The notes beneath the pieces were generated by a model. The model saw nothing but the letters and a program-made list of their open reading frames with translations. It did no database searches and had not been told where the DNA came from. A program made the translations under genes and the position numbers. A stretch of DNA of 64,000 nt, taken from contig NZ_BCSG01000020.1 in assembly GCF_001570745.1 (NCBI RefSeq), positions 32,665 to 96,664 of the forward strand, given 5' to 3'. The DNA comes from Alicyclobacillus mali NBRC 102425. GTDB taxonomy: Bacteria; Bacillota; Bacilli; Alicyclobacillales; Alicyclobacillaceae. This document shows, in pieces, positions 1 to 64,000 of the stretch (its first letter is position 1; each line of letters opens with the position of its first letter).

Positions 1-30
1 AAAGGCGGCACGTGAAGGGGTGTGAATACG

Positions 31-858
31 GTGATTGTACCAGAGGGCGGCGCCTTCTCACAATGGATTGCCCCTCCGCTCGGCGCGCGGAGTGGCAAGC
101 CGCGCACGAGCGGAATCACGATGGTGATTGACAAGGGACTGAGCCTGGCGGAAACGGAGTCCCTCCTGTCGATGGCGGCTCCCATCATCGATGTACTGAA
201 GCTCGGATTTGGGACGAGCGCCGTCTATCCTGAGCACATCCTGAGGTCCAAACTCCAGCGCGCGGCGGAACAGGACGTCATGGCGTGCCCCGGTGGGACT
301 TTGGGCGAGGTGGCGTGGACGCAGGGCGTGTTCGCCGAATACCTTCAGCGTTGCCGCGAGCTCGGGTTTCAAGCCATGGAGATTTCGGACGGCATCATCG
401 ACCTGCCTCCGGCCCATCGCGCCCGGGCCGTCGCGGCAGCCAAGCGCGTCTTTCCGGTCGTGATCACCGAAGTGGGCAAAAAGCTGAGCCACGACGTCGA
501 CCTCGCGCGCTGTGCCGAGGGCGTAATCCGCGATCTCGAAGCCGGGGCCGATTACGTGATCCTCGAGGGGCGGGAATCGGGCGAAGATGTCGGCATCTAC
601 GGTCCCGGAGGCACCGTGCTGGACGACGCGTTGAGCGCGTTCATCCAGGCGCTGCCCGCCTATGCCCGGAGCCGCGTGATCTGGGAGGCTCCCAAGAAAT
701 CACAACAAGTGGAACTCATACGCCGCTTCGGTCCGACAGTCAATCTGGGCAACGTCCCGCCGGCCGACGCCATCGCCGTCGAGTGCCTTCGCCTCGGCCT
801 CCGCGCGGACACCTTCGTTCTTGCACTGAGCGGTCCTGGATCTCAAGGCTCGTCGTAA
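31..858 (+). CDS. comA: phosphosulfolactate synthase (ComA/YitD family)
   Basis: The product matches the ComA family, which adds sulfite to phosphoenolpyruvate to make phosphosulfolactate, first step of the sulfolactate/coenzyme M branch; Bacilli carry it as YitD. Family-like stretches include VIDKGLSLAE, IDVLKLGFGTSAVYP, CPGGTLGEVAW, MEISDGII and IWEAPKKSQQVELI, fitting a TIM-barrel enzyme of about 270 residues. Two in-frame GTG codons (22 and 31) are possible starts; the purine-rich GAAGGGG at 14-20 is well spaced only for 31. It converges on the DksA-like gene and overlaps its end by 16 bp. The family call is by eye; the in vivo product is not established in Bacilli. Confidence 0.82.
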   Translation: MIVPEGGAFSQWIAPPLGARSGKPRTSGITMVIDKGLSLAETESLLSMAAPIIDVLKLGFGTSAVYPEHILRSKLQRAAEQDVMACPGGTLGEVAWTQGVFAEYLQRCRELGFQAMEISDGIIDLPPAHRARAVAAAKRVFPVVITEVGKKLSHDVDLARCAEGVIRDLEAGADYVILEGRESGEDVGIYGPGGTVLDDALSAFIQALPAYARSRVIWEAPKKSQQVELIRRFGPTVNLGNVPPADAIAVECLRLGLRADTFVLALSGPGSQGSS

Positions 859-1484
859 TCGGTGAGGAGTTGAGCCGACGACGGCAACGTCCGCCGGTAC
901 GCCTCTTCCGAAAAACGCTCCACCGGATCGACGTATCCGGCGTCGTCGTCAAGGTCGGGCTCGTCGTAGCGCGCAAGGCCATTGACCGGGCGGTCGTACC
1001 GCATGACGTCCTTTAGTGCGTCTTCCCCGTCGTATCCCGTTTCATCCGCGCCGTCGCGATCGAACTGGCCGAACGAGGGCGCCAGCACGTCCTCCTCTAC
1101 GGGGCGGCGCGCTGGCGCTCTCCTGGCTTCGGCCTCCCGCTCACAGTCCACGCACCGGCGAGCGGTCGGAACCGCCTCGAGCCTCTCCGGGGGAATGGAG
1201 CGCCCGCACGACTCGCACGTGCCGTAGGTTCCTTGCCGGATGCGCGCGAGTGCGTCCTCGACATCCGCGAGCGCACGCTCGTCGCGCAACCGTTCGCCCA
1301 TCGCCTGATTGCGAAGTGCGAGTTCGCTGGCGATATCCGCAGGATGGTTGTCATACATCGCGAGTTCCGAGAATTCGTCTGGCATCGAGCTGCGAATGTC
1401 CGCAGACGTCTCGGCCCCTTGCAGTCGCGCGACGAGCCTCCTTTGCTCAGCTTCCAAACGAGATTGAAGCAAATCCGTATCCAT
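843..1484 (-). CDS. TraR/DksA-type zinc-finger protein (YteA-like)
   Basis: A 213-residue protein with an N-terminal coiled coil followed by one C4 zinc finger (C90, C93, C111, C114, in TCESCG and RRCVDCE), the plan of the Bacillus YteA / TraR-DksA family. DksA relatives bind RNA polymerase through the secondary channel; whether this one does is not known. The C-terminal 90 residues are rich in Asp, Glu and Arg and look disordered. ATG is preceded by GGAGGACGGAC, giving a good ribosome site. The gene lies alone between comA (convergent) and the DUF5665 gene. Confidence 0.75.
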   Translation of the reverse strand: MDTDLLQSRLEAEQRRLVARLQGAETSADIRSSMPDEFSELAMYDNHPADIASELALRNQAMGERLRDERALADVEDALARIRQGTYGTCESCGRSIPPERLEAVPTARRCVDCEREAEARRAPARRPVEEDVLAPSFGQFDRDGADETGYDGEDALKDVMRYDRPVNGLARYDEPDLDDDAGYVDPVERFSEEAYRRTLPSSAQLLTDYDEP

Positions 1485-1496
1485 GTCCGTCCTCCT

Positions 1497-1820
1497 TCAA
1501 TATGTGAACTCACGTGCCTTGAGTTGTCCATCCACGATTTGAACCAAATCTGCAATCCACTTGCCAATGACGGGCAAATTGAGAAGCTCCAACTGTTGCA
1601 GAACGAGCACCACCAGCCCCGCAATGACGGTGAAGCCGAGTCCAATGCCGAGGCCGCGGAAGATGCCGCCGATGAGATTGAGCAGCGCCAATCGCCACGG
1701 CGTCTGCAACAGATCGACGTAAGCGGCGAAGTTCACACCTTCGAGGTACTCGGTCAGGCGGAGGAGTCCGAGATTTGTGAGCGAGTGACGTCGTTTTCGC
1801 CGAAGCCGCATGATCCTCAC
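1497..1820 (-). CDS. DUF5665-type small membrane protein
   Basis: A 107-residue protein with a basic N-terminus (RLRRKRRH) and one or two hydrophobic segments around residues 45-75 (RLALLNLIGGIFRGLGIGLG, then FTVIAGLVVLVLQQLELL), ending LPVIGKWIADLVQIV. This layout recalls the DUF5665 family of Firmicutes, of unknown function. The start may be the GTG at 1820 or the ATG at 1811. It sits 12 bp upstream of the DksA-like gene on the same strand and may be cotranscribed with it. Confidence 0.6.
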   Translation of the reverse strand: MRIMRLRRKRRHSLTNLGLLRLTEYLEGVNFAAYVDLLQTPWRLALLNLIGGIFRGLGIGLGFTVIAGLVVLVLQQLELLNLPVIGKWIADLVQIVDGQLKAREFTY

Positions 1821-1966
1821 CGTCCCGGCTGTGGATGGTCTGCCGGTAGTGTACCCGGCGAACCTCGATCCATGTCGGACATGTTCACCAGACTGTCATT
1901 GGTATCTCTCGCCCATCTGTGTATGATGGAGATCGGCAAGCGTTGTTTCGACTGGAGAGATGATTC

Positions 1967-2161
1967 ATGCGCAGAACGTGGCTGCTCGCCGCTTCCTGGG
2001 CCATTGTGTGGATTGGCATTACGTTGTTTGCCGCGTGCCTCCTCGCCCGCGTGTGGCTGCAACTGTCACTTCCCTACACCACCTATGTCGTAATCGACTC
2101 CTCACTCGTGGCTTTCGGCCTCGCGCTCCTTTGGTACACCGTCCGAAGCGAAAAAAAATGA
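1967..2161 (+). CDS. small two-helix membrane protein, unknown
   Basis: A 64-residue ORF with two clear hydrophobic helices (about residues 5-28 and 37-58) and a charged tail RSEKK. A GGAGAG motif lies about 10 bases before the ATG. It stands alone between divergent and convergent minus-strand genes. No family is recognised. The coding call rests on the ribosome site and the clean two-helix pattern. Confidence 0.5.
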   Translation: MRRTWLLAASWAIVWIGITLFAACLLARVWLQLSLPYTTYVVIDSSLVAFGLALLWYTVRSEKK

Positions 2162-2182
2162 AGCCGACCCTCGTGGATCGGC
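2151..2182 (-). terminator. intrinsic terminator after divIVA
   Basis: On the minus strand an 8-bp stem (GCCGATCC/GGGTCGGC, loop ACGA) is followed within four bases by eight T residues. It lies just past the divIVA stop and closes the ylm-divIVA run. Its T-tract is the AAAAAAAA at the end of the facing small membrane-protein gene. Confidence 0.8.
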
Positions 2183-2209
2183 CCCGTCACCCGTTTGTCT
2201 ACGCTTGCC

Positions 2210-2716
2210 TCACGCGAAGTCCGGCTCAGCCGCCGCGACCTCGCGCCGCGCGAGCTCCCGCTCGAACGACTCCCAGTCTCCCGACTCCATCATTTCCAGC
2301 TGCGACTGGATGAGCGACCGGAACCGCGCGCGGAAAATCGCCGCTTGCTTCTGCATCTCCTCGACCTCAAGCGCCACTTTGCGCGCCTTGTTGAGTGCTT
2401 CGCTGATGATGCGATCCGCGTTTTTTTCCGCTTCGCGAATGATGAGCTGCGCTTCTTTCTTTGCGTTGTTTTTTAGTTCCTCCGCCGTTTCCTGCGCGAC
2501 GAGGATGGATTTGCTCAGGCTCTCCTCGAGATTCTGGTAATGAGCCAGTTTCTCGTTGAGACGGGCAATTTCCTCTTCGAGCTGCTTATTCTGGCGGATC
2601 AGACCCTCGTAGTCCTGAATGACGCGTTCCAGAAAGTCATCGACTTCGTCCTCATTGTACCCGCGCAGCGAGCGCCGGAACTCTTTATTGTGAATGTCGA
2701 TGGGCGACAACGGCAT
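2210..2716 (-). CDS. divIVA: cell-division / polarity protein DivIVA
   Basis: The N-terminus MPLSPIDIHNKEFRRSLRG followed by YNEDEVDDFLE is the DivIVA lipid-binding domain; residues 25-150 are heptad coiled coil. DivIVA recognises negatively curved membrane at poles and septa, recruiting Min proteins and, at sporulation, chromosome-anchoring factors. At 168 residues it is the usual Bacilli length. It is the last gene of the ylm run, as in Bacillus, with a terminator directly after it. GAGGGGG precedes the ATG. Confidence 0.95.
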   Translation of the reverse strand: MPLSPIDIHNKEFRRSLRGYNEDEVDDFLERVIQDYEGLIRQNKQLEEEIARLNEKLAHYQNLEESLSKSILVAQETAEELKNNAKKEAQLIIREAEKNADRIISEALNKARKVALEVEEMQKQAAIFRARFRSLIQSQLEMMESGDWESFERELARREVAAAEPDFA

Positions 2717-2827
2717 GGCGAATCCCCCTCATCTCGACCACAGGCTTGTAGAGCCCCCTTGTTTGGGCGAAGGTTCGTCACCCTGCTATTCGACAGCAAG
2801 CGGCAAAATCCTTCACCCTAAGCGCGC

Positions 2828-3595
2828 TCACCGGCGAGATCGTAAAACACCGACGCGGATCATCCATCGGCCGCTTTTGGACTGTCCCACGGTCTCCAGG
2901 ACCCGCACGCGCCCAAATCCCCTGACCGACAACACATCGCCAGGACGCACCTCGGCGTCCGCTGGCGCTTCCGCGTGATTGAGTTCGACGCGCCCACTCG
3001 CAACGAGCGACTGGGCCTCCTTTCGGGACATCCGACAAGCCTGTGCCACGACGGCATCCATGCGCGGCGACATGACGAAGATGTCCTTGGGCTCGTATGG
3101 GGGAGGCGGCAGTTCGGGGATATCGTCCACCTCCCGAACATGGACAACTACTCGCCCGACGCGGGACCAAGTGTCGCGAAGATAGCTGACCAACGGCTGC
3201 GCGATAAACACGTACGCCTGTGAAGGCGTGACCAGAACGATGTCGCCCAACGAGGGGCGCTTAAGTCCAAGGCCAAGGAGCGAGCCTAGCACATCCGCGT
3301 GTGCAAACTCCCCTTGTAGCGCGGACACCTCAAGCGCCTGAATTTCGAAGTCCTCGGGGGCCACGGGCCAGGGCTCGGGCAAAAGCAGCAGCCGAACGCG
3401 TTCCGCACCGTCGAATCCACCAAAGGCCTCCGCGTGAAGTCCCGCGCCTTTCGCGACGCTCTCCGCGAGGTACTGTTCACGCGGGGTCAAAAAATCGGTC
3501 AAGTAAGGGGAGTATCTGTCCTGAACCTGTCGCACCCAGTCCGACGCGCGGCGGACCCAGGGCTGCTCCGACGCGCGGACCCATGTGTGTTTCAC
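2828..3595 (-). CDS. ylmH: YlmH family S4-domain RNA-binding protein
   Basis: A 255-residue protein ending in an S4 RNA-binding domain (about 180-235, from MDAVVAQACRMSRKEA to PGDVLSVRGFGRVRV). YlmH acts in rescue of stalled ribosomes in Bacillus and is a constant member of the division-linked ylm cluster. The GTG start has GAGGAGG about nine bases upstream. It lies between ylmG and divIVA, the normal order. Confidence 0.92.
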   Translation of the reverse strand: MKHTWVRASEQPWVRRASDWVRQVQDRYSPYLTDFLTPREQYLAESVAKGAGLHAEAFGGFDGAERVRLLLLPEPWPVAPEDFEIQALEVSALQGEFAHADVLGSLLGLGLKRPSLGDIVLVTPSQAYVFIAQPLVSYLRDTWSRVGRVVVHVREVDDIPELPPPPYEPKDIFVMSPRMDAVVAQACRMSRKEAQSLVASGRVELNHAEAPADAEVRPGDVLSVRGFGRVRVLETVGQSKSGRWMIRVGVLRSRR

Positions 3596-3608
3596 GGCGG
3601 GTGCCTCC

Positions 3609-3890
3609 TCAACTGGTTGTCAACTGTGTCAAGGTGGTGTCGACGCCCGCTTCGACCACCAAAAACACGACCATGGCCAAAATCCATGACACATCCACGG
3701 CCAGCCGCCCGATGCGCAAGGGGCGAAGATGTCGGCGAAACACCCACAGATACGGCTCACAACAGGCCGAGATCCACCGCCCGACCGGGTGATGGACCCA
3801 ATCGGGCACCATCTGAACCAATGCGCCGGCCAGAAGCACCACGAAGTAGACGGCGAAGATCCATTCCACAGCGTCCGCCAGCCCGTCCAT
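3609..3890 (-). CDS. ylmG: YggT family membrane protein
   Basis: A 93-residue protein with two hydrophobic helices separated by a loop with MVPDWVHHPVGRWI and CEPYLWVFRRH, the YggT/YlmG hallmark. The family is implicated in membrane or nucleoid organisation near division sites. It starts 12 bp after ylmE, with the Shine-Dalgarno GAGGGGGTGG overlapping the ylmE stop. In Bacillus sepF normally sits between these two genes; there is no room for it here. Confidence 0.9.
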   Translation of the reverse strand: MDGLADAVEWIFAVYFVVLLAGALVQMVPDWVHHPVGRWISACCEPYLWVFRRHLRPLRIGRLAVDVSWILAMVVFLVVEAGVDTTLTQLTTS

Positions 3891-3902
3891 GTGACCACCC
3901 CC

Positions 3903-4592
3903 TCACGGATTCACCAACCTGCGCCCGATACGGATCATCGTCGCGCCCTCTTGGACCGCCACCTCGAAGTCGTCGGACATGCCCATCGAAAGCTGATCAA
4001 ACGCCTCGAGTGACAGGCGCGACTGCAGGTCGTCCCTGAGAGCACGAAGCCCCGCGAACACGTGACGGACGTCCTCAGGCCGCTCGGCGATGGGCGCCAT
4101 GGTCATGAGCCCTCTGACCGAGAGCCCGGGAAGTTCGCGGGCGAGGAGAATCAAATCCTCCGCGTCCTCAGGCCGGATCCCATGCTTTTGTGCCTCGCCG
4201 CTGATGTTCACCTGCACCAGCACGTTAAGAACGGCGCCGCGCCGCACGGCCTCTGCGGACAGGGCCCGCGCCAATTCAGGCCTGTCGAGCGAGTGAATCC
4301 ACGAAAAACGCGGGACGACATATTTGACCTTGTTCGTTTGAAGCGCCCCGATGAAATGCCACTCGAACTGAGCTGAAGCCGGATGCGCGAGCTTGTCCCG
4401 CGCGATCTGCCACCGATTTTCGCCTGCGTCCCGGATGCCCGCGGCGTACAGCGCGGACAATACATCGGGAGACGCCGTCTTTGTGACGGCCACCACGCGA
4501 ACATCGGCCGGATGGCGGCCGGATGGACGACAGGCCATCTCCACCCGCGCCCGAACTTCCTCGACCCGCTGACGCACAAACCCATAATCCAC
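3903..4592 (-). CDS. ylmE: PLP homeostasis protein (YggS/YlmE family)
   Basis: A 229-residue single-domain alanine-racemase-fold protein. K38 in VVAVTKT is the expected pyridoxal-phosphate lysine, and GENRWQIARDKL, WHFIGALQTNKVK, SMGMSDDFEVAV and RIGRRL are family signatures. It carries PLP without a known catalytic reaction and helps balance B6 and amino-acid pools. GTG start after GGGGGACTGAGCT. It starts 3 bp after the pgeF stop, so the two are probably coupled. Confidence 0.93.
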   Translation of the reverse strand: MDYGFVRQRVEEVRARVEMACRPSGRHPADVRVVAVTKTASPDVLSALYAAGIRDAGENRWQIARDKLAHPASAQFEWHFIGALQTNKVKYVVPRFSWIHSLDRPELARALSAEAVRRGAVLNVLVQVNISGEAQKHGIRPEDAEDLILLARELPGLSVRGLMTMAPIAERPEDVRHVFAGLRALRDDLQSRLSLEAFDQLSMGMSDDFEVAVQEGATMIRIGRRLVNP

Positions 4593-4595
4593 AGC

Positions 4596-5402
4596 TCAGT
4601 CCCCCATCCCAAGCGCGATGACCGCCATTTGGCGCCCCGCGCGCTCTCCCTCGCGGCGGTGGGAAAATAAGTGGCGGTTCCGACAGGATGTGCAGACGCC
4701 AGAATCGTAGATATGCTCCGGCTGAACGCCGCACGCTTCAACCGACAGGCGAATGGCGTGCGGGAGGCTGAAGACGTACTTGTCCGGGCGTCCAAACCTC
4801 GGCAACAGCGCTCGCTCAAGCCGCGCGTTTCGTGCACGCTCGGCCACCACGTCGTCCACCTCATAGCAGCATCGGCGGATGCACGGGCCGATGGCGACGC
4901 GGAGATGGCCGGGGTCTGTCCCGTACTCGTCCCGCATTCGCTCGATGCCGCGGGCGACAATGTGTTCAACCGTTCCCCGCCATCCCGAGTGACAGGCGCC
5001 CACGACGCGGCGGACGGGATCGTACAGAAGCACGGGCGCGCAGTCCGCGACCAAAACGGCAAGCGCCAGACCGGGGACATCTGTGATCATTCCATCGGCC
5101 TCGACAGCGGATTCCGTCGGCGCGTCGACGCGCACGACGCGAGGGCCGTGGACCTGGCGCACCAGGCACAGCGAATCGACTCGCAGACCCACCTTGCCGA
5201 GCATCTGCCCGCGATGTTCCCGAGCTACCTCCGGGCCCGCGAGCCGCGGGGAGACATCCGCATCCGCGGGCGGGAATACGTCCAAATGGCGAAAGAAAAA
5301 CATGGCTCTTACCCCCGGGTCCGCAAACGGCGGGCGAATCCCGAGGCCGCCATGTTGTCCGATCACGTCCTTCAGCAAGCGCATCCCTCCGCCATCTATC
5401 AT
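4596..5402 (-). CDS. pgeF: peptidoglycan editing factor PgeF (YlmD)
   Basis: A multicopper-oxidase-fold (DUF152) protein. PgeF removes misincorporated L-Ser from muropeptide precursors in E. coli; relatives act on purine nucleosides. Metal-site signatures are visible: LVRQVHG, LAVLVADCAPVLL, GACHSGWRGT, VAIGPCIRRCCYEV and YDSGVCTSCR. The reading frame is open far upstream, but homology begins near PGVRAMFFFRHLD. Candidate starts are ATG 5432 (TGATG overlap with ylmC), 5402 and 5384; the choice is uncertain. It sits between ylmC and ylmE as in Bacillus. Confidence 0.88.
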   Translation of the reverse strand: MIDGGGMRLLKDVIGQHGGLGIRPPFADPGVRAMFFFRHLDVFPPADADVSPRLAGPEVAREHRGQMLGKVGLRVDSLCLVRQVHGPRVVRVDAPTESAVEADGMITDVPGLALAVLVADCAPVLLYDPVRRVVGACHSGWRGTVEHIVARGIERMRDEYGTDPGHLRVAIGPCIRRCCYEVDDVVAERARNARLERALLPRFGRPDKYVFSLPHAIRLSVEACGVQPEHIYDSGVCTSCRNRHLFSHRREGERAGRQMAVIALGMGD

Positions 5403-5431
5403 ACATCCATCCGGCTTCGCGGCGCCACGCA

Positions 5432-5728
5432 TCAGTAGCCGCCCGTGCCGCGCTTGCCGGACTGCGGAGGAAGATAGTAGCCCGGTTCCCCAGGCGGGCG
5501 CAGATCCACGAGGATCACGTCCGCGCCAATTTTCACAATCTGGCTCCACGGAATGATGTAGTCCTGCGATCCGCCCACCATGCCGAAGAACTTGGACTGG
5601 CCGGGAATGACGATGGCGCGGATCAGCCCGCTGTCCAGGTCAATCTCCAAATCTCCGATGGTGCCGAGCCGCTTGCCGTCCTCGACGTTGACCACGTCCT
5701 TCGACTGAAGCTCCGAAATGCGCACCAC
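5432..5728 (-). CDS. ylmC: YlmC/YmxH PRC-barrel sporulation protein
   Basis: A 98-residue PRC-barrel protein beginning MVRISELQSKDVVNVEDGKR and containing GDLEIDLDSG and DYIIPWSQIVKIGADVIL, typical of the YlmC/YmxH family. The molecular role is unknown; the gene usually follows sigG. Its stop overlaps a possible pgeF ATG (TGATG), and the C-terminal tail (PPQSGKRGTGGY) is probably flexible. Confidence 0.9.
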   Translation of the reverse strand: MVRISELQSKDVVNVEDGKRLGTIGDLEIDLDSGLIRAIVIPGQSKFFGMVGGSQDYIIPWSQIVKIGADVILVDLRPPGEPGYYLPPQSGKRGTGGY

Positions 5729-5782
5729 GCCTATCCGCCTCCCATCGGTCCTATGGTGATCATATGACCGATGGCGGATGGG

Positions 5783-6562
5783 TTACGACTGGATGTGCTT
5801 GTACATGCGATGAATGGCCGCCTTTTCGAGGCGAGAGACCTGAGCCTGCGAGATGCCGATTTCGTCCGCCACTTCCATTTGCGTCTTGCCTTCGTAAAAT
5901 CGCTTCGCGAGGATCTTCTTCTCCCGGTCCGACAGCTTGCGCATCGCCTCCCGCAGCGCAATGCCCTCCACCCACGCCGAATCCTTTTCTCGCTCATCGT
6001 GGATCTGGTCCATCACGTAGATGGGATCTCCCCCATCGTGGTAGATCGGCTCGAACATCGAAACCGGATCCTGAATGGCGTCGAGCGCGAACACAACCTC
6101 CTCCTTCGGCAGGTTCATCTCGTTGGCGATCTCGACGATGGAAGGCTCGCGCAGATTCTTGGATGCCAGCATATCGCGGACCTGGAGGGCCTTGTACGCA
6201 ATGTCGCGAAGGGAACGACTGACGCGGATGGGGTTGTTATCCCGCAGATATCTGCGGATCTCGCCGACGATCATGGGGACCGCGTAGGTGGAAAAACGCA
6301 CGTTTTGGCTGAGGTCAAAATTGTCAATGGCTTTCATCAGACCGATGCATCCAACCTGAAACAAATCATCCACATATTCTCCACGATTATTAAAACGTTG
6401 AATAACCGATAAGACCAGGCGCAGATTGCCGTTGACCAACTTCTCACGTGCCGAGATATCCCCGGCCCGAAGCTGTTCAAACAACTCGCGCATTTGAGCG
6501 TTCGTGAGAACGGGGAGCTGAGAAGTGTTGACGCCGCAGATCTCCACCTTGTTGCGCTTCAA
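5783..6562 (-). CDS. sigG: forespore sigma factor SigG
   Basis: Late forespore sigma factor directing spore-coat-independent forespore genes after engulfment. The sequence is very close to B. subtilis SigG across region 2 (NGNLRLVLSVIQRFNNRGEY, VDDLFQVGCIGLMKAIDNFD), region 3 and the region 4 helix-turn-helix (QMEVADEIGISQAQVSRLE). A start at TTG 6562 (giving MKRNKVEICGVNTS) matches the family N-terminus, has GGGGGGA six bases upstream and gives 259 residues; the longer frame to 6589 adds nine unconserved residues. It follows sigE after a hairpin, so it is likely to have its own promoter as in Bacillus. Confidence 0.95.
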   Translation of the reverse strand: MKRNKVEICGVNTSQLPVLTNAQMRELFEQLRAGDISAREKLVNGNLRLVLSVIQRFNNRGEYVDDLFQVGCIGLMKAIDNFDLSQNVRFSTYAVPMIVGEIRRYLRDNNPIRVSRSLRDIAYKALQVRDMLASKNLREPSIVEIANEMNLPKEEVVFALDAIQDPVSMFEPIYHDGGDPIYVMDQIHDEREKDSAWVEGIALREAMRKLSDREKKILAKRFYEGKTQMEVADEIGISQAQVSRLEKAAIHRMYKHIQS

Positions 6563-6671
6563 AGAAGTCCCCCCAAGTCTGCTCGTCATACACGTGTGTA
6601 CACATATTCCAAAATTCGTCTTAAGTATGTCCGGACTTGGGCGGGTTATGCAGGTTCCGACTCACTAAGAA

Positions 6672-6694
6672 GGCGGCGCCCCAGGGGCGCCGCC
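6672..6694. terminator. GC-rich hairpin between sigE and sigG
   Basis: A perfect 11-bp inverted repeat (GGCGGCGCCCC / GGGGCGCCGCC) lies just past the sigE stop and before sigG. The T-run after it on the minus strand is weak (CTTCTTAG). It probably attenuates read-through from sigE into sigG, which would keep the two sigma factors on separate timing. Confidence 0.55.
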
Positions 6695-6719
6695 GCGAAC
6701 TTCACCTGTGTCGTGTACC

Positions 6720-7469
6720 TCACATCATCTTGTTAAATTCTCGCTGAAGCCGCTTCAAAATGCGCTTCTCCAAACGCGATATGTAGGATTGGGAAATGCC
6801 GAGAAGATCGGCGACGTCCTTTTGCGTCATCTCCTGACCGGTCCCCAGGCCGAATCGCAGTTCCATGATGGTGCGCTCCCGTTCGCTCAACTTGTCGAGG
6901 GCGTCGTAGAGCAGTTCGCGGTCCACCTCGTCTTCGAGGTTTCGGTAGATGGTGTCGGAATCCGTTCCGAGCACGTCCGACAGGAGCAATTCGTTTCCAT
7001 CCCAGTCCACGTTCAGCGGCTCGTCCAGCGACACCTCGGCGCGCAGTTTGTTGTTGCGCCGGAGGTACATCAGGATCTCGTTCTCGATGCAGCGAGACGC
7101 GTACGTCGCGAGCTTGATCTTCTTGGACGGATCGAACGTATTCACCGCCTTGATGAGCCCGATGGTGCCGATGGAAACCAGATCTTCAATGTTGACGCCG
7201 GTGTTTTCGAACTTGCGAGCGATGTACACGACGAGGCGGAGGTTGCGTTCGATGAGCATCGACCGCACCGACGGATCACCCGAGGGCAGCCGTTCCAGAA
7301 GATATTGCTCCTCCTCCTTCGTGAGCGGCGGTGGAAGCGCCTCGCTTCCGCCAACGTAATAAACCTCATCCGGCTGACCCAGGAGGCGAACTCGCAGGCG
7401 GATGTACAGGAGGCGAAGCCGAAGGAGCGCGAGGCGGCGCTTGGTCTCGAGAAGCTGGAACGCGTACAT
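6720..7469 (-). CDS. sigE: mother-cell sigma factor pro-SigE
   Basis: Early mother-cell sigma factor, made as an inactive membrane-bound precursor and cut by SpoIIGA. Conserved blocks include [55 protein letters not shown] and the region 4 HTH ([19 protein letters not shown]). The N-terminal 30-odd residues are a Leu/Arg-rich amphipathic pro-sequence ([18 protein letters not shown]), the membrane-binding part. ATG 7469 has GGAG nine bases upstream; ATG 7484 is an alternative. The start lies inside the end of spoIIGA. Confidence 0.95.
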
Positions 7470-8385
7470 CGTCATCCACTCCATTCATGACTTCAGGGTG
7501 CAAGATGGCTTGAAACGTCCCATCCGCGCTGAGCACGCCAGGGAAAACAGCAAACAGGCTGTCCGCACCGCGAATGCGGGCGCCATCCGCCTGCACCAGG
7601 TACACGGCCTTCGGGCGAAGGGCGACAGTCAAGCCGCGACCGGAGGCACCTTGAAACGGCACGACGGCAAACCGCGTTCTCGGCAACACCTCGATCAGAG
7701 CATCCAGCAGGTCCTCGCCGGCCGCGACCTTGTCTTGAACCTGCTTGGGAAACGCCGGCATCAGGACCTCCGCGTCCACCAGCGACACGGGCCGCTTGGA
7801 CACCGGATCCATCAATCCGTTGCCCGTATCCACCAGGGCTCGACAGCGGATGACCATCCCGTCGAATTGCACCTCAAGATCAACCAACGATATCTCGACG
7901 CGCGCGTCCTTTCGCAGACGCGCGGCGAGCCGCTTGAGGCCATCCACGGCGAGCGGAAGGCCGATCATCAGGCCGAGCGTCTCACCGGAAGTTGCGAAGG
8001 CCACGCCGCGGTTGCTCCACAGGGCATGGTTGAGCGTCGTCCCTGGGAGCGCGAATCGGGCTGCCACGCTTGCTCCAGCGACCATGAACGACACGAGATA
8101 ATACACGCCCACGAGGCGGGCGAGATCGAGCGCATTTCGGTGTGGCAGGGCAATCCACACCATCAGCACCGACACCAGCGCCTTTCCAGGCCACGTGGTG
8201 GTGAGGGACAGAGCAGGGACAAACAGCGCGAGCGAGTAGATGGCTCCAATCAGGGCGCCCGCCAAGAGCCGAGTCCAGCGAGCCCGGCGCTTCATCAGCC
8301 AGCCGGTCGTCCAGAGCAGGGCCAAGTCCATGATGAAGTTGACCATCCAGACGATGTCGATGTAGACAACCGGCAGGGCCTGCAC
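7366..8385 (-). CDS. spoIIGA: pro-SigE processing aspartic protease SpoIIGA
   Basis: Membrane protease that activates pro-SigE. Five or so hydrophobic segments fill residues 5-150; the cytosolic half has the retroviral-type aspartic protease motif LVDTGNGL with D186, followed by a hydrophobic GRGLTV strand. The last 35-40 residues are Pro/Ala/Ser-rich and are encoded in the 104 bp (or 119 bp) that overlap sigE, so the two genes are translated from overlapping frames. GTG start with GAGGTG upstream. Confidence 0.92.
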
Positions 8386-8466
8386 ACCATCACCTCAGGT
8401 GGAGCACGGCGTGTCCCATCCGACGGGCGGCGCGTCCGCAAGATGACACCGCATCGTTTGGAGGAA

Positions 8467-8500
8467 AGTATAGTAGATTTGTATTACGAAGCCTGTCGGA
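8467..8500 (-). promoter_or_regulatory. spoIIG promoter with Spo0A-like box
   Basis: TATACT at 8472-8467 (minus) is a good -10 for the spoIIGA-sigE operon, but no TTGACA lies 17 bases upstream. At 8494-8500 the plus strand reads TGTCGGA, six of seven matches to the Spo0A box TGTCGAA, roughly 35 bases before the inferred start of transcription. B. subtilis spoIIG has the same plan: a poorly spaced sigma-A promoter activated by phosphorylated Spo0A. Confidence 0.6.
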
Positions 8501-8596
8501 ACTTGACGGGTGAGTCATAGACTTTTTTGGAGAAGTCGGTCGAGGCATGACGTGCTACAAGGGGATTGAGATGTGACATCTTCCCTGAAACGTCAA

Positions 8597-8621
8597 GGGG
8601 CCTGCCGCAACGGCAGACCCC
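8597..8621 (-). terminator. terminator hairpin after ftsZ
   Basis: An 11-base-arm hairpin (GGGGTCTGCCG, loop TTG, CGGCAGGCCCC on the minus strand, one G-T pair) lies 44 bp past the ftsZ stop, followed by TTGACG with only a short T content. It separates the dcw operon from spoIIGA. Confidence 0.65.
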
Positions 8622-8664
8622 CTGCATCTCGTGGCACCTGATTTCGACGGGCCTAGGAACGCGT

Positions 8665-9801
8665 TCACCGATCGCGCCCAAACCTGCCGTTCTGCCGGCG
8701 CATGAACGCCGGAATCTCCCACGGGTTTCCGGTGTTCGGCACGTTGACCACAGGATCCTGGGCCGAAGGATGGCGCTGGACAGTGCCTCGCACCACGTTC
8801 TCGTGCGCCTCGTGGTGGATCTGGTTCGGCCGTGGCTGCTGTTGATTGGAACCGTCGAATCCTGTCGCAATCACGGTCACGACGATCTCGTCTTCCAGAT
8901 TCGGATCAATGGCCGCACCGAAAATCATGTTGACATCTGGATCTGCCGTCATGGAAACGATATCCGCGGCCTCGTTGACTTCCCACAGGCTGAGATTTGT
9001 CCCACCGGCGACGTGCATCAAGATACCCCGGGCGCCATCGATGGACGTCTCCAAAAGCGGCGACGAGATGGCTTTCTTCGCAGCCTCCGCGGCCCGGTTT
9101 TCGCCAGACGCGATGCCGATGCCCATCAGAGCCGAGCCGCGCTCCGTCATAATGGCCTTCACGTCCGCAAAGTCCACGTTGATAAGCGCTGGCGTCGCGA
9201 TGAGGTCCGAAATGCCCGACACACCCTGCCGCAGGACGTTGTCCGCCTCCCGGAACGCCTCGAGCACAGGCGTGTTGCGGTCCACAATCTCAAGCAGGCG
9301 GTCATTCGGGATCACGATGAGCGTGTCAACCTTCTGCTTCAACTCGTTGACACCTTGTTCCGCCTGAATCATACGTCGGCGCTGCTCAAATCGGAATGGC
9401 TTCGTGACGACGCCCACCGTGAGCGCACCTAGTTCCTTCGCAATCTCAGCGATGACCGGCGCTGCTCCCGTCCCGGTGCCGCCGCCCATCCCCGCCGTGA
9501 CAAATACCATGTCCGCGCCCTTGAGCGCGTTGGCCAACATTTCGCGGCTCTCTTCCGCCGCCTTCTTGCCAATTTCGGGATTCGCCCCCGCGCCCAAGCC
9601 GCGGGTCAGCTTTTCGCCAATCTGGAGCTTCGTCTCGGCCTTCGACAGCTTGAGCGCCTGGGCATCCGTGTTCACCACGATGAACTCCACGCCCTTGACG
9701 CCTGATTCGATCATCCGGTTCACCGCATTGCACCCGCCGCCGCCGACGCCGATCACCTTAATATTGGCAAGGGAATCAGTTTCAAAATCGAATTCAAGCA
9801 C
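8665..9801 (-). CDS. ftsZ: cell-division GTPase FtsZ
   Basis: Tubulin-like GTPase forming the Z ring. [18 protein letters not shown], the T4 loop GGGTGTG, and [11 protein letters not shown] are present; the variable tail ends in the conserved peptide [19 protein letters not shown] used to bind FtsA and other tethers. A GTG start at 9801 is set by AGGAGG seven bases upstream and gives 378 residues; the open frame to 9879 adds 26 unconserved residues. Last gene of the dcw cluster, 88 bp after ftsA. Confidence 0.97.
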
Positions 9802-9857
9802 TGTGGGTCCTCCTAATCTATTTGGCTCCGCACTTCCCCTGCGACAGTATGGTGTCA

Positions 9858-9879
9858 GCGCGCACGCGCGCGCACACAC
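9858..9879. repeat. 22-bp alternating purine-pyrimidine tract
   Basis: Between ftsA and ftsZ the sequence alternates purine and pyrimidine without a break for 22 bases, mostly GC and CA steps. Such tracts can adopt Z-DNA under negative supercoiling. No function is shown. Confidence 0.45.
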
Positions 9880-9888
9880 CGGCCGACA

Positions 9889-11124
9889 TCACACGAAATC
9901 GCGCAGCCAATCTTTGATTCGTGCAAATACGCCGACGTGATTGGACGAACGAACCTGACGAGCGCCAGCGTTGTAATCCGCCGAGCTCGGCCGAAGCCCC
10001 GTGCGAGCGGCATACACAATCATGCCGACGCCGTTGACGAACGACGGATCACGCACTCCGAGAAATTCTGGAACGGCGATGCGCACAGGCGCCTGCAGTT
10101 CTTCCCCCGCCAACTCGGCCGCGGAAGGCGTCGACATGACGCCGCCGTGAAACACGTATCCCGCGGGCAACTCGTCGGCGTAACCCATCTTTTCTACTTC
10201 TTTTCGCACGAGGCCGAATATCTCCTGCATTCGAGGCTCGATGATCGTGGCGAGATCATACTGCGTGAACTCGGCCTCTTTGTTGCTTCCCATTCGAGGC
10301 ACCCGGAACGTCTCGTGCTCGGACGCCTGCTCCACCATCGCGCAGGCGTGGCGAAGTTTTACCTGCTCGGCTGCAACGGTGTTGGTACGCAGGCCGATGG
10401 CGATGTCCTGCGTCACGTAGTCGCCGCCGATGGGGATGATGCTCGTGCCCATCAGCACGCCGTTCGCAAACACGCTGACCGACGTCACGCCCGCACCCAC
10501 GTCCACGAGCGCGACGCCCAGTTTTCGCTCGTCCTGGGTCAGTGCAATCTGGCTCGCCGCCATCGGCGCAAGCACGAGGTTCGCGACTTCCAGCCCCGCG
10601 CGCTCTACACAGCGAACGATGTTATGAATGGCGGTGCGGCTCCCAGTGATGAGGTACGCATCCACCTCCAGTCGCACCCCGAGCATGCCCCGCGGATCCA
10701 TGATGCCGCGCAGGCCGTCGACGACAAATTCCTTGGCAACCACGTCAATGACCTCGCGTTCCGGAGGCAGCGCCACGACTCGCGCTTGCTGCAAAACGCG
10801 TTCAATATCTTCATCCGTGATTTCGCGATCCGCCGAAGATACGGCGACCACCCCATGAGAGCTGTGCAACTGAATGTGCTCTCCAGAAATACCCACGTAC
10901 GCGGATGGGATGCGAATGCCCACCATGCGCTCGGCGTGATCGACCGCTTCCCGGATTGAATCAACCGTTTTGTCAATATCGACAATCGCACCGTGGCGCA
11001 GTCCTTGACTCGAGGCGGAGCCCACTCCAATGATGTTCAAGTTGTTTCCTGTCGACTCTCCGATGATGACTCGCACCTTCGAAGTGCCGATGTCGAGACT
11101 GACGATGTAGTCCTCCTTGGCCAA
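9889..11124 (-). CDS. ftsA: cell-division actin-like protein FtsA
   Basis: Actin-fold ATPase that tethers FtsZ to the membrane. YIVSLDIGTSKVRVIIGE is the phosphate-1 motif, the SHS2 region follows (RHGAIVDIDKTVDSI to GIRIPSAYVGISG), and VALVDVGAGVTSVSVF is phosphate 2. The C-terminal NHVGVFARIKDWLRDFV is the amphipathic membrane-targeting helix. TTG start with GGGAGG about ten bases upstream. 411 residues, slightly short of B. subtilis FtsA. It lies between sbp and ftsZ. Confidence 0.96.
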   Translation of the reverse strand: MAKEDYIVSLDIGTSKVRVIIGESTGNNLNIIGVGSASSQGLRHGAIVDIDKTVDSIREAVDHAERMVGIRIPSAYVGISGEHIQLHSSHGVVAVSSADREITDEDIERVLQQARVVALPPEREVIDVVAKEFVVDGLRGIMDPRGMLGVRLEVDAYLITGSRTAIHNIVRCVERAGLEVANLVLAPMAASQIALTQDERKLGVALVDVGAGVTSVSVFANGVLMGTSIIPIGGDYVTQDIAIGLRTNTVAAEQVKLRHACAMVEQASEHETFRVPRMGSNKEAEFTQYDLATIIEPRMQEIFGLVRKEVEKMGYADELPAGYVFHGGVMSTPSAAELAGEELQAPVRIAVPEFLGVRDPSFVNGVGMIVYAARTGLRPSSADYNAGARQVRSSNHVGVFARIKDWLRDFV

Positions 11125-11239
11125 CCGAGTGGCACCTCCCTAGAGCGCCCGAGACTGCGATTCTCTATCTACTTCCACACGCATTTCGACAATCCTCTAA
11201 CGCAAGCGAAAAATCTTTGATTTCCAGCCGCCGTTTGAC

Positions 11240-11617
11240 TCAGTCCTTGGTGGAGGCCACGCGTCGTGCCACTCGTCGCTGCCGGATGAGCGTGAACACG
11301 TGCCGCCGGATGACGGCGATGTTCTGGAACAGACGGACGCCAAAGGCCACGACCGCCGCCAGATACAGATCCACACCGAGCTGATTCCCGATGTAGGCCA
11401 ACAGCGCGGCGACCAACGTGTTCGTGAAAAAGCCGGACAGAAACACAGCGCTGTCGAACGTCTTGTCCAAGCTTGCCCGGATGCCCCCCACCACAGTGTC
11501 CAACGCCGCGAGAATGGCGATGGACAGATAGCTCGTGAACGCGACAGGGATGACGACGTTGGTCACCAGGCCAAGGCCGACGCCAACGGCCAGGCCCAAA
11601 ATCGGCAGCCAATACAT
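11240..11617 (-). CDS. sbp: small basic protein Sbp (DUF1290)
   Basis: A 125-residue protein with three hydrophobic segments, conserved ILAALDTVVGGIRA, and a basic tail (RRHVFTLIRQRRVARRV). This is the DUF1290 small basic protein always found upstream of ftsA in Bacilli; its function is unknown. The start overlaps the preceding DUF881 stop (TGATG), indicating translational coupling. Confidence 0.92.
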   Translation of the reverse strand: MYWLPILGLAVGVGLGLVTNVVIPVAFTSYLSIAILAALDTVVGGIRASLDKTFDSAVFLSGFFTNTLVAALLAYIGNQLGVDLYLAAVVAFGVRLFQNIAVIRRHVFTLIRQRRVARRVASTKD

Positions 11618-12366
11618 CAGCCGTTTCCCTCCTTCGCGTATTGCCCAGGCAACGATCCCGCGTACGCAGGAACCGTCACGCCGCGCGGCGACGGCAGCGC
11701 GCGAATGATAAAGTCCTCGCCCATCGCCTCAAAATATCCTTGTAAGACGTTCACGGACAGCCCAGTTTCCATCTGTTGCACGTTGCCGACAGCCTGGATG
11801 ACATACGGCTCCTCGACAGGTCTGCCGTTCACGTGCACGCTGCCGATTCCGTTCACCTCGACGAGCCGAATGGAGGACGTGCCAACCAAGCGCTGGCCAT
11901 TGATAGCAATGGCCGTGGCCCCATTGGCAAACAGGACATTGACCACCTCGTCCAACCACTGATCCGCCTGTTGAGGAAAGAGCGCCATCTGCGCCGGACT
12001 CGCGCCGAGCTTCGCGTCCGGCTGGATGGTGATGGTGATCCCAGGGCCGGTGACGGACGTGAGGCCAGCTTCAGATGCGAGCTGGCGCTCATCTCGCGCC
12101 AACACTTGTCTGAGCTCCTTCTGGCTGCCACTCGCGGCCCTGTACTCGGCGAGTTGAGCTTCAAGTTTCGAAATCTGCTGCTCGAGCAGAATGTGCTCCT
12201 GCGCCTGTTCGGAGACCTGAGTCCTTAGGTCGATGTAGCTGGTGTTACCCGACCCGACAGGCGCCTCGGCCGTCAAATCCACTGTCACCATGAAACCAAG
12301 CGCAGCCACGGTGGCCGTCGCCACCCAGATGAGACTTCGGTTGGAGCGAGCCGGCATCCGTGTCAC
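11617..12366 (-). CDS. DUF881 protein (YlxW/YlxX type), second copy
   Basis: A 249-residue DUF881 protein: short cytoplasmic N-terminus, one transmembrane helix (about 12-30), a coiled coil (residues 45-95, EQISKLEAQLAEYR) and a C-terminal domain with GPGITITIQ, VVNVLFANGATAIAINGQRL and VIQAVGN. It overlaps the previous DUF881 gene by 4 bp (GTGA). Such tandem DUF881 genes lie between divIB and sbp in Bacilli. The role is unknown; the topology suggests a septum-associated bitopic protein. Confidence 0.85.
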   Translation of the reverse strand: MTRMPARSNRSLIWVATATVAALGFMVTVDLTAEAPVGSGNTSYIDLRTQVSEQAQEHILLEQQISKLEAQLAEYRAASGSQKELRQVLARDERQLASEAGLTSVTGPGITITIQPDAKLGASPAQMALFPQQADQWLDEVVNVLFANGATAIAINGQRLVGTSSIRLVEVNGIGSVHVNGRPVEEPYVIQAVGNVQQMETGLSVNVLQGYFEAMGEDFIIRALPSPRGVTVPAYAGSLPGQYAKEGNG

Positions 12367-13067
12367 CCCTGCAGCGAATTGGTATAGGCGGGAATGTGGA
12401 TATCGTTCTCCACCTCTGGCGTTGACACCTGCAGCCCCTCCTGCCGCATCGCATCGAGGATCCCGCCCTGAATCTCAAGCGCAGAGGAGAGGACGGCGGG
12501 ATCGCCAATGGCAGTCACCGTGAACGGTGCGCCAAGGCGATGGCCGTTCACAGAGACGACGGGGCCTTGGCACTCGATGGACGACGTGGCAAGCACGCGG
12601 TAATCGTTGATGGCCACGGCCTCCGCACCGGCGGTGAAGAGCTCGTTGACCAGGTTGCGAAGCGTCCAATCGTGAGCGAGGATTTGCTCGACGTCATTCC
12701 CGCCCGCACTGCCGTCGTTCAGCGTGACTTGGACGCCCGGTCCGTGCACTGGCGTGAGCCCTGCCAGAATGCGTTCACCGGTCATCCGCTGCTGCAGGAC
12801 CTGAACCGAACTCGTCGATCCCGCCGAAATCTGCTCATACTGCGCGATCTCCTGCGTCAAGGAGGCCAGTTGCTGCTGCGCCTCCTGGTTCGACTGCTTC
12901 AGCTCGCTGAGTCGCTCCCCCAACTGGCGATTGACGGCCGAATTGCCGTTCACGAGCACACCCAAGGAGGCCGCGGCATGGTTCTGCCGATAACTCACCG
13001 TCAGCATGTAGCCGAGGGCCACCGCGACCACCGTGAGCGATGCAATGACGCGTCCTTGCGCGTTCAC
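12363..13067 (-). CDS. DUF881 protein (YlxX/YlxW type), first copy
   Basis: A 234-residue paralogue of the following gene with the same plan: membrane helix near 8-25, coiled coil around 45-90 (LGERLSELKQSNQEAQQQLA), and a C-terminal domain with GPGVQVTLNDG, LVNELFTAGAEAVAINDYRV and FTVTAIGDP. It starts 14 bp after divIB and overlaps the second DUF881 gene by 4 bp, so divIB-DUF881-DUF881-sbp is one translational chain. Confidence 0.85.
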   Translation of the reverse strand: MNAQGRVIASLTVVAVALGYMLTVSYRQNHAAASLGVLVNGNSAVNRQLGERLSELKQSNQEAQQQLASLTQEIAQYEQISAGSTSSVQVLQQRMTGERILAGLTPVHGPGVQVTLNDGSAGGNDVEQILAHDWTLRNLVNELFTAGAEAVAINDYRVLATSSIECQGPVVSVNGHRLGAPFTVTAIGDPAVLSSALEIQGGILDAMRQEGLQVSTPEVENDIHIPAYTNSLQG

Positions 13068-13081
13068 AACGTCCCTCCTCC

Positions 13082-13912
13082 TCAGGGATGCGATACGGCT
13101 GTAGAGCTTGTCCCGCCATTCAATGCGCCTTGACTGGAGGCGCCCGATGCCTTGGCAGTGGCGCCCGGCAGCGATGAGAACGGAGTGTAGCGGTAGGGAG
13201 GCGGCCCGGTCAGGTCAATGAGGCCGGGGCGGTATCCCTTTGCCACGAAATAGTCAACCGCCGGTCCAATGGCCGCCATCGCGCCTCGCAGGTCCGCGAC
13301 GTCCGCAAGCACTTCAAAGTCGTTGTCCAGATACAGGGTGACCGTGCCGTCTCCGTTCACTTGGATTTCGGATACGTGGTTCACTTCGCTCGCAGGCACT
13401 TGAGCGAGTTGATGACAGACGGACGACACGGCAGCCGAGGCCATCTGATGCACATAAAGTACCGGCTCCTGTCCGGTCAAAATGGGATACGAAAGCCCGG
13501 CGGCAGACGCGATCTTCTGGTACACGTAGCCGTTTGACATGAGTTCGTAGAATCCGTTTCGAGCTGCGTACACCGCGACGACGTCTCGCTCATGCACCTG
13601 AATCGACACGGTTCCCGAAGGCCACGACACGTCGATGGCAGCCCGGTCCACCATGGGCACCTTCGCGACGACCGCCATCGCGGCGCGCCTCCGGTTCACG
13701 GCCCACAGGCTCTCGCCGTAGGCCACGCCGCTTGCAGCCACAATTTGAGCCATCGGGACGGTCGTATTGCCACTCACGCGAATGTGGCGCACGCGGGCGA
13801 GTGGCGACTCCAGCACCGCCACAAGCCCGATGAACGCGAAGAAGCTCACGACAATCCTGCGATTTCTCGCCTTTCGGCGCGCGCGCTCGTCTGCTGTTTC
13901 CTGTCGTGGCAT
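13082..13912 (-). CDS. divIB: cell-division protein DivIB/FtsQ
   Basis: A bitopic division protein: basic cytoplasmic N-terminus, transmembrane helix near residues 20-38, then the POTRA domain (VRHIRVSGNTTVPMAQIVAA) and a beta domain with SWPSGTVSIQVHERDVVAVY and GDGTVTLYLDNDFEVLAD. It forms the division complex with FtsL and DivIC. ATG 13912 has GAAAGG eight bases upstream; the frame extends to 13951 without conserved sequence. It starts 36 bp past the murA stop. Confidence 0.9.
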   Translation of the reverse strand: MPRQETADERARRKARNRRIVVSFFAFIGLVAVLESPLARVRHIRVSGNTTVPMAQIVAASGVAYGESLWAVNRRRAAMAVVAKVPMVDRAAIDVSWPSGTVSIQVHERDVVAVYAARNGFYELMSNGYVYQKIASAAGLSYPILTGQEPVLYVHQMASAAVSSVCHQLAQVPASEVNHVSEIQVNGDGTVTLYLDNDFEVLADVADLRGAMAAIGPAVDYFVAKGYRPGLIDLTGPPPYRYTPFSSLPGATAKASGASSQGALNGGTSSTAVSHP

Positions 13913-13947
13913 GCTGTCACGCCTTTCGCCGCCTGTGCGCCCCCTCT

Positions 13948-14937
13948 TCACTCGCCGCTCTGCACGCGCAAGGCGCGCGCACCGAGCGTGCGCAGCAAAG
14001 CCGTCATGTCTTCATACCCGCGGTCGATGTGCTGGAGTCCTTCGACCTCCGTGACGCCATGGGCCGCGAGACCGGCCACGACGAGCGCCGCGCCCCCGCG
14101 AAGATCCGCCGCAGCGACGCGCGCGCCGGACAGTCGCGGAACACCCCGCACAATGGCCGTGCGAAGATCGACCGAGACGTTTGCACCCATGCGCACCAGC
14201 TCATCCACGTGCTTGAAGCGGGCTTCGAACACACTTTCCTGCACGATGCTCGTGCCTCTGGCTATGGTCAAAAACGCCATGAACGGCGCCTGAAGGTCCG
14301 TCGGAAACCCTGGGTAAGGCGCAGTGCGGATATCAACGGAAGATGGGGTCTCCTCACAGATAACAGTGATTATATCATGCTCCACCTCGGCGCGAACACC
14401 CGCATCGCGCAGTTTCTGTAAAACCACGCCCAGATGATCCGCCCGTGCCCCCACGAGCTTCACCTCTCCGCCTGCCGCTGCGGCCATGGCCATCACGGTA
14501 CCTGCCACGATGCGGTCTGGAATAACCGCATAGGTGGTCTCGGAGAGCTGGGATCTCCCGTGCACCTCAATGCGCGCCGATCCGGCCCCGCGGATCTGCG
14601 CGCCCGCCGTGTTCAGGAAGTTTGCCAAGTCTTCCACTTCAGGCTCGCGCGCCGCGTTTTCGATAATGGTGATTCCGTCCGCCAAAACCGCCGCCATGAG
14701 CAGGTTCTCAGTCGCGCCCACCGATGGAAAATCCAACACGATGTGCGTACCGACGAGACGCTTTGCCTGGCAACGGATGAGCCCGTGGGATTCCTCAATC
14801 CGCGCTCCCAGCGCCCTGAGCCCGCGCAGATGAAAGTCAATCGGCCGCTGGCCGATGACGCACCCTCCCGGCTTCGAGACGGTCACCTCACCGCACCGCG
14901 CCATCAGGGGCCCCATCAAGAAGATGGAAGACCCCAT
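13948..14937 (-). CDS. murA: murA 3' segment (UDP-GlcNAc 1-carboxyvinyltransferase, interrupted)
   Basis: This frame encodes MurA from SSIFLMGPLMARCG to the C-terminus. It includes PGGCVIGQRPIDFHL with the catalytic, fosfomycin-targeted Cys, FPSVGATENLLMAA, EPEVEDLANFLN, IPDRIVAGT, PYPGFPTDLQ and DLRGGAALVVAGL. The first 92 residues of a normal MurA are missing here and are encoded at 17770-18084, across an inserted element. The ATG at 14937 is inside the recombination site and lacks a ribosome site, so this segment is unlikely to be functional alone. Joining the two segments at the TC dinucleotide gives a 419-residue enzyme in frame. Confidence 0.93.
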   Translation of the reverse strand: MGSSIFLMGPLMARCGEVTVSKPGGCVIGQRPIDFHLRGLRALGARIEESHGLIRCQAKRLVGTHIVLDFPSVGATENLLMAAVLADGITIIENAAREPEVEDLANFLNTAGAQIRGAGSARIEVHGRSQLSETTYAVIPDRIVAGTVMAMAAAAGGEVKLVGARADHLGVVLQKLRDAGVRAEVEHDIITVICEETPSSVDIRTAPYPGFPTDLQAPFMAFLTIARGTSIVQESVFEARFKHVDELVRMGANVSVDLRTAIVRGVPRLSGARVAAADLRGGAALVVAGLAAHGVTEVEGLQHIDRGYEDMTALLRTLGARALRVQSGE

Positions 14938-14950
14938 GCTCCGCGATAGA
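14916..14950. other. element attachment junction, murA 3' side
   Basis: The crossover dinucleotide is TC on the minus strand (14931-14930). Upstream of it lies element sequence ending GCATGGGG; downstream lies murA sequence TTCCATCTTCTTG. It shares only a short core with the other junction (ATG, GGTC and CCAT in register), as expected of serine-recombinase hybrid sites. Confidence 0.8.
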
Positions 14951-14961
14951 TGATCTCGACA

Positions 14962-16419
14962 TCACTCGAGCCTCAGGACGAGATCGACATCCACCTCGCG
15001 CGAGCGCTTCGGGCGAAACACCCGCACCTCTCGGACGACGGCCAGGAACAAGGCGCGCTCCAACTGTGGATCGCCAGCAAGATGGGCGCAGAGATCGTGC
15101 ACCCACTTCTCCCAGCCCTCGCTAGTGGCAAGGCCCGTCATCTCGGCCTCCGCCGCGCGACACTCCTCCAACACGCGCAACAGCCGATCCTGCTCGCGCG
15201 TATACGCCTCCTCGGACACCACGCTCGACGCGTAGGCCTCGGCGATCCGCCTCAATCTCGCCAGGGCAATGCGGCGCTTGCGCTGAATCATGCGCAGCTC
15301 GTTCGACGCTGCGTTCGACTGATAGGCCGCTACCAACGGCTCGAGTTGGGACCGAACGCGGCGGAGAAGTTCCTCCACCACCAGCCGTTCGAGCTCTTCG
15401 GCGTCCACCTGGTTTGGCGTACAGCCACCACCTGTGACATACCGACCGCAGCGGTAAATCGGCCGCTTTTGGCGATGGTCGCCGCGTGTGGTCACCTGCC
15501 AGCCAGCGTACAAGGCGCTCTCGCAGAATCCACAACGCGCAATGCCGGCGAGCGGGCGCTTCGAGCCTTGCGATCGCGGCGCCAACGCGCTGCGGCGCTC
15601 AAGCATGGCCTGCAGGGTTTCGAATTCCTGGCGGCTCAAGATGGCCTCGTGCGTTCCCTCGACACGAACCCACTCGGCCGGATCCCGCTCTGTTCGCCGA
15701 CGCCCCTGGGTCTTTCGACGATTCCACACGGACACGCCGGCCAACGCGGGATTGGAAAACAGCGTGCGAACCGTGCGGTCGGTCCAAAGCCGTCCCGTCT
15801 TCGTCCGCACGCCGAGTGCGTTGAATTCCATCGCGACGTCCCTCGGGCTCGCGCCGGTCAGCAAAAGGCGCGCTCCTTCGCGCACCCAGCGCGCCTCCCG
15901 CGGATCCGGGGTCAAACGGCCATTCGACAACCGATAGCCAAAGGGGGGCTTGGTGGCCAACTCACCCCGCTGCGCCATCGCCAACAGGTTTTCGTGTACG
16001 CGCTCCGCGATGATCTCTCGCTCGAACTCCGCAATGACGGATAGCATCTGCGCCACCAGTCGCCCCATGGCTGTGGAGATCTCGAAATTCTGCCTGGTGG
16101 AACGATAAAACACGCCGTGCACGTTCATCTCTTCCACCAGCCGCGCGAAATCGGCGACACTGCGGGTCAGACGGTCAATGCGCGTGGTCACAACCCCGAC
16201 CACGAGCCCGTCGCGGATGTCGGCCCGGAGGCGGTCCATCGCCGGGCGATTCAACGACTTACCTGAGTATCCGTCATCGCAATAGAGTTGGTAGCAAGGA
16301 AAGCCTTGAACCCGCGCGTACGTCACGAGCTGCTCCTGTTGTTCCTTCAGGCTGTGCCCCGATGTCGCCTGCTCTTCGGTGGAAACGCGGATATACAGCG
16401 CCAGATGTCGCTCCTTCAC
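14962..16419 (-). CDS. large serine recombinase of the murA element
   Basis: A 485-residue serine recombinase. The catalytic domain spans about 1-150, with S13 in YIRVSTEEQ, DDGYSGKSLNRPAMDRL and VVTTRIDRLTRSVADF, then the alpha-E helix region (QMLSVIAEFEREIIAERV). The recombinase domain follows (PPFGYRLSNGRLTPDP, NPALAGVSVW), then a zinc ribbon (RCGFCESALYAG, YRCGRYVTGGGC) and a coiled coil. Size and plan match SpoIVCA-type recombinases. GTG start overlaps the stop of the small upstream ORF by 4 bp. It ends 29 bp from the murA junction, the usual place for an integrase beside its own att site. Regulation is not evident. Confidence 0.92.
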   Translation of the reverse strand: MKERHLALYIRVSTEEQATSGHSLKEQQEQLVTYARVQGFPCYQLYCDDGYSGKSLNRPAMDRLRADIRDGLVVGVVTTRIDRLTRSVADFARLVEEMNVHGVFYRSTRQNFEISTAMGRLVAQMLSVIAEFEREIIAERVHENLLAMAQRGELATKPPFGYRLSNGRLTPDPREARWVREGARLLLTGASPRDVAMEFNALGVRTKTGRLWTDRTVRTLFSNPALAGVSVWNRRKTQGRRRTERDPAEWVRVEGTHEAILSRQEFETLQAMLERRSALAPRSQGSKRPLAGIARCGFCESALYAGWQVTTRGDHRQKRPIYRCGRYVTGGGCTPNQVDAEELERLVVEELLRRVRSQLEPLVAAYQSNAASNELRMIQRKRRIALARLRRIAEAYASSVVSEEAYTREQDRLLRVLEECRAAEAEMTGLATSEGWEKWVHDLCAHLAGDPQLERALFLAVVREVRVFRPKRSREVDVDLVLRLE

Positions 16420-16574
16420 GGCTCATTCACCCGCCGGCCGCGGTGCGCAAGCATGCGCTCCACAAGGGGACGGGCGACAGCCATCACGCGGTTCGCCACC
16501 TCCGCTTCGGCATCCCGCACAGGAGCCAGTTCCTCACGCCGGGCGTCCCAGACGTAGACGGCACGAATTCGCAT
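16416..16574 (-). CDS. small ORF coupled to the recombinase
   Basis: A 52-codon ORF starting MRIRAVYVWDARREELAPV and ending RRVNEP. The ATG at 16574 has GGAGGGG with six-base spacing (another ATG at 16580 is too close), and its stop overlaps the recombinase GTG start (GTGA). Rich in Arg, Ala, Glu and Val; one amphipathic helix is likely at residues 20-42. No family is recognised. Position suggests a control or accessory protein of the recombinase, such as a directionality factor, but this is only inference. Confidence 0.55.
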   Translation of the reverse strand: MRIRAVYVWDARREELAPVRDAEAEVANRVMAVARPLVERMLAHRGRRVNEP

Positions 16575-16580
16575 GTTCAT

Positions 16581-16611
16581 CCCCTCCCGTCAGACCGATA
16601 TGCGGGAGGGG
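16581..16611 (-). promoter_or_regulatory. hairpin covering the ribosome site of the recombinase leader ORF
   Basis: A perfect 9-bp inverted repeat (CCCCTCCCG / CGGGAGGGG, 13-base loop) lies between ypdA and the small ORF. Its 3' arm is the Shine-Dalgarno of the small ORF, so when folded it would hide the ribosome site and limit recombinase synthesis. There is no T-run after it, so it is not a normal terminator. Confidence 0.5.
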
Positions 16612-16633
16612 ATGGCCATCTTGCCGGACGAAC

Positions 16634-17626
16634 TCAGCTCACACGCGCGCCCGCCCTGGACGCAATGGCGTCCGCAATACAAGGCGCCTGCAGTCGGCCG
16701 TTTTCGATGAAAATGCGGTTGGCATCAAAGCCGGACACCACGACGCCGGCCACGTAAATGCCGGGCACGTTGGTCTCATACGTCGCCTCATCATGTACCG
16801 GAATGCCCGTCTCCGGCGCAATCTGGACGCCGAGCTTTTCGAGAAACGAAGTATCCGGGTGATAACCGGTCAGCGCCAGGACGTGGTCGCACGGCACGTC
16901 CAGCGGACCGCCAGGTGTCTCGACGCGGACGTGATCCGCGCAGATGGCCGCCACGCGCGAGCGAAAGTGACAGTCGATCGCCTGCTTGTCGATAAGGCTC
17001 TGGATGTCGGGCTTCACCCACGGCTTGATTTTGTCAGACATGGCGGCTCCTCGGTGGACCAGGGTGACCTGCGCGCCGATGCGATGGAGGTCGATGGCGG
17101 CCTCAGCCGCTGAATTGGTACCGCCGATGATGACCACGCGCTGGCCGTAATACGGATGCGCATCGCGGTAATAGTGACTCACGTGAGGCAGATCTTCGCC
17201 CGGCACGCCGAGCATGTTGGGCTGATCGAAATACCCCGTAGCCACCACGACGGACGAGGCCATCGTTTCAAGCGTCCGCCCAGACAGCGTGCGCGAGTGG
17301 ATGCGAAATCCCTGCAGCTCGCGATCTCGCTCGACCGAGATCACTTCCTCGTACTGCCGAACCGGCAACTGAAGCCGCTCAACCACGGTCCGGTAGTACG
17401 TCATCGCCTCCATTCGCGTGGGTTTGGCCCGCTCTGTGTAAAACGGGATTTCACCCAACTCCAGGCGTTCAGGGGTCGAATTGAACACCATCTGCGTCGG
17501 AAAACGGTAAATTGTAGAAACAATGCAGGATTTTTCGATCACGACGTGGGGAATGCTGCGCCGCTTCAGCTCGACCGATACGGCCAAGCCGCATGGACCG
17601 GCGCCAATGATACACGCTTCGAACAT
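16634..17626 (-). CDS. ypdA: YpdA family bacillithiol-disulfide reductase (Bdr)
   Basis: A 330-residue thioredoxin-reductase-like flavoprotein without a CXXC pair. The FAD site is IIGAGPCGLAVSVELKR, the NADPH site VVIIGGTNSAAEAAIDLHR, and TGYHPDTSFL and AGVVVSGFDANRIFIENGR are characteristic of YpdA/Bdr. The enzyme uses NADPH to reduce bacillithiol disulfide. It is the cargo gene of the murA element. The same chromosome region carries bshC, so the substrate is probably made by this cell. A perfect TATAAT lies about 50 bases upstream. Confidence 0.87.
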   Translation of the reverse strand: MFEACIIGAGPCGLAVSVELKRRSIPHVVIEKSCIVSTIYRFPTQMVFNSTPERLELGEIPFYTERAKPTRMEAMTYYRTVVERLQLPVRQYEEVISVERDRELQGFRIHSRTLSGRTLETMASSVVVATGYFDQPNMLGVPGEDLPHVSHYYRDAHPYYGQRVVIIGGTNSAAEAAIDLHRIGAQVTLVHRGAAMSDKIKPWVKPDIQSLIDKQAIDCHFRSRVAAICADHVRVETPGGPLDVPCDHVLALTGYHPDTSFLEKLGVQIAPETGIPVHDEATYETNVPGIYVAGVVVSGFDANRIFIENGRLQAPCIADAIASRAGARVS

Positions 17627-17676
17627 GGCCCTCGCTCCTAGCGAAAATCTCCGTCTGTGAATCTCTGGACTTCGTC

Positions 17677-17682
17677 ATTATA
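17677..17682 (-). promoter_or_regulatory. -10 box upstream of ypdA
   Basis: TATAAT on the minus strand 51 bases before ypdA, inside the element. The region 17 bases upstream (CCGAGA) is a poor -35, so an activator or another sigma factor could be involved. It may drive ypdA, the small ORF and the recombinase together. Confidence 0.4.
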
Positions 17683-17769
17683 CCACGGAGCGACGGACCT
17701 CTCGGCGTCCAGCGGGGATGGATCGGCATGGGACTGGGGAACAAGCGAGGTCATGCGAAGAGGGTGTCG

Positions 17770-18084
17770 TCAGGATCCAGTCATGAGCAATTCGCGCATC
17801 ATGGGGGACCTCATCTTCTGCATGAGATGAGACGGAACTTGCGTTGAAGTAAGCGACGTGGCATCGACCTTCACGGTACCAGAGGACATCGAGACCGTCG
17901 CGCCAAGACTCCTGAGGATGTCCAGCATGACACGGACATCCTCGAGATCCGGGACGTTTTGGATGACCGAGCGCCCCGCAACCATGACGGTGGCCGCGAG
18001 AATGGGAAGGGCCGCGTTCTTTGCGCCCGCCACCCTGACCTCACCCGTCAGCGGAACGCCGCCCTCAATTCGCAGCAATTCCAT
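17770..18084 (-). CDS. murA: murA 5' segment (interrupted)
   Basis: Encodes residues 1-92 of MurA: MELLRIEGGVPLTGEVRVAG with the conserved AGAKNAALPILAA (substrate-binding Lys-Asn), NVPDLEDVRVMLDILRSLG and LMQKMR. After AGG (Arg92) the frame enters the inserted element and ends 12 codons later (last residues MMRELLMTGS). ATG 18084 is chosen because AGGAGG lies eight bases upstream. It overlaps the murB end by 20 bp. The segment lacks the catalytic Cys and most of the fold and cannot be active alone. Confidence 0.93.
   Translation of the reverse strand: MELLRIEGGVPLTGEVRVAGAKNAALPILAATVMVAGRSVIQNVPDLEDVRVMLDILRSLGATVSMSSGTVKVDATSLTSTQVPSHLMQKMRSPMMRELLMTGS
17790..17825. other. element attachment junction, murA 5' side
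   Basis: Crossover TC on the minus strand at 17808-17807. Upstream is murA sequence CAGAAGATGAGG; downstream is element sequence CCCCATGATGCGCGA. Together with the other junction it allows attB and attP to be rebuilt, both symmetric about the TC. Confidence 0.8.
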
Positions 18085-19015
18085 CGTCCGCACCTCCTAG
18101 CAAGGGTTCGCCAAGCACCCGGACTTCGGTTTCAAGGTCAATGCCAAATCGGGCTCGAACCTCCGCCTGTGCGCGCCGAATCAGCCAGAGGACATCGCTC
18201 GCGGATGCGTTCCCCAGGTTGATGATAAAGTTGGCGTGTTTGTCGCTGATCATCGCCTGCCCGCGGCGCAATCCCTTGAGCCCTGCCTCCTCAATGAGCT
18301 TGGCCGCATGCGTGCCGTCGGGGTTGCGAAACACGGAGCCGCAGTTTGGAAAGCTGAGCGGCTGCGTCGCAATGCGGCGCTGAGACCACTCGCGCACGAC
18401 GCGCCGCATCTCGTCGCGATCGCCCGGCTTCATCTGAAACTTGGCCCAGGTGACGATCCCGAAGCGATCCTTGAGGATGCTGTAGCGGTAACCAAAGCGC
18501 AGATCGCCATTGCTGAGCCGCACCACAGCGCCGGTCTCGTCCATCACTTCGGCCCACGCGAGCACCTCGCGCGTCTCACGGCCGTACGCGCCGGCGTTCA
18601 TCATGACCGCTCCGCCGACCGAACCGGGGATGCCCGTGGCAAACTCCAGGCCTGAGAGACCATGGCGGATGGCCACGTTCGCGAGCGCGACGTACGAGCG
18701 ACCCGCCATTGCGTAGACGGCACATTCGTCCTCTTTGACCTCGTACGACGCGAACGCGTCGTGTAGCTTGATGACGAGCCCGCGAATGCCCCCGTCCAGC
18801 ACCAGTGCGTTGGATCCACGGCCAATCACGGTAATGGGTAGACCATAAGCCCTCGCAGCGCGGACGCTCACACGAAGGGCGTCGACCGAATCCGGTTCGA
18901 CAAAGTAGTCGGCTGGCCCGCCGATGCGCCACGTGGTGTGCCGCTTCATCGGCTCGCCGCAGATCGCCCTCACGCCTTCATCCGCAAGGACTCTCACAAA
19001 CGGATCGTCATGCAT
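18065..19015 (-). CDS. murB: UDP-N-acetylenolpyruvoylglucosamine reductase MurB
   Basis: FAD enzyme reducing the MurA product to UDP-MurNAc. The FAD-binding VIGRGSNALVLDGGIRGLVI, GLEFATGIPGSVGGAVMMNAG, FGYRYSILKD and the type II signature NCGSVFRNPDG with the later LIEEAGLKGLRRG are clear. ATG 19015 has GGAGG seven bases upstream; the frame to 19039 is an extension. It directly precedes murA, so the two UDP-MurNAc steps are adjacent in this operon. Its last codons overlap the murA start. Confidence 0.96.
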   Translation of the reverse strand: MHDDPFVRVLADEGVRAICGEPMKRHTTWRIGGPADYFVEPDSVDALRVSVRAARAYGLPITVIGRGSNALVLDGGIRGLVIKLHDAFASYEVKEDECAVYAMAGRSYVALANVAIRHGLSGLEFATGIPGSVGGAVMMNAGAYGRETREVLAWAEVMDETGAVVRLSNGDLRFGYRYSILKDRFGIVTWAKFQMKPGDRDEMRRVVREWSQRRIATQPLSFPNCGSVFRNPDGTHAAKLIEEAGLKGLRRGQAMISDKHANFIINLGNASASDVLWLIRRAQAEVRARFGIDLETEVRVLGEPLLGGADDGIAAN

Positions 19016-19100
19016 GTCAGGTCCTCCATAAGATTCCACTGGGTCACCTACCTCACCGCCGCAACCGCATCATATGCCGGGCTGGGCGAAGGGTGAGTGC

Positions 19101-20207
19101 CTACGTGCGGCGCCTGCCCGCCACTTCAAGGACGAGATCGCCGAATCGTCTCACGGCGTCGGGGCGGCCAAAGCTCCGCGCCCGGGCTTGGATGTCGGCA
19201 AGATCTCCCTCGAGCATGTCACAGATTTCCTTCCAGAGGACATCTGGGGTCAGGTCGGCTTCCCGGAGGACGCGCGCAGCGCCGGCCCTGGCGAGCTGCA
19301 TCGCGTTTTCCTCCTGATGATTCGCTGTCACGTACGGGCTTGGAACAAGGATGGACGCCACGCCGAGCGCACAGATCTCCGCGAGCGTGCTCGATCCGGC
19401 CCGGCTCACCATCAGGTCGACATGCGGAAGAAGCGCAGGCATGTCCGCAATAAAGGGATGGAGCGTCACGTTCCGAGGGAGCGGCCCCACTTGGTTTTGA
19501 ATGTCCTCGAAGTGTCGCTCGCCAGTCACGAACAGAACGCGCCAGTCGGGGCGGTCCGCAAAGCGCGAGAGCATCTCTGCCACCACCCGATTGGCGGTCT
19601 CCGAGCCTCGGCTCCCAAAGACAATGAGAATCACGCGCTGTCCACGCAGAATTCGATAATTGTCGAGTGCCCGCCGCTTGTCCGCCGCGGAGACTTCTAC
19701 CACCTCGCTCCCGCGCGGATTACCTGTGAAAACGACCCGTTTCGCTCGTGCGAAGGACGCCTCGCTCTCCGGAAAACAGACAGCCACGGCGTCCACGCGA
19801 CGCATCAGGAGCTGGTTGGTCAGCCCAGGCCTCGCGTTGCCTTCCCAGATCACGGACGGAACGCCGAGCTTGGTGGCGGCGTAGATCACGGGAAGCGCCA
19901 CAAAGCCGCCGGTGCCGACCGCGACATCGGGTCGGAAGTCGCGGACGACTCGGAGCGCCTCCCGATACCCGCGGTACGTGGTGGCAAGGGTGCGCACGGC
20001 GTTCAGCGACAGCTCTCGACGAAGGCCGGCCGCATGGACGGACACAAACGGAACGCCTGCTTCCGGCACCAGCCGACTTTCAAGCCCTTGCTCGGTACCT
20101 ACGTACAGAACCGCCGCGTCCCCCACACGCGCCTTCAAGTGACGCCAAAGCGAAAGGGCGGGGAAGATGTGGCCGCCCGTGCCCCCACCCGTCAGCAACA
20201 CCTTCAT
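19101..20207 (-). CDS. murG: lipid II synthase MurG
   Basis: GT-B glycosyltransferase adding GlcNAc to lipid I on the inner membrane face. The N-terminal LLTGGGTGGHIFPALSLW, VGTGGFVALPVIYAA and the C-domain HPFIADMPALLPHVDLMVSRAG, STLAEICALG and PYVTANHQEENA are the standard motifs. 368 residues, normal length. Its ATG overlaps the ftsW stop (ATGA), so the flippase/polymerase partner and MurG are coupled. Confidence 0.97.
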   Translation of the reverse strand: MKVLLTGGGTGGHIFPALSLWRHLKARVGDAAVLYVGTEQGLESRLVPEAGVPFVSVHAAGLRRELSLNAVRTLATTYRGYREALRVVRDFRPDVAVGTGGFVALPVIYAATKLGVPSVIWEGNARPGLTNQLLMRRVDAVAVCFPESEASFARAKRVVFTGNPRGSEVVEVSAADKRRALDNYRILRGQRVILIVFGSRGSETANRVVAEMLSRFADRPDWRVLFVTGERHFEDIQNQVGPLPRNVTLHPFIADMPALLPHVDLMVSRAGSSTLAEICALGVASILVPSPYVTANHQEENAMQLARAGAARVLREADLTPDVLWKEICDMLEGDLADIQARARSFGRPDAVRRFGDLVLEVAGRRRT

Positions 20208-21331
20208 TCTACCATCCCCGCCTGCTTCGAAATGTTGAGGAGAATCCCGACGCCGCTCAGCAACAACGTCAACGACGATCCGCCGTAGCTGATAAACGGC
20301 AACGTGATGCCCGTCGCCGGGATGGATCCAGTCACCACACCGATGTTGATCAGAACCTGCACGGCAATCATTCCCGTGATGCCTGTCGCCAAAAGCGTTC
20401 CGAAATCGTCCGGCGCGTACAGCGCCGTGCGGATTCCTCGCCAGATGAGCACGGCAAACAACAGGAGCACCGAGACGGTCCCGAGCAGGCCCAGTTCCTC
20501 GCCGACGATGGAAAAGATGAAGTCGGTCTGAGGTTCCGGCAGATAAAGAAATTTTTGTCTGCTATGTCCGAGGCCGAGCCCCAGGATGCCACCGGACCCG
20601 AGCGCGTAAAGGGACTGGATGATCTGATATCCCTTCCCAAGCGGGTACTTCCACGGATCCAAAAAGGCGTAAATGCGATCCATGCGGTAGGGCGCCATCG
20701 CGACGAGGCCCGCGAAGCCGACGGCGCCCGCGCCGAAGAGGGAGGCCAAATGCGACCAGCGCGTGCCCGCGACAAACAGCATGATGAGCGTGGTCCCCAT
20801 GATCACGACGCTCTGGCCGAGATCGGGCTCCAGCATGATGAGCCCCACTGCAACCAGGGCCAGTCCCATCGGTGGGACGAATCCGCGCCAGAAGGAGTGC
20901 ATCCGGTCCTTCGACTCCGCGAGCAAATGAGCGAGAAACATGACGAGCCCCAGTTTTGCGAACTCGGACGGCTGAATGCCGAGCGAGCCGATGCCGAGCC
21001 ACGCCTTCGATCCTCCGCGGTTCACGCCTACCACAAGCACGAGGACCAGAAGCGCATAGCTCGCAAGCGCAATCTTCGGTGCATGCTTGCGCCACACGTG
21101 GTAGTCGATACGTGAGAGCCAGATCATCAAACCGACGCCCATTAGAGCCCAGATGAGCTGCCGCTTGGAGAAATAGAAGGCGTCCTGGAATCGCGTCGCG
21201 GAGATGACCGACGAAGCGCTGTGCACCATGGTCACGCCAAACGCGAGCAGGAGCAAGATGACGCCAATCAGCGTAACATCGGGCGACGAGCCCGGCGCCC
21301 GGTTCGAAGACGCCGACATAGACCGAAACAC
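20204..21331 (-). CDS. ftsW: SEDS glycosyltransferase FtsW/SpoVE
   Basis: Ten-helix SEDS peptidoglycan polymerase. Signatures include SSVISATRFQDAFYFSKRQ, GIQPSEFAKLGLVMFLAHLL, LEPDLGQSVVIMGT, YALGSGGILGLGLGHSRQKF and PLPFISYGG-like LPFISYGGSSL near the end. In B. subtilis the gene at this place is spoVE, needed for spore cortex; here it could serve division, sporulation or both. 375 residues. It works with a class B PBP such as the two encoded upstream. Confidence 0.93.
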   Translation of the reverse strand: MFRSMSASSNRAPGSSPDVTLIGVILLLLAFGVTMVHSASSVISATRFQDAFYFSKRQLIWALMGVGLMIWLSRIDYHVWRKHAPKIALASYALLVLVLVVGVNRGGSKAWLGIGSLGIQPSEFAKLGLVMFLAHLLAESKDRMHSFWRGFVPPMGLALVAVGLIMLEPDLGQSVVIMGTTLIMLFVAGTRWSHLASLFGAGAVGFAGLVAMAPYRMDRIYAFLDPWKYPLGKGYQIIQSLYALGSGGILGLGLGHSRQKFLYLPEPQTDFIFSIVGEELGLLGTVSVLLLFAVLIWRGIRTALYAPDDFGTLLATGITGMIAVQVLINIGVVTGSIPATGITLPFISYGGSSLTLLLSGVGILLNISKQAGMVE

Positions 21332-21399
21332 CGCGTTCCCTCCCCTCCCGCGCGGCCTTGCGCGGTGTGGTCCAAAGGGCGACGCCTTTGGACGCGCTG

Positions 21400-22776
21400 T
21401 TACAGTCTATGCACGGCCTCCTTGAACATGCTGCCCCGCACCTCATACGAAGGGAACATATCCCAGCTGGCGCAAGCCGGCGAGAGCAGGACGACGTCGC
21501 CCGGCTCTGCGATCCGGCTCGCCTCATGCACGGCTTCCTCCATCGACGAGACCAACACGAACGTGGGCACACCCGCTCGTGCGATCACGTCCCGAAGCTG
21601 TTCCCTGGTTTCACCGAGCAGCACCGCGGCTCGGACGCGCCCCGAGATATCCGGCAAAAGCGGATCGAACGAAATTCCGCGGTCGAGACCGCCCGCAATC
21701 CACACGATACCGCGCTCAAACGACCGGAGCGCCTGTCGCGCGGCGTCCGGATTCGTCGCCTTCGAATCGTTGTAATATCGCACACCGGATACCTCGCGCA
21801 CAAACTCGAGCCGATGCTCGACACCCTGGAACGTCGCAAGCACACGGGCCACAGCTTCCACGGACGCTCCGGCCGCGAGCGCCACCGCCGCTGCCGCCGC
21901 CGCGTTTTGCAGATTGTGCCGGCCCGGGAGGGCCACGTGCTCCACCGGCAGGATCGCCGTGCGCTCTCGCCCGCGCACGGCGACAAGCGCGCCGTCGATC
22001 ACGCCCACGCCTTCGTCAAACGGCGCGCCCTCCAGGCTGAATCCGCAGACGCGTGGTGCCAACTGACTGGCTCGATCCCGCACGAGCGCCTGATCCCAGT
22101 TGAGAATCGCGACATCGTCCGCGGTCTGATTCGCAAACAGCTTCCACTTCGCCTGTTGATACGCCTCGTAGCTGCCGTGATAGTCGATGTGGGCGGGATA
22201 AAAATTGAGCAGCGCGCCACCTTGCGGGTGGAACGTGTGCGTGCCGTCCAGTTGAAAGCTCGACACCTCAAGGACCAACAGATCGCCGGGTTGATCCACC
22301 ACGTCGCAGACCGGCGTGCCGATGTTGCCCGCGACAATCGGGCGATATCCCGAAGCTTTCAGCATCTCGCCCACCAGCGTCGTGGTTGTGGTCTTGCCGT
22401 TGGAGCCCGTAATGGCGTAGATGGGTCTTGTCTCAAACCACGAGGCGATCTCGACGTCCGTCACGATGACGTGCGACGCTTGAATCAACTTCGCGATGAA
22501 CGCCTGATGATACGGGATGCCTGGGCTTTTGGCGACAAACTGCCACGGGCGCGCGGCGAGCGCCTCCGGGTGCCCGCCAAGCACCAAATCGACGCCGAGG
22601 GCGGCGAGCGGCGCGACTGCCGGATCGGACGGATCGAGAGCCCGCTCGTCCGTCGCAGTCACGCGAAAGCCGCGCCGCGCAAGCAATGAGGCGACAGCCT
22701 TTCCACTTCTGCCGAGCCCGACCACCAGCGCCTCACCTGGCGCATGTAACCAAGTTTCAGGTGTGACAAGCTTCAC
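21400..22776 (-). CDS. murD: UDP-MurNAc-L-Ala:D-Glu ligase MurD
   Basis: ATP-dependent ligase adding D-Glu to the stem peptide. The N-domain has VVGLGRSGKAVASLL, the ATP loop is AITGSNGKTTTTTLVGEML, and AHIDYHGSYEAYQQAKW, VRYYNDSKATNPDA and AGGLDRGISFDPL follow. GTG 22776 is set by GAGGAGG eight bases upstream and gives 458 residues; the frame is open 37 codons further without conservation. Confidence 0.95.
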   Translation of the reverse strand: MKLVTPETWLHAPGEALVVGLGRSGKAVASLLARRGFRVTATDERALDPSDPAVAPLAALGVDLVLGGHPEALAARPWQFVAKSPGIPYHQAFIAKLIQASHVIVTDVEIASWFETRPIYAITGSNGKTTTTTLVGEMLKASGYRPIVAGNIGTPVCDVVDQPGDLLVLEVSSFQLDGTHTFHPQGGALLNFYPAHIDYHGSYEAYQQAKWKLFANQTADDVAILNWDQALVRDRASQLAPRVCGFSLEGAPFDEGVGVIDGALVAVRGRERTAILPVEHVALPGRHNLQNAAAAAAVALAAGASVEAVARVLATFQGVEHRLEFVREVSGVRYYNDSKATNPDAARQALRSFERGIVWIAGGLDRGISFDPLLPDISGRVRAAVLLGETREQLRDVIARAGVPTFVLVSSMEEAVHEASRIAEPGDVVLLSPACASWDMFPSYEVRGSMFKEAVHRL

Positions 22777-22789
22777 TTCGTCGGCCTCC

Positions 22790-23755
22790 TCAGTGCGACA
22801 CCATCGCGAGCGTGCCAAAGGCGCAGATGAACGACGCGAGCCAGAACAGGATGACGACTTCCCACTCCGACCATCCGCCAAGCTCAAAGTGGTGGTGCAG
22901 CGGGCTCATGCGAAAGACGCGCCGTCCAAACGTCTGGTAGGAAAACACCTGAATGATGACGGACATAGCCTCGATGACAAACACCAGGCCGAACAGGATG
23001 AGCGTCAGCTCACTGTGAGTCAGAACGGCTGCCATGGCCAGTCCCCCGCCGATGGCGAGCGATCCCGTGTCGCCCATGAAAACTTTCGCCGGATGGCGAT
23101 TAAATACGAGAAATGCGGCGAGCGCACCCACCATGGCCGCGCAATACAGCGCGACATCATAGCTCGTGTGCCAATACGCGTACACGGCGTACGCCGCAAA
23201 CACCATGATGGCCGATCCCGACAACAGCCCGTCCAGCCCATCCGTGAGGTTGACGGCGTTGGTCGTGCCCACCAAAACCAGCATGAGAAACACGATGTAG
23301 AGGAACCCGAGTCGGACGGCTTCGTCGGTGAACGGAATGTGCACCGACAACGCTTCCTGTCCCTGCTCCCGATACAGCAGGACAAACAGGATGACTGTCA
23401 GCACGGCCTGGAGAATCACCTTCTGCTTGGCCGTCAGCCCGAGATTCCGCTTCTTTACAATTTTAATCAGATCATCTGCAAAACCAATCAGTCCGAACCC
23501 CACCGTCGCCACCAGCATCATCACCGTGTCCAAACTGCCAAATGCGAAACGGAGGGTCGTCAGCACCACCGCTACGAGGATGATCACGCCGCCCATGGTA
23601 GGCGTTCCGGCTTTCGACTGGTGGTGCTTGGGCCCCTCTTCGCGAATCGATTGTCCGAACTTGAGTCGATGCAAAAGTGGGATGGAGATAGGCCCCAAGA
23701 GCACCCCGATGACAAACGCCGCGAGCGCCGTCAGCAAAAGCGCCTGAATGTCCAA
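22790..23755 (-). CDS. mraY: phospho-MurNAc-pentapeptide transferase MraY
   Basis: Polytopic enzyme making lipid I from UDP-MurNAc-pentapeptide and undecaprenyl phosphate. Family motifs: KAGTPTMGGVII, the Asp pair in LIGFADDLIKI, NAVNLTDGLDGL, FNRHPAKVFMGDTGSLAIGG and MSPLHHHFELGGW with the HHH active-site loop. 321 residues. It lies between murE and murD in standard dcw order. Confidence 0.97.
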   Translation of the reverse strand: MDIQALLLTALAAFVIGVLLGPISIPLLHRLKFGQSIREEGPKHHQSKAGTPTMGGVIILVAVVLTTLRFAFGSLDTVMMLVATVGFGLIGFADDLIKIVKKRNLGLTAKQKVILQAVLTVILFVLLYREQGQEALSVHIPFTDEAVRLGFLYIVFLMLVLVGTTNAVNLTDGLDGLLSGSAIMVFAAYAVYAYWHTSYDVALYCAAMVGALAAFLVFNRHPAKVFMGDTGSLAIGGGLAMAAVLTHSELTLILFGLVFVIEAMSVIIQVFSYQTFGRRVFRMSPLHHHFELGGWSEWEVVILFWLASFICAFGTLAMVSH

Positions 23756-23767
23756 CGGAAACGCCCC

Positions 23768-25264
23768 CTAGTATCGCCCGTACCGGGCCCTGATGGCTCG
23801 GCGAGCTTCTTCGCGGTCGTCAAAGTGGCGCTTCTCCGCGCCAATGATCTGATAATCTTCGTGTCCCTTGCCCGCGATCACGACGACGTCTCCCGGTTCT
23901 GCTTCCGCGATGGCCATCTCAATCGCCCGCCTGCGATCCACTTCTTCCCGCACCTTGTTCGCATGGCTGGGTTGGACGCCAGCGCGCATATCCGCCAGGA
24001 TGGCGAGCGGATCCTCGCTCCGCGGGTTGTCGCTCGTGAAAACGGCTAGATCTGCCAGCCTCACAGCCACGTCCGCCATCTTGGGCCGCTTGGTACGGTC
24101 GCGATCGCCGCCGCAGCCCACGACCACCAAGACGCGGGCAGGCGCGAACTCGCGCACAGACGCGAGCACGTTTTCGAGCCCGTCGGGCGTGTGGGCATAG
24201 TCCACAAACACCGAAAACGGCTGTCCCTCGTCGATGCGCTCCATCCTCCCAGGCACACTCGGATACGAGCGAATCCCCTCCTGGATCTCGCTTGGCGCGA
24301 GCCCCTCAACGAGCGCAATGGCGACGGCCGCGAGCGCGTTGTACACGTTGAACCTGCCGATGAGCGGCGTGTCAATCTCGAATGGACCCGCCGGGGAATC
24401 CACCGTAAACCTCGCGCCCTGCGCCGAGAGCCGCACGTCGCGGGCTCTCACGTCCGCGGCGCGTTCGATGCCATACGTGAGGATGGGCGCGGCAGACGCC
24501 TCGGCCATCACCCAAGACCATGGATCGTCCGCGTTGATGACCGCGTAGATGGAGCGGGCCGGATCGCTTCCGGTGCCATTGCCAAGCCGGGAAAACAAGA
24601 GCGCCTTCGCGGCTGCATACCGTTCCATCGTACCGTGAAAATCGAGGTGATCTTGTGTCAAGTTCGTGAACGCGGCGCAGGCAAATGTCACGCCGGCGGC
24701 GCGGCGCTCCACAAGCGCGTGCGACGATACCTCCATGACCGCATGCGTCGCCCCGGCGTCCACAAAGCGGCGCAGCAAGCGGTGCACCTCCACCGCCTCA
24801 GGCGTGGTGTTTGGGAGCGACCACGATGCAGAGGCCAACTTCGCGCCGACGGTGCCGATGAGGCCCGCCCTTTTTCCAGCCGAATCGAGCAAGTGGCGCA
24901 CGATGTGGGTCACGGTGGTCTTGCCGTTCGTGCCCGTCACGCCAATGACCCTGAGCTCTCGCGATGGGCTCCCGAACAGCCTGTCTGCGACCAGTGCACT
25001 CCAGTGGCGCGTGTCCGGCACCACGACTTGGGGTATCGCCGTGGGCACGTCGGCCACGGGCTCCTCCACCATAACCGCAACCGCGCCGCGCTCCACGGCC
25101 TGGCGCGCGAAACGATGTCCATCCACCGTATGGCCGCGAACGGCCACAAACAGGCTCCCGGGCTCGACGTCCCGCGAGTCCGTGGTGATATTCAAGACGT
25201 CGGGGTTCTCCGCGTTCGTCACTTGAAAATTCATGAAAGGCTGAAACAACTGTCTCAATCGCAA
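23768..25264 (-). CDS. murE: UDP-MurNAc-tripeptide synthetase MurE
   Basis: Adds the third stem residue. Motifs: NITTDSRDVEPGSLFVAVRG, ATP loop VIGVTGTNGKTTVTHIVRH, NLTQDHLDFHG with the carbamylated Lys further on, VDYAHTPDGLENVL, and the specificity loop TSDNPRSEDPLAI. DNPR is the signature for meso-diaminopimelate. TTG start preceded by GGGAGGAAGG. 498 residues. Confidence 0.95.
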   Translation of the reverse strand: MRLRQLFQPFMNFQVTNAENPDVLNITTDSRDVEPGSLFVAVRGHTVDGHRFARQAVERGAVAVMVEEPVADVPTAIPQVVVPDTRHWSALVADRLFGSPSRELRVIGVTGTNGKTTVTHIVRHLLDSAGKRAGLIGTVGAKLASASWSLPNTTPEAVEVHRLLRRFVDAGATHAVMEVSSHALVERRAAGVTFACAAFTNLTQDHLDFHGTMERYAAAKALLFSRLGNGTGSDPARSIYAVINADDPWSWVMAEASAAPILTYGIERAADVRARDVRLSAQGARFTVDSPAGPFEIDTPLIGRFNVYNALAAVAIALVEGLAPSEIQEGIRSYPSVPGRMERIDEGQPFSVFVDYAHTPDGLENVLASVREFAPARVLVVVGCGGDRDRTKRPKMADVAVRLADLAVFTSDNPRSEDPLAILADMRAGVQPSHANKVREEVDRRRAIEMAIAEAEPGDVVVIAGKGHEDYQIIGAEKRHFDDREEARRAIRARYGRY

Positions 25265-25325
25265 GGCGCCTTCCTCCCAACCACCGGCGTGCCATTCGCA
25301 AATCTAGGGCAGCCAGCGCCCGATG

Positions 25326-27317
25326 TCAACCTCCGAGCGCGAAGGCCGCCACCTGATTTCCGGATGGCGCCTTCTGCCCCCGATAGAGGCGGATGGTCGA
25401 TCCCGGTTCCACCTGCGTGCCCCCAGCCGGCGCCTGCGCGATGATCACGTCCCCCTGACCGAGCAACTGCACCCTGAGGTTCGCGGAGTTCTGCAGCGCC
25501 AGGTTCTGCGCCTCCTTCATCGTGAGGCCGACGAAGTTGGGGACCGTCACCGGCGGAGCCTCGGGATACCGGTACTTCTTTTTGAGCCCCTGCGTCTGCG
25601 GAGGCACACCGAGCTCGCGCAGCCCGTCATCGAGAATGTTGCCGACAATCGGCGCGGCAATGACGCCGCCAAATACGATTCCATGTTCCGGATGGGGGTT
25701 ATCAATGGCCACGTAGCAGACGAGTGCCGGATCGTTCGCGGGCGCCATTCCGATAAAGGAGACGATGTAATGCCCGGATTCATAACGGCCGTTCTTTGCC
25801 ACCTGCGCCGTGCCCGTCTTTCCGGCGATCCGATAGCCGTCGCGATAGGCCCTGCTACCGCTCCCATTTGCCACCACGCTCTCAAGCGCGGACCGCACCT
25901 CCGCGGCCACCTGAGGTGTGATGACCTGGCGTACGACCGTCGGCTTCGTCACCGAGACCACGCGGCCCGTATCTGGGTCGATGACTTCGGACACGAGATA
26001 CGGTTTCATCAACTTGCCGCCGTTCGCCACCGCCCCGACGGCCATCACCTGCTGAATCGGCGTGACCGACACGCCCTGGCCGAACGCCGTCGTGGCCAAC
26101 TCCAGCGGGCCGACTTGATTCAGCTTGAACAGGATTCCGTTTCCTTCGCCAGGGAGGTCGATTCCGGTCTTCTGCCCGAACCCAAACGCGCGGATGTATG
26201 AGAACAGCGCTTCCTTCCCGAGCCGCTCGCCGAGCGCAATGAACCCGGGGTTGCACGAGTTTTCCACGACGTTGAGGAACGACTCGGATCCGTGGCCACC
26301 GGCCTTCCAACAGCGAATGCGGTGCCCAGCAACCTCGTAGTAGCCGGGATCGTAGAATCGGTCGTTCAGATTCACCTTGTTCTCCTGCAGCGCTGCGGCC
26401 AGTGTCACAATCTTGAAGGTGGACCCAGGCTCAAACGTCTGCCAGATGGCCAGGTTGCGGTTGTAGGTCGCCGGATCGGCAGAGCGCCAGTCCGCAGGAT
26501 TGAAGGTAGGGTAGTTCGCCATGGCCAGGATGGCACCTGTCTTTGGGCTTTCGACGATCGCGGTCACGGAATCCGGGTGGTACGCCGCCACCGCCTGCTC
26601 AATCTCGCGCTCGACAAACTGCTGGATTTGAAGATTGAGGGTGGTCTTGATGTCATCTCCGTCCGTCGGCTCGACAACCGACTGTCCCTCGCCCGGGATC
26701 AGTTCCCCGTTGGCCTTGGCGTAAAACGTGATGCCTCCCTTTTTGCCGCTCAGCACGCTGTTGTACTGCTTCTCAAGCCCCGTGAGTCCGACGTTATCGT
26801 AGCCGGTGATGCCGAGCACCTGAGCGGCGAGCGATCCATACGGGTACGCTCGTTTGCCATCCTCGGTGAGATAGACCCCGGGCAACTCGAGCTTTCGAAT
26901 TGCGTTGGCCTGCGCCTCTGTCATCTGGCGACCACCTGGGCGGATGTACACCATCAGCTCCCGCTGAGAGATCTGGCGCAGCACGCTGTCAACGCTCATG
27001 TGCAGGATGGGCGCGAGCTTTGCGGCGGTGCCCGCCTTGTCCTTGATCTGGCTCGGCACTGCCACAATGGTGGGTGCACTCGCCGTATACGTCAGCGGCT
27101 GCCCATTGCTCGCCAGGATGCTCCCGCGGATGCCGGACAGGGGCACCGTTCGGTCCCACGACTGCTTGGCCAGGTTGGAGAGCCACGTGGCCTGCCAGCC
27201 CTGCACATAGGCGAGCCGGCCGATGAGCGCGCCGATGGCCGCAAACAGCCCGAAGAGAAGCATGACCAGCCGCCGCCTCATGAGTCCAGGAGTCACGCGC
27301 ACAGACCTCGCCCCCAA
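25326..27317 (-). CDS. spoVD: sporulation class B penicillin-binding protein SpoVD
   Basis: Class B transpeptidase with one N-terminal transmembrane helix (about 13-33), a dimerisation domain, the transpeptidase domain with catalytic STFK (EPGSTFKIVTLAAAL), SCN (VVENSCNPGFIALG) and KTG (IAGKTGTAQVAK), and one C-terminal PASTA domain (VTVPNFVGLTMKEAQ). A single PASTA and the position after pbpB identify it as SpoVD, the spore-cortex PBP. TTG 27317 or GTG 27296 could be the start. Confidence 0.9.
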   Translation of the reverse strand: MGARSVRVTPGLMRRRLVMLLFGLFAAIGALIGRLAYVQGWQATWLSNLAKQSWDRTVPLSGIRGSILASNGQPLTYTASAPTIVAVPSQIKDKAGTAAKLAPILHMSVDSVLRQISQRELMVYIRPGGRQMTEAQANAIRKLELPGVYLTEDGKRAYPYGSLAAQVLGITGYDNVGLTGLEKQYNSVLSGKKGGITFYAKANGELIPGEGQSVVEPTDGDDIKTTLNLQIQQFVEREIEQAVAAYHPDSVTAIVESPKTGAILAMANYPTFNPADWRSADPATYNRNLAIWQTFEPGSTFKIVTLAAALQENKVNLNDRFYDPGYYEVAGHRIRCWKAGGHGSESFLNVVENSCNPGFIALGERLGKEALFSYIRAFGFGQKTGIDLPGEGNGILFKLNQVGPLELATTAFGQGVSVTPIQQVMAVGAVANGGKLMKPYLVSEVIDPDTGRVVSVTKPTVVRQVITPQVAAEVRSALESVVANGSGSRAYRDGYRIAGKTGTAQVAKNGRYESGHYIVSFIGMAPANDPALVCYVAIDNPHPEHGIVFGGVIAAPIVGNILDDGLRELGVPPQTQGLKKKYRYPEAPPVTVPNFVGLTMKEAQNLALQNSANLRVQLLGQGDVIIAQAPAGGTQVEPGSTIRLYRGQKAPSGNQVAAFALGG

Positions 27318-27390
27318 CGTCGCACAGCTTGTTCGCTGAGACTAGCCTATGCGCGCACTCGAGGAAATAGAAGGGCCGACGCATGGCGCG

Positions 27391-29583
27391 TCAGCCCTCA
27401 GGTGACAGCCGAATCTCCACGGTTTCTCCGGCCTTCACGCGCGAACCCGGCGGGATGGACTGGCCCACCACGTACCCAGACCCCGATGTGGAAACGTCGA
27501 GCCCCATCGCGGCAAGGAGGTTGGCCGCGTCTCGAAGTGTGAGACCGGTAAGATCGGGCATCGACAGGGCCGTCGCCTGATGGTTGGCGAGCAGCGCGTA
27601 CAATTTCGAACCTCGCGGCACCTGCACACCAGGCGAAGGCCACTGCCGCTCGATCGCGCCGCTCGACCCGGTGAACATGCCTTGAAGGCCATTCTGCGCG
27701 AGCACCGCTCGCGCCTGCGATTGTGAGAGCCCGATGAGATTCGGCGTGTCCACATAAGTCACCTGGCCCTGGCCTGGTTCTGTCTGAAGGGACTTCACGG
27801 CGCCAGTCGGCGGAATGTGATAGTAATTCAGGCACTCCTGCATGATGGCCCGAGCAACAGGGATGGCCACCGTGCTCCCCCACGCTTCGTCGGGTGCCAC
27901 CTGCGGATCGTATACCGTCACGTACACCACAACCTTGGGGTCCTGGGCAGGCACGAATCCGATAAACGACGTCTCAAACTTGTTTTGATAGTACGTGCCC
28001 GTGGCCGGATCCACAATTTGCGCCGTGCCCGTCTTCCCTGCCACCTCGTAGCCCTGAATCGCCGCGCCGGTATCGATGCCGTGCTTGGGATCCGAGACGT
28101 CGAGGACCATGGTGTCGCGCACCTGTTGGATGACGCTCTGCGGCAGAAATCCCTGGCGAATCACCGTCGGGCGATTCTCCTGAATCACCTTACCCGATGG
28201 CGAGATCACCTTGCTGATGATGTACGGCCGCAAGAGCCGGCCACCGTTCGCGATGGCGTCCATCGCCATGACCTGCTGCATCGGCGTCACGGCAATGCCT
28301 TGGCCGAATCCCGCCGTCGCGAGCTCGAGCTGCCCCCGCTGAGACGGTGGAAACAGAATGGAATTCGCCTCGTTTGGGAGATCAATCCCGGTCGGCTGCG
28401 TAAACCCAAATAGCTTCAGATACTTGTCGAGATTCGCCCATCCGAGCGCCATCGCGATTCGCGCAAATCCGACGTTCGACGATTCCTCGAGTGCCTGCTG
28501 ATACGTCAGCACACCGAAACCGACGTAGTTCCAGTCGTGAATCGTGCGCCCGTCGATCGTGATCTGCCCGGACTGAAACGTGTCATACAAATTGATGGAG
28601 TGCGTCGCCAGCGCGGCAGCGAGCACAAACGGCTTGAAGGTCGATCCCGGCTCAAACGCGCTGGACACGGCCCAGTTGGAGGAAAGCGCCTCAAGGCTCG
28701 CCTTCCAATATTGGTTTGGGTCAAAATTGGGCCAGCTCGACATCGCGAGAATCGCCCCCGTCTGTGGGTCGGACACCACGATGGCCGCGTGCTGAGGGCG
28801 ATACTTCTGTACGAGCGCATTCATCTGGTCTTCGACGTACCCCTGGATGGTGTCGTCGATGGTCAGCTGCACGTTGTCACCTGGTTTGGCGGCTTTCACC
28901 ACCTTCACGCTGCCCGGAATGGGTACGCCGGTGGGATCCTGCTGATACGAAATGAGCCCGTTTTCTCCGGCCAAGTAAGAATTCATCTCGAGCTCAACGC
29001 CGCTTTCACCCACGCCCTTGACCACATATCCGATGGCGTTCGAGGCGAAATTGCCGTAGGGATACACACGCAACTCTGTCGGCGTGAATGTCACGCAGTT
29101 GGACCACGCCGTGTTGCGGTCGTCCGGCGCCCACGCGTGCGCGGCAAACGCCGCTTCGAGCTTGGATTTCACCAGGGCCTCCACGGGAGTTGGCAACTGA
29201 ATCCAACTGACTTGTTTCGAGAGGAGCGCGGCGAGATCGGCCTCGTTGGTGTTGAGGACAGGTGCGAGTATCCGCGCGGCTTCATCTGCATACGGGCGCA
29301 TGGGCGCAAGTTCTATATCGACGTAATACGCTGGCACGTCGTACGCAAGTCGATTGCCCTGCGCATCCAGGATGGACCCTCGTGGCGCCAGAAGAGGCTC
29401 GGTCACGTCCATCACTGTGGCCGCGTCGTGTTTCAGCGTTCCGCCGTACACGCGCTGCACGTCGTAAATACGCCAGACCACAGCGCCAAGCGTCGCCACC
29501 ATGGCCAGCTGAAGAGCCCAGAGACGCCGTTTCGGGCGCTTCCAACTGGTCTGTCTTCCCGTTCGCCTGCCACCTCGATTCAT
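27391..29583 (-). CDS. pbpB: division class B penicillin-binding protein (PBP2B type)
   Basis: A 730-residue class B PBP: membrane helix near 20-40, PBP dimer domain, transpeptidase with STFK (EPGSTFKPFVLAAAL), SSN (ALEESSNVGFARIA) and KTG (VAGKTGTAQIVD), then two PASTA domains at the C-terminus (TPNLIGLSQSQARAVL and MPDLTGLTLRDAANLL). It is the septal transpeptidase partner of FtsW. It starts 4 bp after ftsL, as in Bacillus. Confidence 0.93.
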   Translation of the reverse strand: MNRGGRRTGRQTSWKRPKRRLWALQLAMVATLGAVVWRIYDVQRVYGGTLKHDAATVMDVTEPLLAPRGSILDAQGNRLAYDVPAYYVDIELAPMRPYADEAARILAPVLNTNEADLAALLSKQVSWIQLPTPVEALVKSKLEAAFAAHAWAPDDRNTAWSNCVTFTPTELRVYPYGNFASNAIGYVVKGVGESGVELEMNSYLAGENGLISYQQDPTGVPIPGSVKVVKAAKPGDNVQLTIDDTIQGYVEDQMNALVQKYRPQHAAIVVSDPQTGAILAMSSWPNFDPNQYWKASLEALSSNWAVSSAFEPGSTFKPFVLAAALATHSINLYDTFQSGQITIDGRTIHDWNYVGFGVLTYQQALEESSNVGFARIAMALGWANLDKYLKLFGFTQPTGIDLPNEANSILFPPSQRGQLELATAGFGQGIAVTPMQQVMAMDAIANGGRLLRPYIISKVISPSGKVIQENRPTVIRQGFLPQSVIQQVRDTMVLDVSDPKHGIDTGAAIQGYEVAGKTGTAQIVDPATGTYYQNKFETSFIGFVPAQDPKVVVYVTVYDPQVAPDEAWGSTVAIPVARAIMQECLNYYHIPPTGAVKSLQTEPGQGQVTYVDTPNLIGLSQSQARAVLAQNGLQGMFTGSSGAIERQWPSPGVQVPRGSKLYALLANHQATALSMPDLTGLTLRDAANLLAAMGLDVSTSGSGYVVGQSIPPGSRVKAGETVEIRLSPEG

Positions 29584-29587
29584 GCCA

Positions 29588-29980
29588 TCACTCGCCGTTT
29601 CCTTGCGTCGGAATCATGACCGGATTCTTGTACACCATGTGCAGCTTGTTGATGGCGACATTCAGGATGTGCGCCGGTTGTTCGAGCTCCGACACCTGCA
29701 TCTGGAGATTGGCGTTCACCGCTTGCTGTGCCGCGATGGCCGACTGAAGCTTCGCGTGATAATCGTTCAACTCGTAGATCTCGGCCCCCTTGGCCGCAAC
29801 CCACCACACCGCGGCGAAACTCACCATGCAGCACACGGCGAAGCTCACCCGGTTCCACAGGCGGCGGCGAGCAGCCCGGCGCTCCGCGTCGCGCACATCC
29901 CGTTCACGTCTCGGCGCCGTTTGCCCCCACGCCTCGCGACGCGGGCGAAGTTCCTGTTGCACGGCAGACATCTCACTCAT
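29588..29980 (-). CDS. ftsL: cell-division protein FtsL
   Basis: A 130-residue bitopic protein with a basic cytoplasmic N-terminus, one transmembrane helix (about 44-62) and a leucine-zipper-like coiled coil (YELNDYHAKLQSAIAAQQ). Fast divergence makes it hard to recognise by sequence alone, but topology and place between rsmH and pbpB settle it. It overlaps the end of rsmH by 4 bp. Confidence 0.88.
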   Translation of the reverse strand: MSEMSAVQQELRPRREAWGQTAPRRERDVRDAERRAARRRLWNRVSFAVCCMVSFAAVWWVAAKGAEIYELNDYHAKLQSAIAAQQAVNANLQMQVSELEQPAHILNVAINKLHMVYKNPVMIPTQGNGE

Positions 29981-30927
29981 CGCTCCCCATCATCCAGCTT
30001 TTCAAAAGCGCGCAGCTTGGCCGATCGCGCGCGCGGATTTCGTTCCAGCTCCTCACTCGAAGGCGTCACGGGCTTGCGCGACACCATGCGCCCCAAAGGC
30101 TTACGGCCACACCGACAGACCGGGAATTCCGGCGGACAAATGCACCCCTGGGCCCACGTCTGAAACAGGCGCTTCACCACGCGGTCCTCAAGAGAATGAA
30201 AGGTGATGATCGAAAGTCGACCACCGGGCTTCAAGGCGCGAAAAGCTGCCTCCACGCCGGACGCCAAAACCCCCAGCTCGTCGTTCACCGCGATGCGAAT
30301 GGCCTGAAACGTGCGACGCGCGGGGTGCGGGCCAGCGCGTCTGGCGGCAGCCGGAATGGCACCCTTGACGATTTCTGCGAGTTCCGTCGTCGTCTCGATA
30401 GGTTTCTTCGATCTCGCCCTCGCAATGGCGCGCGCAATCGACAGCGAAAACCTCTCCTCGCCGTACTCCCGGAGGATTCTCGCGAGTTCCCGCTCGTCCC
30501 ACGTGTTGACGATCTCGCGCGCGGTGAGCGGCCGATGCCTGTCCATGCGCATGTCGAGCGGGCCCTCATGCCAGTAACTGAATCCCCGCTCCGGGAGGTC
30601 AAACTGAGGCGAGGACACGCCGAGATCGAACAGGACGCCGTCCACCGCCGTGACGCCAAGCGCCCGCAGGCGTTGCTCCATCTCGGCGAAATTCGCCTTG
30701 ACCAGCGTGAGGCGGTCCGGATACTCCTGCTTCAGATGTGCGGCGTGCGCGATGGCGGCTTCGTCCTGATCGAACGCAATCACCACGCCGTCAGGCGCGG
30801 ACCGCTCGAGCAGGCGCGCCGTGTGCCCTGCCCCCCCAAGCGTCGCGTCCACATAGACGCCGCCTGGGCGAGGGGCCAACGCATCGACGGCCTCTTCCAA
30901 CAGGACGGTCTCGTGCGCAAAGTTCAA
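29977..30927 (-). CDS. rsmH: 16S rRNA m4C1402 methyltransferase RsmH
   Basis: SAM-dependent N4-methyltransferase (MraW). Signatures: HETVLLEEAVDAL, YVDATLGGAGHTARLLE, LFDLGVSSPQFDLPERGFSY, ARRTFQAIRIAVNDEL and IITFHSLEDRVVKRLF. 316 residues, normal. Second gene of the dcw operon, 18 bp after mraZ. Confidence 0.97.
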   Translation of the reverse strand: MNFAHETVLLEEAVDALAPRPGGVYVDATLGGAGHTARLLERSAPDGVVIAFDQDEAAIAHAAHLKQEYPDRLTLVKANFAEMEQRLRALGVTAVDGVLFDLGVSSPQFDLPERGFSYWHEGPLDMRMDRHRPLTAREIVNTWDERELARILREYGEERFSLSIARAIARARSKKPIETTTELAEIVKGAIPAAARRAGPHPARRTFQAIRIAVNDELGVLASGVEAAFRALKPGGRLSIITFHSLEDRVVKRLFQTWAQGCICPPEFPVCRCGRKPLGRMVSRKPVTPSSEELERNPRARSAKLRAFEKLDDGER

Positions 30928-30944
30928 CTCTCATCCCCCGCGAT

Positions 30945-31370
30945 TTAGAACGAAAAGTCGACGAGGTTTTCCGCAATCTCCGCAAACGATCGCTCCGCGT
31001 CGCTCGAATAGTGTTCCCAGACACTCGTGTTCCAAATTTCGACCCGATTCGACACCCCGATCAGCGTGCACTCCTTTTCAAGCCTGGCGTACTCGCGCAG
31101 CTTGGGAGGCAGGAGAATGCGGCCCTGCTTGTCGACCTCGCACTCGGACGCACCCGAAAAGAAGAAGCGCACGAATGCTCGCGCGTCCGATCGCGTCATG
31201 GGAAGAGCCTTCAGCTTTTGCTCGAGCGCGCGCCACTCATCCAGGGGGTATGCGAACAGGCACTGGTCCAGGCCGCGGGTCACGATGAACGAATCCCCCA
31301 GCCCATCCCGAAACTTCGCCGGGATGGTCAGCCGCCCTTTGCTGTCGAGGGAATGTTCGTACTCGCCCAT
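30945..31370 (-). CDS. mraZ: transcriptional regulator MraZ
   Basis: AbrB-like protein of two SpoVT/MazE-type repeats ([20 protein letters not shown] and the second repeat around [19 protein letters not shown]), 141 residues. It controls the dcw operon by binding direct repeats upstream of itself. Such repeats are visible at 31401-31430. ATG 31370 is the conserved start; TTG 31376 is a less likely alternative. Confidence 0.96.
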
Positions 31371-31400
31371 GAACAACGGCCTTCACCACCCGCTCGCGCA

Positions 31401-31437
31401 TGTCCCCCACTTTGCCCCACTTTCCACCACGATCATA
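31401..31437 (-). promoter_or_regulatory. mraZ promoter with three MraZ operator repeats
   Basis: On the minus strand an extended -10 (TGG then TATGAT, 31437-31432) is followed directly by three 10-bp repeats of the form GTGGNGNNAA (GTGGTGGAAA, GTGGGGCAAA, GTGGGGGACA). TGGNG boxes at 10-bp spacing are the known MraZ site. Here they lie just downstream of the -10, covering the likely start of transcription, fitting autorepression. No convincing -35 is seen. Confidence 0.75.
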
Positions 31438-31493
31438 CCACTTCGCGCTCCATTGCGGATCTCCTGCTAGGTGTTCGGATTTTTTTACACAAA

Positions 31494-31524
31494 GAGGCGA
31501 CCGCGCACGCGGCGCGATCGCCTC
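31494..31524 (-). terminator. terminator between bshC and mraZ
   Basis: On the minus strand stem GAGGCGA/TCGCCTC extended by CGCGC/GCGCG, followed by TTTGTG. It lies 16 bp past the bshC stop and before the mraZ promoter, insulating the dcw operon. Confidence 0.75.
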
Positions 31525-31539
31525 AAGCCTCACTCGAGT

Positions 31540-33177
31540 TCAGTTGTCTATCACGACGTCAAGAACCGGTCCCATTTGCGAGATAGAACTCCACGTTGGC
31601 AGCTCGGCGAACGCCTGCGTCCCGACCTCGCTCCAGAAGTTGAGCGGGCAAAGGCGCCGCTCCTGAGGATGTCCGTCCGGAAACAAACATCGCTCAATCT
31701 GACGGAGCTGCCGGAGTTCGCCCTCACGGCGCCGCTTCCACGCGCGCACCACGCGTCGCTCCAAGTCCCGCCATGCGCGCTCCTCCACCTGCACATGTCG
31801 TTCGAGGATGGCAGGGACCTCCGGGCCGAGCTCAGTGTAGGAAGCCTGAAGGCTGGCGAGCTTCGCGCGCACGCTTTCCAGCCAGCCGTCGACCTCGCGC
31901 CGCAGCGGCTCCGAGACATCGGCGCGCATGCGGCTTGCCACGAGATCAAGGGGGTCGCGCAGTTCGTCAAGCGACAGATGGTGCTTTCGCATGAGGCGTG
32001 CCACGCTGGGCGGCACCAAGCGCATGCGCTGTCGCAGGATGAGCGGCGGCAAGCGTCGTCCGTGCGCGTGAAAGACGCCGCGCGAAAGCGGATAGTATGC
32101 GATCTCGCTCGGCCCCCCTACGTACGCCAAAGTCGGGAGCACCGCATCCTGCACCACGGGCCGCAAAAGGACATTGGCAGAAAACCCCGTGGGGTCGAGA
32201 TCGCCTCGCTCAAGCCATTCGGACAGTGCGCCAGCTTCGCCGTGACCGCGGGCGACGAAACCCGCCGCGCTCTCTTCCAACACAAACCGCTTGCCATCCA
32301 TCACGGCAAACACGGTGGAATGGCGCGGGTCGCGAACCACCTCCGGCACAAAGCCCGCCCGTTCGACCTCGGCGTACGCGTCGTCCAACCGCCGCTGCAC
32401 GTCGCGCACTGCCTCTAGCCCCTGACGGAACACGGGCCACGCCAGGCGGCGTACGGCAGGCAGACAGGGATCGAAGAACACGAGGCCGTGTTCGGCGAAC
32501 ACTTTCGCCATGATCCGCGCGAACCAGGTGGCGAGAGAATCGCCCTCCCTCCACGCCGACCAGATGGCGTGAAGCGCCTCGAGCTTGTGGCTCGTTTCCG
32601 CCAACCGCTCATCGGCCTGGTTCAGAACACTTTTCACATCACGCACCTCGAGCGCCTCGCAGTAGACCATCTGATGCGGCTCAAAGCGGTGAGGAAGCTG
32701 AATGCGTCCCACTTCCCCGAGCCGGTCCACTACATGCGCGTGGTTGACCTCCTCGGCGTCGTGGTCCTCGGACGCAATCCAAAAGACCGGCACGACTGGG
32801 CGCTCCAGCTGTCGCTCAAGTTCGCGCGCCACACCGATGGCGGTGAGCGCCTTGGCGAGGCTGTAGATAGGCCCTGTGAACAGTCCCGCTTGCTGTCCCG
32901 TGACGACGGCCAACGCGCCGGGTTCCGCCAAGCGCTCCAGCGCTCGGTTCTGAGCTGCGGATGCGCCGATCTCGCCGTGAAACACGCGCAGCGCTTGCAC
33001 GAGCGAAGTGCGTGTCGCCGGCGCATAACTCCGCAGGACTGCCTCGGCGCGCGCCCGGTACGTCGCGATGTCGCGCGGATCTTGATCGTCGTAGAGATGA
33101 TGGACGCGATCGAAGGAGAACAAATGGGCGTCGGCTAGTGGATTTCCGGTCGGCGCCTCGTATACCGTACACTTCAA
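31540..33177 (-). CDS. bshC: bacillithiol synthase BshC (cysteine-adding enzyme)
   Basis: Last enzyme of bacillithiol synthesis, joining cysteine to GlcN-malate. Family signatures: AVVTGQQAGLFTGPIYSLAK, VPVFWIASEDHDAEEVNH, FRQGLEAVRDVQR, VQDAVLPTLAYVGGPSEIAYY and the C-terminal coiled coil. TTG 33177 after AAAGGGG gives 545 residues; the frame is open to 33216. bshC (yllA) upstream of mraZ is the normal Bacillus arrangement. Functionally linked to the ypdA in the murA element. Confidence 0.93.
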   Translation of the reverse strand: MKCTVYEAPTGNPLADAHLFSFDRVHHLYDDQDPRDIATYRARAEAVLRSYAPATRTSLVQALRVFHGEIGASAAQNRALERLAEPGALAVVTGQQAGLFTGPIYSLAKALTAIGVARELERQLERPVVPVFWIASEDHDAEEVNHAHVVDRLGEVGRIQLPHRFEPHQMVYCEALEVRDVKSVLNQADERLAETSHKLEALHAIWSAWREGDSLATWFARIMAKVFAEHGLVFFDPCLPAVRRLAWPVFRQGLEAVRDVQRRLDDAYAEVERAGFVPEVVRDPRHSTVFAVMDGKRFVLEESAAGFVARGHGEAGALSEWLERGDLDPTGFSANVLLRPVVQDAVLPTLAYVGGPSEIAYYPLSRGVFHAHGRRLPPLILRQRMRLVPPSVARLMRKHHLSLDELRDPLDLVASRMRADVSEPLRREVDGWLESVRAKLASLQASYTELGPEVPAILERHVQVEERAWRDLERRVVRAWKRRREGELRQLRQIERCLFPDGHPQERRLCPLNFWSEVGTQAFAELPTWSSISQMGPVLDVVIDN

Positions 33178-33271
33178 GGAGAACTCGCCCCTTTGCTCCA
33201 CCCAAAATGGCCACACTCATCATAACAACCGGGGCTAGGGATGTAAAACCGTAAGGAGTTGAGGAAACCTC

Positions 33272-34021
33272 ATGGCGCAGGGAGCGTTTTCGGATCGAGT
33301 CGCCATCGTGACGGGCGCCTCGGGCGGCATTGGACGGGCCGTTGCGCTGGAACTGGCGGGCCAGGGCGCGAGGGTGGTATGCGGGTACTACACGGGGCGG
33401 GATGAGGCGGAGCGAACCGTCGCCGAATGCGAGCGGCTTGGTGCCGAAGCGCTCGCCGTGCAGGCGGATCTGTCAAAAGAAGAAGAGGCCAGACGCCTCG
33501 TCATGGAGGCCACGCAGTTCGGAACGCCGACGCTTGTCGTGCACGCTGCGGGCGGTGACGCGCGGGCGCTCGCGCACGAGATGCCGACGGATGCTTGGCG
33601 CCACGTCATCGACGAGCATCTGTCCTCGGCGTTCTATTTAACCAAAGCTGCGTTTCCACACCTACGGCGATCTCGCCAGGCCGCCTGCGTCTTGATCTCA
33701 TCCGTCTACGGTCTGCACGGCGCCGCGATGGAAGGCGCGTATGCCGCGGCCAAAGGGGGGATCATCGCCTGGATGAAGTCACTGGCACGCGAGTGGGCTT
33801 CCATTCCCGTGCGCATGAACGCCATCGCGCCAGGCCCGATTGAGACGAAGATGTTGAGGCACCTGGCCCCCGACGAGCGCGAATCACTCGAGCGAGAAAT
33901 TCCGCTCGGGCGCATGGGCCGTGCCGAGGAAGTGGCGGCGGCCGTGTCCTTTCTCTTGAGTCCAAGGGCTTCGTACATCACCGGCCAGGTTCTCGCGGTG
34001 GATGGGGGCTGGATGAGCTAA
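33272..34021 (+). CDS. SDR oxidoreductase (FabG / YmfI-like)
   Basis: A 249-residue short-chain dehydrogenase: cofactor loop VTGASGGIGRAVALEL, LISSVYGLHGAAMEGAYAAAKGG with the Ser-Tyr-Lys triad (Y and K in YAAAK), and APGPIETKM. The usual NNAG is replaced by HAAG, a change also seen in YmfI-type reductases that act on EF-P modification. A FabG-like role is equally possible. It is divergent from bshC and convergent with gerC, so there is no operon context. Confidence 0.8.
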   Translation: MAQGAFSDRVAIVTGASGGIGRAVALELAGQGARVVCGYYTGRDEAERTVAECERLGAEALAVQADLSKEEEARRLVMEATQFGTPTLVVHAAGGDARALAHEMPTDAWRHVIDEHLSSAFYLTKAAFPHLRRSRQAACVLISSVYGLHGAAMEGAYAAAKGGIIAWMKSLAREWASIPVRMNAIAPGPIETKMLRHLAPDERESLEREIPLGRMGRAEEVAAAVSFLLSPRASYITGQVLAVDGGWMS

Positions 34022-34023
34022 TC

Positions 34024-35295
34024 TCAGCTTTTTTTCTGAATCGGCTCGAGCTGCACGCCGAATCTGCGCACGTGAATCTGCACGTCCACCTGGATCTTTG
34101 CAGTTTTGAGTTTCTCCTCCCACGGAAACGCGGCGAACTGCTGATAGGTCATGAACTGGCTTCGGATGGCCTTCGAGACCGGAATGACATCCGCTTGGTC
34201 ATGAACAAGAAGCCGGTTCAACAAGCGCTCCATGCGCTCCGACACCTGCTTATCGAGCTCCGCTTCGAGCTTCTGGCGGGCTGCGGGATCGGCGTAGTTG
34301 CGTGCCGACGAGATGTTGATCACGTCCGCGTCCACCGGCACGTGCGCCGTGATCGCCAGCGGGTTGGACAGCTTGACCTGATACTCGGCTGGCCGCTCCT
34401 TGTGAAGTTCAAGGCCAATGTCCCGGTCCGGAGCCTCGGGATCTTGCAGGGTGAGCGTGGCGTGGTGTACGCCGCCCTGCAGGAGTCGCAGGTAGAGGCA
34501 GTCCTTCCCGGTCACCTCGTCGACCATCCTATCCTCCCGGAAGATGGCAGCGCCCATCCAGTCGACGGGGTTGCCGCCTTTCCGGCGGACGTCTCCAGCG
34601 CGATACGACAGTCCAGGCGAATCCGGCATCTCGCCCTTTTCGGCGTTCTGGTTCACCGCAAACATCGGCGCCATGGCGTCCTCGTGCGGATTTTCCATGC
34701 CATCGATGAGGTACTGAATTGGGCACACGGGTGCAATCCCCGTCCGCTGCGACACGAGAGCTACGCCGTCGGCGATGCGCGTGAGGGCGGAGTCAAGCAT
34801 CGGTTGGAAAGCCTTTATCGATTCGCTGGCCTTGCCCTTGGACACGGAGACGGGCACTGTCCTGCGGAATTCTCGATAGCGCGTGAGAGCCTCGATATAC
34901 GGCTCCACGCCCTCTTTCGCTAGGTCTTCGCCGAACACGATGAGCGACAGGTGGGAGAACGTAATGGATCGCTCCACGGATCCGTTGGCGATCATCATCG
35001 CTTCCGGGATGCTGCGCGCCCGCACCGTGATTGGCTCCTTGCCGGCCAGAGGCTGTTCTCCAGAGTGCGAACTCGCCCCGGTAGGGTTGACCGGCTGAGC
35101 AATCCGAAACGTGCAATCGATCAGGCCACCAGGCGCCTTGTCGACACCGAGCACGCTGACGAACGCCTGCTGCTCCAGTTCCTGGCGATCATAGCAGCCT
35201 GTCGTGGCCAACGGCGCGAAGATGGCCAATCCCAGCGTCAGCCATCGGGACGCGGCGCACGACCACCGGAGCTTCATCCGCATTCCTCTCACCAT
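34024..35295 (-). CDS. Ger(x)C family spore germination lipoprotein (orphan)
   Basis: A 423-residue lipoprotein with signal peptide and lipobox LATTGC (C34), then YDRQELEQQAFVSVLGVDK, the opening of GerAC/GerBC proteins, and a C-terminal domain with VDVQIHVRRFG. These proteins are the C subunit of nutrient germinant receptors in the inner spore membrane. No gerA or gerB partner lies next to it, unlike the usual three-gene operon. The first ATG-like codon may be internal at residue 5 or 7. Confidence 0.85.
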   Translation of the reverse strand: MVRGMRMKLRWSCAASRWLTLGLAIFAPLATTGCYDRQELEQQAFVSVLGVDKAPGGLIDCTFRIAQPVNPTGASSHSGEQPLAGKEPITVRARSIPEAMMIANGSVERSITFSHLSLIVFGEDLAKEGVEPYIEALTRYREFRRTVPVSVSKGKASESIKAFQPMLDSALTRIADGVALVSQRTGIAPVCPIQYLIDGMENPHEDAMAPMFAVNQNAEKGEMPDSPGLSYRAGDVRRKGGNPVDWMGAAIFREDRMVDEVTGKDCLYLRLLQGGVHHATLTLQDPEAPDRDIGLELHKERPAEYQVKLSNPLAITAHVPVDADVINISSARNYADPAARQKLEAELDKQVSERMERLLNRLLVHDQADVIPVSKAIRSQFMTYQQFAAFPWEEKLKTAKIQVDVQIHVRRFGVQLEPIQKKS

Positions 35296-35432
35296 CCTCG
35301 CTCGTAGGATGGCTCGTGGCCTTGCATTCCATGCGCGGCCACCTGGCCTGCACCCCGCTGCGATCCGTTCCCGACTGCCGCTTCATGCACGGCCGAATCG
35401 TCGAAACTGGTGCATGAGAAAAAGGAGCAAGC

Positions 35433-36098
35433 CTACTCAGCCTGCTCCATGCGCTCTCCTGACGTAATGCGTTCCAAATTGCCATATTCGTCGATACGAT
35501 ACATGAACCCCTCGGCGAATTTTGGACCAATTAAGTCGTCATCCAGAACAGCCGCCTTGCGCGCGCGCTCCATAATCTCGACGAGCGCCCGGTAATCCCG
35601 CGCCACAGCTTCGTGGGTGGACTTCAGGTCGCGCAGTTCCTCGCACACCTGCTTGTACTGGGCTTCGAGCGACTCGTATTTCGCGCGCATCTCGCTCAAC
35701 TGTCGCTCGGCGCTGCGCCAGCGCGAAGCCCATTCCTGCGCGGTGTTCTTCTCCTGGCGCAGGAACCGGAGCACCTGCGCCCACGTCATCAGCGTCGCGG
35801 TCGGGTGATCCGCGTCTCCTCCCTCGAGCTGCGCCTGCACGCGCTGCGACTTGTTCTTCTTGCGCTCTTCCTTCGCCAGTTCAATGCGATAGCGCTGTTG
35901 TTTCCGAACACACGCATTCCACCGGAAACCACAGGCGGCTGCCGTACGACCTAAGCGCCTCGCCGCTTCGTTGAACCCAGCCAACTGGGTGCTACCTTGT
36001 TTGATGTGTTTCAGGACGATCTCCGCTAGAATCTCGTCGTCCTCCGTCGTCCACGCGTCTTGGCGCATCGCCCTGTCTTTCTGTCTCGTCTCGCTCAT
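35433..36098 (-). CDS. rsfA: RsfA family prespore transcriptional regulator
   Basis: A 221-residue protein with an N-terminal Myb/SANT-like domain (RQDAWTTEDDEILAEIVL to GRTAAACGFRWNACVRK) and a long coiled coil (residues 110-175), ending YRIDEYGNLERI. This is the RsfA/YlbO family; RsfA adjusts expression of sigma-F genes in the forespore of B. subtilis. A 7-bp palindrome lies 36 bases upstream. Downstream is gerC, another sporulation gene. Confidence 0.88.
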   Translation of the reverse strand: MSETRQKDRAMRQDAWTTEDDEILAEIVLKHIKQGSTQLAGFNEAARRLGRTAAACGFRWNACVRKQQRYRIELAKEERKKNKSQRVQAQLEGGDADHPTATLMTWAQVLRFLRQEKNTAQEWASRWRSAERQLSEMRAKYESLEAQYKQVCEELRDLKSTHEAVARDYRALVEIMERARKAAVLDDDLIGPKFAEGFMYRIDEYGNLERITSGERMEQAE

Positions 36099-36133
36099 CG
36101 CGTTTCACCGGCCTTTCAAAACGATGGTCGTCA

Positions 36134-36150
36134 GTCGGAATTATTCCGAC
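36134..36150. promoter_or_regulatory. palindrome upstream of rsfA
   Basis: Perfect inverted repeat GTCGGAA-TTA-TTCCGAC between rsfA and the next gene, 36 bp before the rsfA ATG. It could be an operator, perhaps for RsfA itself; no proof. Confidence 0.4.
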
Positions 36151-36210
36151 GCTACCATTTGTTATTCCCACCGGCGAGGAGACTTAAACAGAGGCTGGGC
36201 AAAAGGGGCG

Positions 36211-36456
36211 CTACGGCTCGGCGCGATCGGCCGAACGAATCCTGCGCCATCCGCGGCGCCGGTAGATATACGGCGATTTTGCGCCCACGTATTCGATCAC
36301 GACCCGCGGCGGTCGGTCAAAGAGCGGCTTTCGGCGGATGGCCCGCCAGGCCAACCTGCCGAGGTACAAGGCGCGCGTGAGGCGCGAAGCGTTCCACAAG
36401 GCATAGGCGGTCGACGCCACTCGGAACAGCCGAAATGCCAGCCGAAGCCATCGCAT
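36211..36456 (-). CDS. small basic protein, unknown
   Basis: An 81-residue, Arg-rich protein starting MRWLRLAFRLFRVA, with a weakly hydrophobic N-terminal helix and a tail rich in Arg, Pro and Tyr (SPYIYRRRGWRR). ATG 36456 has GGAGGG six bases upstream. It follows thiI by 24 bp on the same strand and is probably cotranscribed. No family recognised. Confidence 0.5.
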   Translation of the reverse strand: MRWLRLAFRLFRVASTAYALWNASRLTRALYLGRLAWRAIRRKPLFDRPPRVVIEYVGAKSPYIYRRRGWRRIRSADRAEP

Positions 36457-36480
36457 CGCAAGCCCTCCAAGTATCACGAC

Positions 36481-37683
36481 TTACAGATAGGTTGCGCTCG
36501 CACCGAAAACCTCATCCGCCGTCACGAGCTTCTCTTCGCGAGACGTCACCGCATCCGCAATGAGATGCTCCACGTCCATGCGGGCTTCCGCCCGCTCCAA
36601 ATCGTGCAGCTTCGGATTCGTCTTGGGATGCTTCGGCGCAAACAGCGAGCAGCAGTCATCAAACGGGAGAATCGAAATGTCGTACGTGCCCATCCGCTTG
36701 GCGAGTTCGATAATCTCGAGCTTGTCCTCCGCGATGAGCGGCCGCAGGATGGTATGATCCGTGGCGCGATCGACGGCGTTCAAGGCCGCAAGCGTTTGGC
36801 TCGCAACCTGGCCCAGACTGTCGCCCGTCACGAGCGCGCCTGCACCCACTTCTTCCGCGATCTTTGCTGCTGCGCGAACCATCATCCGGCGGAGCAGGAT
36901 GGTCTTGAGTCCCTCGGGCGCAGCGCGCTGGATTTCAGCCTGAATGGCCGTGACCGAGACCAGATGCAACTTCATGGGCCCGCCCCACTTCGTGAGGACG
37001 GCTGCGAGATCTTCCACCTTTTGCTGCGCTCGCTCGCTGGTGAACGGAAAGCTGTGAAAGTGAACGAGTTCAAGTTCCAAGCCGCGCTTCATCGCCTTCC
37101 AAGCGGCCACCGGGCTGTCGATACCACCGGAGAGCAGCACGAGGCCCTTCCCGCTCATTCCGACCGGGAAGCCGCCGAGCCCAGGCACGCGGCTCGGATA
37201 CACGTACGCGGCAGACTTGCGCACGTCAACCTCAATCACCACCTCTGGACGGTGGACGTCCACGCGAATGTGCGGCAATGCGCGCAGCACGGCCGCTCCG
37301 ACAGCTTTCTGCAGCGCCGGGCTGTCGAGCGGAAACCCCTTGAACCCCCGCCGAGCCTCGACCTTGAACGTGGACTTGTCCATAAGTTCCCGCTTGCCCA
37401 CCTCGACGGCTGTCTGTTGGATGGCAGCCAGATCGAGCGGCGCGACTGCGACGGGCGAGATGGAAGAGATGCCGAACACCTGCTGCAGCTTTTGCAACGT
37501 CGCATCGACGGGAGCTCCGTTCAATTGAACCACGATGCGCTGCTGGCTGCGCGCAACCTTTACCTCCGGCCAAGCGGACAGCGCGCGCCGCACGTTGCGC
37601 TCCAAAAGCTGTTCCATCTCGGCGCGGTTGGCGCCTTTTGTCGTCAGTTCGCCATATCGGATCAAAAGATGATCGTATAACAA
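36481..37683 (-). CDS. thiI: tRNA 4-thiouridine synthase ThiI
   Basis: 400-residue sulfurtransferase with an N-terminal ferredoxin-like/THUMP domain (to about 165) and a PP-loop ATPase domain (VLLSGGIDSPVAAWKAMKRG, LVTGDSLGQVASQTL). It transfers sulfur to U8 of tRNA and can serve thiamine synthesis. The C-terminal rhodanese domain of E. coli ThiI is absent, as in Bacillus, where a dedicated desulfurase supplies sulfur. TTG start with AGGAGG eight bases upstream. The desulfurase gene ends 12 bp before it. Confidence 0.95.
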   Translation of the reverse strand: MLYDHLLIRYGELTTKGANRAEMEQLLERNVRRALSAWPEVKVARSQQRIVVQLNGAPVDATLQKLQQVFGISSISPVAVAPLDLAAIQQTAVEVGKRELMDKSTFKVEARRGFKGFPLDSPALQKAVGAAVLRALPHIRVDVHRPEVVIEVDVRKSAAYVYPSRVPGLGGFPVGMSGKGLVLLSGGIDSPVAAWKAMKRGLELELVHFHSFPFTSERAQQKVEDLAAVLTKWGGPMKLHLVSVTAIQAEIQRAAPEGLKTILLRRMMVRAAAKIAEEVGAGALVTGDSLGQVASQTLAALNAVDRATDHTILRPLIAEDKLEIIELAKRMGTYDISILPFDDCCSLFAPKHPKTNPKLHDLERAEARMDVEHLIADAVTSREEKLVTADEVFGASATYL

Positions 37684-37695
37684 GTTCAGATCCTC

Positions 37696-38844
37696 CTACC
37701 GAATGCCTAGCGCTTGTTTCAGCCACGTCGTCCGCTCACGCACGATCTCCAGCGCGCTCTCGATTTCCGACGTTCGAGTGCCAGGATGCCATGAGAACCG
37801 AATCGCCGCAAGTGCCAATTCAGGTTTCACGCCCATGGCGGTCAACACGTGACTCGGCTCCCGGCCGTGTTTCCCACTCGAACACGCGCTTCCAGCCGAG
37901 ACATACAACCCCTTTTCCTCAAACGCGTGCACCAAGATCTCTCCGCGCGCGCCGGGCAAGGCTGCGCAGAGGATATAGGGCGAGTGATGACGAGGGCTCA
38001 TGATCACATAACCCAGTTGCTCGAGCCCGCGCGCAAGGCGCTCTCTCTTCTGCTCCGCGTCCGCGTCGCTCTCCATGTCGCGGATTGCATGAGCTGCCGC
38101 TTCGCCGAACGACAGCGCCCCGAGAACGTTTTCCGTGCCGGATCGCAACCCGAATTCCTGACCGCCCCCGACGACATGCGGCTTGAGGCGAAGACTTGCA
38201 TGGACATAAAGCGCACCGGTTCCCTTCAAGGCTCCCAGTTTGTGCCCCGAAGCGGCATAAAGGTGGATCCGTGCGCCGCTGATGGAGACCGGGATTTTTC
38301 CGAGCGCCTGTGTCCCATCGACGTGCAACACCGCCTTGGGATACGCTCGCAGCCCGTCCGCCACCTGCTCCACGGGTAGAACTGCTCCGGTCTCGTTGTT
38401 GACATGCATGATGGAGACCAAAATCGTGTCGTCGCGCACGTGGCGCAGCACCTCTTCCGCCGAGACATCGCCGCGTCGATCTGGGTGCACATACGAGACC
38501 TCAAAACCCTCTCGCTCGAGATCCGCCATCGCCTCACGGACCGCGGGATGCTCGATGGCCGTGGTCACGATGTGACGGCCGCGTTGGGTATAGGCCCGAG
38601 CGACGCCGTAGATGGCGAGGTTGTTGGCCTCCGTGCCCCCGCCCGTGAAGACAAGGCGGCCGTCTCGCGCGCCGAGGCTGTGCATGAGTTGCTCCCTCGC
38701 GTGCCGCAGGGCGCGTTCAGCGCGCATGCCCATCCGGTGGAGCGAGGACGGATTCCCGTACAACTCCAACCACTCGGACACCCGTGCCCGCACCTCGGGG
38801 CGCACCGGCGCGGTCGCTGCGTAGTCGAAATACAGCTCGTCCAT
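37696..38844 (-). CDS. cysteine desulfurase (NifS/NifZ-like, partner of ThiI)
   Basis: 382-residue PLP desulfurase. MDELYFDYAATAPVRPEV opens the fold; TGGGTEANNLAIYG, LVSIMHVNNETGAVLP, YAASGHKLGALKGTGALYV with the PLP Lys, and the active-site loop VSAGSACSSGKHG are clear. ATG 38844 follows AGGAGGG; the upstream extension of the open frame is not conserved. Directly upstream of thiI, the arrangement of NifZ-ThiI in Bacillus, so its job is probably tRNA thiolation. Confidence 0.93.
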   Translation of the reverse strand: MDELYFDYAATAPVRPEVRARVSEWLELYGNPSSLHRMGMRAERALRHAREQLMHSLGARDGRLVFTGGGTEANNLAIYGVARAYTQRGRHIVTTAIEHPAVREAMADLEREGFEVSYVHPDRRGDVSAEEVLRHVRDDTILVSIMHVNNETGAVLPVEQVADGLRAYPKAVLHVDGTQALGKIPVSISGARIHLYAASGHKLGALKGTGALYVHASLRLKPHVVGGGQEFGLRSGTENVLGALSFGEAAAHAIRDMESDADAEQKRERLARGLEQLGYVIMSPRHHSPYILCAALPGARGEILVHAFEEKGLYVSAGSACSSGKHGREPSHVLTAMGVKPELALAAIRFSWHPGTRTSEIESALEIVRERTTWLKQALGIR

Positions 38845-38868
38845 CACCTCAATCCCTCCTAAAGCCAG

Positions 38869-38898
38869 ACGGCCGAGGCACCGACGCGCCTCGGCCGT
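38869..38898. terminator. hairpin between clpP and the desulfurase gene
   Basis: A perfect 11-bp inverted repeat (ACGGCCGAGGC / GCCTCGGCCGT, 8-base loop) 15 bp past the clpP stop. On the minus strand the downstream sequence is CTGGCTTTAG, a poor T-run, so termination of clpP may be partial. Confidence 0.6.
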
Positions 38899-38912
38899 GA
38901 GCGGATTCTGTG

Positions 38913-39491
38913 TCAGCGGTAGATGACCTCGTCGATCAACCCGTACGCCTTCGCTTCCTCCGCCGACATGAAGTTGTCGCGATCCGTATCCTGCGCGACT
39001 CGCTCCAGCGGTTGCCCTGTCCGTTCCGCCAAGATGTGGTTGAGGCGTTCCCGCGTCTTCAGGATATGCCGGGCGTGGATCTCGATATCCGAAGCCTGGC
39101 CCCTTGCGCCCCCGAGCGGCTGATGGATCATCACCTCGGAGTTCGGCAGCGCGTAGCGCTTGCCCTTCGCGCCAGCCGCCAGCAGAACCGCTGCCATGCT
39201 CGCTGCCATGCCAACGCACATCGTGCTCACATCGGGCTTGATGTGCTGCATGGTATCATATATGGCGAGGCCTGCCGACACCGATCCTCCCGGACTGTTG
39301 ATATACATCTGAATGTCCTTTTCCGGATCATCCGCGGCGAGGAACAGAAGCTGCGCCACTACCGCGTTCGCCACGTCATCGTCGATGGGTGTCCCCAGGA
39401 AGATGATCCGGTCCTTCAGCAGACGCGAGTAAATGTCGTAGCTGCGCTCCCCTCTCGACGTCTGCTCGATCACGTACGGGATGAGACTCAT
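38913..39491 (-). CDS. clpP: ATP-dependent Clp protease proteolytic subunit ClpP
   Basis: 192-residue serine protease of the Clp complexes. The catalytic triad is S98 ([11 protein letters not shown]), H123 (MIHQPLGG) and D172 ([11 protein letters not shown]). [19 protein letters not shown] is conserved. It acts with ClpX/ClpC in regulated and stress proteolysis. Its promoter has CtsR-like boxes. A hairpin follows. Confidence 0.97.
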
Positions 39492-39531
39492 GCGCTCAAG
39501 CCTCCTTTTCGTCTACGGTACTACAATAACC

Positions 39532-39577
39532 ATTATGACACGACCTTGCCATTTCATCAAGGTTAGTCAAAGTCAAC
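39532..39577 (-). promoter_or_regulatory. clpP promoter with CtsR-like heptads
   Basis: On the minus strand TTGATG (39560-39555), 17 bases, CATAAT (39537-39532). Just upstream are overlapping heptads; on the plus strand AGTCAAA (39565-39571) is a perfect CtsR heptad, with a degenerate CATCAAG three bases from it. CtsR, which represses clp genes in Bacilli, is a likely ligand. Confidence 0.5.
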
Positions 39578-39664
39578 AGGTTTTCCAGCACAGGAGGTTG
39601 CTCTCGGCATGCCGGCCCGCCTCACGCGGGATACTGTGGATATTCACGCGAGAGGAGGATGGTC

Positions 39665-40075
39665 ATGCAGCGCAACATTCACCCTGCGGATCGCTATCTG
39701 CGCCTGGCTGCTGGCGTCGCGAGTTTGTCGTCCGCCGTCTACGGCCGCCGACAATCTGCTTTCACCCGAGCCCTGCTCGCAGGGTTTGGCGCGATGAAAA
39801 TTGCGGAAGCGATCTCAGGCTACTGTCCCATCAAGGCTTCGGTGGAACGGATGCCGAAATCCGGCGAACAGGCGGCGAGGGCAAGCCAATCGTGGATGCG
39901 ACAAGCATCGGCGATCGCGCAGAAGGGCGTCGAGCGCCTGGTTGATCAAGCGCAAGGCACGGTGCAGCAGGCGGCCGATCGCGTCAAAACATCGGACACC
40001 CCCATTCCGGACGAAGTGGCGGAGTTCCTTGTGGAAGGCAGCAAACGCGAGCCAAGCGACGAGGACAACGCCTGA
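39665..40075 (+). CDS. DUF2892-like membrane protein with helical tail
   Basis: A 136-residue protein. Residues 1-50 (MQRNIHPADRYLRLAAGVAS, then ALLAGFGAMKIAEAISGYCPIKA) look like the DUF2892/YgaP membrane domain of one or two helices. The rest is a Gln/Ala-rich amphipathic helix (SWMRQASAIAQKGVERLVDQ) and an acidic end. ATG 39665 has AGGAGG six bases upstream. A strong bidirectional terminator follows. Function unknown. Confidence 0.65.
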   Translation: MQRNIHPADRYLRLAAGVASLSSAVYGRRQSAFTRALLAGFGAMKIAEAISGYCPIKASVERMPKSGEQAARASQSWMRQASAIAQKGVERLVDQAQGTVQQAADRVKTSDTPIPDEVAEFLVEGSKREPSDEDNA

Positions 40076-40080
40076 CACGC

Positions 40081-40116
40081 AAGAAGACAGCCACCGCGCG
40101 GGATGGCTGTCTTCTT
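40081..40116. terminator. bidirectional terminator
   Basis: A 13-bp perfect inverted repeat (AAGAAGACAGCCA / TGGCTGTCTTCTT, 10-base loop) whose arms give U-rich tails in both directions, between the convergent DUF2892-like gene and the 66-residue gene. Confidence 0.8.
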
Positions 40117-40140
40117 CGATGTGCACACGAGCGACGCGCA

Positions 40141-40341
40141 TCATTCCGCGCGCGCCCGCTGCAACACATCCTGTTGAGGAAGGAAGCGAACGCCGTATTT
40201 CCCATTGCGCAGACGATACACCTCGACCTGGGTCGGACGGGCGGATCGCCGAATCCGCTCGTCGGCTTCGACCCACATGACGGCACAATACGCCTCGAAT
40301 TTGGTATCATATACGCCCGCGAAGTACACCCAATCGCCCAT
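40141..40341 (-). CDS. small protein, unknown
   Basis: A 66-residue protein starting MGDWVYFAGVYDTKFEAYC and containing RPTQVEVYRLRNGKYGVRF. ATG 40341 is set by GGAGGGAAGG upstream; an open frame to 40413 lacks a ribosome site. It looks like a small alpha-beta domain. No family recognised. Confidence 0.55.
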   Translation of the reverse strand: MGDWVYFAGVYDTKFEAYCAVMWVEADERIRRSARPTQVEVYRLRNGKYGVRFLPQQDVLQRARAE

Positions 40342-40457
40342 GCGCCTTCCCTCCCTCTGCACGTAGTATGAGGCTCGGCCGGGCTGCGGACGCAGGGAAT
40401 CGATGTGACGCATGGGAAAATGGCGTTCGCCTCATTTTCTTTCCGCGGGGCATTTGC

Positions 40458-40616
40458 TACAATATTTGCACCACTTCGGTGGGGGCGAAGCGCCGGTCGG
40501 TGCACGACCTGTGGAACGCATTTGTATTCGAGCTTGTCCGTCAGAACGAGCGCGGTCGCGTGAAACCAGGCGTATGATCCGTCAGGAGGAAACTCCGGCA
40601 AAGGAGTGAACGCGCG
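40458..40616 (+). promoter_or_regulatory. structured leader of the following gene
   Basis: TACAAT at 40458-40463 is a fair -10 with no clear -35. The next 150 bases hold no ORF but several hairpins: CCAC-TTCG-GTGG with a stable tetraloop right after the start, and ACTCC-GGCAAA-GGAGT whose 3' arm is the Shine-Dalgarno of the next gene. No known riboswitch class is recognised. Confidence 0.4.
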
Positions 40617-41105
40617 ATGATGACGAAGGATGACATCCTGTTGCTCAAGACCAAGCTGCTCCCTCCCGGAGCAGAGGCCGTCATCGACTTCCTCGCTGCT
40701 CGCCACGGCCAACTGGAGTCGACGAACATCGTGCTGGAGAACGTGCCGCTGCTCATCATCGGGCGTCACGGCATGATTGCCCGCCTGCCGCTGAACGGCC
40801 GCATTAAGAAGGTGAGCCAAGCGGAGGAAATCCTGCCTGCTCTCCAGACGTATTTTAACAATGCTTCTTCGACAGACAAGTTGTTTGTCTTCATCAATCT
40901 ACCGGAACTTCCGATTCCGCCGGAAGTGCAGCAAGTTCTGTCCGAGGTTGAGGCGCGAGCCATGCGGCGCGAGGAAATTCGGATGAAGATCGACCGCGCA
41001 CTTGACGAGCGGAATCGAGAAGCCTTCGACCGCGCGGTGAAAGAACTGGAAGAGCTGATGCGAGAGGAAGACTCTGCCGTTGGTCCGGCGACGAGTGCCA
41101 CGTAG
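40617..41105 (+). CDS. conserved protein with IDEAL-like C-terminus, unknown
   Basis: A 162-residue protein. The N-terminal half is globular (LLLKTKLLPPGAEAVIDFLA to RIKKVSQAEEILPALQTYF). The C-terminal helix EEIRMKIDRALDERNREAFD followed by RAVKELEELM resembles the IDEAL motif (ID-AL---D-E-F---S-EL) of Bacillus proteins such as YpiB and MecA-binding factors. Function unknown. It is followed by the YlbF-like gene. Confidence 0.6.
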   Translation: MMTKDDILLLKTKLLPPGAEAVIDFLAARHGQLESTNIVLENVPLLIIGRHGMIARLPLNGRIKKVSQAEEILPALQTYFNNASSTDKLFVFINLPELPIPPEVQQVLSEVEARAMRREEIRMKIDRALDERNREAFDRAVKELEELMREEDSAVGPATSAT

Positions 41106-41155
41106 GCGTATAGACATGCTTCTGCCCGGTAACGCTGCGGATGTGAGGTGATGAG

Positions 41156-41509
41156 ATGGATCGAGGAGCGCTCTGGGATAAAGCGTCTGAACTCGCCCGT
41201 CTCATCGCCGATTCCGAGCAGGCGCAGCGGTACCGCGACGCGAAAGTCCAACTGGACGGCTCGCCGCAAGCTCAGTCCATGCTCCGCCGATTCCGCGAAC
41301 TCCAGGAGGCGGTCACCGAATTTCAAGCGCGGCGGGTGCCACCCATGCATTATCGACACGTCATCGAGGAGGCGGATCGCCTGCTGGCGGAGATGCGGGG
41401 AGTCCCCGAGATTGCCTCATATGAACAGGCGGAGCGGGAACTTAACGACCTCCTCGATGAGGTCTCGAGCCGACTGCAGCGAGCGCTGTCGTTGCCGCCG
41501 GATGGGTGA
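41156..41509 (+). CDS. YlbF/YmcA family (Ric) protein
   Basis: A 117-residue all-helical protein: MDRGALWDKASELARLIADS, then YRDAKVQLDGSPQAQSMLRRF, typical of the YlbF/YmcA/YaaT (RicF/RicA) family, which in B. subtilis forms a Fe-S complex stimulating sporulation, competence and RNase Y activity. The Cys residues of RicA/RicF are absent, so this may be the cofactor-free branch. GAGGTGATGAG precedes the ATG. Confidence 0.75.
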   Translation: MDRGALWDKASELARLIADSEQAQRYRDAKVQLDGSPQAQSMLRRFRELQEAVTEFQARRVPPMHYRHVIEEADRLLAEMRGVPEIASYEQAERELNDLLDEVSSRLQRALSLPPDG

Positions 41510-41606
41510 GCGCCGCCAGACGCGTTGACACCGTGGACACATGGTGTTATGTTGATGCAAGCATGGCGCAGGCCAAATCTGGATTGCGGATGGGAATGAG
41601 ATCGAA

Positions 41607-41900
41607 ATGGCTCATGACGAGTTTGTCGATCACGAGGACGAGGTCATCGTCCTGGAGGACGAAAACGGCGAAGAGCATCAGTTTGTACTGGGCGAGGTCT
41701 TGACGGTCGACAACAAGGACTACGCGGTGCTGTTGCCGCTCGACGACTCCATGGACGAAGGCGTCATTTTCCGGATCGACGGAGAAGATGGCGAGCAAAT
41801 GGTGCTGTCCGAGATTGAGGATGACGAAGAATGGCAGCGCGTCGTCGATGCGTACAATGATGAACTGTTCGACGACAGCGAAGAAGACGAGGAAATTTGA
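41607..41900 (+). CDS. DUF1292 protein (YrzB-like)
   Basis: A very acidic 97-residue protein with VIVLEDENGEEHQFVLGEVL, DNKDYAVLLPLDD and DEGVIFRIDGEDGEQMVLSE, the DUF1292 pattern. Function unknown; in Bacilli this family is usually near the mltG/ruvX genes. The ribosome site (GGGAATGAG) is only fair. A strong terminator follows. Confidence 0.85.
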   Translation: MAHDEFVDHEDEVIVLEDENGEEHQFVLGEVLTVDNKDYAVLLPLDDSMDEGVIFRIDGEDGEQMVLSEIEDDEEWQRVVDAYNDELFDDSEEDEEI

Positions 41901-41915
41901 CGGCGAGGTTGACGG

Positions 41916-41955
41916 GCCGTTTCGCGGTGTGAAACATCGCGAAACGGCCTTTTTC
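41916..41955 (+). terminator. intrinsic terminator after the DUF1292 gene
   Basis: 12-bp perfect stem (GGCCGTTTCGCG / CGCGAAACGGCC, 11-base loop) followed by TTTTT. Confidence 0.9.
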
Positions 41956-42065
41956 ATGTTGCTCGCCCCCATATCGCGGCGCTCTCGGGTTGTGCAGTCC
42001 CCACGGAATGAGGGGCATAAATCGCCGCGAATTTCGAATATATAGGCATTGACACCGGTTGGAGA

Positions 42066-42094
42066 TTGTCTTTTCGCGCTATTTATTCTATCAT
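42066..42094 (+). promoter_or_regulatory. acsA promoter
   Basis: TTGTCT (42066-42071), 17-base spacer, TATCAT (42089-42094), 60 bp before the acsA ATG. A good sigma-A promoter. Confidence 0.6.
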
Positions 42095-42153
42095 GGAATC
42101 GAACCATTCAAGTTGCCGCCGTGATCGACGCGGCCAGAGAAAGGAGCCGGACC

Positions 42154-44103
42154 ATGACGCCAAATGATCTCGACGCACTACTCCGTGAAACGCGCACCTT
42201 TGCCCCGTCGGAAGAATTTCGCCGCCAAGCGAATTACAATGATGAAAGCATTTACGAGGAAGCGGCGCACAATCCGGAAGGTTACTGGGCGAAACAAGCC
42301 GAAAACATCACTTGGTTCCATGAATTTGAAAGCGTTTGCAGGTGGGACCCACCCCATGCACAGTGGTTCATCGGCGGCAAGTTGAATGCCGCGTATAACT
42401 GCGTAGATCGCCACACGCTCACGCACCGCAAGAATAAGGCGGCCATCATCTGGGAAGGCGAGCCAGGCGACAGCCGCGTGCTCACGTACGACATGCTGCG
42501 GCGCGAAGTGGATAAAGCGGCGCACATGCTCACCGAGCTTGGCGTGAAAAAGGGAGACCGCGTCACCATTTATTTGCCGATGGTTCCCGAACTCCCGGTC
42601 GCGATGCTCGCGTGCGCCAAGATCGGCGCGATGCATTCCGTCGTGTTCGGAGGCTTTTCCGCGCAATCCTTGAAAGATCGCATCCTGGACGCCGGCAGCA
42701 AGCTGCTCATCACGGCCGACGGCGGCTGGCGGCGCGGCAAGGTCATCCCCCTCAAGCAGAACGCCGACGAAGCCGTCGAGGGCACGCCTATTGAGAAAGT
42801 GGTGGTCGTCAAGCGGATTGGCGAAGCGGCCCAAGCGGGTATGAATCCGACGCGGGACGTGTGGTGGCATGAACTTATGGAGAACGCGCCGACGAAGCCC
42901 TTCCCCGCTGAACCCGTGGATGCGGAGGACTACCTCTTCCTGCTCTACACGTCAGGCACGACGGGCAAGCCGAAAGGCATCGTGCACAGCACGGGTGGAT
43001 ATTTGGTTGGCGTCAACACCTCGATGCGGACCGTGTTTGACCTGAAGGACGATGATGTGTTCTTTTGCACGGCGGACATCGGCTGGATCACCGGCCACAC
43101 CTACATCGTGTACGGGCCTCTTTCGGCTGGCGCGACGGTCGTCATGTACGAAGGATCGCCTGACTATCCTGATCGCGATAGGTACTGGGCCATTGTGGAG
43201 AAATACGGTGCGACCATCCTGTACACCGCACCCACGTCCATCCGAATGTTCATGAAGTGGGGTCCCCAGTACGTCGAAAAGCACGATCTCAGCACGCTCC
43301 GGCTGCTCGGTTCCGTCGGCGAACCCATTAACCCAGAGGCGTGGATGTGGTACCACAAATACGTTGGGCAGGAGCGCTGCCCCATCGTGGACACCTGGTG
43401 GCAGACGGAGACCGGCTGCGCGATGATCGCCCCGCTGCCAGGCATCGTCACCACCAAGCCCGGATCCGCCACCAAGGCGGTGCCCGGCATCTCCGTCGAT
43501 ATTTTCGACGACGACGGCAATCCGGTGCCACCGGGACATGGCGGAAATCTTGTCATCACCAAGCCATGGCCGTCCATGCTGCGCACGGTATGGGGTGATG
43601 ACGAGCGCTTCCGCAAGACGTACTTCGGAAAATTTGAAGGTATCTATCTGCCTGGAGACGGCGCGTATCGAGATCAGGATGGCTACTACTGGATTGTCGG
43701 GCGGCTGGACGACGTCATCAATGTCTCGGGCCACCGCATCGGCACGGCGGAGGTCGAGAGCTCCCTTGTGGCTCATCCCGCCGTGGCAGAAGCGGCCGTG
43801 ATCGGACGCGCCCACGAAGTCAAGGGGCAGGCCATCACCGCGTTTGTCATCCTCAAAGAAGGCCACACCGGTTCGGACGATCTCGTCGCGGAACTGAAGC
43901 AGTTCGTCGTGGAGCAGATCGGCGCCATGGCGCGGCCCGAGGAGATCATCTTTACCGCAGATCTGCCGAAGACCCGAAGCGGCAAGATCATGCGCCGCCT
44001 GTTGCGCGACATCGCAGAAGGACGCGTTGTCGGCGACACCACCACTTTGGCCGATCCAGCCGTCGTCGAGCAGCTGAAGTCGCAATACAAGGACCAGGAA
44101 TGA
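42154..44103 (+). CDS. acsA: acetyl-CoA synthetase AcsA
   Basis: AMP-forming acetate:CoA ligase. Motifs: [15 protein letters not shown] (ATP loop), [64 protein letters not shown] and the acetylatable Lys in [14 protein letters not shown] 42154 has AAGGAG seven bases upstream, giving 649 residues; the open frame from 42049 runs through the promoter. A cre-like site lies inside the gene. The acetate transporter gene follows, so this is an acetate-use pair. Confidence 0.96.
42327..42340. promoter_or_regulatory. cre-like CcpA site inside acsA
   Basis: TGAAAGCGTTTGCA matches the cre consensus TGWNANCGNTNWCA at all fixed positions but one (G for W). It lies about 174 bp inside acsA. Intragenic cre sites acting as roadblocks are known, and acsA of B. 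subtilis is under CcpA. Confidence 0.5.
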
Positions 44104-44229
44104 TTGAGATGTCAGCCGCACGGACGTCCTGCGCTTGGAAGGAGGTGATCCGGCAGGCGCAGGACGCCCACTCGATTTTGCCGAGCCGTTGTCGCCCCAT
44201 GAAAAGAGATGGAAAAGAGGGTGAATAGA

Positions 44230-44814
44230 ATGTCTGGTCAGGTGAAAATTGCAGATCCTGGCCCGCTCGGCCTCGCCGGATTTGGAATTACGACGTGCAT
44301 TTTGAGCCTCATCAACGCAGGCGTGGAAAGCGCGGGCGCGCTCGGCGTGGTCCTCGGACTCGCCATCGCATACGGTGGAACGGCGCAGTTCATCGCTGGA
44401 CTCTGGGAGTTCCGCAAGGGCAACACATTCGGCGCCACCGCGTTCTGCTCATACGGCGCGTTCTGGTGGGCGTTCTACCTCATCAACAAGTTCGCGCCCA
44501 CGGCAGGGCTGGGACTCTTCCTCCTGTTCTTCGGAATTCTCACGCTGTTTTTGTGGTTCGGCACTTTCTATCTGAACAAGGCGCTCTGGTTCGTGTTCCT
44601 GACCCTGTGGATCACGTTCTTCCTGCTCGCGGCGCACGCCTTTGGCATCATTGGCAGCAGCTCCGCCGGTGGCTGGGTAGGCTTTATCTGCGGACTGAGC
44701 GCGCTCTACACGTCGTTTGCCACCGTGTTGAACGAGACGATGGGACACGTCTTTATGCCTGTGGGCCAGCCGTTTGCACAAAAGCGCCCCTCGTCGGCTG
44801 GTGTAAGCGCTTAA
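44230..44814 (+). CDS. satP: acetate uptake transporter (SatP/YaaH family)
   Basis: A 194-residue, six-helix GPR1/FUN34/YaaH family protein. ADPGPLGLAGFGITT is a variant of the family signature NPAPLGL (Asp for Asn), and GLWEFRKGNTFGATAFCSYG and FFGILTLFLWFGTFYLN are characteristic. It imports acetate or succinate with protons. ATG 44230 follows AGAGGG; the frame opens at 44209. It is downstream of acsA on the same strand with 126 bp between. Confidence 0.9.
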   Translation: MSGQVKIADPGPLGLAGFGITTCILSLINAGVESAGALGVVLGLAIAYGGTAQFIAGLWEFRKGNTFGATAFCSYGAFWWAFYLINKFAPTAGLGLFLLFFGILTLFLWFGTFYLNKALWFVFLTLWITFFLLAAHAFGIIGSSSAGGWVGFICGLSALYTSFATVLNETMGHVFMPVGQPFAQKRPSSAGVSA

Positions 44815-44866
44815 TATCAAACCGAGAAAACGCTTGTTTTTGCACGAAGAAATAGCCACTTTCGCA

Positions 44867-44897
44867 GCAAAGGCGGCTCTTGCCAGGCCGCCTTTGC
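44867..44897. terminator. bidirectional hairpin between satP and the GntR gene
   Basis: Perfect 11-bp inverted repeat (GCAAAGGCGGC / GCCGCCTTTGC, 9-base loop) between convergent genes. T-runs are short (CCTTTGCGTTT). Confidence 0.65.
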
Positions 44898-44921
44898 GTT
44901 TGCCTCCCTCCTGCTTCCTGT

Positions 44922-45620
44922 TCAGCGCTCGTCATCCCCGATGTGTCCATGCAATCCGCTCTCGAGCAATTTACGAGTCTCTTCCACATGAGATTGAATC
45001 ACGCCCCGCACCCAATCTCCATCGCCCGCGACGATGGCCTCCGCAAGACTTCGATGCTGGGCCAGCGCGCCTTGCATATCGGCGGAACCTCGCTGCATGC
45101 GCTTGCGCATGACCAGCGCCAACGTGAGTTGCAGGAGTTTTCGCATCTCGTCCCAAAGCCGCGTCAGGCGACGATGGCGGGATGCGCGGACCATCACGTC
45201 GTGATAGGCGAGATCAAGCTCCGCAAATCTCTGCCAATCACGGCGCAGCGCCGCATCTTCCATTTCAATCACGAGACTCAACAAACTTCCGGCGAGCCGT
45301 TCCCGTTCAACGCGGCTCCGTTGACACACGCGAGCGGCGCTGAATTGTTCGATGAACGTTCGCACGTCGTACAGCTCCAAGGCGTCGGTCAAGTCGAGCC
45401 CCAACACGCGGGCGCCGCTTCGACCAAGTGAAATCAGTCCCTCATGCGCCAACTGCCGAAGGGCTTCGCGTACAGGTGAGCGGCTGGTACCGAAGCGGCG
45501 CGCCAGCGCATTTTCACTGAACACGTGCCCAGCAGGCCATTCGCCCCACACAATCTCCCGGCGAAGCACATCCGCGATGGCGTCTCCGAGCTTCTGTTCC
45601 TCGTCGCTGCCCCGGTCCAA
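44922..45620 (-). CDS. GntR family regulator, FadR/FCD type
   Basis: A 232-residue regulator with an N-terminal winged HTH (VFSENALARRFGTSRSPVRE, ALRQLAHEGLISLGRSGARV) and a helical FCD ligand domain with the metal-binding Asp/His residues (FAELDLAYHDVMVRASRHRRL, later QHRSLAEAI and HVEETRKLL). FCD members sense organic acids. The ligand is unknown; nearby acetate genes and wrbA are possible targets. Divergent from wrbA. Confidence 0.88.
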   Translation of the reverse strand: MDRGSDEEQKLGDAIADVLRREIVWGEWPAGHVFSENALARRFGTSRSPVREALRQLAHEGLISLGRSGARVLGLDLTDALELYDVRTFIEQFSAARVCQRSRVERERLAGSLLSLVIEMEDAALRRDWQRFAELDLAYHDVMVRASRHRRLTRLWDEMRKLLQLTLALVMRKRMQRGSADMQGALAQHRSLAEAIVAGDGDWVRGVIQSHVEETRKLLESGLHGHIGDDER

Positions 45621-45650
45621 AGTACCCCTCCTTTCGAACCCTTCAGTCAG

Positions 45651-45711
45651 TTGACACCAACGCGTTCAGGCTCTATCATGGACATCGCCTACACTTACGA
45701 ATTGTAAGTGT
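45651..45711 (+). promoter_or_regulatory. wrbA promoter and palindromic operator
   Basis: TTGACA (45651-45656), 17 bases, TATCAT (45674-45679): a strong sigma-A promoter. Twelve bases on is a perfect palindrome ACACTTAC-GAATT-GTAAGTGT (45691-45711), placed to block initiation. TTAC-N5-GTAA resembles boxes of quinone-sensing YodB/CatR-type repressors, which fits the WrbA product. The divergent GntR protein is the other candidate. Confidence 0.7.
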
Positions 45712-45746
45712 CAGGATAAAGAGACACATGGAGTGGAGGAAAGGCA

Positions 45747-46367
45747 ATGTCCAACGTCCGTTTGACTATCCTTTACTATAGTGCAACGGGGACCAACTAT
45801 CGAATGGCGCAGATCGCGGCGGAAGCTGCGCAAGAACTTGGCGCCGAAGTGCGGGTAAGAAAGGTTGCAGAGCTCGCCCCTAACGAAGTCATTGAGTCCT
45901 CTCCGGCATGGAAGGCGCACGTCGCAGCCACGGCGCACATCCCTGTGGCGACGCCGGATGACGTGGCGTGGGCAGATGCGGTCATCTTCAGCGTTCCGAG
46001 CCGATTCGGCAACATCCCGTCGCAGATGAAACAATTTCTAGATACGCTTGGACCCCTGTGGGCGAAGGGACAGACCGCAAACAAGGTCGTGAGCGCGATG
46101 TCGAGCGCGCAGAATCCGCACGGAGGTCAGGAAGCGACCATTCTCTCACTCTACACCTCCATGTTCCACTGGGGCGCCATCGTCGCTGCACCAGGTTTCA
46201 CGGACGCGTCCGCGTACGCGTCGGGCGGAAATCCGTATGGTACGAGCGTGACCGTGTCGGAAAACGGCGAGATCCCTGAAGGGACACAGGATGCGATTCG
46301 CCATCAGGCCCGTCGCACGGTGACCATCGCGTCCTGGGTCAAGCAGGGGCAGGCAGTGACCGTTTGA
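45747..46367 (+). CDS. WrbA-like NAD(P)H:quinone oxidoreductase
   Basis: A 206-residue flavodoxin-fold quinone reductase. LTILYYSATGTNYRMAQIAA is the FMN phosphate loop, SVPSRFGNIPSQMKQFLD and TGGGQE-equivalent NPHGGQEATILSLYTSMFHWG are WrbA signatures, and GASAY-equivalent SAYASGGNPYGTSVT follows. It performs two-electron reduction of quinones, protecting against redox cycling. Single gene, under the operator just upstream. Confidence 0.9.
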   Translation: MSNVRLTILYYSATGTNYRMAQIAAEAAQELGAEVRVRKVAELAPNEVIESSPAWKAHVAATAHIPVATPDDVAWADAVIFSVPSRFGNIPSQMKQFLDTLGPLWAKGQTANKVVSAMSSAQNPHGGQEATILSLYTSMFHWGAIVAAPGFTDASAYASGGNPYGTSVTVSENGEIPEGTQDAIRHQARRTVTIASWVKQGQAVTV

Positions 46368-46372
46368 GCACA

Positions 46373-46390
46373 GGCCCGCGCAAGCGGGCC
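46373..46390. terminator. hairpin between wrbA and hbd
   Basis: GGCCCGC-GCAA-GCGGGCC, a 7-bp stem with a GNRA-like tetraloop between the convergent genes; no T-run, so termination efficiency is uncertain. Confidence 0.5.
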
Positions 46391-46408
46391 CGCCTCGTTG
46401 CACAAGGA

Positions 46409-47299
46409 CTATTTGAGAAAATCGGGCTCCTTAAACCGAGGATGCGGATAGCGGTAAAATCCCTCCCCAGACTCGCGGCCGAGCTTGCCCTGGTCGATCA
46501 TCGACTTGAGTTTCTCGGCCAGTTTGACGTAGGCCTCGTTCCCCGACTTCGCCTTGCCGGACGCGATGTTGTACGCCGTCCGAATGCCCACCGTATCCAA
46601 GATGGAAAACGGCCCTTCCTTCGCGCCTGTCGCAATCATCCACGTCTTGTCAATGGTCTCTGGATCCGCCACTTCGTTTACCCACAACATCTGAGCAGCC
46701 TCCAAAAAGGGCACAAGCAGCGAATTGAGAATGTACCCTGGCTGCTCCTTGTGCAGCGGCAGCGGCACCATGCCGATGGCTCGCGCGAACTCGATCACGT
46801 CCCGAAACACCTGCTCGTCGGTCCCAGGGTGGCGCATGACCTCCGCCGTGTTGTGCCGCCAAATGGAATTCGCAAAGTGAAGCGCGAGAAACTTCTCCGG
46901 CCGCCCCGTGGCCTCCGCAAACTGGCTCGGAAGGAGCGTCGACGAATTGGTAGCGAATACCGTACGCGCCGGCGCGACCTTGCCCAGCCGCTCGTAAAAC
47001 TCCCGCTTCACATCGGGAATCTCAGGCACCGCCTCGATGACCAGATCGGCCTCTCGCACGGCGTCGGCGAGATCGGACGTCAGCCGTATCCTGTGGATGG
47101 CCGCGTCCACTTGCTCCTGTGACGCACCGAGGTCCCGCATGTAGTTGGGTTTCAGCTTCTCCAGGCGATCGCGCACCTTGGCGAGGGCCTCGTCCGAAAC
47201 GTCGTAGATGACGACCGGAAAACCGTGAAACGCCGTTTGGTACGCGATTTGGCTCCCCAGCACGCCGCCGCCCGCGACCGTGATGTTCCGAAATGTCAT
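46409..47299 (-). CDS. 3-hydroxyacyl-CoA dehydrogenase family protein
   Basis: A 296-residue NAD enzyme. ITVAGGGVLGSQIAYQTAFHG is the Rossmann loop, LVIEAVPEIPDVKREFYERL, FATNSSTLLPS, LHFANSIWRHNTAEVMRHP (active-site His) and the C-terminal helical domain YILNSLLVPFLEAAQMLW are family signatures. It oxidises 3-hydroxyacyl-CoA in fatty acid or butyrate-type pathways; the specific substrate is unknown. ATG 47299 follows GGTGGAGAAG. Distal gene of the rhodanese operon or separately expressed. Confidence 0.9.
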   Translation of the reverse strand: MTFRNITVAGGGVLGSQIAYQTAFHGFPVVIYDVSDEALAKVRDRLEKLKPNYMRDLGASQEQVDAAIHRIRLTSDLADAVREADLVIEAVPEIPDVKREFYERLGKVAPARTVFATNSSTLLPSQFAEATGRPEKFLALHFANSIWRHNTAEVMRHPGTDEQVFRDVIEFARAIGMVPLPLHKEQPGYILNSLLVPFLEAAQMLWVNEVADPETIDKTWMIATGAKEGPFSILDTVGIRTAYNIASGKAKSGNEAYVKLAEKLKSMIDQGKLGRESGEGFYRYPHPRFKEPDFLK

Positions 47300-47337
47300 C
47301 TTCTCCACCCTTCCCTTTGCGGCGCCTGCCGTTTTCC

Positions 47338-48093
47338 TTACGCGGGCGACATGGTCACGCGCTCTCGCTCGACAGGTGCTTCCTGATAGGCCGTGGCGAT
47401 CCCGACCGCCGCGATGCGGCGCTTGTCCACCCTTCGCACCGGGACGTCGCACGCGAACGCGGCACGAAAAGGAAACGGTTTCAATCCGACCCGGCCAGAC
47501 CCCACCCAATGAACCTCAACGGGTTCGCCCAGGGCGGGCTCCAGCTCTGGAAAGGGACGCTGAAGCCAAGGGGCACCAGGATTCTGACCGGAAGGCGGAT
47601 CGCTCAGGCACACGTACAAGGATAGTTTATCGAGAAATTGGACAATGCGCACATCGCGCTCCACATCTTGCTCCTCTACGCCGAGATCCGCCGCGATGCG
47701 CGCCTGGCGCGACCGCTCCCGCGCGAGGAAGGCCAGCGCGTCCGAATCCGTGGCATGCTCGAAGAAGGCCGTGTAATGCCGACTTGCGAGGAGACCAGCG
47801 TACGGATCTCGAGCCTCGAGTTCGTCGACCCCGCAGTGATAATGAGCCAGTTTCCAAGAATCGGGTAGGTCGAGAAACGAGTACGGCTTCCTGCCGGCGT
47901 CGTTCCACATGGGCACCTTGTCCATTCCCTGCCAGGCCAAGTCGTGCTCCGCGACACCCGTGAGGACCGAGGTCCGCCGATCGGGGCTTGAAAACGCTTC
48001 ATCCCGCAACCACGCGCCCATTTCGCCCGCGTGCAGGCTGTGATCATACTGAGCAATCATCCGAAACGCGTCTCCCACGTCCACGACGATCAC
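47338..48093 (-). CDS. DUF3891 protein
   Basis: A 251-residue protein with FRMIAQYDHSLHAGEMG, GVAEHDLAWQGMD, YSFLDLPD, HYHCGVDELEARDPYAGLLAS and FLDKLSLYVCL, His/Asp-rich positions resembling an HD-type metal site. This is DUF3891, of unknown activity. Same strand as DUF302 and hbd, with short gaps. Confidence 0.75.
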   Translation of the reverse strand: MIVVDVGDAFRMIAQYDHSLHAGEMGAWLRDEAFSSPDRRTSVLTGVAEHDLAWQGMDKVPMWNDAGRKPYSFLDLPDSWKLAHYHCGVDELEARDPYAGLLASRHYTAFFEHATDSDALAFLARERSRQARIAADLGVEEQDVERDVRIVQFLDKLSLYVCLSDPPSGQNPGAPWLQRPFPELEPALGEPVEVHWVGSGRVGLKPFPFRAAFACDVPVRRVDKRRIAAVGIATAYQEAPVERERVTMSPA

Positions 48094-48192
48094 GTCCGAC
48101 CGCCTCCATTGCTAAACAAAATGCCGCTTCTGGGAAGCGATGCTGAATCGCTTCGCCAGAGCGGCTCACATTCCTGCCACATGTGCAAGACT

Positions 48193-48591
48193 TCAGTCGC
48201 GCGTGGCCTCAGCGACGGCGCTTTCGAGCGCATCCTCGACGCGCGCTGCAACGGGATCCAGGGCGGGATCGCCAATCCAGCCAATGAGCGACGTCGGCCT
48301 GGGAAACGCCACCTTCGTCCGTTCACCGTCCTGGTACACCACGACCTTGCAGGGGAGAAAATACCCGACCTGAAGGTTTTGCGACAAGACCTCGTTTGCG
48401 GCCTTGGGGTTACACACCTCGAGAATTCGGTACGGCGTCGAAAACGGCATGCCTTTGGCGCGAAGCGTCTCGGGCACGTCCATTTGCCACAGAACGCCGA
48501 ACTGCTGCTCCTTCAGCGCCGCGGTGACTCGCTCGACCGTCTCGTCCACCGAATGCGGCGAATCATAAACGCGAGCCCAGGTTTCGGTCAT
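48193..48591 (-). CDS. DUF302 protein
   Basis: A 132-residue DUF302 protein: SVDETVERVTAALKEQQFGVLW, RILEVCNPKAANEVL, GYFLPCKVVVYQDGERTKVAF, ending AVAEATRD. The family is often found with rhodaneses and thioredoxins, and is thought to act in sulfur or redox stress; its chemistry is not known. ATG 48591 overlaps the trx stop (ATGA), with GGGAGGG upstream, so it is coupled to thioredoxin. Confidence 0.85.
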   Translation of the reverse strand: MTETWARVYDSPHSVDETVERVTAALKEQQFGVLWQMDVPETLRAKGMPFSTPYRILEVCNPKAANEVLSQNLQVGYFLPCKVVVYQDGERTKVAFPRPTSLIGWIGDPALDPVAARVEDALESAVAEATRD

Positions 48592-48929
48592 TCTCCATCC
48601 CTCCCGTCGTTCCATACGGACTCCAGAGCTTGAAGCACAGCGTGTTTCGGCGCCAGCCCCTGAAGCCGCATCACCGGCATTCCCTCGCGAAATCCTATCA
48701 GCGTCGGAATGCTCATCACTCCATACGCCTGCGCGACGCGCGGATGATCGTCCACATTCAGCTTGCCCACAATCAACGCTCCTTCGAACTGGCGAGCCAC
48801 CGCCTCAATCACGGGCGCCATGAGCCGACATGGTGCGCACCACGGCGCCCAGAAGTCCACGAGGACGGGTTTCGCGGCGTCGCGAAGGAGCGCGGTGAAG
48901 GACGCCTCAGACAGTGTCAACGTGGCCAT
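48588..48929 (-). CDS. thioredoxin
   Basis: A 113-residue thioredoxin with VLVDFWAPWCAPCRLMAPVIE. The redox motif is WCAPC (C31, C34), Ala replacing the usual Gly. The cis-Pro is in MSIPTLIGFREG. Between rhodanese and DUF302, so probably a thiol/persulfide reductase of this operon. Confidence 0.92.
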   Translation of the reverse strand: MATLTLSEASFTALLRDAAKPVLVDFWAPWCAPCRLMAPVIEAVARQFEGALIVGKLNVDDHPRVAQAYGVMSIPTLIGFREGMPVMRLQGLAPKHAVLQALESVWNDGRDGE

Positions 48930-48965
48930 GGCAACATCTCCGCCTTTCCCGAAGCGGCAGCTTCG

Positions 48966-49352
48966 TCAGGACGAACGCCGCTTCGCCGCATTCCAAGCCA
49001 TGATCCCGCCCGTGAGATTGCGCACCTCCCGAAAACCGTGGCGTGCGAGCCACTTGGCCGCGCGAGCGCTCCGCGCACCGGAGCGGCACATGACGATCAC
49101 GGGCTTATCCTTGTCCAATTCTCCGCTGCGATTCGGCAACTCGCCGAGTGGAATGTTCTTGAATCCCTGAATGTGACCGCCCCGGAATTCCGAAGGCTCC
49201 CGCACATCGACGAGCTGCGCGCCGGACTTTTTGCCCCGAAGCAGATCCTTCAACTCCTCTGCCGAGATCGACCGGACGCCCTTGGCCGGCAACGACCGCC
49301 AAACCCACAAACCCACAATGGCCACGACCGCAATGATCCAAATCCACGACAT
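48966..49352 (-). CDS. membrane-anchored rhodanese
   Basis: A 128-residue protein with an N-terminal membrane helix (MSWIWIIAVVAIVGLWVW) and a rhodanese domain: LVDVREPSEFRGGHIQGFKN, catalytic C89 in VMCRSGARSARAAKWL, and NLTGGIMAWN. It is a YibN/PspE-like sulfurtransferase facing the cytoplasm or envelope. First gene of the sulfur/thiol operon, behind a CsoR-like operator. Confidence 0.92.
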   Translation of the reverse strand: MSWIWIIAVVAIVGLWVWRSLPAKGVRSISAEELKDLLRGKKSGAQLVDVREPSEFRGGHIQGFKNIPLGELPNRSGELDKDKPVIVMCRSGARSARAAKWLARHGFREVRNLTGGIMAWNAAKRRSS

Positions 49353-49383
49353 CGACTATCTCACTCCTTGTAGGCTCACCTTC

Positions 49384-49428
49384 ATACCTTACTGGGTATA
49401 GTATAAGGCAACGCATGCAAAACAACAA
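49384..49428 (-). promoter_or_regulatory. rhodanese operon promoter with CsoR/CstR-like operator
   Basis: On the minus strand TTGTTG (49428-49423), 17 bases, TATACT (49405-49400). Directly after the -10 is a 6-4-6 palindrome (plus strand ATACCT-TACT-GGGTAT, 49384-49399, one mismatch), close to the ATACCC-N4-GGGTAT form of CsoR-family sites. In staphylococci the persulfide sensor CstR controls rhodanese and related genes from such sites. Confidence 0.6.
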
Positions 49429-49489
49429 GCGGCCGCATGGAACACATCGGCCGCCTTGCCATGATGGCATGAGTATGCGCGCCTCGCCT

Positions 49490-51019
49490 CTAAGGGGAAA
49501 TCAGGCGCCGCGCGGCGGCGTGGAGACGAGGCGCAAGTGCCATGGCCGCGACGGCGAGAAACGCCACGGCAACCCCGGCGACCTTCGGCCAGGCGACGGT
49601 GTCGAACCAGGCCACCACGCGTCCGCCTTCGACGAACCACACGCCCGCCAAGAAGATCTCGAACGAAAACCAGGCGAACCTATCGCCTCGCTCGGAGCAA
49701 ACCGTCCAGGCCGCCGACCAAACGGTGTTCCACGTGCCCACGAGGACGCTGACGAGTCCCGCCAGAAGCACCTCGCGAACATCCTCGCCCCTTGTCAGGT
49801 GAGCCAATTCCAGATGCGCCCAAAGGACCACGCCACCCAGCACACCCGCGGCAAGCCACAGCCAAGTGCTGAGACTTTCAGCCAGTGCAAATCCGGCGAT
49901 CACGCCCTCCTTGCGCACGGGCCAGCCCCGCATCCAGTCGCCGAGGTGTTCGAGAAGACTCGCCACCGCGAAGCCGCAAAACATCGTCCACAGCCACGCG
50001 CCGCCGATCATGCCACCCTCGAGACGGGCGAACAGGAGATGAGCATCGCGAGACGTCCACCCCAATGCCACCAGCGCCACAAACACGATGACTGGGCCGA
50101 AGAGGAGGACCACCGCGGCCCTCCAAGCCGGTCTGGCACCGCCCGGCCACAGCACGCGCCCAAGTCCCATCCGAAAGATGAACATGGCGGTGCGGACGAG
50201 GTTCACGCTGACTGATTTGACCTGCGGGCGCAAACCGCGGGCGCTCGAATTGGGGTCGAACCGGTGCATGAAGCGCCGCGACGATTCCGCTTTTTCAGGA
50301 CGGACGCGCTCCACCTCGTCCCCTGCTGTAAGGAGCCACGTGCCGCGGACGAGGCAACGCGTGCCGACGGCAGCCGCGACCACGCCATACGCCGCGTAGA
50401 CCGCCGCAAACACCAGCCAACTCTCGTGCATTTCGGACAGAGGACCGCGCCTGGCAACGTCGTCGCATAGGAAGATGATCAAGCCCGACCCAATCATATC
50501 GCCTAACGTTCCCATCCAGCGATAGGCCGAGCTTCGCAGCGCGGAGAGAACCGCCGAGACACAGGCGAGACCCATGCATATCAGGGCTGCCGCTGCGAGG
50601 AGTGAAAGCAAAGTACCGAGAACCTGAGGATTGCGCATCAGCCCATACGCGGCATTGATGGCGGCGGAGAGGGCTGCCCCAAGAAGGCACCAGCCGCAAA
50701 GCCGCGCGTACACCACCGCGGCGCGAACGCACACCACCGTGAAGCGCGAATACGGAAGCATCGCCGTCGCGCCGAGTCCGTCTCCCGTCCCGGCGCGCAC
50801 GAGAGAAAAAGAACCGAAGAGGAGCCAGATGGTGAACGACGCGAGTCCGACGCGATTCGGCGAAGCGGAGGTGCTCGCCGAGATGGTCAGGCCCGCGGCC
50901 AGCGATACCCCCGCCGCGACGAGGAGCCACACGAGTCGCCGCTTCCATGGACGCTGGCCTCCCCTTCCCCTGGACCACTCGAACCGCCACAGGGCGAGCC
51001 ATCGATCCGCGTGCGTCAC
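49490..51019 (-). CDS. ABC transporter-linked membrane protein (putative permease)
   Basis: A 509-residue protein with about twelve hydrophobic segments, basic cytoplasmic N-terminus (RFEWSRGRGGQRPWKRRL) and no recognised signature. Its GTG overlaps the stop of the ABC ATPase gene (GTGA), so it is almost certainly the membrane partner. Unlike typical ABC-2 permeases of about 250 residues it is double length. Substrate unknown. Confidence 0.7.
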   Translation of the reverse strand: MTHADRWLALWRFEWSRGRGGQRPWKRRLVWLLVAAGVSLAAGLTISASTSASPNRVGLASFTIWLLFGSFSLVRAGTGDGLGATAMLPYSRFTVVCVRAAVVYARLCGWCLLGAALSAAINAAYGLMRNPQVLGTLLSLLAAAALICMGLACVSAVLSALRSSAYRWMGTLGDMIGSGLIIFLCDDVARRGPLSEMHESWLVFAAVYAAYGVVAAAVGTRCLVRGTWLLTAGDEVERVRPEKAESSRRFMHRFDPNSSARGLRPQVKSVSVNLVRTAMFIFRMGLGRVLWPGGARPAWRAAVVLLFGPVIVFVALVALGWTSRDAHLLFARLEGGMIGGAWLWTMFCGFAVASLLEHLGDWMRGWPVRKEGVIAGFALAESLSTWLWLAAGVLGGVVLWAHLELAHLTRGEDVREVLLAGLVSVLVGTWNTVWSAAWTVCSERGDRFAWFSFEIFLAGVWFVEGGRVVAWFDTVAWPKVAGVAVAFLAVAAMALAPRLHAAARRLISP

Positions 51020-51714
51020 GGCGAAAACACCTCCCGGTAGCGCGAGGCGACCGACTGGCCACGCGCACGGATGGCTTCGGCCGTCTCGTCCGCTGCAATG
51101 GAGCCGTCTTTCAGGAAAAGGACGCGATCGAAGAGCGGCTCAAACTCGCGGACGTCGTGCGTGGCGACGATGACCGTGCGGCTCCCGTCACCGCACTCCC
51201 GGACGATGGCGGACGCGATGGTCTCCCGCGACAACAGGTCGATGCCCGTGAACGGCTCGTCGAGGAGCACGACGGGCGCCTCGCGCGCGAGGCACGTGAG
51301 GAGCCCTACGCGCACTCCCTCGCCGCGGGAGAGGCGGGCGATGGGGCGGTCGAGGCGCAGGGCGAGATCGTCCACGAGGCGGCGCTCGCGTTCCTCGCTC
51401 CAGTCGGGATAGAGCCGGCGAGCATGGATGATCCACTCGCCGATGGTCAGCCAGCCGGGGAGATGTCCCCGCTCGGGCAAGAGCGCGGTGTGCCGAAGCG
51501 TTCGCCAGCCCGGCGGCTCGCCGAGCACCCGGATGCGGCCCGCTTCGGGTGCTAGGACGCCCGCAAGGATGCGCAAGAGCGTCGTCTTGCCCGCGCCGTT
51601 TGGCCCAAGAAGTCCCACCATTTCGCCGACCGGGATGCGCACGGTCACGTCGCGAAGAATGGGGCGCCTGGCAAACGTGAACCCCACGCCGTCACACTCG
51701 ATGGCTGCCTGCAT
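51016..51714 (-). CDS. ABC transporter ATPase
   Basis: A 232-residue ATPase: Walker A GPNGAGKTT, ABC signature LSRGEGVRVGLL (RG-E instead of SGGQ), Walker B VVLLDEPFTGID and His switch VATHD. Single domain with Arg/Glu-rich end. ATG 51714 with GGAGGAGAGG upstream; it overlaps the regulator gene by 23 bp. Same operon as the GntR repressor and the membrane protein. Confidence 0.93.
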   Translation of the reverse strand: MQAAIECDGVGFTFARRPILRDVTVRIPVGEMVGLLGPNGAGKTTLLRILAGVLAPEAGRIRVLGEPPGWRTLRHTALLPERGHLPGWLTIGEWIIHARRLYPDWSEERERRLVDDLALRLDRPIARLSRGEGVRVGLLTCLAREAPVVLLDEPFTGIDLLSRETIASAIVRECGDGSRTVIVATHDVREFEPLFDRVLFLKDGSIAADETAEAIRARGQSVASRYREVFSP

Positions 51715-52111
51715 CGTCGTCCTCTCCTCCCCCCGCTTCGGCGCCCAGCCGAAGCAAATCTTCCACGCGCATGCCGAGATCGGCCGCGACGCGCCGCACG
51801 TGTTCCAACGCCTGCCGCGCAATGCGCGCCTGGGCCCGCGCCTCAACCCCCGAACTGCGCGCCACGAATGTGCCCTGGCCGCGAAACGTCTCGAGCAGCC
51901 CGTCCTGCTCCAGCTCGGCGTACGCGCGCATGACGGTGTTGGGCGTCACGCGTAGACTGGCGGCGAGATCGCGCACGGAGGGCAGGCGCGTCCCGCCTGG
52001 CAGGCGCGAGGCGGCGATTTCGACCCGGATGCGGTGCGCAATCTGCTCATACAGCGGCTGCGACGGATCGAGCTCCCACGCGGGAGGTTGCCAAGGCGGA
52101 TCCAGCGTCAT
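51692..52111 (-). CDS. GntR family regulator, YtrA subfamily
   Basis: A 139-residue GntR regulator with the winged HTH (LPSVRDLAASLRVTPNTVMRA) and only a short dimerisation tail, which defines the YtrA subfamily. These repress ABC-transporter operons, often induced by cell-wall antibiotics. An operator matching the YtrA site lies just upstream of its own start. ATG 52111 with GAGGGGGG upstream. Confidence 0.9.
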   Translation of the reverse strand: MTLDPPWQPPAWELDPSQPLYEQIAHRIRVEIAASRLPGGTRLPSVRDLAASLRVTPNTVMRAYAELEQDGLLETFRGQGTFVARSSGVEARAQARIARQALEHVRRVAADLGMRVEDLLRLGAEAGGGEDDDAGSHRV

Positions 52112-52143
52112 GGCGGTCCCCCCCTCGCAGCCCGAATGTGTTA

Positions 52144-52168
52144 AGTGTATTAAATCACATGATACACT
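52144..52168. promoter_or_regulatory. YtrA-type operator
   Basis: Perfect AGTGTA-N13-TACACT palindrome upstream of the GntR/ABC operon. This is the arrangement I recall for the B. subtilis YtrA operators, supporting autoregulation by the gene 33 bp downstream. Confidence 0.7.
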
Positions 52169-52293
52169 CAGGCCGCAATTCCCCGCGACTCGCGACAAGG
52201 CGGCCGAAGGCCGGGGCCCGGCCATGCCTTGTCGCAAGCTGCTTCGAGCCGAACCTCGGCCAGACCTGTTCACGCGAGCGCGGCGAATGGGCG

Positions 52294-53625
52294 TCACCCC
52301 TTCGGCCAGTAGGCATCTCCGCGGACGACATACCCAGGCAGCGCCATGGGCGGACGATGGTGAAACCGGGCGATCACGTCCCGTGCCGAGATGGCGCCCA
52401 TGTTTTCGGCATCCCAGTCGAGCGGCGACTGCATGATGGCTACCACTTCTTCCGCGAGTTCGTTGCGCTCAGCATCCACCGAGCTCTTTGCCGGATAGGG
52501 AAACATGAGCGACCAGAGCATATCGGGCGGCAAGCTGCCGTGATTCACGAGGGTCGGATACAGGTTCCACGCCAATAGCTTGCCCGTCCGATACTCGGAA
52601 AAGGGCGGTAAACCCGGAACGCTCACACCCACCAAACTGTCCCAGTAGCTGGCGAGCGACTGCGCCGCCAACTCCACATCCAGGTTGAGCGCGTCGAGCG
52701 CTGCTTGGCCAGTGGACTCAACGTACGCCGAATCGGGCACTTGAATGATGGGAGCCTGAATGCGGAGGACATCCGCATGGGCGGGGATGGAGGGCTTGGC
52801 CGGAAAAGATCCGATCCACTCACCCACCCCCACATCCACCCTGTCGCCCTGGACCGCAAAGGAGGGCACCGTGAGATTCGGGGTGACCATCTCGATATAC
52901 GATCCGATGGAGTAGCTGCGTGGAATGGGGTACTGGACGGCCTGACCCGTTTTCGTATTGAACGCGACGAGGCGGTCCCACGTGCGATAACCCCACAGCG
53001 TCGCGAACGTGCCCCCTGGGAGTGGCGGCGACTCAGGCCCCTTGAGAGCCACCCAGACCCAGTCCCCCACCTGGCCCAGAATAAGATTGTCCCACGCCCC
53101 TGGTGCGAAAGACGCTGGCGTCATGTCCGATCCATACATGGGAATGGCCGCTGGCCACGGGGGTCCCGGTCGGGTGCCCATTCGCACCGAGACCTCCACG
53201 GGATGCCCGCCCGTCGGCCATTGGTAGGGGAAGACCAGCTGTACCGATCCGTTGTAGCGGGATTGGGCGCGCGAAGGCATCGTGCCGGCGCGCGTCAACA
53301 CACCGGTGGCCGGTGTGAACCAGGCCACGTCCCACGTCTTCGCAAAGGTGACGCCCTCGCCCTGGAAGCGATCGTCCCGAATCCACAGTTTCAGCCGACC
53401 CTTGCCCGGGCGAATCCCCGCGATCACGGCCATGTCGCCGTACATCGACGCAATGGGCACAAAGTACCATCCCATCTCACCATGGCTGACGGACGTCCCC
53501 TGACCCGCCTGCCCCGTCGACGGCGTCGTCGAGATGGATGTCGTTTCCCAAGGCGCGGTTCCACACCCCGACACAGAGAGGACACACGCCAAGACAGCGC
53601 CCATCGTCCAACTCGTTCGTCCCAC
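52294..53625 (-). CDS. lipoprotein, unknown (paralogue 1)
   Basis: A 443-residue predicted lipoprotein (lipobox LSVSGC, C21). The mature part has MGWYFVPIASMYGDMAVIAG, VAWFTPATGVL, PGAWDNLILGQVGDWVWVALKG, WGYRTWDRLVAF and LPGYVVRGDAYWP, also found, with changes, in the next gene. The repeated AW/DN and RTWDRL blocks suggest a beta-rich extracellular domain. No known family. GTG start with GGAGG upstream. Confidence 0.72.
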   Translation of the reverse strand: MGRTSWTMGAVLACVLSVSGCGTAPWETTSISTTPSTGQAGQGTSVSHGEMGWYFVPIASMYGDMAVIAGIRPGKGRLKLWIRDDRFQGEGVTFAKTWDVAWFTPATGVLTRAGTMPSRAQSRYNGSVQLVFPYQWPTGGHPVEVSVRMGTRPGPPWPAAIPMYGSDMTPASFAPGAWDNLILGQVGDWVWVALKGPESPPLPGGTFATLWGYRTWDRLVAFNTKTGQAVQYPIPRSYSIGSYIEMVTPNLTVPSFAVQGDRVDVGVGEWIGSFPAKPSIPAHADVLRIQAPIIQVPDSAYVESTGQAALDALNLDVELAAQSLASYWDSLVGVSVPGLPPFSEYRTGKLLAWNLYPTLVNHGSLPPDMLWSLMFPYPAKSSVDAERNELAEEVVAIMQSPLDWDAENMGAISARDVIARFHHRPPMALPGYVVRGDAYWPKG

Positions 53626-53734
53626 GTCGAGACCTCCAATTCAGCGGCGGATCGACCGACCAGTCAGTCTCCAGCCGAAGGCTCAGGCCCCTGGTCCACA
53701 CGCGCGCATGAAGCTTCCGGATCACAGGCGCGAT

Positions 53735-55171
53735 TTAAGACGCCGGCACGTACAGGTGATTTCGGATGACGTACCCGGGAAGCGCGATGGGAGGATTGCC
53801 GTGAAACTGCGCCACGACCTGCTTCGGCGTCAGAGCCAGCACACCGTACGCGTCCGCCTGCAGGCGGCTCTGCAGCATGTTCAGGATGGCGCGGCCCATT
53901 TGTTGGCGCTCCGCGTCGCTTTGCGATCCGGCCGGGAACGGGAAGAATAGGCTCCAGAGCAAATCGGGCGGCAGATCACCGTGATTGAGGATGGCCAGCT
54001 CCTGGTTCCACGCGCGCATTTTGCCGGTTTGATACGCCGAAAGCGGCGGTACGCCAGGCACATGCGCCCCCATCTCCATATCCCAGTAGCTCGCGAGGAA
54101 TTCCGCCGCCTGGCGCTCATCCGCCGCAAGGTCCGCCAGGGCGGCCCGGCCCTCCTGTGCCACGTACGAACCGCTCGCCGCCACGCGTACCGGGCTCGCG
54201 GCGCGCACCACCGTCGGTGCGCCTGCCGCTTCCGGCACAGCCGGGAAGCACCCCACCCATTCGCCCACCGCGACATAGACGCGATTTCCCTCGCGGGCGA
54301 ATGAAGGCAACACGTCGTTCGGCGTCACCATATCCACCCAACTGCCGTAACCGTAGCTCCGAGGAATGGCGTACTCGACTGCCTGGCCTGTCACGACGTC
54401 AAACGCGACGAGCCGATCCCACGTGCGGAATCCCCACGTGATGGGCCACGCGTGCGGGAAAAACGGCGGATCCTTCGGCCCCTTCAGCGCCACCCAAATC
54501 CAGTTCCCGACCTGGCCTAGAATGACATTGTCCCACGATCCCGGCGGCAGCGACTCAGGATTGACGAGCGAGCCGTAGGTTGGAATGCCCGAAGGCCACT
54601 TCGCCGCGGGCTTCCCACCCACCTGGACCGTCACCGGCACGGGCACGAATCCGCTCGGGAAGCCGCTCGAGAACTCGAGATGAACGGGCCCCGCATACGT
54701 GCGCTGCGTTTGCGCAGGCAGGCTGCCCGCGGGTTGGAGCGCTCCGGTGGCCGGCGTGAACCACGCGGCGGCCCAGCGGTGACTCGCGATCCACCCCTCG
54801 CGGTTGCGGACTTCCACGCGCACCGTGATGCGCAGGCGCGCACCCTCCGGATCGATGCCCGCGATCACGGCGAGATCGCCGTAAACCTGGCCGATGGGCA
54901 CCGCGTACCAGCCGACGGCAGGCGCGGGCGAAACCTCGGCGGCCCCAGTTCTCGCGGGCTGCGATTCCGAGGCGGCGGTTGCGGCTTGCGCCGCGTCACC
55001 TGCTTGAGCGGATTTGGATGTCGACGCGGGTGCTGGCTGCGCAGTGGAGCTTACGGCGCGATGTTGGACACTCGCCGCCCCGCTCGGCTCGCCATCAGGA
55101 GATGAACCGCACCCCGCGAGGAGCGCGCTTAGTGCCATTACGCATGAGGCGGTGCTTACGACCTTTTTCAT
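53735..55171 (-). CDS. lipoprotein, unknown (paralogue 2)
   Basis: A 478-residue lipoprotein (MKKVVSTASCVMALSALLAG, C21) with a Ser/Ala/Gln-rich linker to about residue 95 and then a domain paralogous to the previous protein: VGWYAVPIGQVYGDLAVIAG, AAWFTPATGAL, PPGSWDNVILGQVGNWIWVA, WGFRTWDRLVAFDVVTGQ and PGYVIRNHLYVPAS. ATG 55171 is set by GGAGGG upstream. The pair arose by duplication, and the copies have diverged widely. Confidence 0.72.
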   Translation of the reverse strand: MKKVVSTASCVMALSALLAGCGSSPDGEPSGAASVQHRAVSSTAQPAPASTSKSAQAGDAAQAATAASESQPARTGAAEVSPAPAVGWYAVPIGQVYGDLAVIAGIDPEGARLRITVRVEVRNREGWIASHRWAAAWFTPATGALQPAGSLPAQTQRTYAGPVHLEFSSGFPSGFVPVPVTVQVGGKPAAKWPSGIPTYGSLVNPESLPPGSWDNVILGQVGNWIWVALKGPKDPPFFPHAWPITWGFRTWDRLVAFDVVTGQAVEYAIPRSYGYGSWVDMVTPNDVLPSFAREGNRVYVAVGEWVGCFPAVPEAAGAPTVVRAASPVRVAASGSYVAQEGRAALADLAADERQAAEFLASYWDMEMGAHVPGVPPLSAYQTGKMRAWNQELAILNHGDLPPDLLWSLFFPFPAGSQSDAERQQMGRAILNMLQSRLQADAYGVLALTPKQVVAQFHGNPPIALPGYVIRNHLYVPAS

Positions 55172-55232
55172 GGAGCAACCCTCCATGCCGACGCGCCGGG
55201 ATCTCCGCAAAGGAGCTGGCGCGGGAAGCGAA

Positions 55233-56111
55233 TTAAGACGCATGCGCGACGGACAACTCGTAGTTGAGGATGGTGGTCTCCAGGGCGTGCGGGACGCCCC
55301 GAATCTCCTCCTGGATGAAGGCCCAGTTGACGTTCGGACCATGCACAAAGATGGCAAGGCCGTTCGTGCCATCTGCTAGCTCATACGCTAGGACATTCGG
55401 GTTCAGAAGAACGCGGGCGGCAAAGGTCGGCGACGTCACAGGGCCAAAGTTCTGGGCGTCCTGCGGCAACAGCTGCTGCCAGTTCGGAAAGTACGCCATG
55501 ACGTCCTCGTCGATGCTACCCATAGCCGTGTCGATGAAGAACGTGAGCGCGCCCGTGCCGTCCTCGCTCTCGAGGTCAATGGCGTCGGAGGCATCGGCGC
55601 CAACGCCAGCGCGGGTGACCCACCAGCCGCGCGGTCCCAGCAGTTCCACGCCACCGTCATTCATGCCGTCATTCATGAAGTACACGCACAGGTCTGCCGT
55701 TTGGCCCGAAGGGATGGTGAAGTGAACCGGGCGAAATCCTCCCGGCGGATACGGCAAAAGCGGCTGCGTGGGCGTGATCCCGTACTGCGCATTCACAATG
55801 GGCACGACGGGGATGCGCACCTGCTGTCCGTCGCGCCCGATGAAGAGCACCGAATTTTCGTCGTTCAGGAGGCTCTCATTGGCAGTGGACGCCGGTTGGG
55901 AAGACCTCCCGGTCTCTTGGGCTGTGGCGTTGGCCGGTGCGGACGATTTTTTGGGCTCCGCCGCATGCGTCGGATGCGCCGTGGTCTCGGGCTTGGATGC
56001 GTTCGCGACGTGCTCCACGGATGACTGCGGAGGACCGCCGCATCCCGCGAGGGAGGTGGCGAGCGCACCCACCAGCGCGAACAAGCGCGCATTGCGTCGC
56101 ACGCCGGCCAT
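55233..56111 (-). CDS. lipoprotein, unknown
   Basis: A 292-residue lipoprotein (lipobox SLAGC, C24), with a Thr/Ala/Pro/Lys-rich linker and a globular part (PVVPIVNAQYGITPTQPLL, FTIPSGQTADLCVYFMNDG, NVLAYELADGTNGLAIFVHG). No resemblance to the two paralogues. ATG 56111 has a weak ribosome site; GTG 56162 with GGGAG is an alternative. Upstream is a short noncoding stretch before the tRNA fragment. Confidence 0.65.
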   Translation of the reverse strand: MAGVRRNARLFALVGALATSLAGCGGPPQSSVEHVANASKPETTAHPTHAAEPKKSSAPANATAQETGRSSQPASTANESLLNDENSVLFIGRDGQQVRIPVVPIVNAQYGITPTQPLLPYPPGGFRPVHFTIPSGQTADLCVYFMNDGMNDGGVELLGPRGWWVTRAGVGADASDAIDLESEDGTGALTFFIDTAMGSIDEDVMAYFPNWQQLLPQDAQNFGPVTSPTFAARVLLNPNVLAYELADGTNGLAIFVHGPNVNWAFIQEEIRGVPHALETTILNYELSVAHAS

Positions 56112-56429
56112 CCGCGCGCGCTTCCACGCGGATGGGATCTTCGAAGGTGGTAGCCGATTCACATGGAACGTCTCCCGTGCGCGGACGCATTCGCTCGCGT
56201 CCGCCAAAATCGCCGAAGATAAGAGAAGGTTCGACAACGCCACGAGAAATCCTCTCGCCCGAGGAAACAAGGCCCATGGAAACCGAGGACGATGTGCGGT
56301 GGATGACGTTACGAGTCGTTTCCGCGGCGATGAAGATGGGGCGACACAGATGTGGAAAGATAGAGGAATGCCGCATGAATGCTTGCGATCACGACTTTGG
56401 AAGACCCAAGCCCACTTGGCACACAAAGC

Positions 56430-56471
56430 CAAGCAGGGCAGCTGACCCTCTTGGGTTAACTGCCCTGCTTG
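56430..56471. terminator. terminator hairpin next to the tRNA fragment
   Basis: Perfect 12-bp inverted repeat (CAAGCAGGGCAG / CTGCCCTGCTTG) with an inner ACCC/GGGT stem, directly downstream of the tRNA-Thr 3' end on the minus strand, as expected of the natural tRNA terminator. A short GCTTTG follows. Confidence 0.75.
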
Positions 56472-56481
56472 CAATAAAATA

Positions 56482-56526
56482 TGGAGCCACCTGTCGGATT
56501 CGAACCGACGACCTGCTCATTACGAG
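56482..56526 (-). tRNA. 3' fragment of tRNA-Thr (CGT), attachment-site remnant
   Basis: On the minus strand this reads anticodon loop CTCGTAA (anticodon CGT), TGAGC, variable loop AGGTC, T arm GTCGGTTCGAATCCGAC, acceptor AGGTGGC, discriminator T and CCA. The 5' half is missing: upstream sequence does not pair with the anticodon stem (TGACT where GCTCA is needed). This 45-nt fragment is typical of the duplicated end left when an island integrates into a tRNA gene. The intact copy is expected beyond 64000. Confidence 0.85.
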
Positions 56527-56563
56527 AGTCAAATTGTCCGATTTCGTGGAGTATTATCAAGTT

Positions 56564-56637
56564 GTGCTCAGGTCTGAAAAGCCTTGTCCCGATTGGGATT
56601 TCGGCATTTGTGTTTTGCGGTGAGCGGACCTGAGCAC
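56564..56637. repeat. 11-bp inverted repeat at the island edge
   Basis: GTGCTCAGGTC (56564-56574) and GACCTGAGCAC (56627-56637), perfect, 52 bases apart, 38 bp inside the tRNA fragment. May be an integrase/excisionase site. Confidence 0.5.
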
Positions 56638-56655
56638 ATACGATTTTTGATGAGT

Positions 56656-56678
56656 TGACACCCAAAGTGACACCCAAA
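56656..56678. repeat. tandem 11-bp direct repeat
   Basis: TGACACCCAAA occurs twice with a one-base gap. Short tandem repeats beside a tRNA att site are typical of arm-type binding sites of tyrosine integrases. Confidence 0.5.
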
Positions 56679-57044
56679 TCCCCTTGCGCCGCGAAGCCCG
56701 TTAAAACAACATCTGCCGGATCGCTGTATTATTTGAGACTAATTTTCATAATATCCGAATAATATGTAAGGTTGCTGAGAGCACCTCGAGTTGAGGATAG
56801 GCATCAACAACGTCATTGATAGCCGACCTCCAGTTAGTTCGACGTTGGCAATAGGATGATTTTCAAGAAATGCAATCGAACACCAAGTCTAATCGGGCAC
56901 CTCATCGTTACAAGGGACTTGGGAGCCATGTTGGCCCATGTCCCTCTACTTACATTCAGACTCGACGCGACTTGCTGTGACTAGGTTTTTTCATCAGGAA
57001 GATTTATTGAGAAATATCTGGGGAGTTTCGGCTAATCACAGGGG

Positions 57045-57965
57045 TTAGTGACCTTGTATAAGTTTTTCATAATCCCTAGCAGCATCTACCATATCCATTT
57101 GCAATCTGCGTTTCGTCATACGATAAAACCATTCGGGAACGAAAATCGGTTCAGTTCTCGTTTGATAAATTTTGTCTTGAATTCGACGGCACACTGACAC
57201 CTCGAAGTCTCTATCCATAATTTTGCTTTCAATTAGGTTCAATACTTCTTCATGAATCGCTTTCTTTTGAACAATAAGTTGCCGATTGTGTCTAATCCCG
57301 TCTATGCCGAATAACAACAGAGATATCACCGGAACAAACTGTTCTAGTAAAGCATCACGAATAGGAAGATTCGAAACCCACATCCACGCGATATCGCCAA
57401 ACGCAATTATGCACACAGCCCCAATTAAAATGTATGTGTATTGTTGGCGTTGATGGTGGTCCCAAGATAAATTTGACTGTTGACAGATCAGCACGCTTGC
57501 TGGATACGGCACATCGGAAACATCCGGATACCAATCCTTCAGTGATTCTAAATTACGTAACCCAAATCGCCTACTTGCTCGACTTATCACTTCTCTTGGA
57601 ACGCGATGTCCAACTAGTTGATCGTTCCATTCCAAGCCGAACAATTTGACATCAATTTCTTCCTGTGTTTTGGCTGCTTGAACAACCTTATGTTTAATAG
57701 CCCCTTTTATACAAATATAGTACAACATTGTAACAATAAAACTGATTAAGTCGATAATGTGCTCAGATGATCGAACGGCCGTAGCAACGATTACCGTGCT
57801 AACTGCGATTAGTAATGATAGGCCGGAGTATATACTATAAATAAGTTTTGCGTCACGGTACAGGCGTTGCGCCGCCGCAAACATTTTGAGCATTGAATCT
57901 TCATTCTGGTTCGTGACTAATCCCTTCAAGACTCTCAACCCCCTAATGAACACAGCAGATATCAT
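57045..57965 (-). CDS. S-4TM family pore-forming CBASS effector
   Basis: A 306-residue protein with four clear hydrophobic helices in two pairs: LIYSIYSGLSLLIAVSTVIV, IIDLISFIVTMLYYICI, YTYILIGAVCIIAFGDIAW and FVPVISLLLFGIDGI, separated by a polar domain. This fits the S-4TM predicted effector family of nucleotide-signalling systems, believed to permeabilise the membrane when a cyclic oligonucleotide binds. ATG 57965 overlaps the CD-NTase stop (ATGA); a GTG at 58004 would give a 43-bp overlap. Confidence 0.8.
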   Translation of the reverse strand: MISAVFIRGLRVLKGLVTNQNEDSMLKMFAAAQRLYRDAKLIYSIYSGLSLLIAVSTVIVATAVRSSEHIIDLISFIVTMLYYICIKGAIKHKVVQAAKTQEEIDVKLFGLEWNDQLVGHRVPREVISRASRRFGLRNLESLKDWYPDVSDVPYPASVLICQQSNLSWDHHQRQQYTYILIGAVCIIAFGDIAWMWVSNLPIRDALLEQFVPVISLLLFGIDGIRHNRQLIVQKKAIHEEVLNLIESKIMDRDFEVSVCRRIQDKIYQTRTEPIFVPEWFYRMTKRRLQMDMVDAARDYEKLIQGH

Positions 57966-58990
57966 CCATAACCAGGGAATTCCGAACCGAAGATCCGTTT
58001 CCACGCTTCAATCGCAATCTCGTGATCCCCTTTTGCTTCTGCGTATAACGCCGCAGTAGCCTGCTTACTAGCACTGGCTGCAGCGGAATGAACTTTATCA
58101 CGAACATCGTCGTCCAAGTTATTCAAATTTCCTTGTATTCCTTTCGGGTCAGGGCAAGGACTGTAAACAGCCGTACTTATGAATGTGAATAGGTCGCGCA
58201 AAGCTTCCCCAACGGAACCAATCACCCGTTTTTTCTCAAAAAATGATATTGCCATATTTTCCAGTAAATAAGATGAAATCGCAGGAACAGCACAACGCCT
58301 GTTCCAATACTTAAGGAGACGGATTAGCCCAAGTACTCTACCATCGTGCCGCTGATTTGTATCAGTTGCACGTTTTGCATCAATACGTGGATCAGTGAAT
58401 TTCCACGCACCGCGTCCATCCGGGATCACATAATATGTACGTCCGTCCACGCGTGGTTTGGTGATGAAGGCCGGAACAATGTCGAAGTTCCAATCATAGC
58501 TAGAAAGATGCAATGTTACTGCTTCTTGACTCCGATGGATTTCAGAATTATCGTACTGTGGCACCTCAGACAGAAATGCTTTAAGCAAATTTAACACCCT
58601 ACGAGAGTTAAGGACCCCGTCGTCACACAAACGGCGCAGTTGCGGTGCACTTTCCGGTACATGCACCTCTATTTTGTCTGACGACTCTGTGTAAGTAGAA
58701 CCTTGAGCCGAAAAAACAATTATAAGATCTACATCATCCAACGTACGAATTTTGGTACTCCTAGCAAATGAACCCATCAAAACCGGGGATTCTTCTTTAT
58801 AAATTATTGGAAATCCTTTATACTTAGATGGAAAACTCTCGATGATCTTCACCAGCCAATCCCGACTCCGTCGTGCGCCTGAAACGTCCTCAGGATTTAA
58901 ATCAACGTAATCTCTCGCGAATTGCCGAAAGGCAGAAGCAACAGTCCTAGCCAAAGAGGATCCCCCACTAAGGAAGTGCGTTGCTCGCAC
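57962..58990 (-). CDS. CBASS CD-NTase (cyclic oligonucleotide synthase)
   Basis: A 342-residue nucleotidyltransferase. The active site is GSFARSTKIRTLDDVDLIIV: G73-S74, then D86 and D88, with a third Asp probably D170 in WNFDIVPAF. The C-terminal helices (RLLKYWNRRC, SSYLLENMAISFF) match the CD-NTase/OAS fold. It would sense phage infection and make a cyclic nucleotide for the S-4TM protein. GTG 58990 is the longest start; TTG 58954 has GGGGG seven bases upstream. No Cap2/Cap3 accessories, so type I CBASS. Confidence 0.85.
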   Translation of the reverse strand: MRATHFLSGGSSLARTVASAFRQFARDYVDLNPEDVSGARRSRDWLVKIIESFPSKYKGFPIIYKEESPVLMGSFARSTKIRTLDDVDLIIVFSAQGSTYTESSDKIEVHVPESAPQLRRLCDDGVLNSRRVLNLLKAFLSEVPQYDNSEIHRSQEAVTLHLSSYDWNFDIVPAFITKPRVDGRTYYVIPDGRGAWKFTDPRIDAKRATDTNQRHDGRVLGLIRLLKYWNRRCAVPAISSYLLENMAISFFEKKRVIGSVGEALRDLFTFISTAVYSPCPDPKGIQGNLNNLDDDVRDKVHSAAASASKQATAALYAEAKGDHEIAIEAWKRIFGSEFPGYG

Positions 58991-59052
58991 TCACTCTACT
59001 ACAACTTCAATATGATGCACCCAAAAAGGATACACCAGCCAACTTTGAGGCT

Positions 59053-61941
59053 CTACTCCTCCTCAAACTCCCCGTGCTGAAACTTCAACTGCCTCATGTT
59101 CTCGCTGATGATTCGCTGGAATCCCTCATCAAATCCCTGCTCCGAACGAGCAGATATGTCTACGGTGAGCTCGATTTGAACATCCGGACGACTCGTGAAA
59201 TGCTTCAGGATTTCGTCGAATATGGTGCTAAACTCCATTTTTGACGTCATCGCATTGAGCTGTACTGTACCGTAAAACCGACGTTTCGCCGCGGCAATCT
59301 CCCGCGCTTGGCCATTCCCGCCGTCTTCTCTTACGTATGTCCCGACAGTGGTTCCAGTGGCAGGTGTATTCACAGGCCTATGGACGCCCGTCAAACTTCC
59401 TTCTTGTAAGGGAGCATGCGATGGGCTTCCACCCTGTGTGTCCACCACTTCTGGCACTCGCGCTTGCTGTGCCTCCCGCTGTTTCCTCTCTGCGTATGCC
59501 CTAGCCTCCTGTGGCTCAATTAGTAATAGAGATTCGTCCATGGCAACGGGGGCATGCTCCTCAAAAGCAAAGCCCCGATACTCACCATCAGCCTCGGCAT
59601 AGGCAATGCCAAAAGCACCGCTCCGCACTCCGACCTCAATCGCCCGGCGCAAAACTTCCATGTCCGTCAGCCGATCCAAATACACATACCGGCACATGCT
59701 CCTCCAGACTTCGAACGCCGACACAGCCGATTTATCCTCTTTCCAGAACCACTTCTCAAGCTGAGGCTTCAAGTGCACCGGCGACCAAGTCTCGATCAAG
59801 AATTCGTTGTCTTTCAGCTTGTTACATATCTCGTCCATTGTATTGGCTGCACTGCTCGATAACATGACGGCTTCCCATAAAAGCGGACCCAAGCCTTTTC
59901 CGTTGCGAACTTCCTGATACGGAATGAGCATCCACTTATACGCGTCCCGTAGCGTGCGCGCAGCCACCTGCTGAGCGGTATCCAACTGCTGCTTGACCTG
60001 ATTCTGTTGAAGCACATCGAGATTGAGTCGCAATTCCGCGACGTCCTTTTGAATCGAGGCCCATGCCAACGCTGTACGTACATGGTCCCTCAGTCGCTGT
60101 ACGACATCATAGTCCGCAGCAAGAAACAGGAGCCGGTTCTGGTTCAACCGGGGCTGTGTCCCGCGCATGGTAAGGATTTGCTTCGCGGCTTCCTGTGCAT
60201 CCTCCGGAGCCGATCGGCTATACGCTGCCTCCGTCGGCAAGACCACCAATCGGATTCGCTCATCGTCGGGCACGTCAGCCGATGAGGTGAACACGTGCAC
60301 CCCCTCAAACGGTGCCCTGCGAACCAGCCATTTCGTGATGCGATCACGAATGTCTTTCTCCGTCTCATCCCTCCCGAAACGCTGCTTGCGGCTCTCCATC
60401 TCGCGCCGCAAGTTCGGTCTCGTGTCGTAGAAATAGCGCGTTCCCGCGACATTGAGATAATGTAGGGTGTCACTCATACGGCGAAGGACATCCTTATACA
60501 CCCCTACAGTCTGTCCGGGCTGCATGCAGCCGAGAAGGATATCTGGGATTTCGATTCCGCGTGCCGCTTGGCCAGGTACCTCCGGTGCCGTACTGAGAAA
60601 AATCGTGCGTGCAACGCGCCTTGCTGCTTGAACTGCACCAAATCGGGTATCGCGGTCGAGTCTCGCTGTCTCCGATCGCGGACCGTCCACATCCCGTTCT
60701 ACGACAGGGTCCCATCCCTGCGGAAGATAGTACAAGAGGTCGTTGCGCACGTCCGCAAAGTCGATGGGCAAATCAGCAGGTTGGATCATCGGCGAAGTGT
60801 TGCCGTCCGTCCACAGTTTGTGAATTGCCTTTGCCATCAAGCGCAGGACACCGCGTGTCCGCTGGAATTTATCCATCGACGACCAGACATTGTACAATGC
60901 GTCGAAGACCGCTGGGTGAATCGGATATGAAGCCCGCAAACGCTCCAAATACCGACTTTCCTGAGTCTCCGATGGAAACTCACCGGCATGCTGCAGGTAC
61001 ATCTGCATGTACGCTTGGCAGGTTTCTTCCATCGCCCGCTCGTCCGCGATCGCGGAAAACAGCCGGCGCCGAACAATCTCGAATGCTTCTTCGGCGCCAA
61101 CCGGTTTCCAAAGTGCCTGCACTCGGCCGAATATCTTCTCCAAGCTGTCGAGGGCCAACTGCGCACGCGGACCTCCGAGTTCTAACTCGGACTCAGGCAG
61201 CGATGCCAGCACCATCGCGTTCGGGACGGCCTTTACTGCCTCCGTCAGTGCTTGAATGAAGGACAAGTTGGACTCAAAGGTTCCGCCCGCATACTGACGG
61301 CCCTCTTCGAATTGGCGAAGGTACGCGACGAGCTCGTCCATGAGAATGACGCAAGGAGCGTATTCCTCTAGGAGCGCCGACAGCACGCCCTTGCCTGGGG
61401 ACGTCCCCGATTCGTCTGATTCCCTGATTCGCTCATAAGCGGCCCGCTTACCAAGCTGCCAAGCCAGTTCGCCCCACATCGTCCGAATGGGCTGGCCGTC
61501 GTGCATTTGCGGCTGATTCGGGGACAGTTGATTGCCGTCAAGCACCACAACCCTGGCTTTTGGAACCTCCACGACACCGACGGCGTCGACGATAGGCCCG
61601 ACACCTTGCAACTCGTGTAAAGGTACCTCTCCCTTGGCCAAGTGATACACGGCCAGCAGGGTATGAGTCTTGCCTCCTCCAAACGCTGTCTGGAGCTGCA
61701 CCACTGGCTCTCCACCGAGGCTACACAGACGACGCACGATGGAGTCAAGGAGCAACCGCATTCCCTCGGTGATGTAAGTCCGAGCGTAAAAGAGTTTCGG
61801 GTCCTTGTATTCGTCCGTTGCGGTACCATTGTGAACACGTGTCAAATCGGCCGCAAACTCTGACTGCTGAAAGGTCCCGCGCAACACATCCTCATGCGGT
61901 ACGGCAACCTCGCGCCAAGGCTTGAGAAGCATGACCATCAC
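59053..61941 (-). CDS. anti-phage-associated DUF499 AAA-type ATPase
   Basis: A 962-residue protein with a large N-terminal ATPase: Walker A in [20 protein letters not shown], Walker B in [15 protein letters not shown], then helical regions, and a C-terminal region of DUF499 type ([28 protein letters not shown] at the end). DUF499 ATPases occur with DUF1156 methyltransferases in defence islands. The exact action on invading DNA is not established. It starts 6 bp after the methyltransferase gene stop. Confidence 0.85.
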
Positions 61942-61947
61942 TCCGTC

Positions 61948-64000
61948 CTATTCCACATCCAGAGTCAATTGAGAACCGGACAGTCCAGTCTTGTGGGCCA
62001 CTTCGGCAATGGCATCCCAACTCGCAATCAGTTCGTTGTATGCCCTTGCGTCCTCCGCCCATCCCTTGCGCTCACACAATGTATAGAGCCGATACGCCAA
62101 TGAGCGGATAGACTCGGAACGACTGTACATGCCCGCAAGCAGCTTGCCCGCAGCCTGCTCGCCTTCCAGTTGGAGTGCGCGGATCAGATGATGAAGCGCC
62201 TCCCATACAGGTATGTCATGGTCCTGACCCGGACTCCAACCGGACGGGTACTCCTGCCATCGCAGCAATCGGACTTTGCCGTGACCCGCAGTCAGAACCC
62301 CCGCAGCGTGTACCGCATCCACACTCGTCCCCTTGGCACGCGCCAAAACATCCGCACGACCAAAGTCGGCCTCAGACCATCCGAATTGGTCGAACCAGTT
62401 GATGCAAAACAACGTGTCGGCGTCGACCTCCGCATCGGAGGCATGCAAATAAGCGTCAACAATTCGATTAATTAACTGCAAAGCCGTCTTCACCGTCATC
62501 GGTGACCCATCTGCTTCAAGCACTGCGGCGTATTTGGAGAACACGGCCATACCGGGTCCAATTGCCGCTTGTTGGAGATCGACGGCAGCGATAGGTGACT
62601 GATCTGGACCGCCGTGCATCATGTCCGATAGAGCCTCAGGGATGACCGTGTTCAGTTCCCTCAGAAACGCTCGCCGGGAGATCGTCTCAGCATCGGCGGA
62701 CCGTCGACGGCACACAATGACAATGGAAGACGCAAGAGCATTTGAATCTAAACCACGCATGCGGTTTGACAATTCGGTCCGTAGGGGCCATGTACCGGTA
62801 ACGGCAAATCCCGCTTGAAGAAGCGCTTCGAGGAACGCAACCCAACCTTCTGAGGAAGTCCCCTCGTCCTCTGTATCTGACTGTTTGAATGCGTAATAGA
62901 TTGTAACCGGAAAGGCGGGATGAGTTGAATTTGCTAAGGTGGACATCGCCTTGGACATGCCTTGCATGAAAAACAAGTTCGCATCTTCCTTGGAGCCATG
63001 ACGGTCGGTCGCTGCCACTAATTCATCTTTTTTCGGTGTCATCAGTGTTGCTAATAGTCTTGGAAGAATTGGATTTAGGGAGCGTCTCAACCACACGTAA
63101 AAGAAGTCTGAGAGATCCGCATAGCCTACATTGTCGTAGTATGGCGGATCCGTCGAAACGATCTTGCCTGCACTTATGGACTGGGTCTGTGCATCTGCGA
63201 GATGAGCCTCACCTAAAATTGTATTAATCGGAACATTCTCTACGACTTTCCAGACCCATTCTACCATACTCATCCAATTTCCCGTTGAATCCGAAAAGGG
63301 ATTTGCCTCAGCGAAATCCCATACCATGGGGATGGCCTGGCGAGCGAATGTATTTCGCACTTTAGTGTATCCTGTGTCCCAAGAACAGATTACACTCCCA
63401 CGGTCCACTAATTTGTCTACCGCTAAAGCAAGGTAAACTGCTACTGCATCTGCATACGCCCTCGCGCCTGACCCACCATCCCCAAGTCTTATTCCGTCGT
63501 CCGCCATACCGCTGCTACGTGCATCCTCGTACACCTTTTCCCGCGCCTCTGAGACAAGGTCACAGAACGTATTCAGTGCAATAAGTTGCCTCTCCGTAAA
63601 CAAATGATGAAAATGAGTAAGTCCATACAGTGGAGTGGTCATAAACCGCCGATCTCCTTGTATCTCAACGCTAGGGAGCCATTTTGGCCTGTCAACATCG
63701 CCCAAGCAATGCATATCTGGCCTGGCTGATAGATAAACTCGCCCATTTTGGCCCTCCGCAACAACTGCAAGCAAACGTTTCCTTATTCTCCCAGCAATTC
63801 CTTCAGCCTTGATATAGTCTGTTGGAATAGGGGAGCCGGACAGTAGACAACGAAACGTTGCACGACCTGAGAGCTTGGTACCACGAGCCACTTGTTGCGG
63901 GTCTTGTGGCTGTCCATGCCGAACTTCAAATCTGTAAGAATCACCTTCGATAACTGGCTCAATGTATACCTCCTTGCCAGGCTTCTTCGATGAGCCTTTT
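61948..64000 (-). CDS. DUF1156-type DNA methyltransferase, partial (cut by window end)
   Basis: The frame is open to the last base of the window; GTG 63891 is only an internal codon because the upstream codons (…EVYIEPVIEGDSYRFEVRHG) read through. The visible C-terminal 684 codons include the methyltransferase motif IVSTDPPYYDNVGYADLSD and FFYVWLRRSLNPILP, a GLDSNALASSIVIVCRRR block and a long helical C-terminus. This matches DUF1156-containing methyltransferases paired with DUF499. The N-terminal DUF1156 domain should lie beyond the window. Confidence 0.85.
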   Translation of the reverse strand, partial: KGSSKKPGKEVYIEPVIEGDSYRFEVRHGQPQDPQQVARGTKLSGRATFRCLLSGSPIPTDYIKAEGIAGRIRKRLLAVVAEGQNGRVYLSARPDMHCLGDVDRPKWLPSVEIQGDRRFMTTPLYGLTHFHHLFTERQLIALNTFCDLVSEAREKVYEDARSSGMADDGIRLGDGGSGARAYADAVAVYLALAVDKLVDRGSVICSWDTGYTKVRNTFARQAIPMVWDFAEANPFSDSTGNWMSMVEWVWKVVENVPINTILGEAHLADAQTQSISAGKIVSTDPPYYDNVGYADLSDFFYVWLRRSLNPILPRLLATLMTPKKDELVAATDRHGSKEDANLFFMQGMSKAMSTLANSTHPAFPVTIYYAFKQSDTEDEGTSSEGWVAFLEALLQAGFAVTGTWPLRTELSNRMRGLDSNALASSIVIVCRRRSADAETISRRAFLRELNTVIPEALSDMMHGGPDQSPIAAVDLQQAAIGPGMAVFSKYAAVLEADGSPMTVKTALQLINRIVDAYLHASDAEVDADTLFCINWFDQFGWSEADFGRADVLARAKGTSVDAVHAAGVLTAGHGKVRLLRWQEYPSGWSPGQDHDIPVWEALHHLIRALQLEGEQAAGKLLAGMYSRSESIRSLAYRLYTLCERKGWAEDARAYNELIASWDAIAEVAHKTGLSGSQLTLDVE

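Follow-up and report, generated by a model that had tools for sequence, protein, structure and literature searches.

The murA gene of the dcw cluster of Alicyclobacillus mali is present in two pieces, which raises the question of whether it is a disabled gene or one that is rebuilt by recombination and, if so, in which cells. In the stretch of DNA analysed here (64,000 nucleotides; hereafter the window), the pieces lie between spoVE-murG-murB and divIB and are parted by an element of 2,877 bp, and the window sequence confirms the split to the base (Table 1). Pfam and NCBIfam recognize both pieces as MurA. The open reading frame of the 5' piece (N piece; 17770-18084, minus strand) encodes MurA up to the joint, followed by a tail unrelated to MurA, and such tails are unconserved between groups of the split loci compared. 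The frame of the 3' piece (C piece) spans 13948-14937 on the same strand. Joining the two at the shared TC yields a stop-free frame of 419 codons that reads SHLMQKMRSSIFLMGPLMARCGEVTV across the joint, with K22 and N23 located in the N piece and C115, D305 and R397 in the C piece (in what we take to be E. coli MurA numbering). The murA coordinates and the in-frame joint proposed by the initial annotation thus hold to the base, and so does its assignment of the substrate Lys-Asn to one piece and of the catalytic Cys to the other.

Table 1. Features of the split murA locus and its element (positions in the window)
Feature	Position	Strand	Remarks
murA 5' piece	17808..18084	-	residues 1-92, ending at the crossover TC
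attL	17785..17831	-	murA half-site, TC (17808-17807) and element half-site; outer limits approximate
Extended -10 like motif TGGTATAAT before ypdA	17677..17685	-	spotted by eye, against what we take to be the extended -10 consensus
ypdA	16634..17626	-	YpdA-family putative bacillithiol disulfide reductase; TIGR04018, 441.7 bits (cut-off 339.9)
Promoter-like block CGGCAAG-N16-GCATA	16599..16626	-	equal spacing in 9/10 elements
Hairpin CCCCTCCC / GGGAGGGG	16581..16611	-	3' arm includes the probable ribosome-binding site of the 54-aa ORF
54-aa small ORF	16416..16580	-	stop overlaps recombinase start
Large serine recombinase, 485 aa	14962..16419	-	Resolvase, Recombinase and zinc ribbon (Pfam/NCBIfam)
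attR	14908..14955	-	element half-site, TC (14931-14930) and murA half-site; outer limits approximate
murA 3' piece	13948..14931	-	crossover TC to stop

The element encodes its own predicted site-specific recombinase, together with ypdA and a 54-aa open reading frame. These three are the only ORFs in it with a family assignment or conservation, and no phage structural or replication genes were found among its ORFs. We therefore rejected the identification of this compact element as a prophage. In the 80 best IMG/VR loci harbouring distant recombinase relatives (at most 37% identical), and likewise on two genome contigs (L122 and L123), none of the other query genes was present, not even murA or ypdA. 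The ypdA gene and the 54-aa ORF had not been mentioned in the initial annotation; ypdA is the sole copy found in the A. mali genome. The recombinase has an open frame and the YxRVST motif with the catalytic Ser in all nine sequences aligned, and its profile hits the PDB chain YokA (E 1e-27), which is presumably SprA. At E 1e-70, the recombinase was detected at the murA site only in nine of ten genomes, with one distant extra copy (35%) in the remaining genome, G021. The small ORF, coding for a protein of 51-54 aa, is conserved in 9/10 elements. Its product matched no Pfam family and no PDB entry by profile or fold, SprB included; two PHROG matches had E values of 0.25-0.29, and comparison with known directionality factors returned no detectable relative. 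We infer that this protein is a candidate recombination directionality factor of the recombinase. Ahead of the small gene, the loop of the hairpin contains the -10-like GCATA of the promoter-like block; this hairpin is absent from A. acidiphilus and obtains weak folding z-scores for the other sequences.

The same break in murA was detected, with the two halves sharing a contig or scaffold, in ten of the 41 genomes searched, namely in nine of 15 Alicyclobacillus genomes and in A. tolerans, and it lies at the identical base pair in these ten species. One stop was flagged in the C-piece matches of G002 and G021, where the matches begin upstream of the joint; the joined frames are stop-free. In an eleventh genome, that of A. 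sendaiensis, the murA halves are found on two contigs whose ends lie at most a few bases from the joint. The trees of elements and hosts show the same order. The comparison with relatives suggested by the initial annotation also turned up the uninterrupted form: a continuous dcw murA with the sequence MRSSIFLMGPL is present in five species of the genus (G001, G004, G007, G008 and G013).

Does the element leave murA? The exact circle joint (attP) is present in the A. sacchari assembly, one of 11 assemblies searched, which indicates that recombination occurs in this species. As a 96-N scaffold gap is located at attR, the sequence fits a tandem array as well as an assembly path running through a circle. 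The recombinase of A. sendaiensis is listed on a separate contig of 2,857 bp, that is the size of the element (2,843-2,877 bp for the elements in the group of this species). Look-alikes of attP in A. acidiphilus and A. tolerans were rejected, as their flanks differ, and the circle joint was not seen in the A. mali assembly. The restored murA joint (attB) was found in none of the 11 assemblies, using a search pattern that is unfit for A. acidiphilus; a third MurA-like copy in the latter species is a paralogue (39%) rather than a restored murA. Likewise, of 92 database proteins none that was full-length exceeded 78.2% identity to a joined MurA sequence from the ten split loci, while the C pieces match database proteins at 93-99.7%. 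Absence of attB lowers the claim of excision without excluding it, because assemblies tend to report the majority form. The term 'precisely excisable serine-recombinase element' used in the initial annotation is thus borne out with regard to the precise joint, the recombinase and the traces of excision in A. sacchari and A. sendaiensis, but not with regard to a restored murA.

The best reading of these data is a compact, domesticated gene-intervening element that is likely excised in the mother cell. That is, a 2.9-kb serine-recombinase element inserted at a fixed TC splits the dcw murA and is probably excised as a circle in a cell that does not pass on its genome, the mother cell of a sporulating bacterium being the foremost candidate, which would restore a second working MurA for spore peptidoglycan. 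In this process, the recombinase would cut the element out at the TC, and the conserved small protein encoded just upstream would serve it as directionality factor. The promoter-like block and the hairpin may restrict the time at which both proteins are made: in readthrough transcripts coming from ypdA, the hairpin could fold over the ribosome-binding site, whereas a transcript beginning just after GCATA would lack the 5' arm of the hairpin. Excision would take place mainly in cells that leave no descendants, since the element carries the sole ypdA found and is kept across the clade. Once excised, it would leave behind a second working MurA contributing to spore peptidoglycan. More tentatively, a clade of Alicyclobacillus may well hold its second MurA inactive in the germ line through the three-gene element and reassemble the gene by programmed excision in the mother cell alone, an arrangement locked in because the element carries the cell's only ypdA.

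The promoter-like block provides limited guidance on timing. It shares a CATA-type -10 with the upstream regions of spoIVA, spoIIID and dpaA, whereas its -35 deviates from both the sigma-E-type pattern of spoIVA and spoIIID and the sigma-K-type pattern of dpaA, and we did not identify the block as a sigma-E or sigma-K promoter. One spoIVA row, four dpaA rows and most spoIID rows remained unaligned and were left out of this comparison, which neither proves nor excludes mother-cell control. A wider regulon governed by CGGMAAG-N16-GCATA was also dismissed: ten of 20 hits fall into elements (two of them in the A. sacchari tandem), and the other ten lack a convincing promoter. To our knowledge, MurA is not a sporulation-specific enzyme. 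The deviating -35 would also suit excision as a vegetative switch or stress response outside the mother cell, by which the restored murA raises MurA supply in a subpopulation, and the assemblies that yielded attP and the element-sized contig are of unrecorded growth stage. Such a switch is nonetheless unlikely, as a circle without evident replication gene and carrying the sole ypdA found would be lost upon cell division. Moreover, all ten split-clade genomes keep the split, nine of them within a single contig or scaffold and that of A. sendaiensis spread over contigs, and neither the 11 assemblies nor the 92 database proteins revealed a restored murA.

The initial annotation had considered a tolerated insertion backed by a second MurA as the main alternative and had proposed to search the genome for such a gene. 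Indeed, a second, complete MurA is encoded between atpD and spoIID-spoIIQ-like-spoIIID, which explains why an interrupted dcw murA is tolerated. Accordingly, the element might be a mobile insertion in a dispensable gene, its excision being occasional and functionless, and distantly related serine recombinases are in fact common in phages and plasmids. However, the joined frame is open with KMRSSIFLMGPL in all ten split loci, each of which retains the five catalytic residues checked (K22, N23, C115, D305 and R397). For both halves, dN/dS is ~0.04-0.13 in nine of nine pairs, drawn from eight of the ten split genomes (A. acidiphilus and A. tolerans were left out), as compared to 0.025-0.17 for intact murA in the three pairs with usable dS (a fourth pair was saturated). 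Purifying selection acts on either half about as strongly as on intact murA, which is not what a merely tolerated, dead insertion predicts. Together with the near-complete restriction of the recombinase to the murA site, this renders a functionless insertion improbable: the second MurA on which the idea relied exists, but selection on the split halves speaks against it. Rather, clade-wide presence and selection on both halves suggest that the rearrangement has a function.

Conservation of both halves would also be expected if the pieces were translated separately to form a two-chain MurA without recombination, and the C piece carries an ATG at the joint in 10/10 loci. Yet none of these ATG codons is preceded by a Shine-Dalgarno sequence of at least four bases within 3-12 nt, the tails of the N pieces are unconserved between groups, and the attP joint indicates recombination in A. 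sacchari, leaving this a very remote prospect. Finally, an assembly error or strain-specific accident, the former named in the initial annotation as a finding that would refute it, has a negligible chance of explaining the split even though the A. mali genome is a draft of 85 contigs, as the same base-exact break, which also speaks against a chance motif, recurs in ten genomes, two of them on chromosome-length contigs (G002 and G010; 3.0 and 3.1 Mb).

Gene-intervening elements of spore formers have been published for sigK, spsM, spoVFB, spoVR, gerE and yabG and are, in the accounts available to us, mostly prophage-like. Like skin in sigK of B. subtilis and C. difficile, the murA element lies within a gene of a spore-forming bacterium, encodes a serine recombinase and has a precise in-frame joint, and this base-exact, in-frame split is found in all ten split loci. 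Excision of skin in C. difficile uses a directionality factor of 72 aa (PMC5025042), and the elements comprise 19 genes in this species and 48 kb in B. subtilis (PMC5025042, PMC13141910). In contrast, the murA element packs three genes into 2.9 kb; phage genes were not seen in it, and its target is a peptidoglycan-precursor enzyme. SPbeta, which resides in spsM, employs the serine recombinase SprA and the 58-aa factor SprB, whose promoter combines a perfect -10 with an imperfect -35 (PMC4191935). The murA element is SPbeta-like in that its recombinase profile matches YokA and its small gene is preceded by a promoter-like block with a CATA-type -10; however, SPbeta is an active prophage, and the small protein matched SprB neither by sequence nor by fold. 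A non-phage case is gin in gerE of B. cereus, with recombinase GirC and factor GirX (PMC5595907). According to the same source, gin measures 28.6 kb, carries three recombinases and splits a sporulation regulator gene, whereas the murA element is compact and spread across a clade of species. Within the genus, prophage MMB025 splits sigK of A. acidoterrestris, and the report on it leaves its excision during sporulation for testing (PMC13141910); this is likewise a gene-splitting insertion, but MMB025 is described there as an infectious phage and affects another gene.

In the case of murA, an enzyme that takes part in peptidoglycan synthesis would be the target, and the element is very small, consisting of a recombinase, a candidate factor and a cargo gene. 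If true, developmental genome rearrangement would extend to core wall metabolism. It becomes testable why these spore formers keep a second MurA and whether wall precursors for the cortex of the spore are provided through programmed DNA excision. A minor observation concerns the crossover sites: the attP of five elements (G000, G002, G010, G011 and G014) reads CATGGGG-TC-CCCCATG, and across the ten elements the arms match at 10-19 of 28 positions in attP and at 9-13 in attB, so that the symmetry of attP is just slightly higher.

The window genome is a 2.79-Mb draft in 85 contigs, in which the dcw cluster reads, on the minus strand, spoVE, murG, murB, the murA 5' piece, ypdA, a 54-aa ORF, a large serine recombinase gene, the murA 3' piece, divIB and ftsA (murA, murB, ypdA and the recombinase assigned by family scans; spoVE, murG, divIB and ftsA by eye). 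The recombinase has its closest named relative, at 99% identity, in A. mali. The initial annotation had described a murA split by an excisable serine-recombinase element, and this observation is confirmed by a base-exact joint, the serine recombinase and the same break in relatives. murA joined at the proposed TC gives 419 codons with no stop. The element measures 2,877 bp, its genes are co-directional with the dcw cluster, and its GC content, similar to that of the window (0.627 vs. 0.608), fits a long residence. It lies upstream of divIB, ftsA and ftsZ, and division-gene transcripts may need to traverse it.

Positions of the murA crossover and of related loci
Feature	Sequence	Position	Strand
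TC crossover, murA 5' piece	window	17808-17807	minus
TC crossover, murA 3' piece	window	14931-14930	minus
dcw cluster region around the element	window	8665-21331	minus
A. acidiphilus murA element (7,040 bp)	L036	4314-11346	
A. tolerans murA element (9,204 bp)	L044	4209-13384	
murA 5' piece in G035 (another family)	L045	1-255	
Recombinase on Brevibacillus MAG contig	L122	5388-6998	

A PF00275 search of 41 genomes revealed the dcw murA broken at the identical position in ten of them, the two halves sharing a single contig or scaffold in each (G000, G002, G003, G005, G006, G010, G011, G012, G014 and G021, the last placed in another genus by GTDB). The ten include A. fructus, A. sacchari, A. tengchongensis, A. 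hesperidum, A. tolerans (G021), A. acidiphilus, A. acidocaldarius and A. vulcanalis. The recombinase (E 1e-70) is present in 10 of the 41 family genomes, the same ten. In A. sendaiensis (G009), the murA halves lie on two contigs, each breaking off no more than a few bases from the joint. The uninterrupted form anticipated in relatives was found in five genomes of the same genus (G001, G004, G007, G008 and G013), where dcw murA is intact and reads MRSSIFLMGPL. In a SpoVE+MurG+MurB+MurA tree, the nine split genus members and A. sendaiensis form one clade (node value 93), next to the uninterrupted clade, and the recombinase tree follows the order of the host-gene tree (node values 68-100). A. tolerans falls outside the split clade, and its insertion may therefore be older or independent. 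In G035, the murA 5' piece passes into unrelated DNA about nine bases beyond the TC joint, and the contig ends, perhaps reflecting another element in the same gene. The Brevibacillus recombinase is 40% identical to that of the window, with no murA on its contig.

The joined frame is open in 10/10 split loci, all of which retain K22, N23, C115, D305 and R397 (E. coli numbering). For both the N and C pieces, dN/dS is ~0.04-0.13 in nine pairs drawn from eight of the ten split genomes (all except A. acidiphilus and A. tolerans), as compared to 0.025-0.17 in three intact murA pairs, a fourth being saturated. The N-piece tails reading into the element differ between groups and are not conserved, and a Shine-Dalgarno sequence before the C-piece ATG is absent in all ten split loci. 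Taken together, these features suggest that the joined MurA protein is what selection acts on.

The alternative raised initially, an insertion tolerated thanks to a second MurA, finds its enzyme: a complete copy (TIGR01072, 549.6 bits) has atpD on one side and, on the other, genes that score as SpoIID (143.3 bits, under its own cut-off and above that of the SpoIID/LytB domain), SpoIIQ (148.9 bits, under cut-off) and SpoIIID (147.7 bits, above cut-off), the location that murAA occupies in B. subtilis. Among 15 genus genomes surveyed for ypdA, the nine split ones carry it in the element only (two copies in the A. sacchari tandem), G007 and G013 carry it elsewhere, and it was not found in G001, G004, G008 and G009. 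As germ-line loss of the element would cost ypdA, excision would be best in a cell without descendants, which is an argument and not a result. We propose programmed mother-cell excision as the best reading.

As to the predicted excision products, the circle joint (attP) is present in the A. sacchari assembly, whereas the restored murA joint (attB) was found in 0 of 11 assemblies, with a search pattern unfit for A. acidiphilus. In A. sacchari, ypdA-recombinase is duplicated in tandem, the copies being identical (0/2,662 differences) and joined by ATAGCATGGGTTC followed by CCCTATCTTGCC, exactly the attP fusion of the element's right end to its left; at attR the scaffold has a gap of 96 N. Circle reads or a re-integrated circle would give such a tandem. 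The A. sendaiensis recombinase is listed on a 2,857-bp contig, the elements of its group measuring 2,843-2,877 bp, and an element-sized contig together with murA halves ending at the joint is the pattern expected if both DNA forms are present. Counting against excision along with the missing attB, no full-length entry among 92 database proteins is more than 78.2% identical to a joined MurA, although the C pieces match database proteins at 93-99.7%. The symmetry of attP is clear at the core, CATGGGG-TC-CCCCATG in five elements, and weak overall, with 10-19 arm mirror matches over 28 positions (attB, 9-13). Precise excision in relatives is well supported. The murA element represents a new, compact form of gene-intervening elements; it is unreported in the literature searched, by titles and abstract beginnings among the matches listed, with few subscription papers, which leaves absence unproven.

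Directly upstream of the recombinase, 9/10 elements encode a 51-54 aa protein, whose stop codon overlaps the recombinase start in the window; the tenth, that of A. tolerans, has an 89-aa ORF at this position. The 54-aa protein is modelled as a beta hairpin plus long helix (pLDDT 84.5, pTM 0.50), and no relatives were found among known proteins. Its size and position suggest a candidate directionality factor. Upstream of the small ORF, 9/10 elements carry the promoter-like block CGGMAAG-N16-GCATA with a single spacing. In eight of these nine, GCATA sits in the loop of a hairpin (6-8 of 8 pairs) that covers the likely ribosome-binding site; the hairpin is absent in A. acidiphilus. The arms vary by group yet pair (CCCCTCCC/GGGAGGGG, CCCTTACC/GGTAAGGG, CCTCTGCC/GGTAGGGG), and 12 of 2,000 shuffles of the window stretch reached 8/8 pairs. 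The folding z-score is strong only for the window (-3.8), those of the six other sequences being -2.1 to 0.0.

In B. subtilis, spoIVA and spoIIID are sigma-E genes and dpaA is a sigma-K gene. Across the genus, spoIVA and spoIIID are preceded by GCATAC-N14-CATATA, and dpaA by CACC, a spacer and CATAAGCTA, or by close variants; the block shares CATA with these promoters but not the -35. The sprB promoter combines a perfect -10 with an imperfect -35 (PMC4191935), and the block resembles it in this, a likeness and no proof.

The A. acidiphilus element contains GGDEF-domain (547 aa), EAL-domain (176 aa) and chemoreceptor-domain (MCP+HAMP; 446 aa) ORFs, and its recombinase precedes ypdA, opposite to the order of the compact form. 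That of A. tolerans has no ypdA match and encodes a P-type cation ATPase of 1,530 aa that includes a heavy-metal-associated domain.
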